A stretch of 64,000 nt of DNA from Armatimonadota bacterium. Its GTDB lineage: Bacteria > Sysuimicrobiota > Sysuimicrobiia > Sysuimicrobiales > Humicultoraceae. Position 1 is the stretch's first letter; every line of letters begins with the position of its first letter. A program made the translations under genes and the position numbers. The stretch is from contig JAVHMA010000009.1 in the NCBI GenBank assembly GCA_031081715.1, forward strand, positions 1 through 64,000, written 5' to 3'. Positions 1 through 64,000 of this stretch are shown here, one piece after another. The notes under the pieces are model-generated. The model had not been told where the DNA came from and did not search any database. It saw only the letters and a list, made by a program, of their open reading frames with translations.

Positions 1-89
1 GCCGTCAACGTCGTCTTCCCATGATCCACATGCCCGATCGTCCCAATGTTCACGTGCGGCTTCGTCCGCTCAAACTTCTGCTTCGCCAT
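1..89 (-). CDS. tuf: Elongation factor Tu, N-terminal fragment (cut by window edge)
   Basis: The first 29 or so codons of EF-Tu are present. The frame opens [20 protein letters not shown] and continues into the P-loop GHVDHGKTT, which binds GTP. EF-Tu delivers aminoacyl-tRNA to the ribosome. The gene continues beyond base 1. A GAGAGG Shine-Dalgarno-like run lies about 12 bases before the ATG. It sits 51 bases downstream of tRNA-Thr on the same strand, the classic tRNA-Thr/tuf arrangement, and probably shares that promoter. Confidence 0.97.
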
Positions 90-140
90 CTCCGTCGGCA
101 CCTCTCAGGAAGATGGCCGCCAGAAGGCGGCCGCCGATGC

Positions 141-216
141 TGGAGCCCACGACCGGATTCGAACCGGTGACCTTGTCCTTACCAAGGACACGCTCTGCCA
201 CCTGAGCTACGTGGGC
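141..216 (-). tRNA. tRNA-Thr (GGT)
   Basis: The minus strand folds as a full cloverleaf. The acceptor arm GCCCACG pairs with CGTGGGC, followed by U73 and an encoded CCA (bases 141-143). The anticodon stem TGTCC/GGACA encloses the loop TTGGTAA, giving anticodon GGT, and the T-arm contains GGTTCGAATCC. It lies just upstream of tuf, as in many bacterial tufB loci. Confidence 0.97.
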
Positions 217-228
217 GCGTCCGCGCGT

Positions 229-256
229 ATTATAGCAGAGGCCCTCCGACCGTCAA
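229..256 (-). promoter_or_regulatory. Strong vegetative promoter for tRNA-Thr/tuf
   Basis: Reading the minus strand, TTGACG (256-251), a 16-base spacer and a perfect TATAAT (234-229) precede the tRNA. The -10 is also extended (TGCTATAAT). Predicted transcription start is near 222, six bases before the mature tRNA. Confidence 0.85.
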
Positions 257-308
257 CGCGCGCAGGACGCGCCAGGCGGCCGTCGAATGGCCCGACGGGA
301 GGTCGCGC

Positions 309-377
309 ATGGACGTCTTCTTCTGGTTGCTCGCGGCGGTCATCCTCTACTTCCTCTTCATCCGGCAGCCGGGCTAG
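309..377 (+). CDS. Putative 22-residue single-span membrane miniprotein
   Basis: A short plus-strand ORF begins at ATG 309, five bases after a textbook GGGAGGT ribosome binding site (297-303). It encodes 22 residues opening MDVFFWLLAAVILYFLF and ending in a basic/polar tail (IRQPG). This is one transmembrane helix with an N-terminal acidic and a C-terminal basic residue. Its last 20 bases overlap the 3' end of the convergent kinase gene. Nothing is recognised by homology. The good Shine-Dalgarno site, near-perfect hydrophobicity and placement in the only gap between the tuf promoter and the kinase gene argue that it is translated, but a chance ORF is possible. Confidence 0.5.
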   Translation: MDVFFWLLAAVILYFLFIRQPG

Positions 378-2694
378 CGCCGTCGGTCGCGACGGGGAGG
401 ACGAGGGCGAAGGTGCTGCCCTCGCCGGGCGCGCTGCGGACGAGCGCGACGCTCCCGCCCATCCCTTCGGCCAGCTTGCGGGAGATGTAGAGGCCGAGCC
501 CGCTCCCCCCCGACGTCCGTGTCAGGCCGCGCTCGACCTGGCCGAACCGCGTGAACAGCCGGTCGTGGTGCTCCGCCGCGATGCCGGGCCCGGTGTCGCG
601 GACGTAGGTCAGGACGGTGGCGTCACGCACCTCGTGCCACACCTCGACGCGTCCCTCGGTCGTGTACCGGACGCTGTTGCCCAGCAGGTTGAGCAGGATC
701 TGCAACGTCCGCTCGGCGTCCGCGCGCACCAGGGGCAGGGCCGCGGGCCGGTAGACCAACCCGATGCCCTTGCGGTCGGCGTCCGCCCGCAGCGTCTCCA
801 CGGCCTGCCGCACCAGGTCCGGCAGCGCGACGTCCTCTACGCGCATCGTGATCGAACCCTGCTCCAGGCGCGCGGCGTCGAGGAAGTCGTTGACCATCCG
901 GATCAGGCGCGCGACGGAGGCCAGCGCCTCCTCGATCGTCTTGCGGAGGCCCGGGTCGGCGGCGGTCTCGAGGGCCAGCTCGAGGTTTCCCTTCATGACG
1001 GTCAGCGGGGTGCGGAGCTCGTGCGAGGCGATGAAAAAGAAGTCGTCCCGCAGGCGCTCCATCTCGACCTCGGCCCGGACGTCACGGAGGAGGACGACGG
1101 CGCCGCCCGGCCCGTGCGCGTCGAGGAGCGGGCTGACCGCGACCTCGATCGGGGTGGCGCCGGTGGCGGTGACGGCGCGCGCGCGCTGCCAGGGGACCCG
1201 CTGCCCGGCGAGCCCGCGGTGCAACGGCTGGTCGCGGGGCCCGAGGGGAGCGCCGTCGGGCTGCTGCAGCACGAGCAGATCGCCCAGGCGCCGGCCCGCG
1301 ACCTGGGCCGGTGCCCCGAGCAGGGCCGCGGCCGCGGCGTTGCACAGCGTCACGCGGCCGCCGGCGTCCACGGTCACCAGGCCCTCGGCCATGTTCTCGA
1401 CCACCGTCTGGAGCTGCAGGTGCGCGGCCCGGACGCGCCGCTGCTCGCCCAGGTTCCGCTGCGCCATCAAGTAGGAGAACCCGGTGACCAGCAGCAGCCC
1501 GGCGAGGCGCGGCGCGGCCACCGCGGCCAGCACGCCCGCCGGCTCGACGCGGCCGGTCCAGGCCAGCACGGTTTCGGTCAGGACCGCGGCGAGCGGGATC
1601 GCCAGCGGCACGATGATCGTCTGCGGGGCGCGGGTCCAGGCGAGCGCGATGATCGGCAGCGTGTACACGAAGAAGTACGGGCTGCGCATGCCGCCTGTCA
1701 GCGCGACCAGGAGGGCAACCAGGAAGCTGTAGATCGACACGCCGGTGACCGTGCGCGACAACCCGGCGCCCCGCACCGACCGGACGTGGAACCAGTAGAT
1801 CGTGAACAGGCTCGTGGCGAGCGCCAGGACGGCGAGCGCCAGCCGGTTCTCGACGTCGGTGCCCACGCTCCCGGCCAGCGCGATGAGGACGACGAATCCC
1901 CAGGCGGCGCTCTCGGTCGCCACCTCGTAGTCGGCGATCGCCCGCGGCTCCTCGGCGCGCTCCTCGATGCGGCGGCGGAGTAGCCGATTCAGGACCGGCT
2001 CGGCGGCGAGCGCCACGCCCAGCAGGCCGTAGGCCAGCGTGCCGGGCCAGCGACCCACCGGCACCAGCCCCGCGGCGACGACCAGCAGCGGCAGGGCGCC
2101 CAGGACCTGCGAGGCGGCGCGCAGGGGCGGGACCACCCACCCCACCGCCAGCACCGCCGCACCGGCAACCAGGGCTGCGCCCAGCGGCTCGCGTGCGGCG
2201 CCCAGCCACGAGGCCGGCGGGACCCGCAGGGTGTGCGGCGCGAGCAGGGCCTGCGCCCCGAAAACAGCGGTGACCGCCGCCACGACCGGCGCGAGCGTCG
2301 GCACGGGCCCGGCGGCCTGCACTTCGTCTGCCTCCGGGTCGGCACGGCGGAAGGCGTCGGCGATCACCCCCAGCCCCAGGGCCAGACCCGTGATCGGGGC
2401 GAGCCACAGGCCCGCTCGCGCGATGAGGGCCGCGCTCATGACCACGAGCGGCAGCGCCCCGAGGACGGCCAGCCCCACGGCCAGTGGCCCGGGCAACCGG
2501 TTCCGGGCCGCGAACGACAGCAGTACAAGCACGCCGCCAGTGACGAAGGCCATGGCGTAGCGTACCAGCCGCGTGATCATCTCCGGGTAGGCGGCTTCGA
2601 ACGAGTGGGGCGCCGCCAGCGCAAGACAGCCGAGGGCGATCTCGAGGATGCCGACGACGACGGGGAGCACCGACGGATGCAGGAACGCTGTCAC
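358..2694 (-). CDS. Membrane sensor histidine kinase with PAS domain
   Basis: A 778-residue sensor kinase that would autophosphorylate on histidine and pass the phosphate to a response regulator. The N-terminal half (about residues 1-400) has many hydrophobic helices, predicting a polytopic membrane sensor. A PAS-like segment follows (around VVENMAEGLVTVDAGGRVTL). The HisKA box FIASHELRTPL puts the phospho-acceptor near His558, then come the N box (LLNLLGNSVRY), G1 (DTGPGI) and G2 (GGSGLGLYISRK) of the ATPase domain. The start is GTG 2694 after GAGGAGGT; the open frame extends further upstream but is Arg/Pro-rich and unlike coding sequence. The divergent REC-GGDEF gene across 197 bases is the obvious partner, by inference. 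Confidence 0.9.
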   Translation of the reverse strand: MTAFLHPSVLPVVVGILEIALGCLALAAPHSFEAAYPEMITRLVRYAMAFVTGGVLVLLSFAARNRLPGPLAVGLAVLGALPLVVMSAALIARAGLWLAPITGLALGLGVIADAFRRADPEADEVQAAGPVPTLAPVVAAVTAVFGAQALLAPHTLRVPPASWLGAAREPLGAALVAGAAVLAVGWVVPPLRAASQVLGALPLLVVAAGLVPVGRWPGTLAYGLLGVALAAEPVLNRLLRRRIEERAEEPRAIADYEVATESAAWGFVVLIALAGSVGTDVENRLALAVLALATSLFTIYWFHVRSVRGAGLSRTVTGVSIYSFLVALLVALTGGMRSPYFFVYTLPIIALAWTRAPQTIIVPLAIPLAAVLTETVLAWTGRVEPAGVLAAVAAPRLAGLLLVTGFSYLMAQRNLGEQRRVRAAHLQLQTVVENMAEGLVTVDAGGRVTLCNAAAAALLGAPAQVAGRRLGDLLVLQQPDGAPLGPRDQPLHRGLAGQRVPWQRARAVTATGATPIEVAVSPLLDAHGPGGAVVLLRDVRAEVEMERLRDDFFFIASHELRTPLTVMKGNLELALETAADPGLRKTIEEALASVARLIRMVNDFLDAARLEQGSITMRVEDVALPDLVRQAVETLRADADRKGIGLVYRPAALPLVRADAERTLQILLNLLGNSVRYTTEGRVEVWHEVRDATVLTYVRDTGPGIAAEHHDRLFTRFGQVERGLTRTSGGSGLGLYISRKLAEGMGGSVALVRSAPGEGSTFALVLPVATDGASPAAG

Positions 2695-2891
2695 GACGTG
2701 GCACCTCCTCGCGAGGCGGGTGCCGGAGGGCGTCGGTCGACCAATGTTGGGGAAGAGAATACTACGGCGGCGCCGCGCGTCCTTCTCGCCGGAGGACCGG
2801 AGGCGACCGCGCCGAAATGACCGTGGGTTTGCCCGTCTCCAGGGCGCGGGCCGCGCGGGGCGGGCGCCGGAGGGAGAGGGGAACGGAGACC

Positions 2892-3907
<1,016 letters not shown>

Positions 3908-3917
<10 letters not shown>

Positions 3918-4762
3918 CCCGGGCCGGTCCCGGGGCCGCTGGCGGGGTTGAGCCACGCCTCGAAGTCGCGGCCGGCGGCCGATAGCGCCACCGTCAGCAC
4001 CGCGATCGCCAGCGCCGGCGGCAGCGCCCACCAGGCCCACGCCGACGTCGCGAACAGCAGCGGGTACCCGAAGGCCGTCTGGAGCATCAGGCCCCAGGTG
4101 ATCGCGGACGGATCGCCCAGCCCCATCAAGGCCAGCGTCGCCTCCATCAGGATCGTCCACCGCAGGGTGAGCAGGAACTTGGTCCACAGGACGGGCAGCA
4201 CCTCGGGGAGGACGCATGTGCGCAGGATCCGCGTGTCGCTCGCGCCGGCGGCGCGCGCGGCCTCGACGTAGTCGCGCCGCAGCACGCCGCGCGCCTGGCT
4301 TCGGACGACGCGCGCGTACGCGGGCCAGCTGATCAACGCGAGGCCCACGGCGAGGGAATCCGGCCCCGGCCCCCGCAGCGCCAGCAGCAGGACCAGGGCC
4401 GGCAGTTGCGGGATCGCGAGCACGCTGTCGGTGAGCGCGACCAGCGGGGCCTGGGCGCGTGGCCACGCCGCGGCCAGGACGCCCACGGTGCCGGAGAGCA
4501 GCGTCGAGAGCCCCGCGGCCGCGGCACCCAGGACCAGCGAGAACCGGGTGCCGACGAGCAACTGGCTCAACAGGTCCTGGCCGAGGTCGTTCGTCCCCAG
4601 CCAGTGCGCTCCCGACGGCGCGCCGACCGGCGCGCCCGCGGTCGCCCGCGGCGGATACGGGGCGAGCGCGCCGGCGGCCACCGCCACCCCGGCGATCAGC
4701 AGCAGGACCGCGAGCGCGACCGCCGGCAGGCGACGACGCGCGGGGGGAAGGCCACGGGTCAC
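3908..4762 (-). CDS. ABC transporter permease, DppC/OppC family
   Basis: A 284-residue inner-membrane permease of the oligopeptide/nickel type. It has an N-terminal membrane helix, then the family motif GTNDLGQDLLSQLLVGTRFS at the first core helix. The EAA loop that contacts the ATPase is recognisable as DYVEAARAAGASDTRILRTC. It is the last gene of a three-gene unit (binding protein, permease B, permease C) and overlaps the preceding permease by 4 bases (ATGA). No ATPase is encoded beside it. The substrate cannot be told from sequence; peptides, glycosides or nickel are possible for the family. Confidence 0.9.
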
Positions 4763-5733
4763 CCGCGGTCTCCCCGCAGGCGCGGGTCGAGCAGGACGGC
4801 CACGAGGTCGAGGACCGCGGTCACCGCCAGCATGACCGCGCCGAACACGAGAAAGACCCCCTGCAGGACCGGGTAGTCGCGGCGGGCGACGGCCTCAAAC
4901 AGCAGCGATCCGACGCCCGGGTAGGCGAACAGACGCTCCACCAGCGCCGCGCCGGTCATCGCGAACGCCAGCCGGAGTCCCAGCAGGGTCAGCAGGGGCG
5001 GCAGGGCGTTCCGCCACGCGTGCCAGAGCACCCTGGCGGGCGGCAACCCCTTGCCACGCGCGGCCAACAGGAACGGGGCAGCGAGCACCGGGACCAGCGC
5101 GTTGCGCGCGAGCAGGGAGAACGCGGGCACGAGCCCGATCACCAGCGTCAGGATCGGGAGGACGGCGTGCCAGAGCGCGTCGAGCACCACCCGCCACGAC
5201 CAGCCGCCGGCGGCGAGGAACGGCGTCCCGGCGCCCCCGGCGGGAAAGATCGGGAACCTCGTCCCCAGGACCACGATGAGCAGCATCGCGACCAGGGCTT
5301 CGGGCAACGCGCCCAGCCCGATGATGACCGGCTCCACCAGGCGGCTGGTAGCCGCGCGCGGACGGCAGGCGGCGATCGTTCCCAGCATCCCGCCGAGCAC
5401 CGCGGACGCCAGGACCGCCGTCCCAACCAGCAGCGCGGTCAGGGGCAACCGTTCGGCGATCATCGCGCGCACCGGCCGGTGCGTGGCCAGCGAGCGCCCC
5501 AGGTCGGCACGGAGCAATCGGCCCACCTCGTACGCGAGCTGTTCGGCCAGGGGTCGGTCGAGCCGGTAGGCGCGGCGCAGCTCCGCTTCGACGGCCGCGG
5601 GCAGCGGGACCGCGACGTCGCCCCCCGCCGCCAGGGGACTCCCGGGCAGGGCTCGGGGTAGCACGACCGCGACGACCACCATGACGACCGCGAGGGCGAG
5701 CGTGCGCACCGCCACGCGGCCGGGCCCGGCCAT
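4759..5733 (-). CDS. ABC transporter permease, DppB/OppB family
   Basis: A 324-residue permease with the usual DppB layout. One N-terminal membrane helix is followed by a periplasmic stretch with the hallmark YRLDRPLAEQL...RADLGRS, then five core helices. The ATPase-contact loop is present (RNALVPVLAAPFLLAARGKG), though diverged from the usual EAA sequence (no QDYVRTARAKG). It begins 3 bases after the binding-protein stop codon and overlaps the DppC-type gene by 4 bases, so the three genes are translationally coupled. Confidence 0.9.
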   Translation of the reverse strand: MAGPGRVAVRTLALAVVMVVVAVVLPRALPGSPLAAGGDVAVPLPAAVEAELRRAYRLDRPLAEQLAYEVGRLLRADLGRSLATHRPVRAMIAERLPLTALLVGTAVLASAVLGGMLGTIAACRPRAATSRLVEPVIIGLGALPEALVAMLLIVVLGTRFPIFPAGGAGTPFLAAGGWSWRVVLDALWHAVLPILTLVIGLVPAFSLLARNALVPVLAAPFLLAARGKGLPPARVLWHAWRNALPPLLTLLGLRLAFAMTGAALVERLFAYPGVGSLLFEAVARRDYPVLQGVFLVFGAVMLAVTAVLDLVAVLLDPRLRGDRG

Positions 5734-5736
5734 GAA

Positions 5737-7284
5737 TCAGCGGGGCAGGAAGGCCAGCTTGTTGTCGGCGAGCGGCAGGCCGTTGAGGAGGCCGCCCCGG
5801 GTCACGATCGGCGAGAACTTCCGACTGTCGTAGATCCAGAAGAACCGCCGATAGTACAGGGGCAGCGACGGCAACTCCTCCCCCAGCAGCCGCTGCATCT
5901 CCGCGATCAGGCGGCGCCGGAGGGTGGGATCGACCGCGCGGAGCTGCTGGTCGGCCAGACGCGCGTAGGATGGGGACCGCATCGCGCTGCCGCGCGCGAA
6001 GCTGTTGGCGTCTCGACCCACGAACCATGCGCGCAGGTAGTCAGGGTCCCCGCCGGAGCCGGTGTGAAAGGTAAGCAGCATCTGGAAACGTCCCTCGGCG
6101 GCCAGCGAGGCGCGGGTGGCCGGATCCACCGCGCGCACCCGCACCTCCAGGCCGACGTCGCGGAGCATGGCAGCGATGAGCTCGACGTCGCGCACCGGCG
6201 TAGCCGTCAGGTCCACCTCAAGCCGCCGGCCGTCGCGGTCGTCCAGCCACCCGTCGCCGTCCCGGTCCCCGTACCCGGCGTCGCGCAAGAGCCGTCGCGC
6301 CTGGGCCGGGTCGTAGGGATAGTCCCGCACCTCGGGTGCGTACCAGGGGTCGTTCGGCGGGACCACGCCGGGGCTGCCGACCACCGCCGGCCCTCGCACG
6401 ATGGTCTCTGCCAGGCGCCGGCGATCCAGAGCGTGCGCGATCGCCTGACGAAACGGCCGCGCGCTCGTCGGCGCCTGATCCAGGTTGAACAGCAGCCGGG
6501 CGATCGACAGGGGCTCGGTCTCCAGCACGCGGAGGAAGGGGTGCGACGCGAACGCGCGCACCACGTCGTGCGTGGTCGCCATGGCCAGATCCACCTGACC
6601 GTTCTGCACCGCCAGCACCTGACGTTCCGTCGGGACCACCGTGTAATGGATCTCGTCGGGACGCGGCCGCCCCTTGAAGTAGTCCGGAAAGGCGACGAAG
6701 CGGTACGCCCCGGCCTCGGGCCGGTAGTCGGCGAGCCGGAACGGGCCGGAGCCGAGGGCCATGCGCAGGTCCCCTTCGCGCTCGGGATGCTCGACGCCTG
6801 ACCAGACGTGCTCGGGGATGATGGGCACGACGCCCGCGATGGTTTCGAGGAAGGGCGCGAACGGCCGCCTGAGGCGGACCACCGCGGTGCGACGATCACG
6901 GACCTCGACCCCGGCGACGACCGACGCGTCCACCCACCGGAACGGGTGCCGCCGGTAGTACTCGAAAGAGAACCGCACGTCGCGGGCGGTGAGCGGCCGA
7001 CCGTCGTGCCACCGCGCCGCCGGGTGGAGGGTGAAGACGTAGGTCGCCCCATCCGGGGAGATGCGCCAGCCTTCGGCGAGCCAGGGGATGAGCCCGCGCT
7101 CGTCCTTCCAGACCAGGGTGTCGTAGAGGAAGGTGAGACGGGCGACGCCGGCCGGCCCGAGCGTCGAGAACGCAAACGGCGTCGGAAAGCCGGCGTCGGT
7201 CCACCAGGTCAGCCGCAGCGGCGTCGGGTTGGGCGGCGCAGCCGTCAGCAGGCCGGCGAGCAGGATGACAGCTATCGCCTTCAT
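5737..7284 (-). CDS. Peptide-type ABC substrate-binding protein (SBP family 5)
   Basis: A 515-residue solute-binding protein with a short signal peptide (MKAIAVILLAGLLTAAPPNP) and no lipobox cysteine. Family 5 features are clear: [53 protein letters not shown] and the C-terminal LPSLPLYYRRFFWIYD. A Ca-loop-like DRDGDGWLDDRDG lies in the middle, common in this family at the RRLLRDAGY segment. The start codon is only 4 bases after the CCA end of tRNA-Leu(TAA) and has no Shine-Dalgarno sequence outside the tRNA. It probably feeds the two permeases encoded directly downstream. Confidence 0.92.
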   Translation of the reverse strand: MKAIAVILLAGLLTAAPPNPTPLRLTWWTDAGFPTPFAFSTLGPAGVARLTFLYDTLVWKDERGLIPWLAEGWRISPDGATYVFTLHPAARWHDGRPLTARDVRFSFEYYRRHPFRWVDASVVAGVEVRDRRTAVVRLRRPFAPFLETIAGVVPIIPEHVWSGVEHPEREGDLRMALGSGPFRLADYRPEAGAYRFVAFPDYFKGRPRPDEIHYTVVPTERQVLAVQNGQVDLAMATTHDVVRAFASHPFLRVLETEPLSIARLLFNLDQAPTSARPFRQAIAHALDRRRLAETIVRGPAVVGSPGVVPPNDPWYAPEVRDYPYDPAQARRLLRDAGYGDRDGDGWLDDRDGRRLEVDLTATPVRDVELIAAMLRDVGLEVRVRAVDPATRASLAAEGRFQMLLTFHTGSGGDPDYLRAWFVGRDANSFARGSAMRSPSYARLADQQLRAVDPTLRRRLIAEMQRLLGEELPSLPLYYRRFFWIYDSRKFSPIVTRGGLLNGLPLADNKLAFLPR

Positions 7285-7288
7285 CGTC

Positions 7289-7375
7289 TGGTGGGCAGGG
7301 TGGGATTCGAACCCACACGTCCTCGCGGACAGGGCTTTTTAAGAGCCCCGCGGATGCCGGTTTCGCCACCTGCCC
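7289..7375 (-). tRNA. tRNA-Leu (TAA)
   Basis: An 87-nt class II tRNA. Acceptor GGGCAGG/CCTGCCC is followed by discriminator A and an encoded CCA (7291-7289). Anticodon stem GGGCT/AGCCC encloses CTTAAAA, anticodon TAA. A long variable arm (GTCC/GGAC) and T-arm GTGGGTTCGAATCCCAC are present. It is the third gene of a Gly-Cys-Leu tRNA run and abuts the start of the binding-protein gene. Confidence 0.97.
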
Positions 7376-7461
7376 ACTCCATTCTACGCGAGGAAGGCGC
7401 GGGAAGCACGCCTGGAGTACCGAAAAAACGCGGGGGCGGCGCAGGGCACGAGCAGAAGGGC

Positions 7462-7536
7462 TGGAGGCGGCGGCCGGATTCGAACCGGCGTATGGGGGTT
7501 TTGCAGACCCCTGCCTTGCCTCTTGGCTACGCCGCC
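7462..7536 (-). tRNA. tRNA-Cys (GCA)
   Basis: A 75-nt cloverleaf. Acceptor GGCGGCG/CGCCGCC is followed by U73 (typical for Cys) and an encoded CCA. Anticodon stem GGGGT/ACCCC encloses CTGCAAA, anticodon GCA. The T-arm is GCCGGTTCGAATCCGGC. It lies 13 bases downstream of tRNA-Gly. Confidence 0.97.
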
Positions 7537-7549
7537 GCGACGGTCGCGC

Positions 7550-7624
7550 TGGAGCGGGAGATGGGACTTGAACCCACGGCCTTCTCCTTGGCAAGGAGAC
7601 GCTCTACCCCTGAGCTACTCCCGC
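7550..7624 (-). tRNA. tRNA-Gly (GCC)
   Basis: A 75-nt cloverleaf. Acceptor GCGGGAG/CTCCCGC is followed by U73 and CCA. Anticodon stem TCTCC/GGAGA encloses TTGCCAA, anticodon GCC. The T-arm contains GTGGGTTCAAGTCCCAT. It is the first of three co-directional tRNAs. Confidence 0.97.
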
Positions 7625-7642
7625 CCGCCGCCACGCACCCCG

Positions 7643-7667
7643 ATTATAGCCAACCCCCGCGCGTCAA
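7643..7667 (-). promoter_or_regulatory. Probable promoter of the tRNA-Gly/Cys/Leu run
   Basis: A perfect TATAAT (minus strand, 7648-7643) lies 18 bases before the tRNA. The nearest -35-like TTGACG (7667-7662) is only 13 bases away, shorter than usual, so recognition may rest on the -10. Transcription could continue through the tRNAs into the ABC importer genes. Confidence 0.55.
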
Positions 7668-8659
7668 GTCCAGAACCGCCGGCGCTCCCGCAGCAGCACC
7701 GCGAGGAAGAACGGCGCCCCAAGCAGCGCGGTGAGGATCCCCACGGGTAGCTCGCCGCCGGGGAGCGCGCTGCGCGCCGCGGTGTCGGCCACGAGCAGGA
7801 GCGTGGCGCCGCCGAGCGCCGCCGCGGGCACCAGACGGCGGTGCCCCGGCCCCACGAGCAACCGCAGCAGGTGTGGCACGATGAGTCCGACAAAACCGAT
7901 GAGCCCGGCGGAGGCCACGGCCGCCGCGGCCATCATCGCGCCCGCGGCGACCAGCGTCCGGCGCGCCGGCGCGGGCGCGACGCCCAACGCGCGGGCAGCC
8001 TCGTCGCCGAGCAGCAGCGCGTCGAGCTCGCGGCCGTAGAGCCAGACCACGGCCAGACCCAGCGCCACCAGCGGCGTGGCCGCCGCGACGTGTGGCCAGC
8101 CCCGGCCCGAGAACCCGCCCATCAGCCAGTAGATCACGCGCTGCAGGCTCTCGCCGCCCGAGAGCTGCAGCCAGGACACCGCGGCGCCGAGGAATGCGCT
8201 CACGGCCACGCCCGCCAGCAGCAGGTCCTCCACCGGCGCGTCGTCGCCGCGGCGCGCCAGGCCATAGACGAGCGCGGTGGCGCCGAGCGCGCCGGCGAAC
8301 GCGAGCAGCGGAACCAGGACCACGGCGGCGCCCGCGGTGGCGAACCCCGTGAGCGCAACGGTCGCGCCGAACGCGGCGCCGGCGGAGACGCCGATCACGT
8401 ACGGATCGGCCAGCGGGTTGCGCAGCACGCCCTGGAACACGGCGCCCGCACCGGCCAGGCCAGCGCCGACGACAGCCGCGAGGAGCGCGCGGGGCACGCG
8501 CAGGTCGAGCACGATCGCACCGACCACGTCGGGCCAGGTGCGCGCGACCGGCAGACCCACCCGCTCGAGCACCACCGCAACCGCGGTGCCGACGGGGATC
8601 GCCGCCGGTCCCACAGAGATCGCGAGCGTCCAGGCGGCTGCCAGGAGCGCGGCCAGCAC
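7664..8659 (-). CDS. FecCD/BtuC-family ABC transporter permease (orphan)
   Basis: About 331 residues with eight or more hydrophobic helices. Family landmarks are DLRVPRALLAAVVGAGLAGA, FQGVLRNPLADPYVIGVSAG, YWLMGGFSGRGW, GLIGFVGLIVPHLLRLLVGP and PGGELPVGILTALLGAPFF. Such permeases import ferric siderophores, haem or cobalamin together with a periplasmic binding protein and ATPase, neither of which is adjacent. The start is taken as GTG 8659; the frame is open further upstream inside folE but has no good start there. It is the last gene of the folP-folE run, and the substrate is unknown. Confidence 0.88.
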   Translation of the reverse strand: MLAALLAAAWTLAISVGPAAIPVGTAVAVVLERVGLPVARTWPDVVGAIVLDLRVPRALLAAVVGAGLAGAGAVFQGVLRNPLADPYVIGVSAGAAFGATVALTGFATAGAAVVLVPLLAFAGALGATALVYGLARRGDDAPVEDLLLAGVAVSAFLGAAVSWLQLSGGESLQRVIYWLMGGFSGRGWPHVAAATPLVALGLAVVWLYGRELDALLLGDEAARALGVAPAPARRTLVAAGAMMAAAAVASAGLIGFVGLIVPHLLRLLVGPGHRRLVPAAALGGATLLLVADTAARSALPGGELPVGILTALLGAPFFLAVLLRERRRFWT

Positions 8660-8703
8660 GGGTTCGGTCGCGGGCCGGGGACGGGGCAGGGGCTGCGGCG
8701 CGG

Positions 8704-9294
8704 CTACCGGCGGCCCTCCACGATCGCGAAGAACTCGGCGCGGGTGCGGGCGTCGTCGCGAAAGATGCCGCGCGTCGCCGAGGTGACGACCCGGCTCCCG
8801 GGTTTCCTCACCCCGCGCATCGTCATGCACAGATGCTCCGCCTCCACGACCACGCCGGCCCCACGGGCCCGCAGGCCACCCTCGCAGAGCAGGTCAGCGA
8901 CCTGCGAGGTGAACCGCTCCTGCACCTGCGGCCGACGGGCCAGCATCTCCACCACGCGCGCGATCTTGCTGATCCCAATGATACGGCCGTCGGGAATATA
9001 CCCCACGTGCGCCACGCCGTGGAACGGCAGCAGGTGATGCTCGCACAGCGAGTAGAACGGGATGTCCCGCACGACGATCAGCTCGTGATGGTTCTCCTCG
9101 AACCCAACCTCGAGCAGCGCGAACGGGTCGGCGCCTACGCCGCCGAGCAGCTCGGCGTACATCTCCGCGATGCGCCGGGGCGTCTCCCGCAGGCCCTCGC
9201 GCGTCGGGTCCTCGCCCACGGCTTCCAGGATCGCCCGGACGGCGGCCTCGATGCGCGCCTTGTCCACCTCGGGCTTCGTCACGCCCACCGTCAT
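8704..9294 (-). CDS. folE: GTP cyclohydrolase I
   Basis: A 196-residue FolE1 that converts GTP to dihydroneopterin triphosphate, the first step to tetrahydrofolate. The zinc ligands are Cys84 and His87 in SLCEHHLLPF and Cys155 in HLCMTMRG. The GRIIGISKIARVVE segment and the C-terminal TRAEFF motif are intact, and the length is normal. It overlaps folP by 4 bases (ATGA), so two folate genes are coupled. Confidence 0.97.
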   Translation of the reverse strand: MTVGVTKPEVDKARIEAAVRAILEAVGEDPTREGLRETPRRIAEMYAELLGGVGADPFALLEVGFEENHHELIVVRDIPFYSLCEHHLLPFHGVAHVGYIPDGRIIGISKIARVVEMLARRPQVQERFTSQVADLLCEGGLRARGAGVVVEAEHLCMTMRGVRKPGSRVVTSATRGIFRDDARTRAEFFAIVEGRR

Positions 9295-10445
9295 GATCGT
9301 CCCTCCCCTGTCTGTATGGCCTCCAGCATGGCGACCAGGCGCCGCGTCGCCCGGACGTCGTGGGTCCGGACCAGGCGCGCACCCGCGCGCACGCCGACCG
9401 CCACCACCGCCAGCGTCCCTTCGAGCAGCTCGTCGAACGGCAGGCCCATCAGGTCGCGAATGAAGTTCTTCCGCGACGCCGCCAGGTAGATCGGATAACC
9501 CAGGCCGCGGAACTCGCGCAGCCGCCGGACCAGGGCGAGATCATGCGCGGGCCGCTTACCGAAGCTGAAGCCGGGATCGACGAGGAGCGACTGGCGCGCG
9601 ACGCCCAGCGCCTCGGCCCGCGCGGTGCGCGCCGCGAGAAAGGCGTACACCTCGTCCACCACCCGCTCGTATCGCGCGTGCGGGTTGGCGACCTTGGGCC
9701 GGCCCTGGATGTGCATCACGACCAGGGCGGCGCCGGCCGCGGCCGCGACCTCCGCGACGCGGTCGTCGGCCAGGCCGCTGATGTCGTTGACGATCGACGC
9801 GCCCGCCTCCAGCGCCGCGCGCGCCACCTCGGGCTTGTAAGTGTCGATGCCGATCGGCACCGGCCAACGCGCCGCGATCGCCTCGATGACCGGCCGCACG
9901 CGCGCCACCTCCTCGGCCACCGGGACCACGGGCTCGGATGGCCGCGCGGTCTCGCCGCCCACCTCGATCACATCGGCGCCCTCTTCGAGCATGGCCTCGG
10001 CGCGCGCCAGCGACCGGTCCACCCCGAAGTGCCGGCCGCGGTCGTAGAACGAGTCCGGGGTAGCGTTGAGGATGCCGACGACCAGCGGCCGGCCGTCGAG
10101 AGACAACCGGCGACCGCGGGCGACCAGCGGCGGCGGTGGCTCGTGCGCGCGGCGCACGGCCTCGGCACAACACTCGGCCAGCGCCGGATCGCGCGCCCGT
10201 AGCGCGGCGAGCAGCGCCGGGGCCCGGCCGGCGACCAGCAGATCGGCGCGGTCACCGTCGCGCGCGACACCCGCCGCGGCGCCGTCCGCGGCGAGGACCG
10301 CGGCCAGCCGCGCGGCCGCCTGCGGATCCACGCCGCCCACCTGGATGACGGTGCCGTCCAGGTCGTCGGCGATCAGGCCGAACCGGGCGGCCACCTCCTG
10401 CCGGTCGCCGGCGTGGTCGAGGGACAAGACGCGCGCGGTGATCAC
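9291..10445 (-). CDS. folP: Dihydropteroate synthase with extra N-terminal domain
   Basis: A 384-residue protein. The pterin-binding TIM barrel occupies about residues 120-384, with LVVGILNATPDSFYDRGRHF, ADVIEVGGETARP, GASIVNDISGL, VVMHIQGRP, DPGFSFGK and AASRKNFI. It condenses hydroxymethyl-dihydropterin diphosphate with p-aminobenzoate. About 115 residues precede the barrel, more than in E. coli FolP; longer forms with such a domain occur in other lineages and its role is not settled. The start is GTG 10445, overlapping the ATPase stop (GTGA). It is directly followed by folE. Confidence 0.95.
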   Translation of the reverse strand: MITARVLSLDHAGDRQEVAARFGLIADDLDGTVIQVGGVDPQAAARLAAVLAADGAAAGVARDGDRADLLVAGRAPALLAALRARDPALAECCAEAVRRAHEPPPPLVARGRRLSLDGRPLVVGILNATPDSFYDRGRHFGVDRSLARAEAMLEEGADVIEVGGETARPSEPVVPVAEEVARVRPVIEAIAARWPVPIGIDTYKPEVARAALEAGASIVNDISGLADDRVAEVAAAAGAALVVMHIQGRPKVANPHARYERVVDEVYAFLAARTARAEALGVARQSLLVDPGFSFGKRPAHDLALVRRLREFRGLGYPIYLAASRKNFIRDLMGLPFDELLEGTLAVVAVGVRAGARLVRTHDVRATRRLVAMLEAIQTGEGRS

Positions 10446-11263
10446 GCTGGCGCCCCGCTGCGGTCGGCCGCGGCCAGCGACCGGCCGGTCAGCGCCAAGA
10501 ACACGTCCTCGAGCGTTGGCTCCGGCCCACCCGGCCGCGCCACCGCTGCCTTGAGGTCCCGCGGTGGGCCGTTGGCGACCAGGCGGCCGCGGTCGACGAT
10601 GGCCACCGCGTCGCAGAGGCGGTCGGCCTCGAGGAGGTTGTGCGTGGCCATGACGATCGTGCGGCCGCCCTCGCGCGCCAGGGCGTCGAGCAGCCCGCGC
10701 ATCGCGGCCTGGGCGTGCGGGTCCAACCCGGCGGTGGGCTCGTCGAGGATCAGGAGCGTCGGGTCGTGCACGAGCGCGCGCGCGAGCGCCAGCCGCTGCC
10801 GCATGCCGGTGCTGTACCCCTCCACCAGGTCGTCGGCGCGCTCGGTCAGATCGACGAAGCGGAGCAGCTCCGCGGCGCGCGCGGCGGCCGGCGCCGGCGG
10901 CAGGTCGTAGAGCGCGGCGGCATAAAGGAGATTCTCCCGGCCGGTCAACCGCCAGTAGAGCGCGCGCTCGCCACCGAGCACGGCGCCGAGCGCGCGCCGG
11001 ACCGCCTCCGGCCGACGCACGGGGTCGTCGCCCAGCACCTCGATCCGGCCCGCGGTCGGCCGCAGCAGCCCGCAGGCGAGCCGCAGCAGCGTGGTCTTGC
11101 CCGCGCCGTTCGGGCCGAGCAGGCCGAAGAACCCACCCTGCGGCACGCGAAGGCTGATCCGATCGAGGGCCATGACGATCCCACCGCGCCCGGCGAACCG
11201 ACGACTCACGCCGTCGAGCCACAGCGCCGGCGCCGCGGCAGGCAGTGCAAGCTGAAGGTCCAC
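10442..11263 (-). CDS. ABC-2-type exporter ATP-binding protein (orphan)
   Basis: A 273-residue nucleotide-binding subunit with Walker A GPNGAGKTT, signature YSTGMRQRLALARAL, Walker B LLILDEPTAGLDP and switch MATHNLLEADRL. This pattern is typical of drug/lipid exporters of the CcmA/NatA type. The partner membrane subunit is not next to it: upstream is the alkyltransferase gene (6-base gap) and downstream is folP (GTGA overlap). The transported substrate is unknown. Confidence 0.92.
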   Translation of the reverse strand: MDLQLALPAAAPALWLDGVSRRFAGRGGIVMALDRISLRVPQGGFFGLLGPNGAGKTTLLRLACGLLRPTAGRIEVLGDDPVRRPEAVRRALGAVLGGERALYWRLTGRENLLYAAALYDLPPAPAAARAAELLRFVDLTERADDLVEGYSTGMRQRLALARALVHDPTLLILDEPTAGLDPHAQAAMRGLLDALAREGGRTIVMATHNLLEADRLCDAVAIVDRGRLVANGPPRDLKAAVARPGGPEPTLEDVFLALTGRSLAAADRSGAPA

Positions 11264-11269
11264 GCCCGC

Positions 11270-11974
11270 CTACGCGAACAGGGCGCTGATCGCGCCTTCG
11301 GCCTGCAACAGCCGGCGCTTGAGGCCGGCCCCCCCGCGCAGCGAGTAGCCGCCGAGCCCACCGTCGCTGCGGACGACCCGGTGGCAGGGGATCAGCAGGG
11401 GAAGCGGGTTGCGCGCACACGCGCTCCCGACCGCGCGCGCGGCCCCGGGCTCGCCGAGCCCGCAAGCGATCTCGCGGTAGGTCCGCACCTGTCCGGCGGG
11501 GATACGGCGCAGCGCCTCGAGCACCTCGCGCTCGAAGGGCCCGACCCGCGCCAGGTCAACCGGACCACGAAATGCCTCGTGCCGACGCACGGCCGCCACC
11601 GTGGCCTCGGCCAGCCAGCGCGGAGGCCGCCCAGGGGTGACCGGCGCGGCCAGGTAGCGCGTCGCTTCGCGCTCGAACGCCCGTGCCGAGGTCGCGATGC
11701 GGGCGAACGCCGGCCCGCGCGGCCCGAAGGCCACGTAGAAGGCGCCGAACGGCAGCGGGAACGCGGCGTACCGGTAGCCAAACGCCGCGCCGGAGACGTC
11801 GGCGTGCCGCCCGCGGCGGGCCTGCGCCAGGGCGTCCAGGTCGCGGTCGGCGAGGCGCACTAGCGACGCGACGGGCCGGCCGTGACGGGTGACCACGACG
11901 GGCTCGCCGGCCAGCGCGGTGCGCAGGACCTCGTTCGTGCGGTTCTTGAGCTCTGCGGTGGAGACCAGACGCAC
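11270..11974 (-). CDS. Phd/YefM-type domain fused to O6-alkylguanine-DNA alkyltransferase
   Basis: A 234-residue two-part protein in one uninterrupted frame. Residues 1-45 (VSTAELKNRTNEVLRTALAG, then PVVVTRHGRPVASLVRL) match the DNA-binding fold of Phd/YefM antitoxins. Residues about 60-234 are an Ogt/AGT suicide alkyltransferase: acceptor Cys197 in PCHRV, Tyr166, Arg180 finger, Asn189 hinge and Glu226 near the end, all intact. It should remove O6-alkyl groups from guanine by irreversible self-alkylation. The start is GTG 11974, six bases after GGAGG; that site touches a perfect inverted repeat. The uvrC stop codon lies 30 bases upstream, so it sits in a repair gene block. The fusion suggests an Ada-like self-regulated repair protein, which is inference. 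Confidence 0.88.
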   Translation of the reverse strand: MRLVSTAELKNRTNEVLRTALAGEPVVVTRHGRPVASLVRLADRDLDALAQARRGRHADVSGAAFGYRYAAFPLPFGAFYVAFGPRGPAFARIATSARAFEREATRYLAAPVTPGRPPRWLAEATVAAVRRHEAFRGPVDLARVGPFEREVLEALRRIPAGQVRTYREIACGLGEPGAARAVGSACARNPLPLLIPCHRVVRSDGGLGGYSLRGGAGLKRRLLQAEGAISALFA

Positions 11975-11983
11975 GGCACGCCT

Positions 11984-12011
11984 CCATATAGCCCAGAATA
12001 TGGCTATATGG
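11984..12011. promoter_or_regulatory. Perfect inverted repeat over the start region of the fusion gene
   Basis: CCATATAGCC (11984-11993) and GGCTATATGG (12002-12011) are exact reverse complements around an 8-base AT-rich spacer. The spacer side adds a third ATATGG (11998-12003). One arm overlaps the Shine-Dalgarno GGAGG of the Phd-alkyltransferase gene and the other covers the uvrC stop codon. It is a candidate operator for the fused Phd domain. There is no U-run, so a terminator is less likely. Confidence 0.6.
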
Positions 12012-13929
12012 TATCACCATCGGGGCGTCCGTCAAGGGACTTGCCCGATCCGGCGCCGAGCGCCGCCTCCGGGGGTGGCGCGTCGCCGGCCAGGTGCGCG
12101 GCCACGCGCGCGGCCAGCCGCGGGCCGAGCACCTCGGCCAGGGCCTCGGGGGACGCCGCCCGGACCCCACGCACCGAACCGAACCGGCGAATCAGTTCGC
12201 GCTTGCGGCGCTCGCCGATACCCGGGACGTCGTCGAGGGCCGAGAAGACGATGCGCCGCTCGCGCAGCCGCCGGCCCGCGGCGTTGGCGAACCGATGGGC
12301 CTCGTCGCGCACCCGCTGCAGAAGCTGCAGCGCCTGGCTGGCCGCGGCCAGGCGCAGCGGCTCCGGCCGGTCGGCCAGGTAGAGCGCCTCGTGCTCCTTG
12401 GCGAGCCCGGCGGCCGGCACCGCGACGTTGTGCTCGAACAGCACCTCGCGCGCGGCATTGAGCTGGCCCCGGCCGCCGTCGATCAGGATCAGGTCGGGCA
12501 GCACCGACCATCGCGGTCGCTCGAGCTCGCCGGCGTCCAGGCGTTCCTGCTCGTCGCGCGCGCGAGAGAACCGCCGCCGGAGCGCCTCCTGGAGGCTCGC
12601 GTAGTCGTCGTCGCCCGCGGGCCCGCGGATGCGGAACTGCCGGTAGTCGGCCTTCCGCGCCACGCCGCCCTCGAAGACGACCATCGAGGCAACCGCCTCT
12701 CCCGCCTGGAAGTGGCTGACGTCGTAGGCCTCGATGCGGAACGGCGCGGCCTCCAGCCCGAGCGCCTCCTGGAGCTCGGCCACCCCCACGACCGCCTGGC
12801 CGCCCACCTCGCGCGCGCGGGTCTGTGTGAGGGCGAGCGCCGCGTTCTCGCGCGCGAGCTCGACCAGCCGGCGCTTCTCGCCGCGCTGCGGGACGAGCAC
12901 GTCCACCTTTCCCCCGCGGCGCTCGCCCAGCCAGGCCGCGAGCACCGCGGCGTCGGGCAGCTCGACGTCGGTGAGAATCTCACGTGGCAGCACGGGCAGG
13001 TCGGCGTAGTGCCGCGCGAGCGCCTGAGAGAGCAGCTCGCCGGCCTCCAACCCCCGTGCCCCGCGGACGAGCAGGTGCTGCTGGTCCTGGATGCGGCCGC
13101 CGCGAATGGTGATCAGCTCCACGCACGCCAAATCGCCCGACTGCGCCACGGCGGCGATGTCGCGGTCCTCGAGCCCGGTGGTCGCGATGCGCTGCCGCTC
13201 GGCGATCGCCTCCATCGCCTGGATCTGGTCGCGGAGCTGCGCCGCGCGCTCGAACTGCAGCGCATCGGCGGCCGCAGCCATCTCGGCGCGGAGTTCGTCG
13301 AGCAGGCTGGCCTGGCGGCCCTCCAGGAACAGGGCGGCCTGGCGCACCTGCCCGGCGTAGGCCTCGGCCGTGGCGCCCCAGGCCACGCAAGGTGCCGTGC
13401 ACAGACCCATGTCGTAGTCCAGGCACGGCCGCGGGAGGTCACCCCGGATCTCGATCTGGCAGGTCCGCAGCTTGAAGAGCCGGCGGATCGTCCGGATCGT
13501 CCGGCCCACGAGCTTGGGCTCGTGGTAGGGATACGGGCCGAAGTAGCGCGCGCCGTCGCGCACGATCTTGCGCGTCATCACGATGCGGGGGAACGGCTCG
13601 GCGGTCAGCTTCACGTACGGATAGGCCTTGTCGTCCGCCATCCGGATGTTGTACGGCGGCTGATGCTGCTTGATCAGGTTGGTCTCGAGGATGAGGGCCT
13701 CGACCTCGTTGGCGGTGACGATCGTGTCCACGTGAACGATGCGCGGGACCAGGACCCGGAGACGCGGATTGGTGGCCGCGTCGGGGTCGTGAAAGTACTG
13801 CCGCACACGCGCGCGCAGCGAGGCCGCCTTGCCAACGTAGAGCACGCGGCCGCCGGCGTCCCGGAACAGGTAGACGCCCGGACGCGCCGGCAGCAGCCGG
13901 AGGGTCGCCTGGAGCGCCTCGGCGGCCAC
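12004..13929 (-). CDS. uvrC: Excinuclease ABC subunit C
   Basis: A 641-residue UvrC, the nuclease that makes both incisions in nucleotide excision repair. The GIY-YIG domain is at the N-terminus (PGVYLFRDAGGRVLYVGKAA). A UvrB-contact helix lies near residue 210 (AADALQFERAAQLRDQIQAM), then the RNase H-like 5'-incision domain (YDVSHFQAGEAVASMVVF, DLILIDGGRGQLNAA) and C-terminal helix-hairpin-helix (DDVPGIGERRKRELIRRFG). The start is GTG 13929, four bases after the uvrA stop, with no obvious Shine-Dalgarno sequence, so coupling to uvrA is likely. Confidence 0.97.
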   Translation of the reverse strand: MAAEALQATLRLLPARPGVYLFRDAGGRVLYVGKAASLRARVRQYFHDPDAATNPRLRVLVPRIVHVDTIVTANEVEALILETNLIKQHQPPYNIRMADDKAYPYVKLTAEPFPRIVMTRKIVRDGARYFGPYPYHEPKLVGRTIRTIRRLFKLRTCQIEIRGDLPRPCLDYDMGLCTAPCVAWGATAEAYAGQVRQAALFLEGRQASLLDELRAEMAAAADALQFERAAQLRDQIQAMEAIAERQRIATTGLEDRDIAAVAQSGDLACVELITIRGGRIQDQQHLLVRGARGLEAGELLSQALARHYADLPVLPREILTDVELPDAAVLAAWLGERRGGKVDVLVPQRGEKRRLVELARENAALALTQTRAREVGGQAVVGVAELQEALGLEAAPFRIEAYDVSHFQAGEAVASMVVFEGGVARKADYRQFRIRGPAGDDDYASLQEALRRRFSRARDEQERLDAGELERPRWSVLPDLILIDGGRGQLNAAREVLFEHNVAVPAAGLAKEHEALYLADRPEPLRLAAASQALQLLQRVRDEAHRFANAAGRRLRERRIVFSALDDVPGIGERRKRELIRRFGSVRGVRAASPEALAEVLGPRLAARVAAHLAGDAPPPEAALGAGSGKSLDGRPDGDTI

Positions 13930-13933
13930 GGGG

Positions 13934-16813
13934 CTACCGCCGGGCGGCCGCCCGGCCCCCCCGGCGCCGGCCGGGCCGCGCGCCGTTGCCCAAGACCTTG
14001 CGGAGGAACTGCCCGGTGTAGGAGTGCGCGACGCGCGCCACCTGCTCGGGCGTGCCTTCGGCGATCACGCGGCCGCCGCCTTCGCCGCCCTCGGGCCCCA
14101 TGTCGATGATCCAGTCAGCGGTCTTGATGACGTCCAGGTTGTGCTCGATGACGATCACCGTGTTGCCCGCGTCCACGAAGCGGTGCAGCACGCCCAACAG
14201 CCGCTCGACGTCGGCGAAGTGGAGGCCGACCGTCGGCTCGTCGAGGATGTAGACGGTCCGCCCGGTGTCGCGCCGGGACAGCTCGGTGGCGAGCTTCACC
14301 CGCTGGGCCTCCCCGCCCGAGAGCGTCGTCGCGGGCTGCCCGAGCTTGATGTAGCCCAGGCCGACGTCGTCGAGGGTCTGCAGCTTGCGCCGGATGCGCG
14401 GGATTGCCTCGAAGAACCCCAGCGCCTCGCTCACGGTCAGCTCGAGGACCTCGCTGATGTTCTTCCCGCGATAGGTCACCTCGAGCGTCTCGCGGTTGTA
14501 GCGCTTTCCCTTGCACACCTCGCACGGCACGTAGACGTCCGGGAGGAAGTGCATCTCGATCCGGACGATGCCGTCGCCCTCGCACGCCTCGCACCGCCCC
14601 CCCCGCACGTTGAACGAGAACCGCCCCGGCCCGAAGCCGCGCACGCGGGCTTCGGCCGTCTGTGCGAAGAGGTCGCGCACCAGGTCGAAGGTCTTGGTGT
14701 ACGTCGCCGGGTTGCTGCGGGGCGTCCGGCCGATGGGCGACTGGTCGATCTCGATGACCTTGTCCACATGCTCGATGCCGTCCACGCGGTCGTGCGCCCC
14801 GGGCCGCACGCGGGTCCCGTGGAGGCGGCTGACCAGCGCCCGGTAGAGGATCTCGTCCACCAGGGTGGACTTCCCGGAGCCGGACACGCCTGTCACCGCC
14901 ACGAATCGCCCGAGTGGGATGCGCACGTCGATGCCCTTCAGGTTGTGCTGCCGGGCGCCGCGGACGACCAGGGCCTCGCCGGTCCCCTCGCGGCGGCGCT
15001 CGGGGATCGCGATGCGCCGGCGCCCCGAGAGGAACTGTCCGGTGACCGACCGCGGGTGGCGGGCGACCGCGGCCGGCGGGCCCGAGACCACCACATGGCC
15101 GCCGTCTGCGCCCGCGCCAGGACCGATGTCCACCACCCAGTCGGCCGATCGGATCATCTCCTCGTCGTGCTCCACGACCAGGATGGTGTTGCCCAGGTCC
15201 CGGAGTCCCATCAGCGTGGCGATCAGGCGTCGGTTGTCGCGCTGGTGGAGGCCGATGCTGGGCTCGTCCAGCACGTAGAGCACGCCCATGAGCCCGCTGC
15301 CGACCTGGGTGGCCAGGCGAATGCGCTGCGCCTCGCCGCCCGACAACGTGGTCGCCGTCCGGTCGAGCGACAGATAGTCCAGCCCGACGTTCACCAGGAA
15401 CCCGAGCCGCGCCCGGATCTCCTTGAGGATCTGCTGGGCGATCATCGCGTCGCGCTCGGAGAGCGCAAGCGTGGTGAAGAACTCGAGCGACTGCCGCACG
15501 GTGCGCGCGGTGAGCTCGGCGATGTTCAGCCCGCCCACCTTCACGCTGAGCGACTCGGGTTTCAGCCGCGCGCCCCGGCAGTCCGGGCACGGCAGGCTGG
15601 TCATGTACTGCTCGATCTCCTCGCGGACGTAGTCGGAGTCGGTCTCCTTGTAGCGGCGCTCGAGCTGCGGCACCACGCCCTCGAACGGCGTCTCGTAGCT
15701 GCGCAGGACCCCCCACTTGTTGTGGTAGCGGACACGCACCGGTTCCTCGGATCCGTGGAGGAGCGTCTCGACGAACGCCTTCGGAAGCCGGCGCACCGGC
15801 GTCTTCATATCCACGCCGTGGTGCGCGGCGAGCGACTGGAGCAGCTCCTGGTAGTAGTCGCTGGTCGAGGCCGCCCAGGGCACCACCGCGCCGTCGAGCA
15901 GGCTCTTGTCGCGGTCGAGCACCAGGTCGGCGTCGATCTCCTGCTTGAACCCCAGCCCGGTGCAGGTCGGACAGGCGCCGTAGGGACTGTTGAACGAGAA
16001 GATGCGGGGCTCGATCTCCGGGAGCACGGTTCCGTGATCCGGGCAGGCAAACTGCTGGCTGAACACAAGCAGCTCCCCGCCGCGCGCGCCGTCCGCCACG
16101 ACGTCCACGTAGCAGAGCCCCTGGCCCAGCTTCAGGGCGGTCTCCACCGAGTCGGCGAGCCGCGCCCGCACGTCGGGATGGACCACGAGCCGGTCGACCA
16201 CGACCTCGACCGTGTGCTTTCGGTTCTTGTCGAGCGGGATCTCGTCGGAGAGATCGTAGACGCTCCCGTCCGCGCGCACCCGGGCGAACCCCTGCCGGCG
16301 CAGGTCCTCGAAGAGCTGCCGATACTCGCCCTTGCGCCCGCGCACGATGGGCCCGAGCACCTGCACCCGCGTACCCGCGTCCAGGCCGAGCACCCGGTCG
16401 ACGATCTGCTCGCGCGACTGGCGGCTGATGGGCCGGCCGCACCTCGGGCAGTGCGGCACGCCGATCCGGGCGTAGAGGAGCCGGAGGTAGTCGTATACCT
16501 CGGTGACCGTCCCGACCGTGGACCGGGGGTTGCGGGGCGCGCCCTTCTGGTCGATGGAGACCGCGGGCGAGAGCCCGTCGATGCCGTCCACATCGGGCTT
16601 CTCCATCAGCCCGAGGAACTGCCGCGCGTACGCCGACAGCGACTCCACGTACTTACGCTGGCCCTCGGCGTAGATCGTGTCGAAGGCGAGCGAGGACTTC
16701 CCCGAGCCCGAGATGCCGGTGAGCACGACCAGGCGATCGCGGGGGATCTCGACGGTGATGCCCTTCAGGTTGTGCTCGCGGGCGCCGCGGACGACGATCC
16801 GGTCAAGCGGCAT
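13934..16813 (-). CDS. uvrA: Excinuclease ABC subunit A
   Basis: A 959-residue damage-recognition ATPase with two ABC modules: Walker [10 protein letters not shown] and GVSGSGKST, and two LSGGEAQR signatures. The C-terminal zinc module is canonical (CEAC...CEVC). The insertion-domain zinc site reads CPDHG...CPTC, with His where the textbook second Cys stands. UvrA2 loads UvrB on lesions. The start is ATG 16813 after GTGAGG. It lies between uvrB (47 bases upstream) and uvrC (4 bases downstream). The last 20 or so residues are Arg/Gly-rich. Confidence 0.97.
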
Positions 16814-16860
16814 GAGACCTCACCAGGCGGACGACGACGTTCGACGGCATCGCGTGCGAT

Positions 16861-19032
16861 CTACGGGGCGTTCGGTGTCCGACTCCTCTCGCGGCGCCCG
16901 CGCCGGGCCGGACCCGCCCGGCCCGGGCGCCGCGTGTCGCGCGGACCGCGCCGGCCGCCACGCCCCCGGCCGGCGAAGAACGGCTCGCCCAGGCCCTTGC
17001 GGAGCTCGGCGACCTGGTCGCGCAGCACGGCCGCCTTCTCGAACTGGAGCTCCGCCGCCGCGGTGCGCATCGCGCGCTCCAGCGCGGCGATCGTCTGCTC
17101 GAGCTCCGCGGGCGAGAGCATGAGCAGCCGCGCGACGTCCCATGGCACTTTCGCGCGCCGGGTCTCCGCCAGCGTGATCAGCTCCTCGGCCGTCAGGAGC
17201 TCGGTCGACGGCTGGTAAGTTTGCACCTCCTCGGCCACGCCCTCCAGGTCGATCATGTCGCGGATCGGCTTCGTGATCGACGCCGGGGTGATCCCATGTT
17301 CCTCGTTGAAGCGGAGCTGGATCGCCCGGCGGCGGTTCGTCTCGTCGATCGCGCGGCGCATCGAGTCGGTGACCGCGTCGGCATAGAGGATGACCCGGCC
17401 GGAGAGATGCCGCGCCGCCCGTCCCATCGTCTGGATGAGCGCCGTGTCCGACCGCAGGTAGCCCTCCCGGTCAGCGTCGAGGATGGCGACGAGCGAGACC
17501 TCGGGCAGGTCCAGACCCTCGCGGAGCAGGTTGATCCCGACGATGACGTCGTAGGTGCCCAGGCGCAGGTCCTTGAGGATCTGCACCCGCTGGAGCGTGT
17601 CGATCTCGGCGTGCAGGTAGTGGACGCGGAAGTCCAGCTCCTGGAGGTAGGCGCTGAGGTCCTCGGCCATGCGCTTCGTGAGCGTGGTGACGAGCGTCCG
17701 CTCGCCGCGGCCGACCTGGGCCTTGATCTCGGCGATCAGGTCGTCCACCTGCCCCTGCGCCGGCCGGACCTCCACGTAGGGGTCCACGAGCCCGGTGGGC
17801 CGCACGATCTGCTCCACCACCCGGGCGCTGGCGCCGAGCTCGTACTCGCCCGGCGTGGCGGACACGAACACCGCCTGTGGGATGAGCGCCTCGAACTCCT
17901 CCCACGCGAGCGGCCGGTTGTCGTACGCCGACGGTAGGCGGAACCCGAAGTCTACCAAGTTCTTCTTTCGCGAGCGGTCGCCCTCGAGCATACCGCGGAC
18001 CTGCGGGATCGTCACGTGGCTCTCGTCCACCACCAGGAGGAAGTCGCGCGGGAAGTAGTCGATCAGACAGCCCGGCCGCTCCCCGGGATTGCGGCCGTCG
18101 AGGTGGCGCGAGTAGTTCTCGATGCCCGGGCACGTGCCCGCCTCGCGCAGGAGCTCCATGTCGTACCGGGTGCGGAACTCGAGCCGCTGGGCCTCCAGCA
18201 GCTTCCCGCGCTCGCGGAACCACGCGAGGCGCGCCTGGAGCTCTTCCTCGATCGTCCGCAGCGCCCGCTCCAGACGCCACTCGGTCGTCACCCAGTGCTT
18301 GGCGGGCCAGAGCGCGACCGCGTCCTTCGTCTCGAGCACCTCGCCGGTGAGCGGGTCGAGCTCGATGATGCGCTCGACCTGGTCGCCGAAGAGGTCGATG
18401 CGGACCGCGCGCTCCTCGTACGCCGGGAACACCTCGACGACGTCGCCCCGCACCCGGAACCGGCCGCGCGCGAAGTCGATGTCGTTGCGCTCGTACTGGA
18501 TGTCCACCAGCCGCCGCACGAGCTCGTCGCGGGTCCGCCGTTCGCCTGTGCGGACCAGGAGCATGACCTCCTTGTAGTCTTCGGGCCGGCCCAGGCCGTA
18601 GATGCACGAGACCGACGCCACGACGATCACGTCCCGCCGCTCCATGAGCGCCTTGGTGGCCGCGTGGCGGAGCCGGTCGATCTCGTCGTTGATCGAGGCG
18701 TCCTTCGCCACGTACAGGTCGGTCTGCGGCACGTACGCCTCGGGCTGGTAGTAGTCGTAGTACGACACGAAGTAGCGCACGGCGTTGTGCGGGAAGAACT
18801 GGCGGAACTCCCCGTAGAGCTGGGCGGCCAGCGTCTTGTTGTGCGCGAGCACCAGGGTGGGGCGCTGGACCTGCTCGATGACCCTGGCCACCGTGTAGGT
18901 CTTGCCCGATCCCGTCACGCCCAGCAGCGTCTGGTACCGGTGGCCCTCCCGGAGACCGGCGGCGAGCGCGGCGATGGCCTGCGGCTGGTCGCCGCGCGGC
19001 GGCATCTCGGTGACCATCTGGAACTGGGGCAT
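16861..19032 (-). CDS. uvrB: Excinuclease ABC subunit B
   Basis: A 723-residue UvrB helicase-like ATPase with Walker [11 protein letters not shown] (about 38-47), the beta-hairpin [15 protein letters not shown], helicase motifs VVDESHV and QTMGRAARH, and the C-terminal UVR helix for UvrC ([20 protein letters not shown]). A 35-residue Arg/Gly-rich tail follows. There is no Shine-Dalgarno sequence. A TGATATACT box ends exactly 6 bases before the ATG, predicting a leaderless mRNA. It heads the uvrB-uvrA-uvrC-alkyltransferase run. Confidence 0.97.
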
Positions 19033-19038
19033 AAAAAC

Positions 19039-19047
19039 AGTATATCA
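19039..19047 (-). promoter_or_regulatory. Extended -10 box of uvrB (predicted leaderless start)
   Basis: On the minus strand TGATATACT (19047-19039) is followed by GTTTTT and the uvrB ATG. With a normal -10 to +1 distance, transcription begins at the A of the ATG. The -35 region is weak, consistent with an extended -10 promoter. Confidence 0.6.
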
Positions 19048-19099
19048 GGCGGTCCGCGTGGCGTTCCACCGGTGGGGTGCCGCGCAGGTCGGGACCGGA

Positions 19100-19711
19100 C
19101 TACCCCCCCTCCACCCGCCACCCTCTCCAGAGCGCCTCCACCTGCCGGCGGGTCGCCTCCGGGGGCCCCGAGTTGTCGATCACCCAGGTCGCCTCCGCGA
19201 GCTTCTCCCGGAGCGGTCGCTGGGCGGCCAGCCGCCGGCGCGCTTCCTCCGGGGCGAGCCCGTCGCGCGCCGCCAGCCGGGCCACCTGCGCGGCCTCATC
19301 GGCGTAGACGACCACGACCCCGTCGAGGGCGTACGCGTCGCGCGATGCCGTGTCGAGCAGCAGCGGCAGGTCCACGACGACGATCGCGTCCGGCACCCGC
19401 GCGCGCACCTCCGCGACCCGCTCGGCGATGCGGCGCCGGATCCGGGGGTGGGTGATGGCGTTGAGTGTCCTCCGGGCATCCGGGTCCCGGAAGATGCGTT
19501 CGGCCACCGCCGGGCGGTCGAGGGTGCCGTCTGGGCGCAGGACCTGCGGGCCGAACGCCGCCACGATCTCGGCGAGGGCCTCGCTCCCCGGCGCGACGAC
19601 CTCGCGCGCGACCTCGTCCGCGCTGATCACGTGCGCGCCCAGCTCGCGCAGCATGGCGGCCACGGTGCTCTTCCCGCTCGCGATGCCGCCGGTAAGCCCG
19701 ACGACCTTCAC
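19100..19711 (-). CDS. coaE: Dephospho-CoA kinase
   Basis: A 203-residue CoaE that phosphorylates dephospho-CoA in the last step of coenzyme A synthesis. It has P-loop GLTGGIASGKST at the N-terminus, ADEVAREVV just after it, THPRIRRRI and the lid DLPLLLDT with VVVVYADEAAQVARL. The start is GTG 19711 after AAGG that overlaps the polA end (stop 7 bases upstream). The polA-coaE order is common in bacteria. Confidence 0.95.
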   Translation of the reverse strand: MKVVGLTGGIASGKSTVAAMLRELGAHVISADEVAREVVAPGSEALAEIVAAFGPQVLRPDGTLDRPAVAERIFRDPDARRTLNAITHPRIRRRIAERVAEVRARVPDAIVVVDLPLLLDTASRDAYALDGVVVVYADEAAQVARLAARDGLAPEEARRRLAAQRPLREKLAEATWVIDNSGPPEATRRQVEALWRGWRVEGG

Positions 19712-19717
19712 GCGACC

Positions 19718-22378
19718 TTACGCCACGGGCCGCATCTCGGCCCACGACGGCCCGGCCTTGGCCTCGGCCACCAGGGGCACCGAGAGCGGGAACGCGGCCT
19801 CCATTCGCGCTCGCACGCGAGCGGCGACGTCCTCGACCTGGCCGGAGGGCACCTCGAAGAGCAACTCATCGTGTACCTGCAGGGTCATGCGCACACCCGG
19901 GGCCGCGGGGAGGACCTCCCGCGCGATCGCCAGCATCGCCAGCTTGATGATGTCGGCGCTCGACCCCTGGATCGGCGTGTTGATCGCCGTGCGCTCCGCG
20001 GCCTCGCGCACCTGCCGGTTGCGGCTCTGCAGGTCGGGGAGGTAGCGCCGCCGGTTGAGCACCGTGGTCACGTAGCCGTCGCGGCGCGCCTCCTCGACCA
20101 CCCGCAGCATGTACTCGCGAACCCTCGGGAAGCGGGCATAGTACGCGTCGATGAACGCCCGCGCTTCCTCGCGCGCGATCCCGAGCTGCGCCGCCAGGCC
20201 GTGCTCGCTCATCCCGTAGGCGACGCCGAAGACGATGGCCTTGGCGCGCCGGCGCAGCTCGGGCGTGACCCGGTCGCCGGGCACGCCGAACACCTCGGCC
20301 GCCGTGACCGTATGGACGTCCTCGCCGCGCTCGAACGCGCCCACCAGACCCGGGTCGCGGGTGATGTGGGCCAGCACGCGCAGGTCGATCTGCGAGTAGT
20401 CCACGCTGAGCAGCGCGCAGCCGTCGGGCGCGACCACCGCGCGGCGAATCTTGCGCCCCTCCTCCGAGCGGATCGGCAGGTTCTGCAGGTTGGGCGCCTC
20501 GGTGATCACGCGGCCGGTCGCCGCGTAGGTCTGGTTAAAGGTGGTGTGCACGCGGCCGGTCTGCGGATCGGCCAGACGCGGCAGCACGTCCACGTAGGTG
20601 GACTTCAGCTTAGCGAGCTCGCGGTGCTCCAGCACTTTCGCGACGACCTCGTGCCGCGGGGCCAGGCTCTGGAGCACGTCGGCATCGGTGGAGAACCCGG
20701 TCTTGGTGCGCTTGAGCGGCGGGAGCTGTAGCTTCTCGAACAGCACGAAGCCCAGCTGCTTGGGCGACCCCAGGTTGAACTCCGTACCGGCCAGCCGGTA
20801 GATTTCGGCCTCGAGCGCGGCCAGGCGGCCGGCCAGCTCTTCACCCAGCGCGGTCAGGTAGGGTATGTCCACGGCCACGCCGGCCTCCTCCATGGCGGCG
20901 AGGACCGCAGCGAGTGGCACCTCGACGTCCCGGAACAGGGATTCCACCTCGCGCGCGCGCATGCGCTCCTCGAGCACCGGCCGGAGCCGCAGGAGCGCGG
21001 AGGCGGCCGAAGCCGCCCGGGCCGCGGCGTCGTCGTCGGGCACCTCCACGTGCAGGAACTCACGCGCGGCGGTCTCGAGCGAGTGGGTCCGCCGGCCGGG
21101 GTTGAGCACGTACGAGGCGATGCCGACGTCGAAGTCGAACCCCGCGGCGGGCATCGCGAGCCGCCGGAGCGTCAGCAGGTCGGCCTTGAGGTCGGCGCTG
21201 ATCTTGCGGACCGACGGATCGGCGAGCGCGCGCCGCAGCCCCTCGGGCAGCCCGCCCGCCGCGGCCATCCAGGCGGCGCGGCCGTCGGCCGCCACCGCGA
21301 CGGCCTCCACCGGCGCGACCAGCGGGTGCCCATCGCCCCGCACGAACGCGATCCCGATCTCGGTGGCGCCGGCCACGCAGGCGACGACGGCGTCGGGGCC
21401 CTCCGCCGGCGTCGAGGTGGCCGCCGAGGTCGCGGCGTCCAGCGGGGTCGAGACGTCGCCTGCCCGCGCCGGGAGCCCCTCCGGCGTTCCCGGCGCCGCC
21501 GAGCCGTCCTCTCCGGCGACGCGGTCGAGCAGCCCCCGGAACTCGAGCTCGCGGAAGAGGGCCGCCAGGCGCTGGCGGTCCGGGGGGCGTCGCCGCAGCG
21601 CCTCCCAGTCCACCTCCACCGGCGCGTCCGCCACCAGCGTGGCGAGCTGCTTGCTCTGGAGGACCTGCTCGCGCGCCGCAGCGAGCGCCGCCCGCGTGCG
21701 CGGCGCGACCAGCTCCAGATGCGCGTAGAGCGCCTCCACGCTCCCGAACTTCTGGACGAGCGCGCTCGCGGTCTTTTCGCCCACGCCGGGTACGCCGGGG
21801 ATGTTGTCGCTGGGGTCCCCGCGCAGGCTCTTGTAGTCTGGGAGCTGCGCCGGATCGAAGCCGAACCGCTGGCGCACGCGCTCTGCGTCGTAGACGACCG
21901 TCTCGGTGATGCCTCGACTGGTGACCATGACGCGGATGTGATCGTCGACGAGCTGCAACGTGTCCAGGTCGCCGCTCACGACCAGCACGCGCAGACCCTG
22001 CGCCGCGGCGCGGCGCGCGAGCGTGGCGATCACGTCGTCGGCCTCGAACCCCGGCGCGTCCACCGCCGGAATCCGCAGGGCCTCCAGCACCTGCCGGCTG
22101 AGCCCGATCTGGGGGCGCAGGTCGTCGGGCATCGCCTCCCGGTGCGCCTTGTAGGCCGCGTACTCCCGGTGGCGGAAGGTCGGCTCCGGGCGGTCGAAGG
22201 CCGCGGCCACGTAGTCCGGCCGCTCCTCGTCGAGCACCTTCAGGAGCATGGTGGTGAAGCCGTAGACGGCGTTGGTGGGACGGCCTCCCGAGGTGGTCAG
22301 GTAGGGCAGCGCGTAGAACGCGCGGTAGATCAGGCCGTTCGTGTCGAGCAGGACCAGCAGGTCGGACGTCGGCGCCAC
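19718..22378 (-). CDS. polA: DNA polymerase I (proofreading site absent)
   Basis: An 886-residue PolA for gap filling and Okazaki fragment processing. Residues about 1-290 are the 5' nuclease (LLVLLDTNGLIYRAFYAL, APGFEADDVIATLA, PGVPGVGEKTAS). The middle segment has the 3'-5' exonuclease fold but lacks the catalytic Asp/Glu of motif I (it reads VVACVAGATEIGIAFV), so it is probably inactive. The polymerase has motif A DYSQIDLRVLAHI, motif B RRAKAIVFGVAYG and motif C QVHDELLFEVP. The start is GTG 22378 with no Shine-Dalgarno sequence; a TGCTATACT box ends 6 bases upstream. Confidence 0.97.
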   Translation of the reverse strand: MAPTSDLLVLLDTNGLIYRAFYALPYLTTSGGRPTNAVYGFTTMLLKVLDEERPDYVAAAFDRPEPTFRHREYAAYKAHREAMPDDLRPQIGLSRQVLEALRIPAVDAPGFEADDVIATLARRAAAQGLRVLVVSGDLDTLQLVDDHIRVMVTSRGITETVVYDAERVRQRFGFDPAQLPDYKSLRGDPSDNIPGVPGVGEKTASALVQKFGSVEALYAHLELVAPRTRAALAAAREQVLQSKQLATLVADAPVEVDWEALRRRPPDRQRLAALFRELEFRGLLDRVAGEDGSAAPGTPEGLPARAGDVSTPLDAATSAATSTPAEGPDAVVACVAGATEIGIAFVRGDGHPLVAPVEAVAVAADGRAAWMAAAGGLPEGLRRALADPSVRKISADLKADLLTLRRLAMPAAGFDFDVGIASYVLNPGRRTHSLETAAREFLHVEVPDDDAAARAASAASALLRLRPVLEERMRAREVESLFRDVEVPLAAVLAAMEEAGVAVDIPYLTALGEELAGRLAALEAEIYRLAGTEFNLGSPKQLGFVLFEKLQLPPLKRTKTGFSTDADVLQSLAPRHEVVAKVLEHRELAKLKSTYVDVLPRLADPQTGRVHTTFNQTYAATGRVITEAPNLQNLPIRSEEGRKIRRAVVAPDGCALLSVDYSQIDLRVLAHITRDPGLVGAFERGEDVHTVTAAEVFGVPGDRVTPELRRRAKAIVFGVAYGMSEHGLAAQLGIAREEARAFIDAYYARFPRVREYMLRVVEEARRDGYVTTVLNRRRYLPDLQSRNRQVREAAERTAINTPIQGSSADIIKLAMLAIAREVLPAAPGVRMTLQVHDELLFEVPSGQVEDVAARVRARMEAAFPLSVPLVAEAKAGPSWAEMRPVA

Positions 22379-22384
22379 GCCCGT

Positions 22385-22393
22385 AGTATAGCA
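22385..22393 (-). promoter_or_regulatory. Extended -10 box of polA (predicted leaderless start)
   Basis: TGCTATACT (22393-22385, minus strand) is followed by ACGGGC and the GTG start. The normal +1 position coincides with the first base of the start codon. The geometry is the same as at uvrB. Confidence 0.6.
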
Positions 22394-22426
22394 GGGCCGC
22401 CCGGGCCAGCCGGCCGGTGCCGCGCC

Positions 22427-23641
22427 CTACGCCGCCGGCGTCGCTCGCCCCGTGACCCGGCGGACGATCGCCCACGCCGCGCCGCCCAGGAGCGCGAGCG
22501 GCAGCAGACCGGCGGCGAACGCCGCGGCGGCCGCGCCCACGTCCAGCACCTGGCGCACGGTCGCGAGGAACGCCCCCTGGATTTGCGCGATCGCGCGGCC
22601 GGCGTCCCAGAACCCACCGGGGACCGCCTTCGGCTTCTCGCTCAGCTCGACGTGCACGGTCGCGAGCTCGACGCGATTGGCCAGGACCCGATGGCGCCCG
22701 GTCAGGCGCTCAATCTCCCCGCGCACCCTGGTCACCTCGTTCTCGATCGCCATCAGGTCGGCGATCTTCGTAGCGCGGTCCATGAAGGACAGCAGGCGGG
22801 CCTCCTGGCGCTCCAGGTTGCGGATGCGCGCATCGAGGTCCACGAACTCCTCGCTCACGTCCTGACCCGAGACCGCCCGGCGCTGGACGGTGCCCAGGGT
22901 CTCCACCTGCTGGAGCACCTCGCCGAACCTCGCGGCCGGGACCCGCAGCACGTACGTCCCGCGCCGCGCCCCACCCTGCTCGCTGGTCGCCGACTCGGCG
23001 ACGAACCCGCCGGCGCCCTCGGCGAGCTGCAGCAGGCGACGGGCGGCCTCGTCGAACCGCTCGACCTCGATCGCGAGTTGACCGGTGCGGACGACCTGAC
23101 GCAGCGCCGGCAGCCCGGCCGCCGAGCCCGGTACCGCCGGCACGCCCGGCACCGCCGGGCCCGCGACGTCCCGTGGCAGCCGCGGTCCGGGCGCCGGGGC
23201 CGGTGCCGCGCCCGGCACCGGAGCGCCGCGCAGGGCGGGCCGCGGCTCCTCGGCGAGGTCGAGCCGCGCCTCCGGCAAGACCTGCCGCGTCAGGTTGAGC
23301 CCGAACAACCCGATCAGCGCCGCGGCCGCCACGGCCGCGACCCCGCGCCAGGAGAGGTGGAGGCGTGGCCTCCACCGCATCATGTCCCAGGCGGGCATCG
23401 TGTGCGGCTGCGGCAGCGCGGCGAGCCTGGCCCGCACGCGGTCCGCGAACCCCTGCGGCGCTCCCACCGGTTCCACCCCCCGGACCATCGCCACGGTCGC
23501 CCGCAGCTCCTCCAGCACCGCGGCGCAGGTCGCGCAGGTGTCGAGATGCGCCCGCACGCGGACCGCCTCTTGCGCGGGCAGGGCCTCGTCGAGCAGCGCG
23601 GACAGCCGCGCGCGCGCCTCCTCGTGCGTCATGGTCATCAC
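22427..23641 (-). CDS. Zinc-finger anti-sigma factor fused to a DUF4349 region
   Basis: About 404 residues. The N-terminus carries the anti-sigma zinc motif H-x3-C-x2-C (His32, Cys36, Cys39) that would hold the ECF sigma factor in the cytoplasm. A membrane helix follows (about 100-116), then a Pro/Ala-rich linker, a DUF4349-like extracytoplasmic domain with a long helical segment (DVSEEFVDLDARIRNLERQE) and a second membrane helix near 370-393. The start could be GTG 23641 (overlapping the sigma stop) or ATG at 23638 or 23632. It presumably senses an envelope signal through the outer domain. Confidence 0.85.
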   Translation of the reverse strand: MMTMTHEEARARLSALLDEALPAQEAVRVRAHLDTCATCAAVLEELRATVAMVRGVEPVGAPQGFADRVRARLAALPQPHTMPAWDMMRWRPRLHLSWRGVAAVAAAALIGLFGLNLTRQVLPEARLDLAEEPRPALRGAPVPGAAPAPAPGPRLPRDVAGPAVPGVPAVPGSAAGLPALRQVVRTGQLAIEVERFDEAARRLLQLAEGAGGFVAESATSEQGGARRGTYVLRVPAARFGEVLQQVETLGTVQRRAVSGQDVSEEFVDLDARIRNLERQEARLLSFMDRATKIADLMAIENEVTRVRGEIERLTGRHRVLANRVELATVHVELSEKPKAVPGGFWDAGRAIAQIQGAFLATVRQVLDVGAAAAAFAAGLLPLALLGGAAWAIVRRVTGRATPAA

Positions 23642-24183
23642 CCTTCGCTCCTCACCAGGTCGGCCAGGTGGGCACGCAGTGCCTCGCGCCCCCGGCTGAT
23701 CCGCGAGCGCACGGTCCCCACCGGCACCTGCAGGATGCGCGCGATCTCCTCGTAGTCGAAGCCCTGCAGGTCCCGCAGCACCACCGCCGCGCGGAACTCA
23801 GCCGGCAGGCGCGCAAGCGCGGCCCCAACCCGGCGGGCGACCTCGCGGCGGCCGGCCTCGTGTTCGGGGCCGCCCGGGGCGACGGTCTGTGGCGGCAGCT
23901 CGATCGGTGGTTGGGCCGGCCGCCGCCGGATCAGGTCGAGGGCCGCGTTGGTGGCGATGCGGTGGAGCCAGGTCGCGAATGCGGCGTCGCCGCGGAACCG
24001 CGGCAGCGCCTGATAGGCGCGGACGAAGGCGTCCTGCGCCGCGTCGGCGGCGTCCTCGTGGTTGCCGGTCACGCGGTAGGCCAGGTGGTAGACACGGTCC
24101 TGGTGCGCGCGGACGAGGGCGTCGAAGGCGTCGAGGTCTCCGCGCCGGGCGCGGGCGATCAGGGTGGACTCGTCGTCTGGCAC
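23638..24183 (-). CDS. ECF-type RNA polymerase sigma factor
   Basis: A 181-residue sigma-70 family protein of the extracytoplasmic function group. Region 2 spans LVRAHQDRVYHLAYRVTGN to FATWLHRIATNAALDLIRRR, and region 4 spans LARLPAEFRAAVVLRD to GFDYEEIARILQVPVGTVRSR. The start is GTG 24183 after GGAGG; more upstream starts would add a low-quality extension. It overlaps the anti-sigma gene. A promoter of the type ECF factors recognise lies upstream. Confidence 0.94.
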   Translation of the reverse strand: MPDDESTLIARARRGDLDAFDALVRAHQDRVYHLAYRVTGNHEDAADAAQDAFVRAYQALPRFRGDAAFATWLHRIATNAALDLIRRRPAQPPIELPPQTVAPGGPEHEAGRREVARRVGAALARLPAEFRAAVVLRDLQGFDYEEIARILQVPVGTVRSRISRGREALRAHLADLVRSEG

Positions 24184-24218
24184 CGCCGCCTCCGGGTCAC
24201 GTCCGGACTGTCGCGGGA

Positions 24219-24247
24219 TTAGACGTGGCCCGAGGGGATTAGTTCCC
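24219..24247 (-). promoter_or_regulatory. Likely autoregulated ECF promoter of the sigma operon
   Basis: The minus strand reads GGGAAC (24247-24242), 17 bases, then GTCTAA (24224-24219). This closely resembles the GGAAC...GTC pattern of ECF sigma promoters. A repeat of GGATTAG on the plus strand (24216-24222 and 24236-24242) is spaced 20 bases, two helical turns. Predicted leader before GTG 24183 is about 28 bases and contains GGAGG. Confidence 0.6.
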
Positions 24248-24326
24248 GAGGGGCGCGGAGAACGCGTCGGGCCACAAGTCGCGAGCCATGGCCGAGGCGT
24301 GCCATGCACAGGACCGGAGCAGTGGT

Positions 24327-24334
24327 GCTATACT
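24327..24334 (+). promoter_or_regulatory. Extended -10 promoter of tRNA-Leu(CAA)
   Basis: TG at 24326-24327, one base, then TATACT (24329-24334) precede the tRNA by 11 bases, so +1 would be near 24341. No convincing -35 is seen. Confidence 0.6.
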
Positions 24335-24345
24335 CAATCGGGAAC

Positions 24346-24432
24346 GCCGGGGTGTCGGAAGCGGTAGACGACTCGGTCTCAAAAACCGATGGGGGAAACC
24401 CCGTGCGGGTTCGAGTCCCGCCCCCGGCACCA
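24346..24432 (+). tRNA. tRNA-Leu (CAA)
   Basis: An 87-nt class II tRNA with acceptor GCCGGGG/CCCCGGC, discriminator A and encoded CCA. Anticodon stem TCGGT/ACCGA encloses CTCAAAA, anticodon CAA. A variable-arm hairpin GGGG/CCCC and T-arm GCGGGTTCGAGTCCCGC (24405-24421) are present. It lies 88 bases before the LAGLIDADG gene on the same strand. Confidence 0.97.
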
Positions 24433-24520
24433 GGACATCTCGTGGCTATGCCCCCCGCAAACCACGGACCAACGTGTCGACCATTCTCGTGGGGCACGAT
24501 GCGTCCTCCCGGGAGGATCG

Positions 24521-25270
24521 ATGGCGGGCATGCCTCGTGGGCTGGAGAGTCGGCGGACGTGGCGGCCGGATCTGGCTTATGCCGTGGGGCTGATCACCAC
24601 CGATGGGAATCTCTCTCCCGACGGCAGGCACATCACGCTCGTTTCTCGCGATCTGGAGCTGTTGGAAACCTTCAAGCACATCCTTCAGCTGCGCGTGCGA
24701 GTCGCGCACCATGCCGGCGGCTACTCAACCGCGTACCATGTCGTTTTCAGCGACCGGCTGTTCCACGAGTGGCTCAGCAGTATCGGGCTGACCCCGCGGA
24801 AGACTCACAGCATCGGCGCCCTGTGCATTCCCGACGACGTCTTCCCGGACTTTGCGCGCGGCCATCTGGACGGCGACGGGTCGATCACCCGGTACGTCGA
24901 TCGCTACAACACCAAGCTCGAGCCGTCCGATGTGTATCAGCGCCTGTATACGCGCTTTCTCTCGGCCAGTCGGCCGCACATGGAATGGTTCCGCGCGCGG
25001 GTGGCGGCGCTGCTGGGCGTACGGGGCTACATGGCCACCGATCGCCGTACCCCGGACCGCGTGCCGCTCTACCGGCTTCACTTCGCCAAGAAGGAGTCGG
25101 TCGCGCTCCTCCGGTGGATGTACTACGCACCGGACGTTCCGTGCCTGACGCGTAAGCGCACGATCGCCGAGCCGTTCCTCACCGGGACTCTGCGTGACTT
25201 CCGTTACCCTGCGGGACTCGAATCCGCGATTCGTCGCGGCGACGGGTCGCCTGGGACGGGACCGCCGTAG
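24521..25270 (+). CDS. Free-standing LAGLIDADG-family homing endonuclease
   Basis: A 249-residue protein with two LAGLIDADG helices: first AYAVGLITTDGNLS (about residues 20-33), second DFARGHLDGDGSITRY (about 108-123). The acidic residues are those expected to bind the catalytic metal. Two-motif proteins of this family act as monomers that cut a long asymmetric site. The start is ATG 24521 after GGGAGG, part of a CCTCCCGGGAGG palindrome. It lies just behind tRNA-Leu(CAA), is one of few plus-strand genes, and its 3' end overlaps the convergent oxidoreductase by 92 bases. No surrounding intein or intron was identified. Confidence 0.85.
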   Translation: MAGMPRGLESRRTWRPDLAYAVGLITTDGNLSPDGRHITLVSRDLELLETFKHILQLRVRVAHHAGGYSTAYHVVFSDRLFHEWLSSIGLTPRKTHSIGALCIPDDVFPDFARGHLDGDGSITRYVDRYNTKLEPSDVYQRLYTRFLSASRPHMEWFRARVAALLGVRGYMATDRRTPDRVPLYRLHFAKKESVALLRWMYYAPDVPCLTRKRTIAEPFLTGTLRDFRYPAGLESAIRRGDGSPGTGPP

Positions 25271-26315
25271 CATCCGACCGTCCTTCCTCCTCCCGCATGA
25301 CCCCCAGGTAGTGCCGGAAGAACCACCCCCGCACCCGCGGCCGTGCCAGCCACCGCGCCCCCGCTCCCAGCCACCGCGGCGGCAGCCCGAGCACCAGCAG
25401 GTTCGCCCACAGCAGCCCCCGGTACCGCCGCCGCGAACGAGCCACGAACGCCCGGTACGCCGCAACCGCCTCCGCGTGCGTGAGCGTGCCGTCGAGCACC
25501 CGCTGCGCCAGCGCGCCGCATCGGTCCCCGGCCAGCACCGCGGTGCGGATCCCCTCGCCCGACAGCGGCAGGCAGTGGCCGGCCGCGTCCCCGGCCACGA
25601 ACACGTCGCCCGTGGTGCCAGAGGTCCAGCCCGTGGCCAGGTACCCGCCGTGCACCGCACCCGCCCGCACTCCCCACCGCGCCATGAACCGCTCGAGGGC
25701 CGGACGAAGCTTCGTCCGGCCACGGTAGGACAGCACGCCGAAGCGCGTCGCCCCGCCGCAGGGGAACGCCCAGGCATAGCCGTCGCGAATCTCGGGCACG
25801 AAGTGGAAGTGCAGCCCGGGCTCGACCGACACCGGCACCTCGGATTCGATGCCGAACGCCACGCGCCGCCCCCGGAGGGGCCCGGCGAGCGCCGCGCGCG
25901 GTCCGGTCGCGTCGATGAGCAGGCGGGCCTCGACCGTGCCCGCCGACGTGCGCACTCGTCGGCCCTCACGGCCGAGGACTGCAACACACCGGAACTCCGC
26001 GCCGGCCCCGGAGGCGGCCGTCAGGCAGAACCGCCGGTAGTCGAAGGTGACGAACGGCTCAGGCAACGGCCAGACCGCGCGGCCGCGCGGCGTGTGAATC
26101 ACCAGCGCGTCGTGGACCTGCTGGATCGCCGCCGTCGCGCCCATCATCTCGACGATGGCGCGCGGCGCCGCGCACGCCGACGTCACACCGTCGCCGATCG
26201 CCTGCCGGTCCAGGAGGAGCACGCGGCCGCGTAACCGCCGGGCGGCCGCGAGCCCGGCGAACGACGCGCCGGCGACGACCGCGTCGTAGGCCGGGCTACT
26301 CGACGGGCCGGGCAT
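25179..26315 (-). CDS. FAD-dependent oxidoreductase, geranylgeranyl-reductase-like
   Basis: A 378-residue flavoprotein. The N-terminal Rossmann motif is AVVAGASFAGLAAARRL, a variant of GxGxxG, and the GD box is GDVFVAGDAAGHCLPLSGEGI. The family reduces isoprenoid chains or hydroxylates aromatic rings; the substrate cannot be told. It begins 20 bases inside the DUF881 gene end. The last 25 or so residues (from about SQATRRRDESRIR) are low-complexity and encoded within the overlap with the endonuclease gene, so they may be an extension created by that insertion. Confidence 0.85.
   Translation of the reverse strand: MPGPSSSPAYDAVVAGASFAGLAAARRLRGRVLLLDRQAIGDGVTSACAAPRAIVEMMGATAAIQQVHDALVIHTPRGRAVWPLPEPFVTFDYRRFCLTAASGAGAEFRCVAVLGREGRRVRTSAGTVEARLLIDATGPRAALAGPLRGRRVAFGIESEVPVSVEPGLHFHFVPEIRDGYAWAFPCGGATRFGVLSYRGRTKLRPALERFMARWGVRAGAVHGGYLATGWTSGTTGDVFVAGDAAGHCLPLSGEGIRTAVLAGDRCGALAQRVLDGTLTHAEAVAAYRAFVARSRRRYRGLLWANLLVLGLPPRWLGAGARWLARPRVRGWFFRHYLGVMREEEGRSDATAVPSQATRRRDESRIRVPQGNGSHAESR
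25211..25227 (-). repeat. Inverted near-copy of a tRNA T-arm
   Basis: GCGGATTCGAGTCCCGC on the minus strand matches the T-arm of tRNA-Leu(CAA) at 24405-24421 in 16 of 17 bases, in opposite orientation. The two copies bracket the endonuclease gene. The rest of the tRNA is not present here. Confidence 0.5.
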
Positions 26316-27024
26316 GTTCGAACTTCATCACGGCGCGGTACGCCGGCACCTGAAGGTCCGCGTGCCGCGCGACGACGATCGAGAGGCCGAGCGCGCGCAG
26401 GCCGTCCACCAGCCCGCCGCGGATGTTGAGCGCGCCGTCGAGCGTCGCCGGGTCGCCGATCGCGGTGACGACGAACGGCCCGTTGAGCCGCTGGAGGTTG
26501 ACCACCACGGTGCCGCCCACCTGGCCGAACCCGGTCATCGCGGTGACCCGCTGTCCGTTCACCGAGACCGCCTCCGCGCCCGCAGCCCAGAGCTCGTTGA
26601 TGACGCTGACCAGGTCCTGGTAGGTAACGACCACCGGGGTGGCGCCGGGTGGTTGCGCCTTGGCGTCCGCGAGCGCGACCGTGACACCCGGACCGCGCAT
26701 AACCTTCAACCCGGCCAGGGCGCGCAGGCTCTCGAGCTCGCGGCTCATCGCGGCGGTCAGCGTCCGGCCCGCGGTGGCCGCGCGCTCCACCTCGACCTGG
26801 CGACGCTGGAGCGTCTCGACCTGACGCTCGAGCGCCAGCCGGGCCTCCCGTTCCTGGCGCAGCAGCGTGGCGAGCGCGTACACGTTGCGCGTCGGCACCT
26901 CGGGCTGGGCGTGCAGCAGCCGGCCCGCTCGCACCTGGACCACGAACAGGAAGCCCAGCCCGGCGAGCACCACCGCGGCAATGAGCTGCAGCCCGGTCAC
27001 GCGCGCCGGGCGCCGCGCGCTCAC
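26296..27024 (-). CDS. DUF881 family membrane-anchored protein
   Basis: 242 residues. One membrane helix (about 8-27, GLQLIAAVVLAGLGFLFVVQ) is followed by a coiled coil (about 45-95, LLRQEREARLALERQVETLQ). The conserved DUF881 domain follows (LKVMRGPGVTVALADA, LVSVINELWAAGAEAVSVNGQRVT, ALNIRGGLVDGLRALGLSI). The family, found mainly in Firmicutes and Actinobacteria near cell-division genes, has no settled function. The start is GTG 27024 (GTGA overlap with the thioredoxin gene) after GGAGG. Confidence 0.88.
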   Translation of the reverse strand: MSARRPARVTGLQLIAAVVLAGLGFLFVVQVRAGRLLHAQPEVPTRNVYALATLLRQEREARLALERQVETLQRRQVEVERAATAGRTLTAAMSRELESLRALAGLKVMRGPGVTVALADAKAQPPGATPVVVTYQDLVSVINELWAAGAEAVSVNGQRVTAMTGFGQVGGTVVVNLQRLNGPFVVTAIGDPATLDGALNIRGGLVDGLRALGLSIVVARHADLQVPAYRAVMKFEHARPVE

Positions 27025-27629
27025 CGCGTCCTCCGGGCCGTCTCGATCAACGCGCGCAGGGCCGCGCGGCCCTCGTCGCCGACGAAGATCCCGGCGTGGC
27101 GCGCAACGACGCGCCCCTCGGGGTCGATGACGACGGTCGTAGGGATACCGGTGACGCGGTAGCGCGCGAGCACCTCCCCGCGCTCGTCGAACGCGGCGGG
27201 GTAGGTGATGCGGTGCGTGGCCAGGAACGCGCGCGCCTCGGGCACCGTGTCCTGGACGGCCACGCCCAGGAAGACGGCGCCGCGGTCGCGCACCTCCTGC
27301 CAGGTCCGCTCCAGGTCCGCGGCCTCGAGCGCGCACGGGCCGCACCACGACGCGAAGAAGTTCAGCACGACCACCTGCCCGCGGAACTGCCCGAGGGTGA
27401 TGCGCTCGGGCCCGCGCAGCGACGGGAGCTCGACCCCCGGCGCCGCGACGCGGGCCGCCGGTGCGAGCCCCGGCGCCGGCGCCACGACGGCCGCGTCCCG
27501 CGGCGGCACCGTGAGCGAGTAGGCGACGATGCCGGCCGCGACCGCGAGCAACACGCCGGAGAGCACCAGGATCGCGCGGGCGGGCGATGCGGCTTCTCGC
27601 CCCAGCCCCCGGGCCGGCTCCTCACGCAT
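27021..27629 (-). CDS. TlpA/ResA-like membrane-anchored thioredoxin
   Basis: 202 residues. An N-terminal membrane helix (about 18-38) is followed by an extracytoplasmic thioredoxin fold with active site WCGPC (95-99) and cis-proline GIPTT. It begins LPSLRGPERITLGQFRGQVV, the usual AhpC/TSA-Redoxin start. Such proteins reduce disulphides, often for cytochrome c maturation; no ccm gene is adjacent. It overlaps the dnaE end by 8 bases and the DUF881 start by 4. Confidence 0.92.
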   Translation of the reverse strand: MREEPARGLGREAASPARAILVLSGVLLAVAAGIVAYSLTVPPRDAAVVAPAPGLAPAARVAAPGVELPSLRGPERITLGQFRGQVVVLNFFASWCGPCALEAADLERTWQEVRDRGAVFLGVAVQDTVPEARAFLATHRITYPAAFDERGEVLARYRVTGIPTTVVIDPEGRVVARHAGIFVGDEGRAALRALIETARRTR

Positions 27630-30600
27630 CGGCCGGCATCCACCGGGCCGACTGCGGGCCCAGCAACGCCTCGATCTCCTCCACGACCGCGGACGACGAC
27701 GCGACGCGCAGGTCGAGCCCCTGCAGGCGATGCTCGCGGCCGTCCGCCCTGACCGTGAGCAGCACCGGCCGGTCGCCCCGATGCCGCGCCAGGAGATCGC
27801 GCAGTCGCACTAGCCCGTCCTCGCCGTGGCGCTCCGCGTCCACCAGGACGTGCAGCGCCGCGGCCGGTGGCGCCAGATCAGGTGCGCGGGGCAACCGCGC
27901 CGGGCGGTTCCCGTCGTTTGCCGCATCGAGGGCCCCGTTGTCCGCCGGCCCCTCGCCCAGCGCCGCGACGCCGTCGGCGAGCACCTTGACCTGCTGCTCC
28001 GAGACATCCAGGCGGCCGCGCACCACGACGATGGCGTCGCGCCGGAGCACGGGGTGCGCCTGCTCGTAGGTCTTAGGGAAGACGATGACCTCGACGCTGC
28101 CGGTGAGGTCCTCCAGCGTTAGGAACGCCATGGCCGCGCCCGCCTTGGTGGTGGTGCGCTTGAGTGCGCTCACCAGCCCGCCGACGACCACCTCGGCGCG
28201 GTCGCGCAGCTCGGGCAGCTGCGCGACGGTGGCCGTCGTCCGCTGCGCCAGGCGCTCGCGCACGTGCGCCAGGGGATGGCCCGAGACGTACATCCCGAGC
28301 ATGTCGCGCTCCATGGCGAGCAGCTCCGCGCGCGAGAACTCTTCCACCGCCGCGGCCGGCGCCGGCGCGGGCGCGGCCCCGCCGAGGTCGAAGAGGCCGG
28401 TCTGCGACCCGGCGCGGACGCGGGCCTGGCGCGCCGTGGTGGCCAGCGCGCCATCAAGCTCCTGGAGCAGGGCCGCCCGCGGCCGGCCCAGCCCGTCGAA
28501 GGCGCCGGCCTTGATGAGGCTCTCAAGCACCCGCTTGTTCACCACGCGCGTGTCCACCCGCGCGAGCAGATCGGCGAGCGAGCGGAACGGCCCGCCGGCC
28601 GCGCGCGCGGCGATGATCGCCTCCACCGCGCCCGACCCCACGTGCTTGATCGCGGCGAGCCCGAACCGGATCGCGCCCCCGGCGACCGTGAAGGTCTCCA
28701 TCGACTCGTTGACGTCCGGCGGCAGGACCCGGATGCCCATCCGGTCGCACTCGGCGACCGCGCCCGCCACCTTCGTCATCCAGTCCTGGCCCTGCGCCTC
28801 GGTGGTGAGCAGCGCCGCCATGTACTCGGCCGGATAGTTCGCCTTGAGGTAGGCGGTCTGGTAGGCGATCAGACCATAGCAGGCGGCGTGCGCCCGGTTG
28901 AACCCGTAGCGGGCGAACGGCTCGAACAGCTCCCAGATCTGGTCGGCCGTGCGCTTGGGCACCCCGCGCGCGCGGGCGCCGGCGACGAACCCCTCGCGCT
29001 GCGCCTCGAGCTTGTCCTTGATCTTCTTCCGAATCGCGTAGCACAGCACATCCGCCTGGGCGAGCGTGTAGCCGGCCACGGCCTGGCAGACGGCCATCAC
29101 GTCTTCCTGGTACACCATGACCCCGTAGGTGTCGGCGAGCACCTCGTCCATCAGCGGGTGCAGCGTGCTGATCTTCTCCTGGCCGTGCTTGCGCCGGATG
29201 AAGGACGGGATGTTCGCCATGGGTCCGGGCCGGAATAGCGCCACCATGGCCATGATGTCTTCGAGCCGCGTCGGCCGCAACTCCCGGAGGTAGCGCGTCA
29301 TGCCGGCGCCCTCGAGCTGAAAGATGCCGACCGTCTCCCCGCGCGCCAGCAGGTCGAACGTCGCCGCGTCGTCCAGCGGGATCGTCCTGAGGTCGACCTC
29401 GACGCCGCGCGACCGCCGGATGATCTCCAGGGCCCGATCCAGGATGGTCAGGTACGCCAGGCCCAGGAAGTCCATCTTGAGCAGGCCGATCTTCTCGACC
29501 GCACCCATGTCGTACTGGGTCATGACCAGGTCGCCCTTGGTCGCGCGCTGGAGCGGCACCAGGTCGATGAGCGGGTCGCGCGAGATGATCACCCCGGCGG
29601 CGTGGGTGCTGGCGTGGCGGGCGACCCCCTCCAGCTTGCGCGCCAGATCGAGGATGCGCCCCACCGGCGCCGACTCCTCGGCCGCGCGCCGGAGCTCGGG
29701 GTCGGCGCGCAGCGCCTCGTCGATCGAGGCGTTGAAGGGAATGAGCTTCGCGATGCGGTCCACGTCCGCGTACGGCAGCCCCATGACCCGGCCGAGGTCG
29801 CGCACGGCCTGCCGTGCGCCCATGGTGCCGAACGTGATGATCTGCGCCACATGGTCGGCACCGTACTTGTCGATGACGTACCGAATGACCTCGTCGCGCC
29901 GGCTGTCCATGAAGTCGACGTCGATGTCGGGCAGCGTGTAACGCTCCAGGTTGAGGAACCGCTCGAACGGCAGCCGGTAGCGCAGCGGGTCGACGTCGGT
30001 GACCCCCAGGCTGTAGAGGACCAGGCTGCCTGCCGCCGAGCCGCGGACGGTGGTGAGGATGCCGCGGCCGCGCGCGAACGAGACGAAGTCCCACACGATG
30101 AGGAAGTAGGCCGCGTAGGCCATCCGGGCGATGACCCCGAGCTCCATGTCCAGCCGGGCCTGGTGCTCGGCGGTCGGCCGGCCGTAGAGCCGGCGCAGGC
30201 CCGCCTCGCACAGCCGCCGCAGGTAGGAGTCCGCGGTCTCGCCCTCGGGCACCGGGAAGTGCGGCAGCTTCGGCCGCCCCAGCTCGAGGTCCAGCGAGAC
30301 CCGGCGCGCGATCTCCACCCCGGCGCGCAGGGCCGCGGGGACGGCCGCGAACCGCTGCGCCATCTCCTCGGCGCTCTTCAGGTAGAACTCCGGGGTGTCC
30401 CCCATCCGGGGCTTGTCCTTCGCGCTCAGCATCACGTTCATCTGGATGCACATGAGCGCGTCCTGCGCCTCTGCCTCGTCGCGCTGGACGTAGTGGACGT
30501 CGTTCGTCGCGATCAGCGGCAGGTCGAGCGCACGCGCCAGGCGGTGCATGCCCGCGATGTTCTTCTGCTGCTCGGGCAGCCCGTGGTCCTGGATCTCCAG

Positions 30601-31119
30601 GAAGTACCGATCCGGGCCGAAGATGTCGCGGTATGCCGCCGCCACCTCGCGCGCCGCGGCCTCGTCGTCGCGCAGCAGCGCGCGCGTGACCTCGCCCTGG
30701 AGGCAGCCCGACAGCGCGATCAGCCCCCGGCTGTAGCGTGCCAGCAGGTCGCGGTCGACGCGCGGCTTGTAGTAGAAGCCGTCCAGGTGCGCGATGCTCG
30801 TCAACCGCAGAAGGTTGCGGTATCCCTCCGCGTCTTCCGCCAGCAGGACCAGATGGTAGGGGTTCGTGTCGAGCCGCGGGTCGCGGTCGGTGTGCGCGCG
30901 CGGTGCCACATAGGCCTCGACCCCGATGATCGGGGTCAGGCCGTGCTCCCGCGCCTGGAGGTAAAACTCGACCGCGCCGTACATCGTGCCGTGGTCGGTG
31001 ATGGCGATGGCGGGCATGCCGAGCGCCGCGGCCGCCCGCATCAGCGGCTCGATGCGGCTGGCGCCGTCGAGCAGGGAGAACTCGGTGTGGAGGTGACAGT
31101 GGACAAACGGCTCAGGCAT
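27622..31119 (-). CDS. dnaE: DNA polymerase III alpha subunit
   Basis: An 1165-residue replicative polymerase. The N-terminal PHP domain starts FVHCHLHTEFSLLDG with ITDHGTMYG; palm motif PDIDVDFMD holds the catalytic Asp triad with GSAAGSL. The finger domain, helix-hairpin-helix (DVNESMETF to ILAARAAGG-type region), OB fold (SVEVIVFPKTYEQAH) and a C-terminal tail are all present. Length is normal for DnaE1. Start ATG 31119 has no Shine-Dalgarno sequence; TGCTACAAT lies 12 bases upstream. It heads a dnaE-tlpA-DUF881-oxidoreductase run. Confidence 0.97.
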   Translation of the reverse strand: MPEPFVHCHLHTEFSLLDGASRIEPLMRAAAALGMPAIAITDHGTMYGAVEFYLQAREHGLTPIIGVEAYVAPRAHTDRDPRLDTNPYHLVLLAEDAEGYRNLLRLTSIAHLDGFYYKPRVDRDLLARYSRGLIALSGCLQGEVTRALLRDDEAAAREVAAAYRDIFGPDRYFLEIQDHGLPEQQKNIAGMHRLARALDLPLIATNDVHYVQRDEAEAQDALMCIQMNVMLSAKDKPRMGDTPEFYLKSAEEMAQRFAAVPAALRAGVEIARRVSLDLELGRPKLPHFPVPEGETADSYLRRLCEAGLRRLYGRPTAEHQARLDMELGVIARMAYAAYFLIVWDFVSFARGRGILTTVRGSAAGSLVLYSLGVTDVDPLRYRLPFERFLNLERYTLPDIDVDFMDSRRDEVIRYVIDKYGADHVAQIITFGTMGARQAVRDLGRVMGLPYADVDRIAKLIPFNASIDEALRADPELRRAAEESAPVGRILDLARKLEGVARHASTHAAGVIISRDPLIDLVPLQRATKGDLVMTQYDMGAVEKIGLLKMDFLGLAYLTILDRALEIIRRSRGVEVDLRTIPLDDAATFDLLARGETVGIFQLEGAGMTRYLRELRPTRLEDIMAMVALFRPGPMANIPSFIRRKHGQEKISTLHPLMDEVLADTYGVMVYQEDVMAVCQAVAGYTLAQADVLCYAIRKKIKDKLEAQREGFVAGARARGVPKRTADQIWELFEPFARYGFNRAHAACYGLIAYQTAYLKANYPAEYMAALLTTEAQGQDWMTKVAGAVAECDRMGIRVLPPDVNESMETFTVAGGAIRFGLAAIKHVGSGAVEAIIAARAAGGPFRSLADLLARVDTRVVNKRVLESLIKAGAFDGLGRPRAALLQELDGALATTARQARVRAGSQTGLFDLGGAAPAPAPAAAVEEFSRAELLAMERDMLGMYVSGHPLAHVRERLAQRTTATVAQLPELRDRAEVVVGGLVSALKRTTTKAGAAMAFLTLEDLTGSVEVIVFPKTYEQAHPVLRRDAIVVVRGRLDVSEQQVKVLADGVAALGEGPADNGALDAANDGNRPARLPRAPDLAPPAAALHVLVDAERHGEDGLVRLRDLLARHRGDRPVLLTVRADGREHRLQGLDLRVASSSAVVEEIEALLGPQSARWMPADA

Positions 31120-31131
31120 GGGCTCAGGTGG

Positions 31132-31140
31132 ATTGTAGCA
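31132..31140 (-). promoter_or_regulatory. Extended -10 promoter of dnaE
   Basis: TGCTACAAT (31140-31132, minus) puts +1 near 31125, a leader of about 6 bases with no ribosome binding site. Confidence 0.55.
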
Positions 31141-31167
31141 CAGCGGCCGGCCGCGCCGGCTCGCGGG

Positions 31168-32625
31168 TCAGCCGCGCGACTCGCGCCGCAGCGCGACGAC
31201 CACGTGCACGTGGCTGGTCTGCGGCAGCAGGTCCACCGGCTGCACGCCGGCCACCTGGTAGCCGGCCCGGCGCCAGCCGGTCAGGTCGCGCGCGCACGTC
31301 GCCAGCGTCCGCCCCACGTAGACGACCCTCGGCACGCCGGCCGCAGCGACGGCCGCGACCACGTCCTCGGGGAGCCCGGGGCCGGCGGCCGTGACCACCG
31401 CAACATCTGGACGGCGCCGGGCGGCGAGCGCGAGGAGCACATCCGCCGGGGGGCGCGTCGTGAAGACGGCGTTGGCCGCCCCGTTCCAGCGGGCCGCGTC
31501 CCAGGCGTCGGCGGCCGCGCGGCGGCCGGGGGTGATGCCGGTGACGCCCTCGGCCTCGCCGGCGAGCGCGAGAGCGACCAGCGGTGTGCCGGCCGTGAGG
31601 TCGACCGCCGTCTCGGCCCGGGTCAGGCTGGCGGCGCCCAGGACCGCGCGCAGCAGGACGTCCATGCCCTCGGGGTTCGCCGGCATGTCGGTCGTGGGCC
31701 GCACGCGCACGCGGAAGCCCGCCGGCTCGTCGATCACGTGATCGCGGCCCCAGAGCAGCCGCAGCCCGCCGCCCAGCAGGTCGCCGCCTGGCCGTGGCTG
31801 CACGGTCGAGAGGATGCCGACCAGCCCCGGGGCGCGGTCGATCAACGCGTGGACGAGCCCGGTAGGATCGGGCAGCGGCGCGGTGGTCGACAGCACCACG
31901 AGCGCCTCGCCGCTGGCGAACGAGACGAGCCCCAGCGCCCCGCGCACGAGCCCGGTCCCGCGCGCACGGTCGTAGACCGGCAACCCCAGCGCGATGACCG
32001 CCTCGCGCGCGGCGCGCAGGATCGCCTCGTTGGTCGCGTGCTGGACCGGGCAGGCCTGCACGTCGAGCAGCCGCGCGGCCCCCGCGGCGTGGAACCCGGC
32101 CGCCACGCGGCCGCCCGCGACCCCGAAGGTCACGCGAATCGTGTTCCGGTAGGCCCACCCCGCGGCGCCCACGGTCTCGGCCACCAGGTCGCGCCGCACG
32201 TCCGCGTGTTCCTTGAGGTAGTCCTTGACCAGTCGCGTCTTGAGCCGGCGCTGCAGGTCCAGACCCACGTGCTGCCACTGGCATCCGCCACAGACGCCGA
32301 AGTGCGGGCAGCGCGGCGGGGTGATCGCGGCCGACTTGCGCAGCAGCGCGACGATGCGCGCCTCGGCCCGGCGGCCGCCGCGGGTAACCTGGACGACCGC
32401 CTCTTCGCCGGGCACGCCGAACGGCACCGCCAGCCGCACGATGCCCACCCGGGCGGTCGCCGCGCCGTGCGGGTCCACCCCCGAGAACTGCACGGTGAGC
32501 CGGTCGCCCACGCGCACGGTCCCCAGGCCGCCGCGACGTGGGTGCCGGGTGGGCGTGTGCGGACCAGGGACAAAGCGCACGGTCCTCGGGCGGCGCTCCC
32601 CGGACGGCGGCGCGGGCGCGCTCAC
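31168..32625 (-). CDS. TrmA/RumA-like protein with iron-sulphur site but eroded methyltransferase motifs
   Basis: 485 residues of the tRNA/rRNA m5U methyltransferase superfamily. A TRAM-like N-terminus is followed by cysteines 106, 112, 115 and 192, matching the family's 4Fe-4S site ([14 protein letters not shown]). The C-terminal domain keeps the fold signature [13 protein letters not shown]. The catalytic motifs are lost. DLxCGxG reads DLTAGTP, DPPRxG reads TAAGPG, and SCNP, with its nucleophilic Cys, reads GRTLATC. Either it is no longer a methyltransferase or it uses a different chemistry. It overlaps gatB by 4 bases. Confidence 0.8.
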
Positions 32626-34076
32626 GACCCGACCCGCTCGCGCAGCAGCCGGTTGACCGCCTCGGGGTTCGCGCGGCCGCCCGTGGCCTTCATCACCTGC
32701 CCGACCAGGAACCCGAGCGCGCGGTCCTTGCCCGCCCGCACATCCGCGACCGGGCCGGGGTGGGCGGCGAGCACCTCTTCGACGATCCGGCCGAGCGCGG
32801 CCTCGTCGCTGATCTGCCGGAGCCCGCGGGCCTCCACCACCGCGACCGCGTCCAGGTCGTCCTTGATCATGGCGACCAGGATCTCCTTGGCGAGTCGGCC
32901 GCTCAGCGTCCCGTCCTCGATCAGCCGCAGGAGGTCCGCCAGCCGGCGCGGGGTGAGGGTGATCGCGTCGATCTCCGTGCCGTGCTCGTTGAGGTAGGCG
33001 GCCACCTCGCCGACCAACCAGTTCGCGACGACCCGGGCATCGGGGAAGGCGGCCACCGTCTCCTCGAAGAACCGGGCCATCGCCGGGCTAGCGGTCAGCC
33101 GGTCGGCGTCGGCGCCCCCCAGCCCGAAGGCGGCCATGAGCCGGTCCCGCCGCGCGGCCGGCAGCTCGGGCAACGACGCGCGGACCCGCTCGAGCCAGGC
33201 CTCGTCCACCTCCAGCGGCACCAGGTCAGGCTCCGGGAAGTACCGGTAGTCCTGCGCCTCCTCCTTCGACCGCGAACCGAAGGTCACGCCCCGCCGCTCG
33301 TCCCAGTGGCGGGTCTCCTGCACTACCGCCTCGCCGCGGCGCCGCGCCTCGGCCTGCCGCGCCACCTCGTAGGCCAGCGCGCGCTCCACCGCGCGGATCG
33401 AGTTCATGTTCTTGACCTCGGTCCGAATCCCTGGGACCCCGTCGTCACCCACCAGCGAGACGTTGGCGTCGCAGCGCAGCGTCCCCTCTTCCATGCGGCC
33501 GCTGCTCACCTCGGCGAACTGGAGCAGGCGGCGCAGCGCGGTCAGGAACTCGCGCGCCTCGGCCGGCGAGCGCAGATCGGGCTCGGTGACGATCTCCATC
33601 AGCGGCACGCCCGACCGATTGAAGTCCACCAGGCTCCCGGACGCACCCTCGGCGTGCACCAGCCGGCCGGTGTCCTCCTCGAGGTGAACCCTCCGAATCC
33701 GCACGAGGCGGCGCGCGCCCTCCGTGACGATCTCCAGCGCGCCACCGGTGGCGAGCGGCGGGTGTCCGGCGTACTCGTACTGCGAGATCTGGTAGTTCTT
33801 CGGAAGGTCGGGATAGAAGTAGTTCTTCCGGTGGAACTGGCTGCGCGGGTGGATGCGGCACCCGAGTGCCAGGGCGGTCCTTAGACCGAGGTCCACGGCC
33901 CGCCGGTTGAGGACCGGGAGCGCGCCCGGCAGCCCCAGACAGACGGGACAGACGAGCGTGTTGGGCGGCGCGCCGAACGAGACGGCGCACCCGCAGAACA
34001 TCTTGGAGGCCGTCAGGAGCTGGACGTGGATCTCCAGCCCGACGACCGTGCGCGGCGCACCCGCAGGGGTCGCCAC
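32622..34076 (-). CDS. gatB: Asp-tRNA(Asn)/Glu-tRNA(Gln) amidotransferase subunit B
   Basis: A 484-residue GatB, the kinase/tRNA-binding subunit that activates misacylated Glu-tRNA(Gln) or Asp-tRNA(Asn). It opens [20 protein letters not shown] with the zinc-site [29 protein letters not shown] and [16 protein letters not shown]. The C-terminal YqeY-like tail ([10 protein letters not shown]) is complete. The GTG start follows the gatA stop directly (TAG-GTG). Confidence 0.97.
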
Positions 34077-35537
<1,461 letters not shown>

Positions 35538-35545
35538 TTGACCGC

Positions 35546-35836
35546 CTACCCTTCGTCGAAGACGCGCGGCACCACGAAGAAGCCGTCACGGCGCGCGGGC
35601 GCCTGCGCGAGCACCTCGTCGCGCGGCAGTGAGGGCGCCACGGCGTCGTCGCGCAGCACGTTCGTCATCGGGAGCGCGTGCGAGGTAGGCGGCACGTCGT
35701 CCAGCGGCAGCGCGCTCAGCCGGTCGGCGTACTCCAGGATCCGGCCGAGCTGCTCGGCGAAGCGCTCGCGCTCCTCCTCGGTGAGGGCCAGGCGTGCCAG
35801 CCGCGCCACGTGCTCGACGGTGTCGCGGTCGATCAT
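35546..35836 (-). CDS. gatC: Asp-tRNA(Asn)/Glu-tRNA(Gln) amidotransferase subunit C
   Basis: A 96-residue GatC that wraps around GatA and stabilises the complex. Typical sequence: [38 protein letters not shown] and LRDDAV. ATG 35836 overlaps the stop of the cyclase gene (ATGA). With gatA and gatB it completes the indirect Gln/Asn-tRNA pathway. Confidence 0.95.
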
Positions 35837-37827
35837 GACGACTGGCGCTCCGGCGTTCCCGGCGCCAGCCCCATCGTCCCAAGCACCCGCAGGTACTCCG
35901 GGGCGTCGCGGATGTCGTCGAAGAACGGCGAGGTCCCAAGCAGCCGCAGCCACCCGTCCCGGTCGCGGCAGGCCCGGTCTAGCCAGGCCAGCGTCTGCGC
36001 GGGGTCGCCAAGCCCCTGGTGGAGGAACGCGATCCACACCGGCGACGCGTAGGCACGCCGGTAACGGTCGGCGAGGCCGGCGGCGGTCTGCACGGCCTGC
36101 TCGCGGTATCCGAGCCTGGCGCGCGCGTACCCCAGCATCGCGGTGGTCAAGACGTTCGTCCCCGGGGCAGGCTCGTCGGCCTTCTGCAGCGCGGCGAGCG
36201 CGTCGGCGTAGGCGCCGGTGAGGAGCAGGATGGTCCCGAGGTAGACATGCGCGATCCGGAACTCGGGATGCAGGGCCACGGCCTCCCGGGCCGCGACCAG
36301 GGCCTGGTCGTACCGGCGCGCGCTAAACAGGATGGCGGCCACGTTGGTGCCGATCGCCGCCGAGAGCGGGTCGAGCTCGCGGGCGCGGCCGATCTCGCCG
36401 AGCGCCTCGTCGGACCGTCCCATGGCCGACAGGTAGAGGGCGTACCAGTGGTGCGCGTTCGCGGACCCAGGGCGCAACTCGATCGCCCGGCGGAACGCCT
36501 GCTCGGCTCCTGCCCAGTCCCAGTCGTAGCTCAGCTTCACCTGCGCGAGCGATGCGTGGGCGTCACCCAGCGCCTCGTCGATCTCCAGCGCCCGCAGCGA
36601 GGCCGCCCGGGCGGCAGGATAGATCGCGGCGGGCCGGTAGGTGCCGAAGTTGCCGAGCACGATGTAGGACTCCGCCAGCCCCACGTGGGCCGGCGCGTAC
36701 TCGGGGTCGAGCGCGAGGGCCCGCCGGAACTGCTCGATCCCCGCGTTCACGCTCGCGTCGGTCCGCTGGTTCCAGAGGAACAGCCCGCGGAGGTACGCCT
36801 GGTAGGCTTCCAGGCTGGACGTGGGCCGGCGGTCGATGCGCGCCCGCTCCTCGGGCGAGGCGCGCGCCTGCAGCGCGTCGGCGATGCGGCGCGCCACCTC
36901 GCTCTGGATCGCGAAGATATCGGCGAGCTCCCGGTCGTAGGTGTCCGCCCACAGGTGCTCGTCGGTGGCGGCGTCGATCAACTGCACCGAGATCCGTACC
37001 GTGTTGCCGGCCTTGCGGACGCTGCCCTCCAGGATGGTGGCCACGCCCAGCTCCCGGCCGATCTCGCGGACGTTCTTCGCCGTCCGCTTGTACTGCATCG
37101 CCGACGTGCGAGAGATCACCTTGAGCCCGCGGATCTTCGACAGCTGCGCCAGGATATCGTCGGTCAGCCCATCGCTGAAGTACTCGTTCTCGGGGTCCGG
37201 ACTCAGGTTGGCGAGCGGCAGGACGGCGATGGACTTCGCGGCTGGCGCGGGGGCCGGCGGCGCCTCGCCGGGGACGGACCGAGCCGGGTCGGGATCCGCC
37301 GCGGCGGGCCGGGAAGCCAGCACCACGCGATAGACCTCGACCGGTGTCCGGATGTTCTTCAGCGCGGGCTTTCCCATGGACTCCAGCGGCAGGTCGATCT
37401 TGCCGGCCACCTGGTCGTACACCTGCTGTGAGACGCAGATGCCGCCGGGCTCGGCGACCGGCTCCAGCCGCGCCGCGATGTTCACGCCGTCCCCGTAGGC
37501 GTCGCCCTCGGTGAACACCACGTCGCCCAGGTGGATCCCGATGCGGATCAGAATCTGGTGTTCCGGCGGCGCGGCGGCGTTGCGGTCTTCGAGCGCGCGC
37601 TGGGCGTCGATCGCGCCGCGCACCGCCGCCAGCGCGCTGGCGAACTCCAGCAGGAACCCGTCGCCCGCCATGTCGATCACCCGCCCGCCGTGCGCGGCGA
37701 AGACCGGGCGCAGGAGCCGACGGTGCTCGTCCAGGAGCTCGAGCGCGAGCTCCTCGTCCCGCTGGGTGAGCGCACTGTAGCCGACCATGTCCGTGAACAT
37801 GATCGCCGCGAGCCGGCGCTCGCTCAT
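35833..37827 (-). CDS. Class III adenylate/guanylate cyclase with TolB-like and TPR domains
   Basis: 664 residues. The cyclase catalytic domain is residues 1-170: metal Asp in IMFTDMVGYS, second Asp in MAGDGFLLEF, and the Asn/Arg transition-state pair in GDGVNIAARLEP. A Pro/Ala linker leads to a TolB/FlgO-like domain (IAVLPLANLSPDPENEYFSD, GRELGVATILEGSVRK). About 300 residues of TPR repeats follow (FRRALALDPEYAPAHVGLAE and similar). It is cytoplasmic by appearance. The start is ATG 37827 after GGAGGG. It lies between oppF and gatC, overlapping gatC by 4 bases. Confidence 0.92.
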   Translation of the reverse strand: MSERRLAAIMFTDMVGYSALTQRDEELALELLDEHRRLLRPVFAAHGGRVIDMAGDGFLLEFASALAAVRGAIDAQRALEDRNAAAPPEHQILIRIGIHLGDVVFTEGDAYGDGVNIAARLEPVAEPGGICVSQQVYDQVAGKIDLPLESMGKPALKNIRTPVEVYRVVLASRPAAADPDPARSVPGEAPPAPAPAAKSIAVLPLANLSPDPENEYFSDGLTDDILAQLSKIRGLKVISRTSAMQYKRTAKNVREIGRELGVATILEGSVRKAGNTVRISVQLIDAATDEHLWADTYDRELADIFAIQSEVARRIADALQARASPEERARIDRRPTSSLEAYQAYLRGLFLWNQRTDASVNAGIEQFRRALALDPEYAPAHVGLAESYIVLGNFGTYRPAAIYPAARAASLRALEIDEALGDAHASLAQVKLSYDWDWAGAEQAFRRAIELRPGSANAHHWYALYLSAMGRSDEALGEIGRARELDPLSAAIGTNVAAILFSARRYDQALVAAREAVALHPEFRIAHVYLGTILLLTGAYADALAALQKADEPAPGTNVLTTAMLGYARARLGYREQAVQTAAGLADRYRRAYASPVWIAFLHQGLGDPAQTLAWLDRACRDRDGWLRLLGTSPFFDDIRDAPEYLRVLGTMGLAPGTPERQSS

Positions 37828-37916
37828 GGCCGTCCCACCCTCCCGCACGGCGCAGTCTCGAAGCACGCGGCGCCGGGGCCGGGGCCCCGACGCCGCCTGG
37901 TCCATGGTGGTCGTCG

Positions 37917-38951
37917 CTACGCCGTCGGGGCCTTGAGCACCGCCGCCCGGCTCCGCTGGTGACGGAACGGCAGCACCTCGCACGCGACGTAGTGGCCGCC
38001 GCCCACGTCGATGAGCTGCTGGTCGTTGACCTTGCACGACTCCCGGGCGTAGAGGCACCGCGTGTGGAACCGGCACCCCTGCGGCGGGTTCACCGGGCTC
38101 GGGACGTCGCCGGGCAGAATGATCCGCTCGCGGCGCATTCCGGGGTCCGGGATCGGGACCGCCGACAGCAGCGCCTCGGTGTACGGGTGCTGCGGGTTGG
38201 CGAACAGCTCGTCGGCCGTGGCGATCTCGACGATCTTCCCCAGGTACATCACCGCGATCCGGTCGCTGATGTGCTTGACGACCGAGAGGTCGTGGGCGAT
38301 GAAGAGGTAGGTCAGCCCAAACTCCTTCTGGAGCTCCTCGAGGAGGTTGAGGACCTGCGCCTGGATCGAGACGTCGAGCGCCGAGACCGGCTCGTCGCAG
38401 ATGATGAGCTTCGGGTTCACCGCGAGCGCCCGCGCGATCCCAATCCGCTGCCGCTGGCCGCCCGAGAACTCGTGCGGGTAGCGGTTCGCGTGGTAGGGCG
38501 ACAGGCCCACCACCTCGAGCAGCTCCTGGACGCGGCGCACCTTCTCCTTGCCGCGCGCCAGGTTGTGGATCTCCAGCGGCTCGCCGATGATGTCGCCCAC
38601 GGTCATGCGCGGGTTGAGCGAGGAGTACGGGTCCTGGAAAATGATCTGCATGTTGCGCCGCATCCGACGCAGCTCTTCCTTGTTGAGCGCGAAGATATTG
38701 CGGCCCTCGAAGTAAGCCTCGCCGGCGCTCGGCTCCATCAGGCGGAGGATCACCCGGCCCGTGGTCGTCTTGCCGCAGCCGGACTCGCCCACCAGCCCCA
38801 GCGTCTCGCCCTTCCGGATGAAGAAGGACACGTCGTCGACGGCCTTGACCGCGCCGACCTGCCGCTGGAAGATGAACCCCTTGGTGATGGGGAAGTACTT
38901 CCTGAGGTTCCGCACCTCGAGGATGACGTCGTCGCTGGTTCCAGCCGCCAC
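37917..38951 (-). CDS. oppF: Oligopeptide ABC transporter ATPase, OppF/DppF type
   Basis: A 344-residue ATPase with Walker [10 protein letters not shown], signature [15 protein letters not shown] and Walker [14 protein letters not shown]. The C-terminal oligopeptide extension has the Cys cluster [14 protein letters not shown], which may bind a 4Fe-4S cluster as reported for some DppD/OppF relatives. GTG start after GGAGGAGAG. It follows oppD by 21 bases and is one of the only two importer ATPases in the window. Confidence 0.94.
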
Positions 38952-38972
38952 CGCTCTCTCCTCCCGCGATGC

Positions 38973-40010
38973 CTACGACGTGCGTGTGGACGCCAGCAGG
39001 CCGGCCTCGGCCGCCGCCTTCTTCTCCTCCGGGGTCGCGTGCTCGCTGTACAGGTAGCACTTAGCCGTGTGGTCGGGACCGACGCTGTAGTCCGGCGGGT
39101 TCTCCTGGACGCAGATCTCCATGGCGAACGGGCACCGCGGTGCGAACGAGCAGCCGGGCGGGAGGTCGATCAGACTGGGCGGCTGTCCCTCGATGGGGAT
39201 CAGCCGCTCCTTGCGCTCGTACAGCTTGGGGACCGAGTGCAGGAGCCCCCAGGTGTACGGGTGGCGCGGGTCCTGGAAGGTCCGGCGCACGTCCGCCCGC
39301 TCGACCGGCTTGCCGGCGTACATCACCACGACGTTGTCGCAGGTCTCCGCGACGACCCCCAGGTTGTGCGTAATCATGATCATCGCCATGTGGAACTCCT
39401 GCTGGAGCTCCCGGATCAGGTCGAGGATCTGTGCCTGGATGGTCACGTCGAGCGCGGTCGTCGGCTCGTCCGCGATGAGGATCGAGGGGTTGCACGACAG
39501 CGCCATCGCGATCATGACGCGCTGGCGCATGCCACCGGAGAACTGGTGCGGGTAGTCGCGCACGCGCTCCCGGGCCAGCGGGATCTTCACCCGCTCAAGC
39601 ATCTCGATCGCGCGCTCCCAGGCCGCGCGGCGATCGAGCTTCTGGTGGAGGATCACGGCCTCGGCGATCTGCTCCCCGATGGTGAGCACCGGATTGAGGG
39701 AGGTCATCGGCTCCTGGAAGATCATGGCGATCCGGTTGCCCCGGATGTGCCGCATCTCCTCGTCGCTGAGCCGCAGGAGGTCCTTGCCCTCGAACAGGAT
39801 CTGGCCGTCGACCGTCTTGCCGGGCGGGCTGGGGATGAGCCGCATGATGGAGAGCGCGTGCACGCTCTTGCCGCAGCCGGACTCGCCCACGATGCCCAGG
39901 GTCTCCCCCTTGGCCAGGTCGTAGGACAGACCGTCCACGGCCCTGACGACGCCCTCGTCGGTGTAGAAGTACGTCTTGAGGTTCCGCACGGACAGCAGCG
40001 GCTCAGCCAC
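38973..40010 (-). CDS. oppD: Oligopeptide ABC transporter ATPase, OppD/DppD type
   Basis: A 345-residue ATPase with Walker [10 protein letters not shown], signature [15 protein letters not shown], Walker [13 protein letters not shown] and C-terminal [14 protein letters not shown]. The start chosen is GTG 40010, nine bases after AGGAGG; a GTG nine bases further upstream is too close to that site. It lies 70 bases downstream of a binding-protein gene, in a gap with no other feature. Confidence 0.94.
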
Positions 40011-40080
40011 GCGCCTCACCCTCCTGAGTTGCCCCTGAAGTTCTCCACGCCCCCCATGAATCCTGCGCTGGCCCGCACCC

Positions 40081-41760
40081 CTACTGCTCCCCCCATCGCC
40101 ACTCCCACGCGTTCCAGGGGAGGTAGTACGTCCCCAGGCCCACCGGCTTGACGTTGCGCAGCGCCTTGGGGAAGGTGGTCAGGTCCAGCCGGAAGTACAG
40201 CGGCAGGCTGGGCAGCTCCTCCGCGAAGATCTCCTGCTGGCGGCGGAAGAGGGCGATCCGCTTCTGCTCGTCCAGCTCGGAGATGAGCTGGTCCCACACC
40301 TGGTCGTTCTCCTGGTGCCGCCACCCGACCCGGTTGTTGCCCTCCCAGTTGGTGCCCGGCGTGGGGATCTGGCTGCTGTGGAAGCGATCGAACGGGATGG
40401 ACTCCGGGGTGAACAGCGAGGCGTACATCGCCATGTGGGTGAACTGGCGCCGCGGCACCATCGTGCCGAAGAAGACGCTGGCGGGCCGGTTGTCGATCCG
40501 CACGTCGATGCCGACCTGGCGGAGCTGCTCGCGGATGATCTGCTGGATCTGCTCCCGGACGGAGTTCCCCGCGGTCGTCGAGATCGCCATCTCCACCCGC
40601 CGCCCGCCGCTGTCGCGCAGGATGCCGTCCGGCCCGGGCCGGAACCCGGCCTCGGCCAGCAGCGCGCGGGCGCGGGCCAGGTCGGTATCGTACTTCTTGA
40701 TGTTCGGGTGCGCGGCGGGATGTCCGGGCGCCAGCCACGAGTGCGCCACCGGCTGCCGCCCGCCCGAGCACGACACCTCGGCCAGGGCCTTCCGGTCGAG
40801 CGCGTGGGCGATGGCCTGCCGGACCCGCTTGTCGCGCAGCCACGGGTCGTCCAGGTTGAAGTCGATCCGCTCCCAGACCATGGCTTCGCGGTAGTGGGCG
40901 TTCGCCCGCGGGTTCCGCTGGGCGATCTGCTCCATCTGGAGACAGTTGAAGTTGTTGATCTCGGTCGCGTCCACGGTGCCGGCCGCGGCGTTCGTCTGCA
41001 GCACCACGCTGTCGAGGATGAACCGCACGGTGATGCGCTTGACCGCCGGCGCGCCCAGCGGCCACTTGTCGTAGGCCTCGAAGGTCATGTGGCTGCCCCG
41101 CACCCACTCGGTCATGCGATAGGGGCCATTCGCCACCGGCAGCCGCCAGTACGGGTGCGCCCGGAGCTGTTCGGGATTACTCAGGTAGGGCCGCTCAAGG
41201 ATGTGCCGGGGCAGCGCGTAGGCGTTCCCGAAGGGCTCGCTGCCGGCGAACGGCCACAGCTCGTTCCACTGGACGACCATCGTGTACGGGTCGTTGACGT
41301 TCGGCACCAGGATATTGTCGATCTTGTTCACCATGAACCGCCCGCCCGCCGGCGGCGGCGCCTGGGGGTTCCGGAACATCGCGTAGGTGAACCGCCAGTC
41401 CAGCGCGGTGACCGGCCGGCCGTCGTGCCAGGTGAAGCCACGCCGCAGGCGCCAGGTGACCCGCATCTTCTTGTTGGGCAGGACCTCCCAGTCGCCGTCC
41501 TTGAGCGTGGGCAGCTTCTCCACCATGAGCGGCTGACGCTGCCACTTGTCGTTGAAGGGCGCCACGTAGCCCCAGAGCATGTTGTGGATGACGCCGGCCG
41601 CCGCCATGATGGTGAACGGCCCCAGCAGGTCGGGCTCCTGCGCCATGGCCAGCGTGACCGCGTCCCGCCGCTGCGCGGACGCCACCGGGGCCGCCGCGGG
41701 CAGCGCGAGCGCGACCATCAGCGCGATCAGGACGGCCCTTAAACTCCAGCGTGTCCTCAT
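40081..41760 (-). CDS. Peptide-type ABC substrate-binding protein (SBP family 5)
   Basis: 559 residues. The signal peptide is about residues 1-29, cleaved after VASA, with no lipobox. Family motifs are [38 protein letters not shown] and [12 protein letters not shown]. It shares long stretches, including [11 protein letters not shown] and KDGDWEVLP, with the second binding protein of the same cluster (43764-45449), so the pair arose by duplication. It lies between dppC and oppD. Confidence 0.93.
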
Positions 41761-41782
41761 GGTCCCTCCACCCCCGTAACAG

Positions 41783-42709
41783 CTAGGTCTTCAGGCGCGG
41801 GTCGAGCGCGTCACGCAGCCCGTCCCCGAGGAAGTTGAACGACAGAACGGTGATGAAGATGCACAGGCCCGGGAAGATCGCCAGCCAGGACGCCTTGAGC
41901 AGGTACTCCTGCGCCCGCTGGAGCATGTTGCCCCACGACGGGATCGGCGGCTGGATCCCCAGCCCCAGGTAGGAGAGCGCCGACTCGATCAGGATGGCAT
42001 TGCCGACCACCAGCGTCGAGGCGACGATCACCGGCGCCAACGCGTTGGGAATCAGGTGGCGGAAGATGATCCGCCCCTCGGAGGCGCCCATCGCCCGGCC
42101 CGCCTCCACGAAGTCCTGGCTCTTGAGCGAGAGGATCTGGCCGCGCACCAACCGGGCCACGGTCGTCCAGCCGAAGACCGACAGCACGAACACGATGCGG
42201 CCGACCCCGCCGCCGGGGACGAGGGCGGCCAGGATCAGGTACAGCGGAAGGGTCGGCACGGAGATCAGGATGTCCACCAGCCGCATGAGCACGCTGTCCA
42301 CCCACCCGCCGTAGAAGCCCGCGAGCGCCCCGACCAGCGACCCGATGATCGAGATGGTCACCGCGGTCACATAGCCGACGACCAGCGAGATCCGGCCCGC
42401 GTACATGATCCGCGTGAGCACGTCGCGGCCGAGCTCGTCGGTGCCGAAGAGGTTGCCGGTCAGGGCGGGCTGCTGCCACCGCCGCTGGAGGTCGATCTGC
42501 GTGAAGGGGTGCGGGGCGATCCACGGCGCGAGCAGCGCCGTGGCGGTGAGCGCCAGCGCCACGCCGGCGCCGATGAGCGCGAGGCGGTGCCGGAGGAACC
42601 GCCGGCGGGCGATCTGCCAGTACGACTGCCCGACCGCGACCCCGGCCGCCTCCCGGCGCCGGCGCTCCAGCTCGAGCGCGATCTGCCGCGGGGTTGCCGC
42701 CCGTGCCAT
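41783..42709 (-). CDS. ABC transporter permease, DppC/OppC family
   Basis: 308 residues with a cytoplasmic N-terminus, first helix LALIGAGVALALTATALLAP, family signature GTDELGRDVLTRIMYAGRIS, EAA loop DFVEAGRAMGASEGRIIFRH and the typical C-terminus FNFLGDGLRDALDPRLK. It forms the channel with the DppB-type protein encoded 22 bases upstream. Confidence 0.94.
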   Translation of the reverse strand: MARAATPRQIALELERRRREAAGVAVGQSYWQIARRRFLRHRLALIGAGVALALTATALLAPWIAPHPFTQIDLQRRWQQPALTGNLFGTDELGRDVLTRIMYAGRISLVVGYVTAVTISIIGSLVGALAGFYGGWVDSVLMRLVDILISVPTLPLYLILAALVPGGGVGRIVFVLSVFGWTTVARLVRGQILSLKSQDFVEAGRAMGASEGRIIFRHLIPNALAPVIVASTLVVGNAILIESALSYLGLGIQPPIPSWGNMLQRAQEYLLKASWLAIFPGLCIFITVLSFNFLGDGLRDALDPRLKT

Positions 42710-42731
42710 CTGCCGCCCTCCTCGGCCCGCC

Positions 42732-43697
42732 CTACTCGTACCGGATGCGGGGGTCCACCATCGCGTATGCCACGTCCGCGAACAGGTTGAACAGGACCGT
42801 CATGAGCGCGACGAACAACAGCACCGCCATCGCCACGTTGTAGTCGTGGCCCAGCACCGCCTGGAACAACAAGAGGCCCATGCCCGGCCACGAGAACACG
42901 GTCTCGGTGAGGACGGCGCCGTTGAGAATGCCGGGGATGGACAGCGCCACCAGGGTGATGATGGGAATCAGCGCGTTGCGCAGCGCGTGTTTGTTGATGA
43001 CGACCTTCTCGCTGTTCCCCTTGGCCCGGGCGGTGCGCACGTAGTCCTGGCGGATGACCTCGAGCATGCTGCTCCGCATGTACCGGGTCCAGGCCGCCAT
43101 CCCGCTCGTGGCCAGCACCGCCACCGGAAGAACCATGTGCCACAGCCGGTTCCAGAACATGGGCCACCCTGGCTCGACGCCCGGGGTCATCATGCCCCCG
43201 GCCGGGAACCACGGCAGCCACACCGCGAAGACCAAAATGAAGACGATCCCCTGCCAGAAGACCGGCATGGCGAGCCCGGCGAACGCGAGCACGGTGACGG
43301 TGTAGTCGACGACCGAGTACTGGTGCAGCGCCGAGTAGATCCCGATGGCCACCCCCGCGATGAAGGCCAGGAAGACGGAGGTGGCCAGCAGCGCCAGCGT
43401 GTTGCGCAGCCGCTCCCCCATCAGGCCGATGACCGGCGTGCCGTACGTGCGGGAGTAGCCCAGGTCGCCGTGCAGCACCGAGCGGGCCCACTTGAAGTAG
43501 CGGATATAGATCGGGTCGTCCAGGCCGTAGTACGCCCGCAGCGCGGCCACGTCCTCGGGCTTGATGTCCGGGGTGCTGGCCGCGATGAGCTCCACGGGGT
43601 CGCCCGGCGTGAGGACCAGCAGCGCGAACAGCAGCACCGACAGGCCCACCAGGATGATGACCCCGTGCACCGCCCGCCGGGCCACGAAGCGCAGCAT
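42732..43697 (-). CDS. ABC transporter permease, DppB/OppB family
   Basis: 321 residues with the N-terminal helix IILVGLSVLLFALLVLTPGD, periplasmic YGLDDPIYIRYFKWARSVLHGDLGYS, EAA loop QDYVRTARAKGNSEKVVINK and the closing NLFADVAYAMVDPRIRYE. It is preceded by a strong hairpin that separates it from its binding-protein gene. Confidence 0.94.
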   Translation of the reverse strand: MLRFVARRAVHGVIILVGLSVLLFALLVLTPGDPVELIAASTPDIKPEDVAALRAYYGLDDPIYIRYFKWARSVLHGDLGYSRTYGTPVIGLMGERLRNTLALLATSVFLAFIAGVAIGIYSALHQYSVVDYTVTVLAFAGLAMPVFWQGIVFILVFAVWLPWFPAGGMMTPGVEPGWPMFWNRLWHMVLPVAVLATSGMAAWTRYMRSSMLEVIRQDYVRTARAKGNSEKVVINKHALRNALIPIITLVALSIPGILNGAVLTETVFSWPGMGLLLFQAVLGHDYNVAMAVLLFVALMTVLFNLFADVAYAMVDPRIRYE

Positions 43698-43713
43698 CGC
43701 CGTCCTCCGAGGA

Positions 43714-43739
43714 GGGGGGTGAGGCGCACCTCACCCCCC
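43714..43739 (-). terminator. GC-rich intercistronic hairpin (binding protein / permease)
   Basis: GGGGGGTGAGG (43714-43724) and CCTCACCCCCC (43729-43739) form an 11-bp perfect stem with a 4-base loop. No U-run follows. It probably acts as an attenuator or 3'-end stabiliser for the binding-protein mRNA. Confidence 0.7.
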
Positions 43740-43763
43740 TGCCGTTTCGCGTCGTGCGTCAGG

Positions 43764-45449
43764 CTACTGCTGCCAGGCCCACTCGTGCGAGTTCCAGTTC
43801 ACGTACGTGCCGGCCAGGCCCGTCGGCTTGACGTTCGTGAGCCGCTTGTGGTTCGTCGTCAGGTGCAGCCGGAAGTACAGCGGGATGGACGGCAGCTCCT
43901 CCGCCCAGATCTCCTGCTGCCGCTTCAGCATCTGCACGCGCTTGGCGGTGTCGATCTCGGTCTCGATCTGGCTCAGGAGCTGGTCGTTCTCGGCGTTGCG
44001 GAAGCCGGGATAGTTCTGGCCCTCCCAGTTGTTGGCCTGGCTCGGGATCTGGTCCGACTTCCACAGGGTGTTCCCGAGCGAGAGCGGGGTCATCAGCCAG
44101 GCGTACATGACCAGGTGCGGGAACTGCCGCCGCGCGGTCACCTGGCCGAACAGCACGCTGGCCGGCCGGTTGTCGATGCGCAGGTCGATCCCGACCGCCC
44201 GGAGCTGCTCCTTCATGACCTGCTGGACTTGCTCACGGAGCGCGTTGCCGGCGGTCGTCATGATGGTGATCTCGAACCGGCGGCCCTGCCGGTCGCGCAG
44301 GAACTGGTCGGGGCCCATGGTGAAGCCGGCCTCGGCGAGCAGCGCGCGCGCCCGGGCCAGGTCGAAGGCGTACTTCTTGACGTCTTTGTTGTAGCCCTCA
44401 TGCCGCTCCGGCAGCCAGGTGTGCGCCACGGGCTGGCGGCCGCCCGAGCACGACAGCTCCGCGATGGCCTCGCGGTTCAGCGCGTGGGCGATCGCCTGCC
44501 GTACCCGCTTGTCGCGCAGCCACTCGTGGTCCAGGTTGATGTCGACGTGCTCCCAGATCAGGGCCGGGGTGTAGTTGCCCTGCACCTGCGGGTTGCGGCG
44601 CTCGATCTCGTTGAGGGCCGCACAGTCGGTGATGTTGTTGATCTCGGTGACGTCCACCTGGCCGGCGATCGCGTTCGCCTGGAGCACGGTGCTGTCCAGG
44701 ATGAACCGCCACGTCTGGCGCCGGATCTTCGGCGGGCCGCCCAACGCCTGCGGGAACCGGTCGTAGGCCTCCACGGTGATGTGGCTACCGGCCACCCACT
44801 CGACCATCTTGTACGGGCCGTTCAGCACGGGCATCCGGTTCATCCGGTGCGCCTTCAGCGCCGACGGGTCGCGCAGGTAGTCGCGCTCCATCAGGTGGCG
44901 CGGGTAGACCCAGTCCGACCCGTGCGGACTGACGTTGGCGAACGGGTAGCGCTCGTTCCACTGGACCACCAGCGTGTAGGGGTCCTGCGGGTTCGGCACC
45001 ACCACGTTGTCCACCTTGCGCAGCACGGTGCGGCTCACCGTGGGGCTGCGCGGGTTGCGCAGCATGAGGTACGACCACGAGGCGTCCAGCGCGGTGTAGG
45101 GCCGGCCGTCGTGCCAGGTGACGTCGCGGCGGAACCGCCAGGTCACCCGCATCTTCCCGCCGGGCAGGAGCTCCCAATCGCCGTCCTTCAGGGTCGGGAT
45201 CTTGAGCACCGTGCGCGGATAGAGCTGCCACTTGTCGTTGTACTCGACCGGGGCGACGTAGATGGAGTTGTTCACCGCCCGGCCGGCGGCCATGGAGTGG
45301 AACGCCATCAGGAGTCCGTCCGGCTCCTGGGCCATACCCACCACGACGATCTCGCGGCCGCGCTGAGCCTGGGCCGCGCCGACGTTGACCCCCAGCGCGA
45401 CCACGGCGATCAGCGCGAAGATCAGGAGCGCGCGAACGCGCTTGACCAT
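43764..45449 (-). CDS. Peptide-type ABC substrate-binding protein (SBP family 5)
   Basis: 561 residues. The signal peptide (about 1-28, ending VGAAQA) has no lipobox. Motifs include [40 protein letters not shown] and LPSIPLYFRLHL. It is a close paralogue of the protein at 40081-41760. It is the first gene of the importer cluster and has a very strong ribosome binding site (GAGGAGGAGGAGG). A weak TTGACG-N16-TAGCGC promoter is possible at 45501-45528. Confidence 0.93.
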   Translation of the reverse strand: MVKRVRALLIFALIAVVALGVNVGAAQAQRGREIVVVGMAQEPDGLLMAFHSMAAGRAVNNSIYVAPVEYNDKWQLYPRTVLKIPTLKDGDWELLPGGKMRVTWRFRRDVTWHDGRPYTALDASWSYLMLRNPRSPTVSRTVLRKVDNVVVPNPQDPYTLVVQWNERYPFANVSPHGSDWVYPRHLMERDYLRDPSALKAHRMNRMPVLNGPYKMVEWVAGSHITVEAYDRFPQALGGPPKIRRQTWRFILDSTVLQANAIAGQVDVTEINNITDCAALNEIERRNPQVQGNYTPALIWEHVDINLDHEWLRDKRVRQAIAHALNREAIAELSCSGGRQPVAHTWLPERHEGYNKDVKKYAFDLARARALLAEAGFTMGPDQFLRDRQGRRFEITIMTTAGNALREQVQQVMKEQLRAVGIDLRIDNRPASVLFGQVTARRQFPHLVMYAWLMTPLSLGNTLWKSDQIPSQANNWEGQNYPGFRNAENDQLLSQIETEIDTAKRVQMLKRQQEIWAEELPSIPLYFRLHLTTNHKRLTNVKPTGLAGTYVNWNSHEWAWQQ

Positions 45450-45591
45450 AGGGATACCTCCTCCTCCTCTTCCTCGTCGTGACGAATCGTGCTCGCTCCG
45501 GCGCTACGCATCTCGCGAGCGCCGTCAAACCATGGACAGCTTCGGTCGGGACCGGTCCTCCCCTGCGCCCACCTCCCCGGTGGCCTGATGG

Positions 45592-45993
45592 TCAATGGAC
45601 GCCCCGCAGCACCCACTCGATGACGTCGCTCGTGTGCAGGCCGATCGCCTCGGTGAGGGCCTCCCGCTCGCGTCGGCGCTCGCGCCACGGGGGCCCCACG
45701 TGGACCTCGCGCTCGCTGGCGACGCGCGGCCGGATAGAGCGGACGCGCTCGCCGGGCGGCGGCGCGGCGGGACGAGACCGAGACTCGGCGCCCCCACCCA
45801 CCCTCTGTGACTCGAGGAACCGGTCGACGTCGGATTTGAGCACGCGGTAAAGCTTGCCGAGGCGGGAGGCGGGAATGCGGCCTTCGCGAATGTAGCGGTA
45901 GACCGTCAGCCGGTTCAGCTGAAGGTAGGCCGCGACCTGCTCGACCGTCAGCACAGTGTCGGTCTGATCTCGACCGCCAGCCCTGTCTGCCAT
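45592..45993 (-). CDS. Excisionase-family helix-turn-helix DNA-binding protein
   Basis: 133 residues. Residues about 13-60 (LTVEQVAAYLQLNRLTVYRY, GRIPASRLGKLYRVLKSDVD) form the MerR/excisionase-type HTH_17 domain. A Pro/Arg-rich linker and a short helical tail (EREALTEAIGLHTSDVIEWV) follow; the tail is not recognised. The start is ATG 45993 after GAGG. It is a small stand-alone regulator rather than part of a visible phage. The AGTATACT repeats just upstream suggest autoregulation. Confidence 0.85.
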   Translation of the reverse strand: MADRAGGRDQTDTVLTVEQVAAYLQLNRLTVYRYIREGRIPASRLGKLYRVLKSDVDRFLESQRVGGGAESRSRPAAPPPGERVRSIRPRVASEREVHVGPPWRERRREREALTEAIGLHTSDVIEWVLRGVH

Positions 45994-46030
45994 ATCTGCC
46001 TCGAGGGCCTGATAAATCCGAGTGGTGTAT

Positions 46031-46048
46031 AGTATACTTCAGTATACT
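46031..46048. promoter_or_regulatory. Tandem AGTATACT palindromes (operator/promoter of HTH gene)
   Basis: Two self-complementary AGTATACT octamers at 46031-46038 and 46041-46048 are spaced exactly 10 bases. On the minus strand each contains TATACT, matching this genome's -10 box. A start near 46024 would give a leader of about 30 bases to ATG 45993. Confidence 0.55.
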
Positions 46049-46097
46049 GGAGAAGTCCTCCGGACAGGCTCTGGGCGCTCCGACAGCGGGCTACGGG

Positions 46098-47495
46098 TCA
46101 ACGCGGCCCGGGCAAGCAAGATGGCCGGAAGCCGTGGACCCGGAAGACCCGGAACGCCTGGGTCGGTCGTCTCCGGTAGACGACCTCGACGAGATCTCTC
46201 TCCTCAACCGTTCGGAAGCACCCCGACCATCCGAACGTCTGATCGGCATACGTGACGGCCACGCCGCTGGTGCCCCTGAATCCCGCGGGATCCGGCCAGA
46301 TCGACCCCTGGCCCGGTCGTCGGAGGTGCAGGACTGGGATGGTGTCGCGCGTGTGGTAGCCGAGCAGCGCCGCTGTCTCATAGCGGTCCGCAACCAGCAC
46401 CGCCCCTGGCCCGATCTCGCGGGTCTCAGCGAGCACGCGACGGCCCACCTCATCCCACCCGACGTGCTCGCGGGCGCCGGGGAACGGCGGCAGCCACGGC
46501 ACCACCGCGAGCGCCGCAAAGGCGAGCTGGGCGGCGGCGGTACCCGCGACCGCGACCCGGATGGGCCGGGTCCAGGCAGTGCCCAGCACGACCGCCATCA
46601 TCGCGTATGCCGGGCTGAGCCAGTAACCTGGGGCCCACCCCGTGGGGACGGCCGCCACCGTGACGAGCGCGAGGGGCGCGGCCATCCAGAGCAAGAACGC
46701 GTATCGCGGATCGGCCCGGCGCCTCCAGCAGCACCAGAGTGCCCACGCGAAGGCCGGCGCGGTGAGCACGGTGAGAGCCAGGTGGTCGGTCAGGAAGCCG
46801 ACCGTGGCCCCGAGCCCCGGCTGCGGGCCGGAGAGCCGGGTGCGGCCCCCCAGCACGAACCACAGGCCGGCCCAGTCGTGCCGCGCATTCCACGCGACGA
46901 CCGGGCTGAACAGCCCGAGCGCGAGCGCCGCCGCCATGTAGGGTTCCGGGCAACCGATCCAGTGCCGGCGCCGCGTGCCGACGTACCCGATCAGGCCGAC
47001 GGGCACGAGAGCACCGAAGACCTTGCTGAGCAACGCGGCCCCAGCGGCGGCGCCGGCGCCGAGCCAGCGCCCGCCGCGCCCCTCCGCCGCCTGCCAGCCG
47101 AGCCAGGCGGCGAGCAGCCAGGCCAGCAGCAGCGGCGAGTCAGGGGCCGCGAGCAGACCGGCGCCGGCCGTGATCGGCACCGCGAGAAAGACAAGCACCG
47201 CCCGTCCGCCCGCGGCCTCCCCGAACAGCCCCCGGCCGAGCACATAGAGCGCGTATGCCGCCGCGACGCCGAGGAGGATCGGCGTCGCGCGCACCCCGAG
47301 CACGCCGTCGCCCGCCACGCGCGTGGCGCCGGCGAGGAGCCAGGCGAGTAGCGGAGGGTGGTCCAGGTAGCCCCAGGCGAGGCGCCGCGCCCACAGCCAG
47401 TAATAAGCCTCGTCGTGGTGCACCGGGAGCGAAGCGGCCACGGCGATCCGCACGAGGGCCACCAGGAGGACGAGGCCAGCGAGACGGGCAGGCAC
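46098..47495 (-). CDS. Family 39 (PMT/ArnT-like) membrane glycosyltransferase
   Basis: About 465 residues with roughly ten membrane helices. Near the N-terminus VHHDEAYYWLWARRLAWGYL holds the DE motif typical of GT39 enzymes, followed by DHPPLLAWLLAG. These enzymes transfer a sugar from a polyprenyl-phosphate donor to protein or lipid on the outer face; the acceptor is unknown. The likely start is GTG 47495, 13 bases after the permease stop. The frame upstream of it is implausible. Confidence 0.85.
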   Translation of the reverse strand: MPARLAGLVLLVALVRIAVAASLPVHHDEAYYWLWARRLAWGYLDHPPLLAWLLAGATRVAGDGVLGVRATPILLGVAAAYALYVLGRGLFGEAAGGRAVLVFLAVPITAGAGLLAAPDSPLLLAWLLAAWLGWQAAEGRGGRWLGAGAAAGAALLSKVFGALVPVGLIGYVGTRRRHWIGCPEPYMAAALALGLFSPVVAWNARHDWAGLWFVLGGRTRLSGPQPGLGATVGFLTDHLALTVLTAPAFAWALWCCWRRRADPRYAFLLWMAAPLALVTVAAVPTGWAPGYWLSPAYAMMAVVLGTAWTRPIRVAVAGTAAAQLAFAALAVVPWLPPFPGAREHVGWDEVGRRVLAETREIGPGAVLVADRYETAALLGYHTRDTIPVLHLRRPGQGSIWPDPAGFRGTSGVAVTYADQTFGWSGCFRTVEERDLVEVVYRRRPTQAFRVFRVHGFRPSCLPGPR

Positions 47496-47508
47496 CGCCG
47501 GTCTCGTC

Positions 47509-48582
47509 CTACCCCGATGCCCGCAGGCGAGGGTCCAGGATGTCCCGGAACGCGTCGCCGAGCAGGTTCCAGCCGAGCACGAACAGGAAGATCGCCGCGC
47601 CCGGGTAGGCCAGCACATACCAGTACGCGAAGGGCTCGCCCGGCCGACCCAAAATCCAGGTCCGCGACAGGTTGATCAGCGTGCCCCAGTCGGCGTAACC
47701 GACGTCCGGCCCCAGCCCCAGGAAGCTCAGGGCCGCCGCGGTAATGACGATCAACCCCATGTCGAGCGAGCTCAGGACCAAGAACGGATAGATGGCGTTG
47801 GGGATCACGTGCCGGACGATGATGCGGACGTCGCCCGCGCCCGCGGCGCGGGCCGCTTCCACGTAGTCGCGGCCGCGCACCGAGAGGATGTCGCCGCGCA
47901 GCAGGCGCGCGTAGATGGGCCAGTGCACGATCGCGATGGCGATCATGACGTTCGTCAGGCTGCGCCCCAGGACGGCCACCACGGTCACCGCCAGCACGAG
48001 ACTCGGGAACGCCAGGAAGATGTCGGTCAGGCGCATCATCGCCTCGTCCACGCGGCCTCCGTAGTAGCCCGAGAGCCCGCCGACGACCAGGCCGATCGCC
48101 ACCGCGATGGCGATGACCAGGATCGAGACGCGAAACGCGGTGCGGGCGCCCCAGACGATCCCGTAGTACAGGTCGTACTGCCCCTCCGTTGTCCCGAAGG
48201 GATGACCGGGGCGTGGCGGGGTCGGGACGCTCGCGAACCCCTCCTGGGGGATGATATAGGGGTCGCGCGAGGTGGCCGGCGGGGGCGCCAGGATAGGTGC
48301 CAGGATCGCGACGGCGACGAACGCGGCGATGAGTCCGAAGCCGGCGACCGAGAGCGGGTTCTTGCGCATTCGCCGGGTCAGGTCCGACGGGATGACCCAG
48401 AACGTCGCGACGGCCACGACGAGGAGCAGGCACTGCGCCGCCGCAAACGGCGCCTGCGCGACCCGCTCGCGGGTGAGGGGCACGGCCAGCGCGAGGACGG
48501 CGAGCCCGGCGCCGAGCGCGGCGACCCCGGCCAGGCGCGGCCGGTGCTCGTGGAACCCCCGGGTGACGGCCGCCAGCCCCAT
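47509..48582 (-). CDS. ABC transporter permease, DppC/OppC family (long N-terminus)
   Basis: 357 residues. Two additional hydrophobic segments (about 15-35 and 45-65) precede the usual DppC core, which begins LSVAGFGLIAAFVAVAILAP. Signature region FGTTEGQYDLYYGIVWGART, EAA loop DYVEAARAAGAGDVRIIVRH and ending LLGDAFRDILDPRLRAS are clear. The start is ATG 48582, two bases after the dppB-type stop. Confidence 0.92.
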   Translation of the reverse strand: MGLAAVTRGFHEHRPRLAGVAALGAGLAVLALAVPLTRERVAQAPFAAAQCLLLVVAVATFWVIPSDLTRRMRKNPLSVAGFGLIAAFVAVAILAPILAPPPATSRDPYIIPQEGFASVPTPPRPGHPFGTTEGQYDLYYGIVWGARTAFRVSILVIAIAVAIGLVVGGLSGYYGGRVDEAMMRLTDIFLAFPSLVLAVTVVAVLGRSLTNVMIAIAIVHWPIYARLLRGDILSVRGRDYVEAARAAGAGDVRIIVRHVIPNAIYPFLVLSSLDMGLIVITAAALSFLGLGPDVGYADWGTLINLSRTWILGRPGEPFAYWYVLAYPGAAIFLFVLGWNLLGDAFRDILDPRLRASG

Positions 48583-48584
48583 CG

Positions 48585-49610
48585 TCACCGCAGCCGGATG
48601 CGCGGGTCGAAGAACACGTAAAGCACGTCGGCGGCCAGGTTGCCCAGCACCGTGAGGGCGGCGACGAACATCGTGAACCCGGTGACGCCCGGGATGTCGA
48701 GCTGCTGCGCGGCGAACGCGCCCCACCGTCCGATGCCCGGGAAGTTGAAGATGGTCTCGGTGATCACCACCCCGCCGAGCAGGCTCACGATGGTGTAGCT
48801 GGAGAGCGTGATGACCGGGATCAGCGCGTTGCGCCGCGCGTGCTTGTCGATGACGACGGGCTCGGCCAGGCCCTTCGACCGCGCGGTGCGCACGTAGTCC
48901 TGGTTGAGGACCTCGAGCATCGAGGAGCGCATGAGGCGCACCAGCAGGGCGATCGAGACCATCGTCAGGGTGATCGCGGGCCCGGCGATGTGGCGCAGCG
49001 CGTCCGCGAAGATCCAGAGCTGCCCGTTGAGCAGCGCGTCGAGGGTCACGAGCCCGGTGTAGGCGTGGAACTGCCCGGAGCGCACGAACAGGTCCGCGTC
49101 GAGCGACAGGCGGCCCGGCGGAAACCAGCTCAGTCGCCCGTAGAAGACCATCAGCACGAGCAGACCCCACACGAAGCTGGGCAGCGACCGGAACGAGATC
49201 GAGAAGATGCGCGAGAGGTGGTCCACCAGACGGTCGCGGTGGACGGCCGCGGCGGTGCCCAGCCAGACCCCGATGAGCATGATCGGGACGAAGGCGTAGA
49301 ACGTCAGCTCCAGCGTGCCGGGAAAGAACGCGGCGATTGCCTCGCGCACCGGCATGCGGGCGGTCTGCGACCACCCCAGGTTGCCGCGAAACACCTCGCG
49401 CAGCCAAGTCCAGTACTGCTCGTAGATGGGCCGGTCGAGGCCGTAGGTCCGGATGATGCTGTCGATGGCCTTGAGCTGGTTGGGGTTGGTGATGAAGGCC
49501 CCCGCGCGCACCGCGGGGTCGAGGAAGGACAGCAGCGCGAAGATGAGCACGGTGACGCCGAACGCCACGAGCGGCAGCATCACCAGGCGGCGCGCGATGT
49601 AGGCGGCCAT
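48585..49610 (-). CDS. ABC transporter permease, DppB/OppB family
   Basis: 341 residues with N-terminal helix LPLVAFGVTVLIFALLSFLD, periplasmic YGLDRPIYEQYWTWLREVFRG, EAA loop QDYVRTARSKGLAEPVVIDK and end DVLYVFFDPRIRLR. It is the middle gene of a binding protein-B-C unit and follows a long GC hairpin. Confidence 0.93.
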   Translation of the reverse strand: MAAYIARRLVMLPLVAFGVTVLIFALLSFLDPAVRAGAFITNPNQLKAIDSIIRTYGLDRPIYEQYWTWLREVFRGNLGWSQTARMPVREAIAAFFPGTLELTFYAFVPIMLIGVWLGTAAAVHRDRLVDHLSRIFSISFRSLPSFVWGLLVLMVFYGRLSWFPPGRLSLDADLFVRSGQFHAYTGLVTLDALLNGQLWIFADALRHIAGPAITLTMVSIALLVRLMRSSMLEVLNQDYVRTARSKGLAEPVVIDKHARRNALIPVITLSSYTIVSLLGGVVITETIFNFPGIGRWGAFAAQQLDIPGVTGFTMFVAALTVLGNLAADVLYVFFDPRIRLR

Positions 49611-49618
49611 GGCCGGTC

Positions 49619-49650
49619 GCGGGGGCCCGGGCCGTGGCCCGGGCCCCCGC
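49619..49650 (-). terminator. GC-rich intercistronic hairpin (binding protein / permease)
   Basis: GCGGGGGCCCGGGCC (49619-49633) pairs perfectly with GGCCCGGGCCCCCGC (49636-49650), a stem of up to 15 bp with a tiny loop. It has the same position in the operon as the hairpins at 43714 and 54137. Confidence 0.75.
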
Positions 49651-49661
49651 CGCGCCGCGCG

Positions 49662-51425
49662 CTACGGCGACTTCGACATCGGGTAGATGTACGGCGCGAA
49701 GAAGGCCGGGTTGTGATACCAGCCCCGCACCCACGTCCGCATCACCCGGACGGTCACCCGGTACGAGTAGAGGGTCGTGACGTCGTTGTACGCGATCTCC
49801 TGGATGCGCGCGTACGTCGCCCGCCGCTTGGCGGGATCGGTCTCGAACCTGGCCTGCTGGATCAGGCGGTCCATCTCGGGGTTGTTGTACCCCTGCGCCT
49901 TCGAGTACGTCCCGGAGCTGTGCAGGAACGGGGTGACGAAGTTGTCCGCGTCCGGGTAGTCCGCGGCCCAGCCGATCACCCACATCGGCAGCTTGCTCTC
50001 CCGGTAGAGCTGGAGGAGCTGCGGGAAGGTGATGCTGCGGACGTCCACACGGAACCTGGGGTTGAGCGCCTCGACGCCCGCCTTGAGCACCTGGCCCATG
50101 CACTGGCGCGTGGCGTTACCCGTGTTGAACAGCAGGCCGAAGCGAAAGCCGGTGGCCCAGAGCTGCCCGCCGCGGGCCTCGCGGAACGCCGCGGCCGCGC
50201 GCTGCGGGTCGTAGGCGTACCACTTTCCCTGGGGGTTGTAGCCGAACAACCCCTTGGGGATAGGCCCGTTGCCCACCGACGCCTTGCCGCGCCAGCAGTC
50301 GCGGATCATCGTGTTGTAGTCGAACGCCTGCGCGATGCCGCGCCGGACGTTGAGGTCGGCGAAGAAGTCTGGCGGGATGCCGTTGCCGTCCAGCCGGCCG
50401 CTCCCCACGTCGGGGTTGCCGCCGCTGGTGTCGATCCTCATATTCATGAAGATGCCGTCGGTGATGAGCGCGGAGAGGTCGTCGATGACCCGCACGCCCG
50501 GCAGCCCCTCCACCTGGGGGATCTCGGGCCGGTTGATCTCCGCGAAGTCCGCGTCCCCGTTCTGCAGCATCAGGCGCCGCGCGCCGAAGTCCTCGACGAC
50601 GCGGATGATGACCCGCCGGAAGGCCGCGGGCCGGCGCCAGTACCCCTCGTTCCGCTCCAGGATCGTCTGGCGGGTCTGCCGGTCCCACTGGACGAGCTTG
50701 AAGGGCCCGGTGCCGTTGGCCTTGTTGAACATCACGGTGTCTTCGGGCTTCTTGGGGTTGTTGAACCGCGCCAGCGTCGCCGCGGTCCCGTCCCAGTCGC
50801 CGTTCTGCACCGCCCAGCGCTTGCTCTGGACCATGGACCAGGCCGCCATGATCGAGAGGAACGGCGCGAACGGCTGCTTCAGCGTGATGCTCACCGTATT
50901 GCCCCGAACCTGAATCGCCCGGTCCGCCTCCTGGAAGAGGGCCATGTTGAGCGTGCCCCGCTCGTCGCGGGTCCCGTGGACGTTGAGGATGGCCTCCAGC
51001 AGCAGGGCCGAGGGGCCCCCGTCGCGGTCCATGAACATGAACCGCATCAGGGAGTACTTCACGTCGTCGGCGGTCATGGGGCTGCCGTCGTGGAACCGTA
51101 CCCCCTCGCGGATCTTGAACGTGTACGTCCGGCCGTCGCGGGAGATGCCGCCGTTGGCCGCCGAGGGCACCTCGGTCGCCAGCATGGGCACGAAGAGCCC
51201 CGTGGAGGAACCGTTGAAGAAGATCAGGGTCTCGTAGATGTGCCAGAGGATGATCTCGGAGCTGGCGGTGTCGTACGCGTAGGCGGGGTCGAGCGTCTCG
51301 GGATCGGCGAACCGGACCACCACGTAGGTGTCCGGGTTGCGCACCGCCTGGCCGTGGGCGCTGCCCACCAAGGCGGTCAACAGAACGACGAGCGTCAGCG
51401 CCACGAGTTGATGTCGCGCGCTCAT
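49662..51425 (-). CDS. Peptide-type ABC substrate-binding protein (SBP family 5)
   Basis: 587 residues with a type I signal peptide (about 1-26, ending GSAHG) and no lipobox. Motifs are RFADPETLDPAYAYDTASSE, GVRFHDGSPMTADDVKYSLM, VRRGIAQAFDYNTMIRDCW and VIGWAADYPDADNFVTPFLH. It is closer to classical DppA/OppA than the paralogous pair at 40-45 kb. A gap of 95 bases upstream holds no gene. Confidence 0.93.
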   Translation of the reverse strand: MSARHQLVALTLVVLLTALVGSAHGQAVRNPDTYVVVRFADPETLDPAYAYDTASSEIILWHIYETLIFFNGSSTGLFVPMLATEVPSAANGGISRDGRTYTFKIREGVRFHDGSPMTADDVKYSLMRFMFMDRDGGPSALLLEAILNVHGTRDERGTLNMALFQEADRAIQVRGNTVSITLKQPFAPFLSIMAAWSMVQSKRWAVQNGDWDGTAATLARFNNPKKPEDTVMFNKANGTGPFKLVQWDRQTRQTILERNEGYWRRPAAFRRVIIRVVEDFGARRLMLQNGDADFAEINRPEIPQVEGLPGVRVIDDLSALITDGIFMNMRIDTSGGNPDVGSGRLDGNGIPPDFFADLNVRRGIAQAFDYNTMIRDCWRGKASVGNGPIPKGLFGYNPQGKWYAYDPQRAAAAFREARGGQLWATGFRFGLLFNTGNATRQCMGQVLKAGVEALNPRFRVDVRSITFPQLLQLYRESKLPMWVIGWAADYPDADNFVTPFLHSSGTYSKAQGYNNPEMDRLIQQARFETDPAKRRATYARIQEIAYNDVTTLYSYRVTVRVMRTWVRGWYHNPAFFAPYIYPMSKSP

Positions 51426-51520
51426 AGGCTAGCCCTCCCCTCGGGTCTGAGTACCCGCCGACTCCACCCCCCTTCACCTATCCCTTCCCGGCGGCGGTCG
51501 CGACCTCCTTGCGCTCGCCC

Positions 51521-52018
51521 CTAGGGCGGCGCCAGCGGCCCGTGGTAGGTCACCTCGATCGCCTCGTACGGCTGCCCCTGCCGGGCCACCACCGTGGCCA
51601 GGTGCGACGACCCGGCGAACAGCCGGATCGTCACCCGCTCGATCGCGTCGTTCTCGTAGAGCGCGAGCTGGGCGGCCATGCGCCCCTCGGTCGCCAGGTA
51701 CTGGCGGTTCTCCGCCGCCGAGCGGGCCGCGCTGTAGTACTGCGAGGTGGCGTCCACCACGGCCGCCTTCGCCGCCTCGTCGTAGGTCGCGGCGCGGACG
51801 CTGTCCGCACCGGAGATCGTGCGCACCGCGCCCGTCACCCGGGTCCGCGGGTCGGGCGGCCCCCCGGGCTCCGCCCGGGTGGCGGCCAGCCAGGCGCGGT
51901 CCGCGGCCACGATCCCCGCGGCAACCGCGGCAGCCAGCAGGCCCCACAGCGCCCACGGCAGGGCCGCGCGCAGCCCCCCGCGCCGCGCGCGCCCGCCCGC
52001 CGCGGTCTTGCGCGCCAC
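51521..52018 (-). CDS. Hypothetical single-span membrane protein
   Basis: 165 residues from GTG 52018, nine bases after the permease stop. A basic N-terminus leads to one membrane helix (about 19-42, LPWALWGLLAAAVAAGIVAA), predicting an extracytoplasmic domain of about 120 residues with a helical middle (AAKAAVVDATSQYYSAARSA) and a beta-like end (ERVTIRLFAGSSHLATVVAR). Not recognised. It lies between two ABC importer units in the same direction. The composition is consistent with a real gene, but the start is uncertain. Confidence 0.65.
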   Translation of the reverse strand: MARKTAAGGRARRGGLRAALPWALWGLLAAAVAAGIVAADRAWLAATRAEPGGPPDPRTRVTGAVRTISGADSVRAATYDEAAKAAVVDATSQYYSAARSAAENRQYLATEGRMAAQLALYENDAIERVTIRLFAGSSHLATVVARQGQPYEAIEVTYHGPLAPP

Positions 52019-52026
52019 CGCCGCCC

Positions 52027-53154
52027 CTACGAGGTCCGCGCCCGGGGGTCGAGCGCGTCGCGCAGGCCGTCGCCGAAGATGTTGAATGCGACGACCGCGG
52101 CGATGATGAACAGGCCAGGGAACAGCAGCCACGGCGAGAGAATGAGCGTCGGCAGGTTGGACGCGGCCGTGAGCAGGTTGCCCCACGACGCGCACGGCTC
52201 CCGGACGCCGAAGCCGAAGAAGGAGAGCGAGGACTCCCCCAGGATGGCGCCGGGGATCCCCAGCGTGGCGACCACGATCACCTGCGACGCCGTGTTGGGG
52301 AGGATGTGGCGCACGATCACCCGGAAGTCGCCTAGCCCGGCCGCGCGGGCGGCCTGGACGAACTCACGCTCCTTGATCGAGAGCACCATCCCCCGGATCA
52401 TGCGCGAGAACCCCGCCCAGCCGAGGAACGCCAGGATGAACGTGATGAGGTAGAAGTGGGTGGTGCAACCGACGCCGGTCGGCAGGACCGCGGCCAGCGT
52501 CAGCAGCAGGTAGAACCCGGGGAACGACATGATGATCTCCGCTAGCCGCATCATGAGGTTGTCCACCCGTCCCCCGTAGTACCCGGCCACCCCGCCGTAG
52601 ACCATCCCGAGCGGGATGGTGATCATCGCCGACAGGAGTCCGATGGTCATGGACACCCGGGAGCCGTACACGATCCGGCTGAACTGATCCCGACCGGACT
52701 GGTCGGTCCCCATCAGGAACAGGCGTCCCGGGGCGTCCACGCCCACCAGGTGGCGGGAACCCGGCAGCAGACCGAACATCCGGTAGGGCTCACCGTGCAC
52801 GAAGAAGCGAACGTAGTAGCGCCGCGTCGGGTCGACCCGGTACGTGCGGAGCTGCGGGTCCTCGAGCGTGGTCACATAGACGAAGGGCCGCAGGCTGAAC
52901 CCCCGCGCATCCCAAAAGCGGAGGACGGTGGGCGGGTGGTAGAACCGCTCGCGGTCGGCGAAGTCGAGCGAGTAGGGGGCGATGAACTCGGCGAGCGCGA
53001 CCACCAGGTAGAGCACGGCCAGCACCGCGCCGCCCGCGAGCGCCATGGGGTGCTTGCGGAGCTGGCGCCAGGCGAGCTGCGCGGGGGTGCGAATCTGCGG
53101 CGGCGCCGTCTCCGCTCGCGCGCGCTGTCCCCGCCGTATCGCCTCCTGCGCCAC
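52027..53154 (-). CDS. ABC transporter permease, DppC/OppC family (large periplasmic insertion)
   Basis: 375 residues. Helix 1 (LAGGAVLAVLYLVVALAEFI) is followed by an insertion of about 100 residues rich in aromatic residues before the signature GTDQSGRDQFSRIVYGSRVS. The core then follows, with EAA loop EFVQAARAAGLGDFRVIVRH and end FGDGLRDALDPRARTS. Such insertions are known in some OppC/YejE relatives. It lies 10 bases downstream of the DppB-type gene. Confidence 0.92.
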   Translation of the reverse strand: MAQEAIRRGQRARAETAPPQIRTPAQLAWRQLRKHPMALAGGAVLAVLYLVVALAEFIAPYSLDFADRERFYHPPTVLRFWDARGFSLRPFVYVTTLEDPQLRTYRVDPTRRYYVRFFVHGEPYRMFGLLPGSRHLVGVDAPGRLFLMGTDQSGRDQFSRIVYGSRVSMTIGLLSAMITIPLGMVYGGVAGYYGGRVDNLMMRLAEIIMSFPGFYLLLTLAAVLPTGVGCTTHFYLITFILAFLGWAGFSRMIRGMVLSIKEREFVQAARAAGLGDFRVIVRHILPNTASQVIVVATLGIPGAILGESSLSFFGFGVREPCASWGNLLTAASNLPTLILSPWLLFPGLFIIAAVVAFNIFGDGLRDALDPRARTS

Positions 53155-53163
53155 GCCGGCCCC

Positions 53164-54129
53164 CTAGTCGTAGCGGACTCGCGGGTCCGCGAACGCGAGC
53201 ATGACGTCGGCGATCAGGTTGCCCACCACGAGCATGACCGAGCCGAACACGAGCGCCGCCATGACCACGTAGAGGTCCTTCTGGAGCGTGGCGTCCACCA
53301 GCAGCTTGCCCAGCCCGGGCCAGCCCACGACGTTCTCGAGGATCGCCGAGCCGCCGAGCAGCCCGCCCAGCTCGAACCCGAAGATCGTGATGATGGGGTT
53401 GATGGCGTTGCGCACCGCGTGCTTGTTGATGACGACCGGCTCGCGCAGCCCCTTGGCGCGCGCGGTCCGCACGTAGTCCTGGCGGAGCACCTCCAGCAGC
53501 GCCGCCCGCATCTGGCGCATGAGCCCGGCGATGGAGAAGACGCCGACGACCAGTACCGGAATGACCATGTGGTGGGCGACGTCCAGCACCTTCCCCCACC
53601 AGGGCAGGAACTCGAAGTCTACGCTGGTCATCCCGCCGATCGGGAGCCAGCCGGTCTTGAACGCCCAGAACAGCAGGAACAGGCCGGAGAAGAACGTGGG
53701 CGTCGAGATGCCGAGGTAGGCCGCGAACGACAGCGCGTTGTCGCCGAGCGAGTACTGCCGGCGCGCCGCGTAGATGCCGAGCGGGATCGCGAGCGCCCAG
53801 GCCACCGCGAACCCCACCACGTTGAGGAGCACGGTGTTGAACAGGCGTGAGCCGATGAGCCAGACCACCGGCACCTGGAAGGCGAACGAGTAGCCGAAGT
53901 CCAGGCGGACCGCATTCCACAGCCATCGGAGATACTGGACCGCCAGGGGCTGGTTGAGCCCGAAGTTCTCGCGCATGCGCTCGATCGTCTCGGGGCTGAC
54001 GAGCGGGTTCAGCCGCATCTCCGAGAGGAAGTCGCCGGGCGAGAGCTTGATGATGACGAATGCCATCAAGGTGATCCCGAGCAGCATCGGGATCAGCTGG
54101 AGGAGCCGGCGGATGACGTAGAGGAGCAT
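53164..54129 (-). CDS. ABC transporter permease, DppB/OppB family
   Basis: 321 residues with N-terminal LLQLIPMLLGITLMAFVIIK, periplasmic NFGLNQPLAVQYLRWLWNAV, EAA loop QDYVRTARAKGLREPVVINK and end LIADVMLAFADPRVRYD. It begins just downstream of the third binding-protein/permease hairpin. Confidence 0.93.
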   Translation of the reverse strand: MLLYVIRRLLQLIPMLLGITLMAFVIIKLSPGDFLSEMRLNPLVSPETIERMRENFGLNQPLAVQYLRWLWNAVRLDFGYSFAFQVPVVWLIGSRLFNTVLLNVVGFAVAWALAIPLGIYAARRQYSLGDNALSFAAYLGISTPTFFSGLFLLFWAFKTGWLPIGGMTSVDFEFLPWWGKVLDVAHHMVIPVLVVGVFSIAGLMRQMRAALLEVLRQDYVRTARAKGLREPVVINKHAVRNAINPIITIFGFELGGLLGGSAILENVVGWPGLGKLLVDATLQKDLYVVMAALVFGSVMLVVGNLIADVMLAFADPRVRYD

Positions 54130-54136
54130 CGCGGGC

Positions 54137-54163
54137 GGCGGGAGGGGCCGTGCCCCTCCCGCC
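54137..54163 (-). terminator. GC-rich intercistronic hairpin (binding protein / permease)
   Basis: GGCGGGAGGGGC (54137-54148) and GCCCCTCCCGCC (54152-54163) form a perfect 12-bp stem with a 3-base loop, immediately after the binding-protein stop codon. No U-run follows. Confidence 0.75.
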
Positions 54164-54169
54164 AGCGCA

Positions 54170-55906
54170 TCACCGGTACGGCGTCCGGTAGTAGATGGTC
54201 TCGATGTCGTAGAACGCGAGCGGCGCCGGGCTGAAGTTGGCCAGGGTGTTACGGAAGGCCGGCTGCGTCAGCGGCGTCGCGAAGTAGATCACCGGCACCT
54301 GCTCGGCGACGATCTCCTGGAACCGGAAGTAGAGCTGGCGGCGCCGGTTCTGGTCCACGGTGGTGGCGGCCTGGTCGAAGAGCCGGTCGATCTCCGCCTC
54401 CCACTCCGTGGCCGGACGCTCCTGTTTGGGCCACCAGAGGTGGAGCGACCCGTTCGACCGCCAGACGTTCTGGCCGTTGTGCGGGTCCAGCGTACCGGTC
54501 AGCCCGAGCACGATCGCCTCCCAGTTGAAGGTGCCGACGAGCTTGTTGACCAAGGTGTTGAACGCCTCGGGTGCGGCGGTGACCCGCATCCCGAGCTTCG
54601 CCAGATCCTGGCGGATCAGGTTCATGATCGCCTCGCGGTCCTGGTTACCGGAGTTGGTCGCGATCGTGAACTCCACGACGTTCCCGGCGCTGTCCCGGAG
54701 CACCCCGTCAGCGCCCTTGGTGAACCCGGCCTCCCGCAGGAGCTGCTCGGCGCGGGCCAGGTCGTAGGGATACCCTCGCACGTTGGGGTTGTGGAAGAAA
54801 CGGTTGGCCGGGCTCTCCGGACCGTAGCGCACCGTGGCGCGGCCGGCGTAGACCTGCCGGACGATCGCCTCGCGGTCCACCGCGTGCGCCACGGCCTGCC
54901 GGAACTTCGCGTTCTGGAACCAGGTGAGCTTGGGCGGCCGCACCCCGGCCGGGTTCTGGTTGAACGCCAGGAACTCGCCCCCGAACGTCGGCGGGCCGTC
55001 GAAGATCGTGAAGTTCTCGGCCTGCTGGCGCGCGCGGAACTCCGCGTACTCCCGCGGCCGCGCGCCGTACATGTCGGTCTGCTTCGCCTGGAATCGCAGC
55101 CGCATGGCATCCTGATTCGGGACGATCTCCATGACCAGCCGGGTCAGGTAGGGCAGTGGCTGGCCGCGCTTGTCCACCTTCCAGTACCGCGTGTTGCGCG
55201 TGAAGATCAGGCGCTGGCCCGGCACGTAGGACGCCAGCACGAACGGCCCGTTCCCAACCAGGTCGGCCGGCCGCGTGTTGACGCCCCACGTCCGGTTGAA
55301 CTCCGCGCCGCCGGCGCGGAGCGCGGCCTCGAGCTTGTGCTTCGGGACAATCTGCACCGGCCCCACGGTTCGGAGGAACGGCCCGAAAGGCTGCTCCGTG
55401 CGGAACTCGACGGTGTAGTCGTCGATCTTGCGGTAGCCGACGCGCTTGCCCGCGATCGTGAGCACGTCCGGCAGGCTGGACTGCACGCCCGGCGTGAAGA
55501 TGGCGTCGAAGGTGAAGATGACGTCGTCGGCGCCCAGCGGCCGCCCGTCCGACCACTGCACGCCCCGCCGGAGCCGGAACGTCCAGACCCGACCATCCTG
55601 GCTCACGGTCCACGACTCGGCCAGGTTGGGCTCGACCTCGGTGGTCGTGCGGTTGGTCTCCGTCAGGCCTTCCCAGAGGAGCCCCGTCGGCGAGGAGCTC
55701 TCCTGCGAGGCGATCGGGTTGAACGTGCGCGGGTCGGAAATCGTGGAGGTCACGAAGGTCCCGCCGTACCGCCCGATGTCCGCGGCCTCGACGACGCGGG
55801 GGGTCGAAAGCCCCGGCCGGGGCGGCGCGGGCTGCGCCAGCGCCGGCGCGGTGCACAGCGCGCCGGCCAGGACGGCCGCGATCAGGTGGCGATGGATGAC
55901 GCGCAT
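54170..55906 (-). CDS. Peptide-type ABC substrate-binding protein (SBP family 5)
   Basis: 578 residues from ATG 55906, chosen because GAGGGAGGGAGG sits 4 bases upstream; an upstream in-frame start would add 26 non-signal residues. The signal peptide ends near TAPALA; no lipobox. Motifs are LAESWTVSQDGRVWTFRLRR, GVQWSDGRPLGADDVIFTFD and FRQAVAHAVDREAIVRQVYA. It heads a binding protein-B-C unit. Confidence 0.93.
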   Translation of the reverse strand: MRVIHRHLIAAVLAGALCTAPALAQPAPPRPGLSTPRVVEAADIGRYGGTFVTSTISDPRTFNPIASQESSSPTGLLWEGLTETNRTTTEVEPNLAESWTVSQDGRVWTFRLRRGVQWSDGRPLGADDVIFTFDAIFTPGVQSSLPDVLTIAGKRVGYRKIDDYTVEFRTEQPFGPFLRTVGPVQIVPKHKLEAALRAGGAEFNRTWGVNTRPADLVGNGPFVLASYVPGQRLIFTRNTRYWKVDKRGQPLPYLTRLVMEIVPNQDAMRLRFQAKQTDMYGARPREYAEFRARQQAENFTIFDGPPTFGGEFLAFNQNPAGVRPPKLTWFQNAKFRQAVAHAVDREAIVRQVYAGRATVRYGPESPANRFFHNPNVRGYPYDLARAEQLLREAGFTKGADGVLRDSAGNVVEFTIATNSGNQDREAIMNLIRQDLAKLGMRVTAAPEAFNTLVNKLVGTFNWEAIVLGLTGTLDPHNGQNVWRSNGSLHLWWPKQERPATEWEAEIDRLFDQAATTVDQNRRRQLYFRFQEIVAEQVPVIYFATPLTQPAFRNTLANFSPAPLAFYDIETIYYRTPYR

Positions 55907-56007
55907 GCGCCTCCCTCCCTCGGATCGTTCTACAGTTACCGCTGCGCGCGCGGATTCCTGCCCGGGATACGCCCCTCGCCGCAAGGCGGTTCCCGCCGCG
56001 GGGAGGC

Positions 56008-58158
56008 TCAGTCCGCCGGTTCGAGCGGCGCGTAGCTTAAGGCCAGGCGCCTGGTCGCGCCGGCGAACCGGACGGTGACGATCGCGCCCGCCCCCTCGCC
56101 CTCGACCTCGAGCACGCGCCCTTCGCCGAACTTCTCGTGCCGGACGCGCGCGCCGGGAGCCAGGTCCGGAATGGCCCGCACCGGGGCGCGGGACGCGGGG
56201 CGCAAGCGGGCCTCGACCGCCCAGGGGTCCGGCGCGGACTGCGCGGAGAGCAAGTGCGAGGGAATCTCCTCGAGGAAGCGCGACGGGACCGAGAGCTGCG
56301 GCGCGCCGAAGACCGCCCGCGACCGCGCGTGGGTCAAAATCAGGCGCGACTTCGCGCGGGTGAACCCGACGTAGCAGAGTCGGCGCTCCTCGTCCAGCCC
56401 GCCTTCCTCGTCCATGGCGCGGACGTGCGGGCAGAGGCCCTCCTCGAGTCCGGTCACGAAGACTACCGGGAACTCCAGCCCCTTGGCCGAGTGGAGGGTC
56501 ATCAGGGTCACGCGGTCCACGTCATCGCGGTAGGTGTCGACGTCGGCGACCAGCGCCAGGTGCTGGAGGAACGCGGCCAGACCCGGCTCCCCGGTGCTCT
56601 CCTCGACCTCCTGGGCCACGGTGACCAGCTCGCGGAGGTTGTCCAGCCGACCCTGCGCCTCTTCGGTGCCCTCGGCCTCGAGCATCTCGGCGTAACCCGT
56701 GGCCGCGATCGCGCGCGCGATCACCTGGCTGGCGGGCAGGGTCGTGGCAGCCTCGGCCAGGGACGCGATGGTCTGCGCGAACGCCTCCAAGGCCCGAGCC
56801 TGCGCCCGCGGCAGGCGGTCGAGCGCCTCGGGCCGTCGCATCGCCTCCAGGATCGTGCAGCCCGCCGTCTCGGCCCACGCGGCCAGCCGGGCGAGCGAGA
56901 CCTCGCCGATGCCGCGGCGCGGGGTGGCCAGCGCCCGCCGCAGGCTGGCCCCCTCCCCGGGGGCGACGACGAGCCGCAGGTAGGCGAGCAGGTCCTTCAC
57001 CTCCTTGCGCTCGTAAAACCGCACCCCGCCCACGATCTGGTAGGGCACGCCGGCGCGCAGGAACTCCTCCTCGAGCACGCGCGACTGGGCGTTCGTGCGG
57101 TAGAGCACCGCGATCTCGCCGGGCCGGATGCCCTCGGCCCCCAGCCCGCGGATGCGGTCGAGCACGAACCGGGCCTCGTCGGCGGCGTCGGCCGCCTCGT
57201 AGGCCGACACCGGCAGGCCGTCGGCGTTGTGCGTCCACAGCTCCTTCGCGTGCCGGTGCGGGTTGTGCCGGATGACCGCGTGCGCCGCGGCGAGGATGGT
57301 CTTTGTGGAGCGGTAGTTCTGGGCGAGTGTGATGACCGTGGCGTCGGGGTAGTCGCGCTCGAACTCGAGGATGTTGCGCACATCGGCGCCGCGCCATCGG
57401 TAGATCGACTGGTCGTCGTCGCCCACCACGCTCACGTTCCGGTGCCGGCCGGCCAGCGCTCGGACCAGGAGGTACTGGGCGTGGTTGGTGTCCTGGTACT
57501 CGTCCACTAGGACGTGCTCGAACCGGTCCTGGTAGCGGTGGAGGACATCGGGGTGCTCGTCGAACAGCCGCAGCGTCTCCACCAGCAGGTCGTCGAAGTC
57601 CAGCGCGCCGGCCGCGCGCAGCGCCGCCTGGTAGATGCGCCAGACGCGCGCGGCGGCCTCTTCCATGAACGACGACGCCCGCGCGGCGTAGCGCTCCGCG
57701 TCGAGGGCCTCGTCCTTCGCGCGGCCGATCATCGCGTGGATAGCGGCCGGCGGGAACCGGCGCTCGTCGAGGCGCAGCTCGGCCAGGGCGTCCCGGATGA
57801 GGCGCCGCTGGTCGTCCTCGTCGTAGATGGCAAACGCCGCCGGGACCCCGACGCGCTCGCCATCCGCCCGGAGGATGCGGCTGCAGACCGCGTGGAAGGT
57901 GCCGATCCAGATGGGCCGCGCCACCGGCCCGCCGAGCAGGCGGTCGATGCGCTCGCGCATCTCGTGCGCGGCCTTGTTGGTGAACGTCACCGCCAGGATG
58001 CGTCCCGGGGCCAGGCCGCGCTCGCGGATCAGGTAGGCCACCCGGTGCGTCAGCACGCGCGTCTTGCCCGAGCCGGCGCCCGCGAGGATCAACAGCGGGC
58101 CGCCGGGATGGGTCACCGCCTCGCGTTGCTGGGGGTTCAGGCCGGCGAGCAGGTCCAT
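56008..58158 (-). CDS. pcrA: UvrD/PcrA-type DNA helicase
   Basis: A 716-residue superfamily 1 helicase. It opens LLAGLNPQQREAVTHPGGPL (Q motif), with Walker A LAGAGSGKTRVLTHR, motif II VLVDEYQDTNHAQYLLV, motif III VVGDDDQSIYRWRGAD, motif V VTLMTLHSAKGLEFPVVF and motif VI RRLCYVGFTRAK. The C-terminal Tudor-like RNA polymerase-binding segment (GARVRHEKFGEGRVLEVEGE) is present. It works with UvrABC in excision repair. There is no Shine-Dalgarno sequence; TATAGT lies 14 bases before the ATG. Confidence 0.96.
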   Translation of the reverse strand: MDLLAGLNPQQREAVTHPGGPLLILAGAGSGKTRVLTHRVAYLIRERGLAPGRILAVTFTNKAAHEMRERIDRLLGGPVARPIWIGTFHAVCSRILRADGERVGVPAAFAIYDEDDQRRLIRDALAELRLDERRFPPAAIHAMIGRAKDEALDAERYAARASSFMEEAAARVWRIYQAALRAAGALDFDDLLVETLRLFDEHPDVLHRYQDRFEHVLVDEYQDTNHAQYLLVRALAGRHRNVSVVGDDDQSIYRWRGADVRNILEFERDYPDATVITLAQNYRSTKTILAAAHAVIRHNPHRHAKELWTHNADGLPVSAYEAADAADEARFVLDRIRGLGAEGIRPGEIAVLYRTNAQSRVLEEEFLRAGVPYQIVGGVRFYERKEVKDLLAYLRLVVAPGEGASLRRALATPRRGIGEVSLARLAAWAETAGCTILEAMRRPEALDRLPRAQARALEAFAQTIASLAEAATTLPASQVIARAIAATGYAEMLEAEGTEEAQGRLDNLRELVTVAQEVEESTGEPGLAAFLQHLALVADVDTYRDDVDRVTLMTLHSAKGLEFPVVFVTGLEEGLCPHVRAMDEEGGLDEERRLCYVGFTRAKSRLILTHARSRAVFGAPQLSVPSRFLEEIPSHLLSAQSAPDPWAVEARLRPASRAPVRAIPDLAPGARVRHEKFGEGRVLEVEGEGAGAIVTVRFAGATRRLALSYAPLEPAD

Positions 58159-58172
58159 GGGGTCCGCCGTCC

Positions 58173-58178
58173 ACTATA
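58173..58178 (-). promoter_or_regulatory. -10 box of pcrA
   Basis: TATAGT on the minus strand (58178-58173) puts +1 near 58166 and gives a leader of about 8 bases, too short for a ribosome binding site. Confidence 0.45.
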
Positions 58179-58218
58179 TCGGCCGGCCCGCGGCGGCGCA
58201 AACAGGGCGATCGGCGAT

Positions 58219-58725
58219 TCAGACGTCCGACGGGCCGAAGCGGCGGATGCCCGGGACGCGGTCGAACGCCTGATCGGCGGACGCGAGGATGGAGAGCCCG
58301 GCATCCCGCATGTGCATTGGCACCAGCGAGTCGTTGACGAGGAGCCCGTGCGCCTGCCGAAACTCCTGGCTGGCCGTCAGGAACCCCTCGGGCAGCGGCA
58401 GGACCTCCACGCGCATCCGGGCGATGCTCAATGCGGAGAAGTAGTACTTCGACAGCGTGCGCACCAGGTCGGGCTGGCGGGCCAGGCGAGCCGCCGGATT
58501 CGGCCTGACCGCGAGCCCGCGTTCGACTGCCTCGAGCATCATCAGTCGGTGGGAGACCTCCAGCAGGCCAACCTGGCCGATGTATCCCAGCAGGTCGCCC
58601 TGCTCGACGCGGCCGAGGAACGCGGAACAGTCCTCTGACGCCGCGGCAAAGTGCGCGATGAAGATGTTGGCGTCGATGTAGACCCGGGCCCCTGCTGGGA
58701 CCTCACTCAGGTCCATAGAGGTCAT
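58219..58725 (-). CDS. PIN-domain protein (VapC-like toxin)
   Basis: Up to 168 residues. The PIN nuclease acidic residues are placed as expected: Asp in VYIDANIFIAHF, Glu in GLLEVSHRLM, Asp in LLVNDSLVPMHM and Asp in SILASADQAFDRV. VapC toxins cut tRNA or rRNA. The start is ATG 58725 or, with a better-spaced AGGA, ATG 58716. It overlaps the antitoxin gene end by 14 to 23 bases. Confidence 0.87.
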   Translation of the reverse strand: MTSMDLSEVPAGARVYIDANIFIAHFAAASEDCSAFLGRVEQGDLLGYIGQVGLLEVSHRLMMLEAVERGLAVRPNPAARLARQPDLVRTLSKYYFSALSIARMRVEVLPLPEGFLTASQEFRQAHGLLVNDSLVPMHMRDAGLSILASADQAFDRVPGIRRFGPSDV

Positions 58726-58933
58726 CCTGGAGGACGAGCCACAAGGCGCGCCGCGAGACCTTGTAGGTGCCGCGCGTTTCCGCCACTGCGGACGCCCCGG
58801 CCAGGTGGCCGGCCAGGTATCGCCTCAAGGCGTCCTCGATGACCACGTTCGTCCGGACGCCCTGACGCCGAGCCAGGTCCCGGGCCCGCTGGTAGAGCCC
58901 CGCGTCCAGGGCCGTGCCGATCTTCCGCCTCAT
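58703..58933 (-). CDS. VapB-like antitoxin
   Basis: 76 residues with a ribbon-helix-helix-like N-terminus (RRKIGTALDAGLYQRARDLA, RTNVVIEDALRRYLAG) and a C-terminal arm that would block the PIN toxin. It has no clear Shine-Dalgarno sequence; a TACGCT box 6 bases before the ATG could give a leaderless mRNA, but this is weak. Gene order antitoxin-toxin is standard. Confidence 0.82.
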   Translation of the reverse strand: MRRKIGTALDAGLYQRARDLARRQGVRTNVVIEDALRRYLAGHLAGASAVAETRGTYKVSRRALWLVLQDDLYGPE

Positions 58934-59073
58934 ACGCCCAGCGTATTACGGAGAACGCTAGAAATCAAGATGAATGTCTAGATGTGTAGATGTTGCGCTC
59001 AGCCCGCCTCGGACGCGACGCCGGGCACGGCCGACGTGCCCCCACGCCGCGGATCGCGGCGACGGCCGCTGCG

Positions 59074-60594
59074 CTACTCCCACTCGATCGTCGCCGGCGG
59101 CTTGCTCGTGATGTCGTAGACCACCCGCGTGACGCCCGGCACCTCGCGCGTGACGCGGCTGGCGATCGCCTCCAGCACCTCGTCGGGCAGCCGGGCCCAG
59201 TCCGCGGTCATGCCGTCCTCGCTGGTCACCGCGCGGACGACCACCACCTGCCCGTAGGTGCGCGCATCGCCCATGACGCCGACGGTGTGCACCGGCAGGA
59301 GCACGCCGAACGCCTGCCAGATCTCCAGCGCGAGCCCGGCCGCGCGGAGCTCGTCGAGAATGATCGCGTCGGCGGCGCGGAGCAGGTCGAGGCGCTCGCG
59401 GGTGACCTCGCCCACAATCCGGATCGCCAGGCCCGGGCCGGGAAACGGGTGGCGGGCGATCATGCGGTCGGGCAGTCCGAGCTGCCGCGCGACCTCGCGC
59501 ACCTCGTCCTTGAAGAGCTCGCGGAACGGTTCGACGAGCCGGAATCGCATGCGCTCCGGCAGGCCGCCGACGTTGTGGTGCGTCTTGATGCGGGCGGCCG
59601 TGCGGGTGCCGCTCTCGATCACGTCGGGGTAGAGCGTCCCCTGGACCAGGAAGTCGATCTCGCCCAGGCGCGCCGCCTCCTCCTCGAAGACGCGCACGAA
59701 CTCCTCGCCGATGACCTTGCGCTTCCGCTCGGGGTCGGTCACCCCGCGCAGCCGCGCCAGGAACCGGTCCGCCGCGTCCACGTGGACGAGCGGCACCTGG
59801 AAGGTATCGCGGAACGTGCGCACCACCTGCTCGGGCTCGTCCTGGCGCAGCAGGCCGTGGTCCACGAAGACGCACGTGAGCTGGTCGCCGATCGCCCGGT
59901 GCACCAGGGCCGCGGCGGTGGCCGAGTCCACGCCGCCCGAGAGTGCGCACAGCGCGCGCCCGCCGCCGACCTGCTCGCGGATCGCCGCGGTGCCGCGGTC
60001 GATGAACGAGCTCATGGTCCACGTGGGTTGGCACCCACAGACCTGATAGAGGAAGTTGCGCAACACCTCGAGCCCCCACGGCGTGTGGGAGACCTCCGGG
60101 TGGAACTGCAGCCCGTAGAGCCGCCGGCGCCGGTCGGCCATGGCCGCCACGGCGTTGCGGTCAGTGTGCGCGAGCGGGACGAACCCCTCGGGGAGCGCGA
60201 CGATCGAGTCGCCGTGGCTCATCCAGCAGATCAGCCGGGGCTCGAGCCCGGCGAACAGGTCGGCGCCGTCGTCCACGAACAGCCGCGTGCGGCCGTACTC
60301 CCGCTGGTCGGCCGCCGCGGTGCGACCGCCGGGCAGCAGGTGGGCCATCAACTGCATGCCGTAGCAGATGCCCAGCGTGGGGATGCCGGCCTCCATGATC
60401 CGCGGGTCGGGCAGCGGCGCGCCCGGCTCGTAGACGCTCGCCGGCCCGCCCGAGAGCACGAGGCCCTGCGGGGCATGGGCCAAAATCTGCTCGAGCGGGG
60501 TGTCGTAGGGCAGGATTAGGCTGTAGACGCGGCTCTCGCGAATGCGGCGCGCGATGAGCTGCGCGTACTGCGCGCCGAAGTCCAGCACCACCAC
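59074..60594 (-). CDS. guaA: GMP synthase (glutamine-hydrolysing)
   Basis: About 506 residues converting XMP to GMP. The amidotransferase domain starts [20 protein letters not shown] with the catalytic Cys in [16 protein letters not shown] and His-Glu in [10 protein letters not shown]. The ATP pyrophosphatase domain has P-loop [16 protein letters not shown], and the end is [14 protein letters not shown]. The start is uncertain: GTG 60594 fits the family length, but a CTG overlapping the guaB3 stop has an AGGTGG ten bases upstream. Confidence 0.95.
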
Positions 60595-60650
60595 CGGCCG
60601 CGGGGGCGGCCCGGTCTCGGTCGCGAGCTGGAGCTGCGGCTGGACGGCGG

Positions 60651-61865
60651 TCAGCGGCCCTGTCCCACCTTCTGGCTGAACTGCGCCGCCTTGCCCTCGC
60701 TCGCCAGCGTGGGCGCAATCACGATCTCGGCGGCGTGCATCTCCCGGATGGTCGCGGCCCCACACATCCCCATCGCGGTGCGCAGCGCCTCGGCCAGGTT
60801 GTGCGACCCGTCGTCCACGCCGGCGGGCCCGAGCAAGATCTGCCGAAGCGTACCGGTGGCGCCGACCCGAATCCGCGTTCCCCGCGGCAGCGCCGCGTGC
60901 GGCGTCGCCATGCCCCAGTGGAACCCCCGACCCGGCGCCTCTTCCGCCCGGGCCAGCGCCGAGCCCAGCATGACCGCGTCGGCCCCGCAGGCGATGGCGC
61001 GGGCGACATCGCCGCCCACCGCGATCCCGCCGTCGGCGACGATGGGGACGTAGCGTCCACTGCGGCGCGCGTGGTCGTCGCGCGCCGCGGCCACGTCGCA
61101 GATCGCGGTGGCCTGCGGAACGCCGAGGCCGAGCACGCGCCGGCTCGTGCACGCCGCGCCCGGCCCGACCCCGACGAACAGCGCTGCCACGCCCGCCTCC
61201 AGCAGGCCGGCCGCGGCGTCGTAGCCCACGCAGTTGCCGGCCATCACCGGCACGCGCAGCCGCGCGGTCAGGTCGCGCAGCGAGAGCGCACGGCCGCGGG
61301 ACGAGCGGTGCTGCTCGGTGACGACCGTGGACTGCACCAGGATCAGGTCGGCCCCGGCGGCCTCGGCCACCGGCGCCAGGCGCGGGGCCGCGGCCGGCGT
61401 CATGGACACGCAGCAGGCCGCGCCCGCATCGCGCACCGCGGCCACGCGCGCCGCGATGAGCTCCTCCTGGATGGGCGCGCGGTAGAGCCGCTGCATCAGC
61501 CCGATGACCTCGTCGGGGGCCGCGGCCGCGATCGCGGCGAGCGGCTCCGCCGGGTCGGCGTAGCGCGTCTGGAGCCCCTCCAGGTTGAGCACGCCGAGCC
61601 CGCCGAGCGCCGCCATGATCCCCGCGGTGCGCACGTCCGTCACGCTGTCCATCGCCGCGGCCACGAACGGCAACCGGAACGCGAGCGCGCCGACCCGCCA
61701 GGACAGGTCGACGTCTTCGGGGTCCACGGTCGCGGCGGCCGGCACCAGCGCGATCTCGTCCAGGCTGTAGGTGCGCCGGGCGCGCCGGCCCACCCCGAGC
61801 AGCGCGCCGCTGGCGTCCTGGTCCTCGGCGCGGGCGATCTCGCGCGTGGGCGTGTGCGTGGTCAT
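60651..61865 (-). CDS. guaB3: IMP dehydrogenase-related protein, GuaB3 family
   Basis: 404 residues of the IMPDH/GMPR barrel without CBS domains. The catalytic loop is [20 protein letters not shown] with the active Cys, preceded by [20 protein letters not shown] and followed by [20 protein letters not shown] and [16 protein letters not shown]. GuaB3 proteins occur in Actinobacteria and Cyanobacteria and oxidise IMP to XMP in tested cases. The start follows GGAGGTGA. It is the middle gene of hpt-guaB3-guaA. Confidence 0.92.
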
Positions 61866-61899
61866 CGACGGGTCACCTCCGGCGCAGTGGCGTCCGACG

Positions 61900-62445
61900 T
61901 CACGTCCCGTACAGCTCCGGCTTCAGCACAGCGATGTAGGGCAGGTTGCGGTACCGGCCGGCGTAGTCCAGGCCGTAGCCGATGACGAACTTATCCGGGA
62001 TCTCGAACCCGCGGAAGTCGATCTGCACCGCGCGCAGCCGGCGGGGCCGCTTGTCGAGCAGGGCGCACACGCGCAGGGAGGCCGGATAGCGCGCCTTGAG
62101 CGTCTCGAGCAGGTAGTCCATGGTCAGGCCGGTGTCGATGATGTCGTCGACGACGATGACGTGGCGACCCTCGATGCTCTGGTCGAGGTCTTTGAGGATG
62201 CGGACGATGCCGCTCGACTCGGTACCGGCGCCGTAGGACTGCGTCGCCATGAAGTCGATCTGGCAGGGCACGCTGATGGCGCGCAGCAGGTCGGCCAGAA
62301 AGACGAAGGCACCCGTGAGGATGCCGACGAGCAGGGGGTCTTTTCCGTTGTAGTCCTGGGCGATCTGCCGGCCGAGCTCCCGGACGCGGTCCTGGAGGAC
62401 CGCCTCCGGGATGAGGACTTCTTCGACGTCGTCCACCAGGCCCAA
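61900..62445 (-). CDS. hpt: Hypoxanthine/guanine phosphoribosyltransferase
   Basis: A 181-residue salvage enzyme. The PRPP-binding loop is VIVVDDIIDTGLTMDYLLE, preceded by LLVGILTGAFVFLADLLRAI and followed by DFRGFEIPDKFVIGYGLDYA. It makes IMP/GMP from bases and PRPP, feeding guaB3 and guaA downstream. The start is TTG 62445, with GAGGTGAGG about 8 bases upstream. Confidence 0.95.
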   Translation of the reverse strand: MGLVDDVEEVLIPEAVLQDRVRELGRQIAQDYNGKDPLLVGILTGAFVFLADLLRAISVPCQIDFMATQSYGAGTESSGIVRILKDLDQSIEGRHVIVVDDIIDTGLTMDYLLETLKARYPASLRVCALLDKRPRRLRAVQIDFRGFEIPDKFVIGYGLDYAGRYRNLPYIAVLKPELYGT

Positions 62446-62475
62446 CCGGGGTCCTCACCTCGCGGGATTTAGGCC

Positions 62476-62484
62476 ATTATAGCA
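62476..62484 (-). promoter_or_regulatory. Extended -10 promoter of the hpt-guaB3-guaA operon
   Basis: TGCTATAAT (62484-62476, minus) puts +1 near 62469, leaving a 24-base leader with the ribosome binding site. No -35 is evident. Confidence 0.65.
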
Positions 62485-62500
62485 GCAGGGGGTCGGGCGT

Positions 62501-62938
62501 CTAGCCCCCTTGCTCGAGGCGCTCGGTGTGCAGCCCCGAGAACCGCGCGAAGTCGCGGTCCTCGGTCAGGAGCGTCCGCACGCCGTGCTCCCGGCAGAGC
62601 GCAACGATCTGGGCGTCGAACGCCAGGTTGCCCGTGGCCTGGGCCTGCACGATGGCCTCGTGCAGCAGCCGCCAGAACCGCTCACCGGGCGCCAGGACGA
62701 CCAAGCTCGGACTCTCGATCAGCCCCTGGAGCGCGGCGAGGGCCTCCTCGAGGCGGGACGGGGGCACGAGCACCCGGGGGTGCGTCACCACGCGGACGAA
62801 CTCCCCCACGCAGAATACGGGAAGTCCCCACAGGGCCGATCCCTCGGCCAGCTGCTGGAGGCGCCGCGCAGCGGCCCGATGCAGGGGAAACTCCTCGCGG
62901 TGCGCGTAGACGAGGACGTTCGTGTCGACGGCGATCAC
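62501..62938 (-). CDS. VapC-like PIN-domain toxin
   Basis: 145 residues. The PIN acidic set is present: AVDTNVLVYAHREEFP, VFCVGEFVRVV, NLAFDAQIVAL and LLTEDRDFARF. GTG 62938 overlaps the antitoxin stop (GTGA), so the pair is translationally coupled. It is a ribonuclease-type toxin by family and unrelated in detail to the pair at 58 kb. Confidence 0.9.
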   Translation of the reverse strand: MIAVDTNVLVYAHREEFPLHRAAARRLQQLAEGSALWGLPVFCVGEFVRVVTHPRVLVPPSRLEEALAALQGLIESPSLVVLAPGERFWRLLHEAIVQAQATGNLAFDAQIVALCREHGVRTLLTEDRDFARFSGLHTERLEQGG

Positions 62939-63168
62939 CCGCGGCCCTCCATGTGATCGTAGAGCGCGTCCCGGTCGGCGATGTCGACCGCGGACACCTC
63001 GGTGCCCCGACGGGTGGTCCACGTGAAGCGATACGCGGGACGCCGGGGCCGAACCAGGAGGAGGCGCAGCGCCTCTTCGATCACGGACGTCAGGGTGCGC
63101 CCCTCCCGCGCCGCGCGCTTCTTGGCCTCTCGCACCAGCCCGTCGTCGAGGTTCAGCGTCGTGCGCAT
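62935..63168 (-). CDS. VapB-like antitoxin
   Basis: 77 residues. The N-terminus MRTTLNLDDGLVREAKKRAA and TSVIEEALRLLL form a ribbon-helix-helix DNA-binding dimer domain; the acidic C-terminus would neutralise the toxin. A consensus promoter with direct repeats lies upstream, a likely target for autorepression. Confidence 0.9.
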   Translation of the reverse strand: MRTTLNLDDGLVREAKKRAAREGRTLTSVIEEALRLLLVRPRRPAYRFTWTTRRGTEVSAVDIADRDALYDHMEGRG

Positions 63169-63188
63169 GGCCTCGCCCTCCGCAGATA

Positions 63189-63218
63189 AGCATACTGAGC
63201 AATGCAGATAGCTGTCAA
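63189..63218 (-). promoter_or_regulatory. Consensus promoter of the vapBC-like pair
   Basis: TTGACA (63218-63213) and TATGCT (63194-63189) on the minus strand are separated by 18 bases. The heptamer TATCTGC occurs twice on this strand, once in the spacer and once just after the -10, a plausible operator. Confidence 0.7.
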
Positions 63219-63243
63219 CGTGAACGCCGACCGACCGGACTCG

Positions 63244-63265
63244 CCCCAGGGCTGCAGCCCTGGGG
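63244..63265. terminator. Perfect 22-base GC palindrome between pyrF and the vapBC-like pair
   Basis: CCCCAGGGCTG and its exact complement CAGCCCTGGGG adjoin without a loop. It lies 39 bases after the pyrF stop codon, so it may end pyrF transcription, although no U-run follows. It could also be a binding site. Confidence 0.45.
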
Positions 63266-63304
63266 GTAGTTCTGCTTGACCTGCGGGCTCGCCCCGGGAC
63301 GAGT

Positions 63305-64000
63305 TCAGCGACGAACGGGCATCTGGCTCCCGGTCACTGGCCCACTCGCCCCACCTGCCGCTTCCATCTCCGCGGCCACCGCCCGCGCGGCCGCGACCGG
63401 GTCCGTGGCCGCGGTGATGGGCCGGCCCACCACCAGGTAGTCGCTGCCCGCCCGCACCGCCGCGGCCGGCGTCGCCACGCGCGCCTGGTCGTGCGCTGGC
63501 CCCCCCGCGGGCCGGATCGCCGGGGTGAGCACCCGGAACGCCTGGCCGCAGGCGGCCTTGATCCGCGCGCACTCGGCGACCGCGGCGGTCACGCCGTCGA
63601 GCCCGGCATCCTGCGCCAGGCGCGCCGCCCGCAGCACCGAGCCGGCCACGCGTCCCGCCTCGCTGGTCAACCGCGTCACGCCCAGCACGGCCATCCGGCC
63701 GGCCGCGGGCCGCGCCGCCGCGGCCGCCGCGCGCAACATCGTCTCGCCGCCGGCACAGTGGACGGTGACCAGGGCCGCGCCCAACTCCGCGGCCGCGACG
63801 ACCCCGCCGGCTGCGCTCTGCGGAATGTCGTGCAGCTTGAGGTCGAGGAAGACGTGCCCGCCGGCGTCGTGCACCATCCGCACGACGGCCGGTCCCTCGC
63901 GGACGAACAGGACCGGGCCGATCTTGAACCAGCAGGTGACCGGCCGCAGGCACTCGACCAGGCCGGCGGCCTCGCGCAACCCGGGGACGTCGAGGGCGAC
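63305..64000 (-). CDS. pyrF: Orotidine 5'-phosphate decarboxylase (N-terminus beyond window)
   Basis: The last 232 or so residues of PyrF, which decarboxylates OMP to UMP. The catalytic D-K-x-x-D array is in VFLDLKLHDIPQSA. VTVHCAGG, VLTPAIRP and SDYLVVGRPITAATDP give the phosphate-binding end of the barrel. The frame continues to base 64000 with VALDVPGLREA, the usual start of the barrel, so only a few residues are missing. Confidence 0.95.
   Translation of the reverse strand, partial: VALDVPGLREAAGLVECLRPVTCWFKIGPVLFVREGPAVVRMVHDAGGHVFLDLKLHDIPQSAAGGVVAAAELGAALVTVHCAGGETMLRAAAAAARPAAGRMAVLGVTRLTSEAGRVAGSVLRAARLAQDAGLDGVTAAVAECARIKAACGQAFRVLTPAIRPAGGPAHDQARVATPAAAVRAGSDYLVVGRPITAATDPVAAARAVAAEMEAAGGASGPVTGSQMPVRR

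Follow-up and report, generated by a model that had tools for sequence, protein, structure and literature searches.

An antitoxin-type DNA-binding domain joined to an O6-alkylguanine-DNA alkyltransferase behind a conserved inverted repeat: a candidate self-repressing repair enzyme

The window analysed here, the whole 64,000-nucleotide stretch of DNA from an Armatimonadota bacterium (contig JAVHMA010000009.1), carries a minus-strand gene in which a Phd/YefM-type antitoxin domain and an O6-alkylguanine-DNA alkyltransferase (AGT) share one reading frame. The neighbours at the locus are uvrC and an ABC-transporter ATPase gene, and on inspection neither was the adjoining toxin gene that a type II toxin-antitoxin locus would have. 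The features are as follows.

11270..11974, minus strand: Phd-AGT fusion gene, 234 aa, GTG start (open reading frame; Pfam and NCBIfam profile matches)
11840..11974, minus strand: Phd/YefM-type DNA-binding and dimerisation domain, residues 1-45 (Pfam and NCBIfam, AlphaFold, PDB fold matches, pN/pS)
11780..11839, minus strand: variable linker, residues 46-65, in place of the antitoxin's toxin-binding tail (pN/pS, identity, pLDDT)
11555..11779, minus strand: AGT N-terminal subdomain, residues 66-140 (1sfe alignment, fold match)
11291..11539, minus strand: AGT catalytic domain (DNA_binding_1), residues 146-228 (Pfam)
11384..11386, minus strand: codon of the acceptor cysteine Cys197 in PCHRV (invariant in the alignment)
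11981..11985, minus strand: Shine-Dalgarno GGAGG, just before the GTG start (read directly from the sequence)
11984..12011, no strand assigned: predicted operator CCATATAGCC-N8-GGCTATATGG (perfect inverted repeat; orthologue conservation; co-varying arms; single genomic site)
11988-12007: conserved operator core ATAGC-N10-GCTAT, within the predicted operator
12008..12013, minus strand: probable -10 element TACCAT, overlapping an operator arm (consensus reading)
12030..12035, minus strand: probable -35 element TTGACG (consensus reading)
12004..13929, minus strand: uvrC, co-oriented with the fusion gene and upstream of it, with its stop codon inside the operator repeat

The first-pass annotation had described a Phd/YefM domain fused to an AGT with Cys197, Arg180 and Asn189 intact, and profile searches confirmed both halves above curated cut-offs. 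PhdYeFM_antitox matched residues 1-43 (Pfam; E 1e-8, 35.3 bits against a cut-off of 29.8), TIGR01552 phd_fam matched residues 5-45 (NCBIfam; 37.4 bits against 20.8) and DNA_binding_1 matched residues 146-228 (Pfam; E 1.9e-32). The three catalytic residues were invariant in 11 aligned fusions, and the sequence marks of an AGT were all present, namely DNA_binding_1, the PCHR acceptor cysteine, the arginine finger and the active-site asparagine. Among solved structures, the best relative of the C-terminal part was the E. coli Ada C-terminal fragment (1sfe), aligned from residue 63, and the N-terminal part gave weaker sequence matches to VapB46, RelB and Phd. In the AlphaFold model the N-terminal part had the beta-alpha-alpha-beta-beta-alpha fold of Phd/YefM N-domains (strand 2-5, helices 6-11 and 13-21, strands 26-30 and 33-37, helix 43-61; pLDDT about 80-84), and pLDDT fell below 50 at linker residues 56-64. 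In a fold search with the full model the top matches were AGTs; Phd-type proteins followed, among them P1 Phd in complex with operator DNA. The N-domain alone retrieved the VapB46 N-domain, P1 Phd and others, the matches being weak (E of at least 0.05), as a domain this short would lead one to expect. The toxin-binding C-terminal tail is absent: the Pfam match stops at residue 43, and past about residue 55 the sequence departs from stand-alone antitoxins. Pfam found neither the N-terminal zinc/methylphosphotriester domain (PF02805) nor an AraC-type helix-turn-helix in the fusion protein, and the Cada2 motifs SPHFQR and RLHD are absent from the 234-aa sequence. The fusion of an antitoxin DNA-binding domain to an AGT is real.

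A scan of 43 genomes of the phylum, where the relatives are largely metagenome assemblies, recovered full-length fusions from 16 genomes, which belong to two families (f1 and f3); identity to the window protein was 51-71%. Translation beginning after residue 50, which would leave out the first domain, does not fit these homologues, as the frame start M/V-R/K-x-x-[SN]-T-x-[ED]-L-K is common to all 16. Summed pN/pS was 0.15 for Phd residues 2-45 and 0.13 for the catalytic domain; the AGT N-subdomain gave 0.33 and the linker 0.47 (mean pairwise identity 34%). Purifying selection is equally strong on the Phd and the catalytic domain, indicating that the Phd part is made and used. Two further copies were damaged. 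The G018 copy (L034 / L088) has a frameshift after residue 33 with its operator intact, possibly a sequencing or assembly error or recent damage. The G013 copy (L035) has lost the Phd hairpin and the Pfam match, and its operator has decayed and its promoter is not recognisable; it may be regarded as a natural test of the coupling between Phd domain and operator, the correlation being that of a single case.

The window's own genome has one AGT gene, its sole DNA_binding_1 match, and some fusion genomes also have a second, weaker DNA_binding_1 gene. N-Ada (PF02805) was not found in the own genome or any fusion genome; it was present in 14 genomes of the phylum, none of which has the fusion. A tree built from AGT domains placed the fusions in a cluster of their own, with moderate support, away from the phylum's remaining AGTs. 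Scans beyond the phylum were pattern-based or sampled and could miss rare distant fusions; at this depth no full-length fusion was found outside the phylum in the genome collection, nor any in phages or IMG/VR. A scan of 386 genomes of relatives, 343 of them outside the phylum, gave no full-length fusion outside it among the matches listed, and three plasmid matches covering 80% were annotated ada. A separate observation concerns Thermoplasmata/Euryarchaeota MAGs, in which AGTs are joined to HTH_10 with both domains over Pfam cut-offs (L006, L009, L010, L014 and L016); these are an independent fusion of a DNA-binding domain with an AGT and possibly another alkylation regulator.

The palindrome at 11984-12011 is a perfect 10+8+10 inverted repeat, absent from 100 shuffles. 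An inverted repeat precedes every fusion copy, with the orthologue consensus ATAGC-N10-GCTAT; apart from G002 (7), every copy agrees with this core at 8-10 of its 10 positions. Across 16 aligned sites the arms pair in 89.6% of cells, with 17 two-sided changes; none of 500 shuffles paired as highly, and slid controls reached at most 49%. Sigma-70-type -35/-10 pairs were recognised in 13 of the 18 copies, and in most of these the -10 abuts the 5' operator arm or runs into it; in G003 and G004 some ten bases separate it from the operator downstream. The window promoter, with a -10 at 4/6 consensus and a 16-nt spacer, recurs in orthologues of the nearest genus. Judged by sequence, the gene would have a palindromic operator overlapping its own promoter, as Phd/YefM genes do. 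In the alignment all fusions carry Lys10, and each has an arginine at residue 30 or 31, to be compared with Arg10 and Arg31 of YefM. The f3 site consists of two near-palindromic octamers (ATRGCYAT-N4-ATRGCYAT, 8/8 copies) with centres 12 bp apart. The same centre spacing at the -10 is known from E. coli, where the two palindromes that YefM contacts through Arg10 and Arg31 are likewise 12 bp apart and one of them covers the -10 (PMC4803016).

Each genome was searched for further operators with a profile that included arm pairing. Only the gene's own promoter was found at E up to 0.1, and in the own genome only the 11984-12011 site at E up to 10; extra matches to a loose pattern fell below the profile threshold and were about as frequent as in a reversed control. 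No Ada-type multi-gene regulon was found by this search, and a wider regulon was rejected on these grounds.

The gene had also been described as following uvrC. This holds for the window, and uvrC is directly upstream in genus g7 (one other f1 genus) and in f3 as well; it is not near the fusion gene in four f1 relatives (G002-G005). Three of these four (G003-G005) keep 9-10 of 10 operator positions, so that proximity to uvrC is not essential and the operator belongs to the fusion gene rather than to uvrC. Two other roles for the repeat were rejected. As a uvrC terminator or RNA element it would not be expected to be AT-rich, to persist without uvrC nearby in three clear cases, or to stand before unlinked phd-parE modules. 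As a regulatory site for uvrC, which lies upstream on the same strand, it would sit at the stop codon and miss the promoter.

The closest stand-alone antitoxins (L091, L092 and L018) have in common NTVELKN[RK]TN and a DLEDF[IV]-like segment, the latter kept in the f3 fusions, and each is followed by a ParE-family toxin scoring over cut-off. The full ATRGCYAT-N4-ATRGCYAT operator stands at L091 and L018, with a near match at L092. An origin of the DNA-binding part in a toxin-antitoxin family, with no adjacent toxin, had been proposed at first sight; these phd-parE modules with the fusion's operator add that the DNA-binding part probably came with its regulatory surroundings. Since the operator is common to the fusions and their closest modules, the regulatory unit and not just the domain was probably captured, that is, promoter, operator and DNA-binding domain, the toxin and the toxin-binding tail having gone. 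We infer that the transfer ran from the phd-parE module to the fusion. At remoter Phd genes of the phylum the TAGC/GCTA palindromes are related to this operator without being the same. TAGC/GCTA-core palindromes with other spacing and flanks lie upstream of the stand-alone Phd-type genes L097, L099, L127, L131, L052, L101 and L125, which suggests a readable Phd-operator code in the phylum. Genome G008 holds both a fusion and a phd-parE module (L092) with a similar operator, and cross-regulation between them is possible.

We propose that a single-chain, self-consuming repair enzyme represses its own gene and that repression is relieved as the AGT becomes alkylated, a reading that we hold to be reasonably probable as a whole. 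Two Phd/YefM domains would dimerise, bind the inverted repeat over the -10/start region and block transcription, and the AGT domain would repair O6-alkylguanine by moving the alkyl group irreversibly onto Cys197. Once alkylated, the protein would be destabilised or degraded, or else drawn off to damaged DNA; the repressor would then be lost, and the promoter would open until fresh enzyme restored repression. The AGT would stand where the phd-parE module had its toxin and toxin-binding tail. Autorepression of the own promoter is highly probable because the site is over or beside the -10, is single, and goes with an antitoxin ancestry; the G002 copy, with its 7 of 10 operator positions, counts against it. 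Relief by alkylation is favoured slightly, because known AGTs are destabilised by alkylation and the PCHR cysteine of Cada2 acts as a switch when methylated (PMC10957082); Cada2 also counts against it, as methylation there activates and does not relieve. Alkylation lowers the melting point of the Sulfolobus AGT by 20-35 C, and degradation after alkylation is documented in eukaryotes and archaea, its extent elsewhere not being established (PMC10779285).

The loss in G013 and the frameshift in G018 could be taken to mean that the Phd part is a relic of a broken toxin-antitoxin locus, or the product of a start-site error, and is not made or used. However, a pN/pS of 0.15, together with a start and an architecture common to 16 genomes from both families, makes this extremely improbable, and we rejected a start-site error or unused N-domain on the grounds of selection and conservation. 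Phd domains dimerise and bind DNA, and AGTs scan DNA, so the Phd domain might serve only to make the repair enzyme a dimer or to raise its affinity for DNA, with no regulation. We consider this very unlikely, as a conserved, co-varying, promoter-bound operator would be left unexplained, and so would a once-per-genome site common to phd-parE modules.

A plain homeostatic autorepressor, in which the Phd part holds the AGT at a steady low level and neither DNA binding nor stability responds specially to alkylation, deserves more weight, though it too is unlikely: all the operator evidence fits it, as does the lack of a regulon in the profile search. It must be set against the lower stability of known AGTs once alkylated, which would provide feedback without an extra device (PMC10779285), and against the precedent of Cada2 for such coupling (PMC10957082). 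That precedent invites a further reading, in which alkylation of Cys197 makes the protein activate its own promoter, since Cada2 controls its own expression and becomes active once its PCHR cysteine is methylated (PMC10957082). Such an activator seems quite unlikely here, as an operator over or just downstream of the -10 is in a repressor's position, Phd/YefM proteins are repressors (PMC4803016) and the fusion has no AraC-type domain detectable by Pfam.

Under self-repression relieved by alkylation, a suicide repair enzyme would have taken over a toxin-antitoxin promoter, operator and repressor domain, and spending the enzyme would remove the repressor and so bring its replacement, the negative-feedback opposite of Ada; on whether this makes a new class of alkylation-response regulator our judgement is evenly balanced. 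A housekeeping repair enzyme has probably come under the control of an antitoxin's regulatory half, reused along with its operator. Should alkylation indeed relieve repression, this would be among the simplest damage sensors conceivable, the enzyme's own consumption being the signal. For bacteria without N-Ada it would be an alternative to Ada and Cada2 that can be put directly to the test, and it would also provide a portable repressor-enzyme switch.

The first-pass annotation knew of no described system of this kind. A fusion of a Phd/YefM domain or antitoxin with an AGT was indeed not found in the literature searched, AGT autorepression included, most subscription papers being outside its coverage; coupling through the AGT cysteine has, however, been described for Caulobacter Cada2 (PMC10957082). 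Cada2 resembles the fusion in joining an AGT to a DNA-binding part without the N-Ada zinc domain, and in the autoregulation and PCHR-cysteine switch that are shown for Cada2 and proposed here. It differs in having B-box and RLHD helix-turn-helix domains, in activating and in controlling several genes, whereas the fusion has a Phd/YefM domain, is a predicted repressor and has one promoter. With Phd/YefM antitoxins (YefM-YoeB, Phd-Doc and the local phd-parE) the fusion has in common the N-domain fold and profile, and with the local phd-parE also the operator; unlike them it has no toxin gene, and an enzyme replaces the toxin-binding tail. On this sequence evidence it is a Phd/YefM-domain protein and not a toxin-antitoxin module. 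AGTs are joined to other modules in AGT-EndoV and C. elegans AGT-2 (PMC10779285) and in the archaeal HTH_10-AGT, none of them with an antitoxin-type domain. E. coli Ada has the same kind of C-terminal AGT domain (1sfe being the best PDB match), and one protein serves both repair and control of its own gene, the control being predicted in the fusion. The fusion differs from Ada in lacking the N-terminal zinc domain, the AraC-type domain and the activator boxes, and without the zinc domain sensing must go through O6-alkylguanine. The initial label of Ada analogue therefore stands as far as repair is joined with probable self-control, and falls as far as it implies the activator of a regulon, with one site per genome in a repressor position; the analogy appears right in outline, with the opposite sign and a one-gene regulon.

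Follow-up and report, generated by a model that had tools for sequence, protein, structure and literature searches.

Based on the computational analysis of a 64-kb stretch of DNA (referred to as the window), we propose that a perfect inverted repeat between uvrC and phd::ogt, a gene encoding a Phd/YefM-alkyltransferase fusion, is very probably the operator of an autorepressed promoter. The fusion's own Phd/YefM domain is predicted to bind there and to repress its own gene, the pair having probably been captured from a phd-relE module. A sigma-70 promoter in the 3' end of uvrC would drive phd::ogt, and two dimers of the N-terminal Phd/YefM domain would occupy two adjacent 8-bp palindromes. The bound dimers would cover the -10 and the start site, and the alkyltransferase would thus repress its own transcription, as an antitoxin does with its toxin-antitoxin operon. 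Repressor and operator would have been captured as a pair from a toxin-antitoxin module of the phd-relE type, with the toxin-neutralising tail replaced by the alkyltransferase. We infer the binding, the dimer stoichiometry, the repression and the direction of capture from sequence comparison. The positions of the features are collected in the table.

Table. Features of the uvrC and phd::ogt intergenic region and the genes around it (positions in the window)
Feature	Position	Strand	Description
uvrC	12004..13929	-	last codons, with the stop TAG, extend into the putative operator
-35 hexamer (predicted)	12030..12035	-	TTGACG; 16-bp spacer to the -10; inside the 3' end of uvrC
-10 hexamer (predicted)	12008..12013	-	TACCAT; shares bases with the outer CCAT of the repeat
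Putative 28-bp operator	11984..12011	.	the inverted repeat; minus strand reads CCAT-ATAGCCAT-ATTC-TGGGCTAT-ATGG; conserved upstream of orthologous fusions
Putative Phd half-site 1	12000..12007	-	ATAGCCAT; near-palindromic 8-mer directly after the -10; fits ATRGCYAT
Putative Phd half-site 2	11988..11995	-	TGGGCTAT; centre 12 bp from that of half-site 1; two mismatches to ATRGCYAT
Ribosome binding site	11981..11985	-	GGAGG; 6 nt before the GTG start; read from the sequence
phd::ogt fusion gene	11270..11974	-	234 aa; Phd/YefM residues 1-43, O6-alkylguanine-DNA alkyltransferase residues 146-228

The repeat has two perfect 10-bp arms, CCATATAGCC (11984-11993) and GGCTATATGG (12002-12011), around the 8-bp spacer CAGAATAT, exactly as an earlier, sequence-only reading of this DNA had described it. 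That reading also pointed to a third copy of ATATGG, which is present at 11998-12003, and to an AT-rich repeat in a very GC-rich region; the GC content is 43% (by count) for the 28 bp compared to 72% for the window. When the 64-kb window was scanned for inverted repeats (arms of at least 10 bp, spacer of at most 20 bp), this was the sole perfect one with at least five A/T per arm, compared to an expectation of 0.025 such A/T-holding repeats per window in composition-matched first-order Markov sequences. The inverted repeat is genuine and does not arise by chance. With up to three mismatches allowed, its pattern occurred once in the window, compared to none in 100 shuffles, and once in the 2.98-Mb draft genome; this single copy rules out a dispersed repeat or mobile element. 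The repeat bridges the uvrC stop and the ribosome binding site as had been claimed: one arm contains the stop TAG (12006-12004, minus strand) and the GGAGG opens with the GG that closes the other arm. Positions 12004-12011 inside the putative operator encode the end of uvrC (codon ATA and the stop), and the uvrC reading frame also traverses the predicted promoter of phd::ogt.

A promoter scan found TTGACG-16-TACCAT, of the sigma-70 type (12035-12008, minus strand), as the only promoter-like site in 300 bp, with a mean of 0.0 in shuffled sequences. The transcript start predicted from this -10 lies at about 12001, inside the repeat, and the GTG start codon follows 9 bp past the repeat. The repeat resolves as two tandem 8-bp palindromes (consensus ATRGCYAT-N4-ATRGCYAT) that abut the -10 and have their centres 12 bp apart. 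The operator of E. coli YefM (yefM-yoeB) likewise has two palindromes 12 bp apart, one of them overlapping the -10 (PMC4803016). In its layout the site thus has the paired palindromes overlapping the promoter that characterise Phd/YefM systems, and binding there is predicted. The fusion shares the Phd/YefM N-terminal domain with both yefM-yoeB and P1 phd-doc, but the core here is RGCY and not TGTACA, an alkyltransferase stands in for the toxin-binding tail, and an adjacent toxin gene is lacking.

The Phd/YefM domain at residues 1-43 was recognised by PF02604 (35.3 bits, cut-off 29.8) and TIGR01552 (37.4 bits, cut-off 20.8). The Phd profile score is modest and the alignment covers only positions 1-44 of the 74 in the profile; as the match ends there, the toxin-binding part is missing from the fusion. 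The C-terminal toxin-neutralising segment of Phd/YefM antitoxins is absent, and the alkyltransferase occupies the rest of the protein. This second domain is an Ogt/MGMT alkyltransferase (PF01035, 111.4 bits, cut-off 27) with the active-site motif PCHRV at 196-200, and Cys197 is invariant in 16 fusions. No cognate toxin gene was found next to the fusion, which is flanked by uvrC and an ABC ATPase gene; with no toxin gene in the operon, the locus lacks this feature of type II toxin-antitoxin systems. Neither the Ada zinc domain (PF02805) nor an AraC-type HTH was among the Pfam matches of the fusion protein. An AlphaFold model made from 4 sequences (pLDDT 58) was too weak to use.

The sequence-only reading had suggested looking for the same repeat upstream of orthologous fusions, and we searched 43 genomes of the same phylum for them. 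Nine genomes from f1, the family of the window, and seven from family f3 carry the fusion, and two damaged copies were found besides: in G018 the Phd part has a frameshift, and in G013 it has decayed. About 85,000 species genomes were also scanned by pattern, at a reach limited to close relatives, and yielded four full-length fusions (L008-L011), whose upstream sequences match genomes within the 43-genome set, and none outside the phylum. A version of the repeat preceded all 16 intact fusions, despite differing neighbours and start-codon distances. Mismatches to ATRGCYAT-N4-ATRGCYAT, counted for the 16 intact fusions and the frameshifted one, numbered zero in eight, two or three in eight, and four in one; the eight perfect sites are in f3, and f1 has two or three mismatches, with four in G002. 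At the same loci, 2085 random windows of 140 nt gave a background of four to nine mismatches, and the regions upstream of 12 alkyltransferases without Phd had four to seven. Among the five genomes of the window's closest group, pairwise identity was 90% over the 28 bp but fell to 52% over the 60 nt that lie upstream of them and to 63% over the leader.

In most relatives the -35 is TTGACA or TTGACG and the -10 abuts or overlaps the operator or sits within 10 nt of it. The repeat starts 33-99 nt before the start codon in these relatives, often clear of the ribosome binding site, and uvrC lies upstream of the fusion in some and was not found upstream in others. The repeat thus tracks the promoter and the fusion gene, not the ribosome binding site or uvrC, and a design centred on its overlap with the ribosome binding site in the window is not supported.

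Some variation in the operator was observed among the relatives. Two f1 genomes (L029, L031) have three tandem half-sites in 12-bp steps upstream of the fusion. G002 (L032), with a strongly degenerate operator, has a degenerate triple (AAGACTAT / ATGGTCTT / CTGTCTAT) in which the half-site cores are altered too, and it is the sole fusion in which the near-invariant Asn11 of Phd is changed (to Ala); as a single case, this is a possible co-evolution of Asn11 and the cores. In G013 (L041) the Phd part is truncated and decayed, the operator is decayed and the -35 is not recognisable, and repressor domain and site were apparently lost jointly.

Additionally, the genomes were scanned for further copies of the site, which the sequence-only reading expected might define a regulon. 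The core ATAGC-N10-GCTAT gave 27 forward matches in the 43 genomes, 12 of them at fusions; the remaining 15 compare with 38 for the reversed control and are therefore no excess. A multi-gene regulon was rejected, as the extra copies were no commoner than the control and each genome has a single site. Lack of conservation, or many stray copies, had been named as observations that would speak against the repeat as a regulatory site; neither was found.

Outside the fusions, the 43 genomes contained the consensus with zero mismatches at one locus only, in G011 (L054) of a third family, where a standalone phd gene and then a RelE-like gene lie downstream of it. The exact consensus was also found at a Deltaproteobacterial phd-relE pair (L024). 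RelE-like labels come from inspection of the translations rather than from profile matches. Further phd genes came from 297 genomes sampled from the phylum of that bacterium. Standalone phd genes of the NTVELKN type (L024/L118, L120, L121) had the operator with zero or one mismatch, whereas those of the NVRELKN type (L123, L124, L126) had GTAGCTAC-type half-sites, likewise 12 bp apart; L023 (NTRELKN) had GAAGCTAT-N4-GTAGCTAC, and more distant Phd types had other palindromes. The operator thus goes with the Phd N-terminus across phyla, whatever is attached to it. Val or Ala at Phd residue 7 goes with A..T outer bases (ATRGCYAT; L118, L120, L121) and Arg mostly with G..C (GTAGCTAC; L123, L124, L126, L023). 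Residue 7 and the outer bases form a candidate recognition code for Phd/YefM domains, seen in few independent cases. A plasmid search with a standalone Phd found nothing.

The window's genome has four other phd genes (L003, L004, L006, L007), each followed by an ORF that by eye is PIN/VapC-like. The L006 promoter carries a perfect palindrome with 9-bp arms. At first sight its spacing is also 12 bp, but the distance between the GC cores is 10 bp, and we did not count it as the same operator.

The repeat could instead act in RNA, as a 10-bp stem that hides the ribosome binding site in uvrC read-through mRNA and lowers translation of the alkyltransferase. The window's repeat gives a stable hairpin (-16.8 kcal/mol, z -2.3) with its 3' arm in contact with the GGAGG, but the stability is not conserved (z -0.1 in L010) and the repeat of the relatives begins as far as 99 nt before the start codon, often off the ribosome binding site. 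RNA from the predicted start inside the repeat does not form the hairpin, the half-sites tend to be individually palindromic, for which a hairpin has no need, and there was no Rfam match. We consider this reading improbable. An intrinsic terminator of uvrC, suggested by a stem-loop right at the stop codon, is scarcely credible, as there is neither a U-tract nor a terminator call and the repeat is equally conserved where uvrC was not found upstream. On these grounds both readings were rejected.

It is also highly improbable that the site serves a different, unlinked regulator, such as a damage-response repressor. The identity of the binder is not provable from sequence alone, but the same operator stands at unrelated phd toxin-antitoxin genes in other phyla, its outer bases differ according to the Phd N-terminus, and one site per genome means no wider regulon. 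The regulator at the repeat, which the sequence-only reading did not name, is in all likelihood the fusion protein. That reading had binding block transcription or translation and leave uvrC unaffected. Our analysis supports a repressor-type site and a block of transcription; a block of the ribosome binding site is less likely, as the repeat has no conserved position relative to that site and the transcript is predicted to begin within the repeat. Sparing of uvrC is plausible, although read-through from uvrC could meet a roadblock in the bound repressor.

Like the fusion, E. coli Ada joins a DNA-binding domain to an alkyltransferase and has its own gene as a target, which for the fusion is presumed. 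Ada is an activator that is switched on by methylation (PMC10779285), whereas the fusion is a predicted repressor with a single site, and the Ada zinc domain is absent from both the protein and the window's genome. PF02805 was absent in 21 of 21 f1 and f3 genomes and present in 14 of the 22 others, the 43 genomes being related and the counts thus not independent; the fusion may take Ada's place in these two families. AGT-EndoV and other alkyltransferase fusions likewise combine the enzyme with another domain, but their partners are nuclease or histone-like, and the word antitoxin is absent from the review that describes them (PMC10779285). We found no paper on Phd, antitoxin and alkyltransferase together in the open-access literature, which is no proof of novelty.

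Alkyltransferases are suicide enzymes that are used once, and a repressor doubling as such a consumable enzyme would make a simple homeostat. We tentatively suggest, as a doubtful but possible extension, that the fusion senses its own consumption: the repressor would be removed when Cys197 is alkylated or when damaged DNA sequesters the protein, and the gene would be derepressed in proportion to the enzyme used. Alkylated alkyltransferases have been reported to be destabilised and degraded (PMC7216122). Speculatively, if alkylation also inactivated and destabilised the fusion, enzyme use would lift the repression and replace the enzyme.

The locus probably represents a toxin-antitoxin repressor-operator pair that was transferred whole to a DNA-repair gene, and it suggests a non-Ada route for coupling the alkyltransferase level to need. 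The series of operators offers a candidate DNA-recognition code for Phd/YefM domains. If true, consumption sensing would be the negative-control counterpart of the positive adaptive response of Ada, made of toxin-antitoxin parts.
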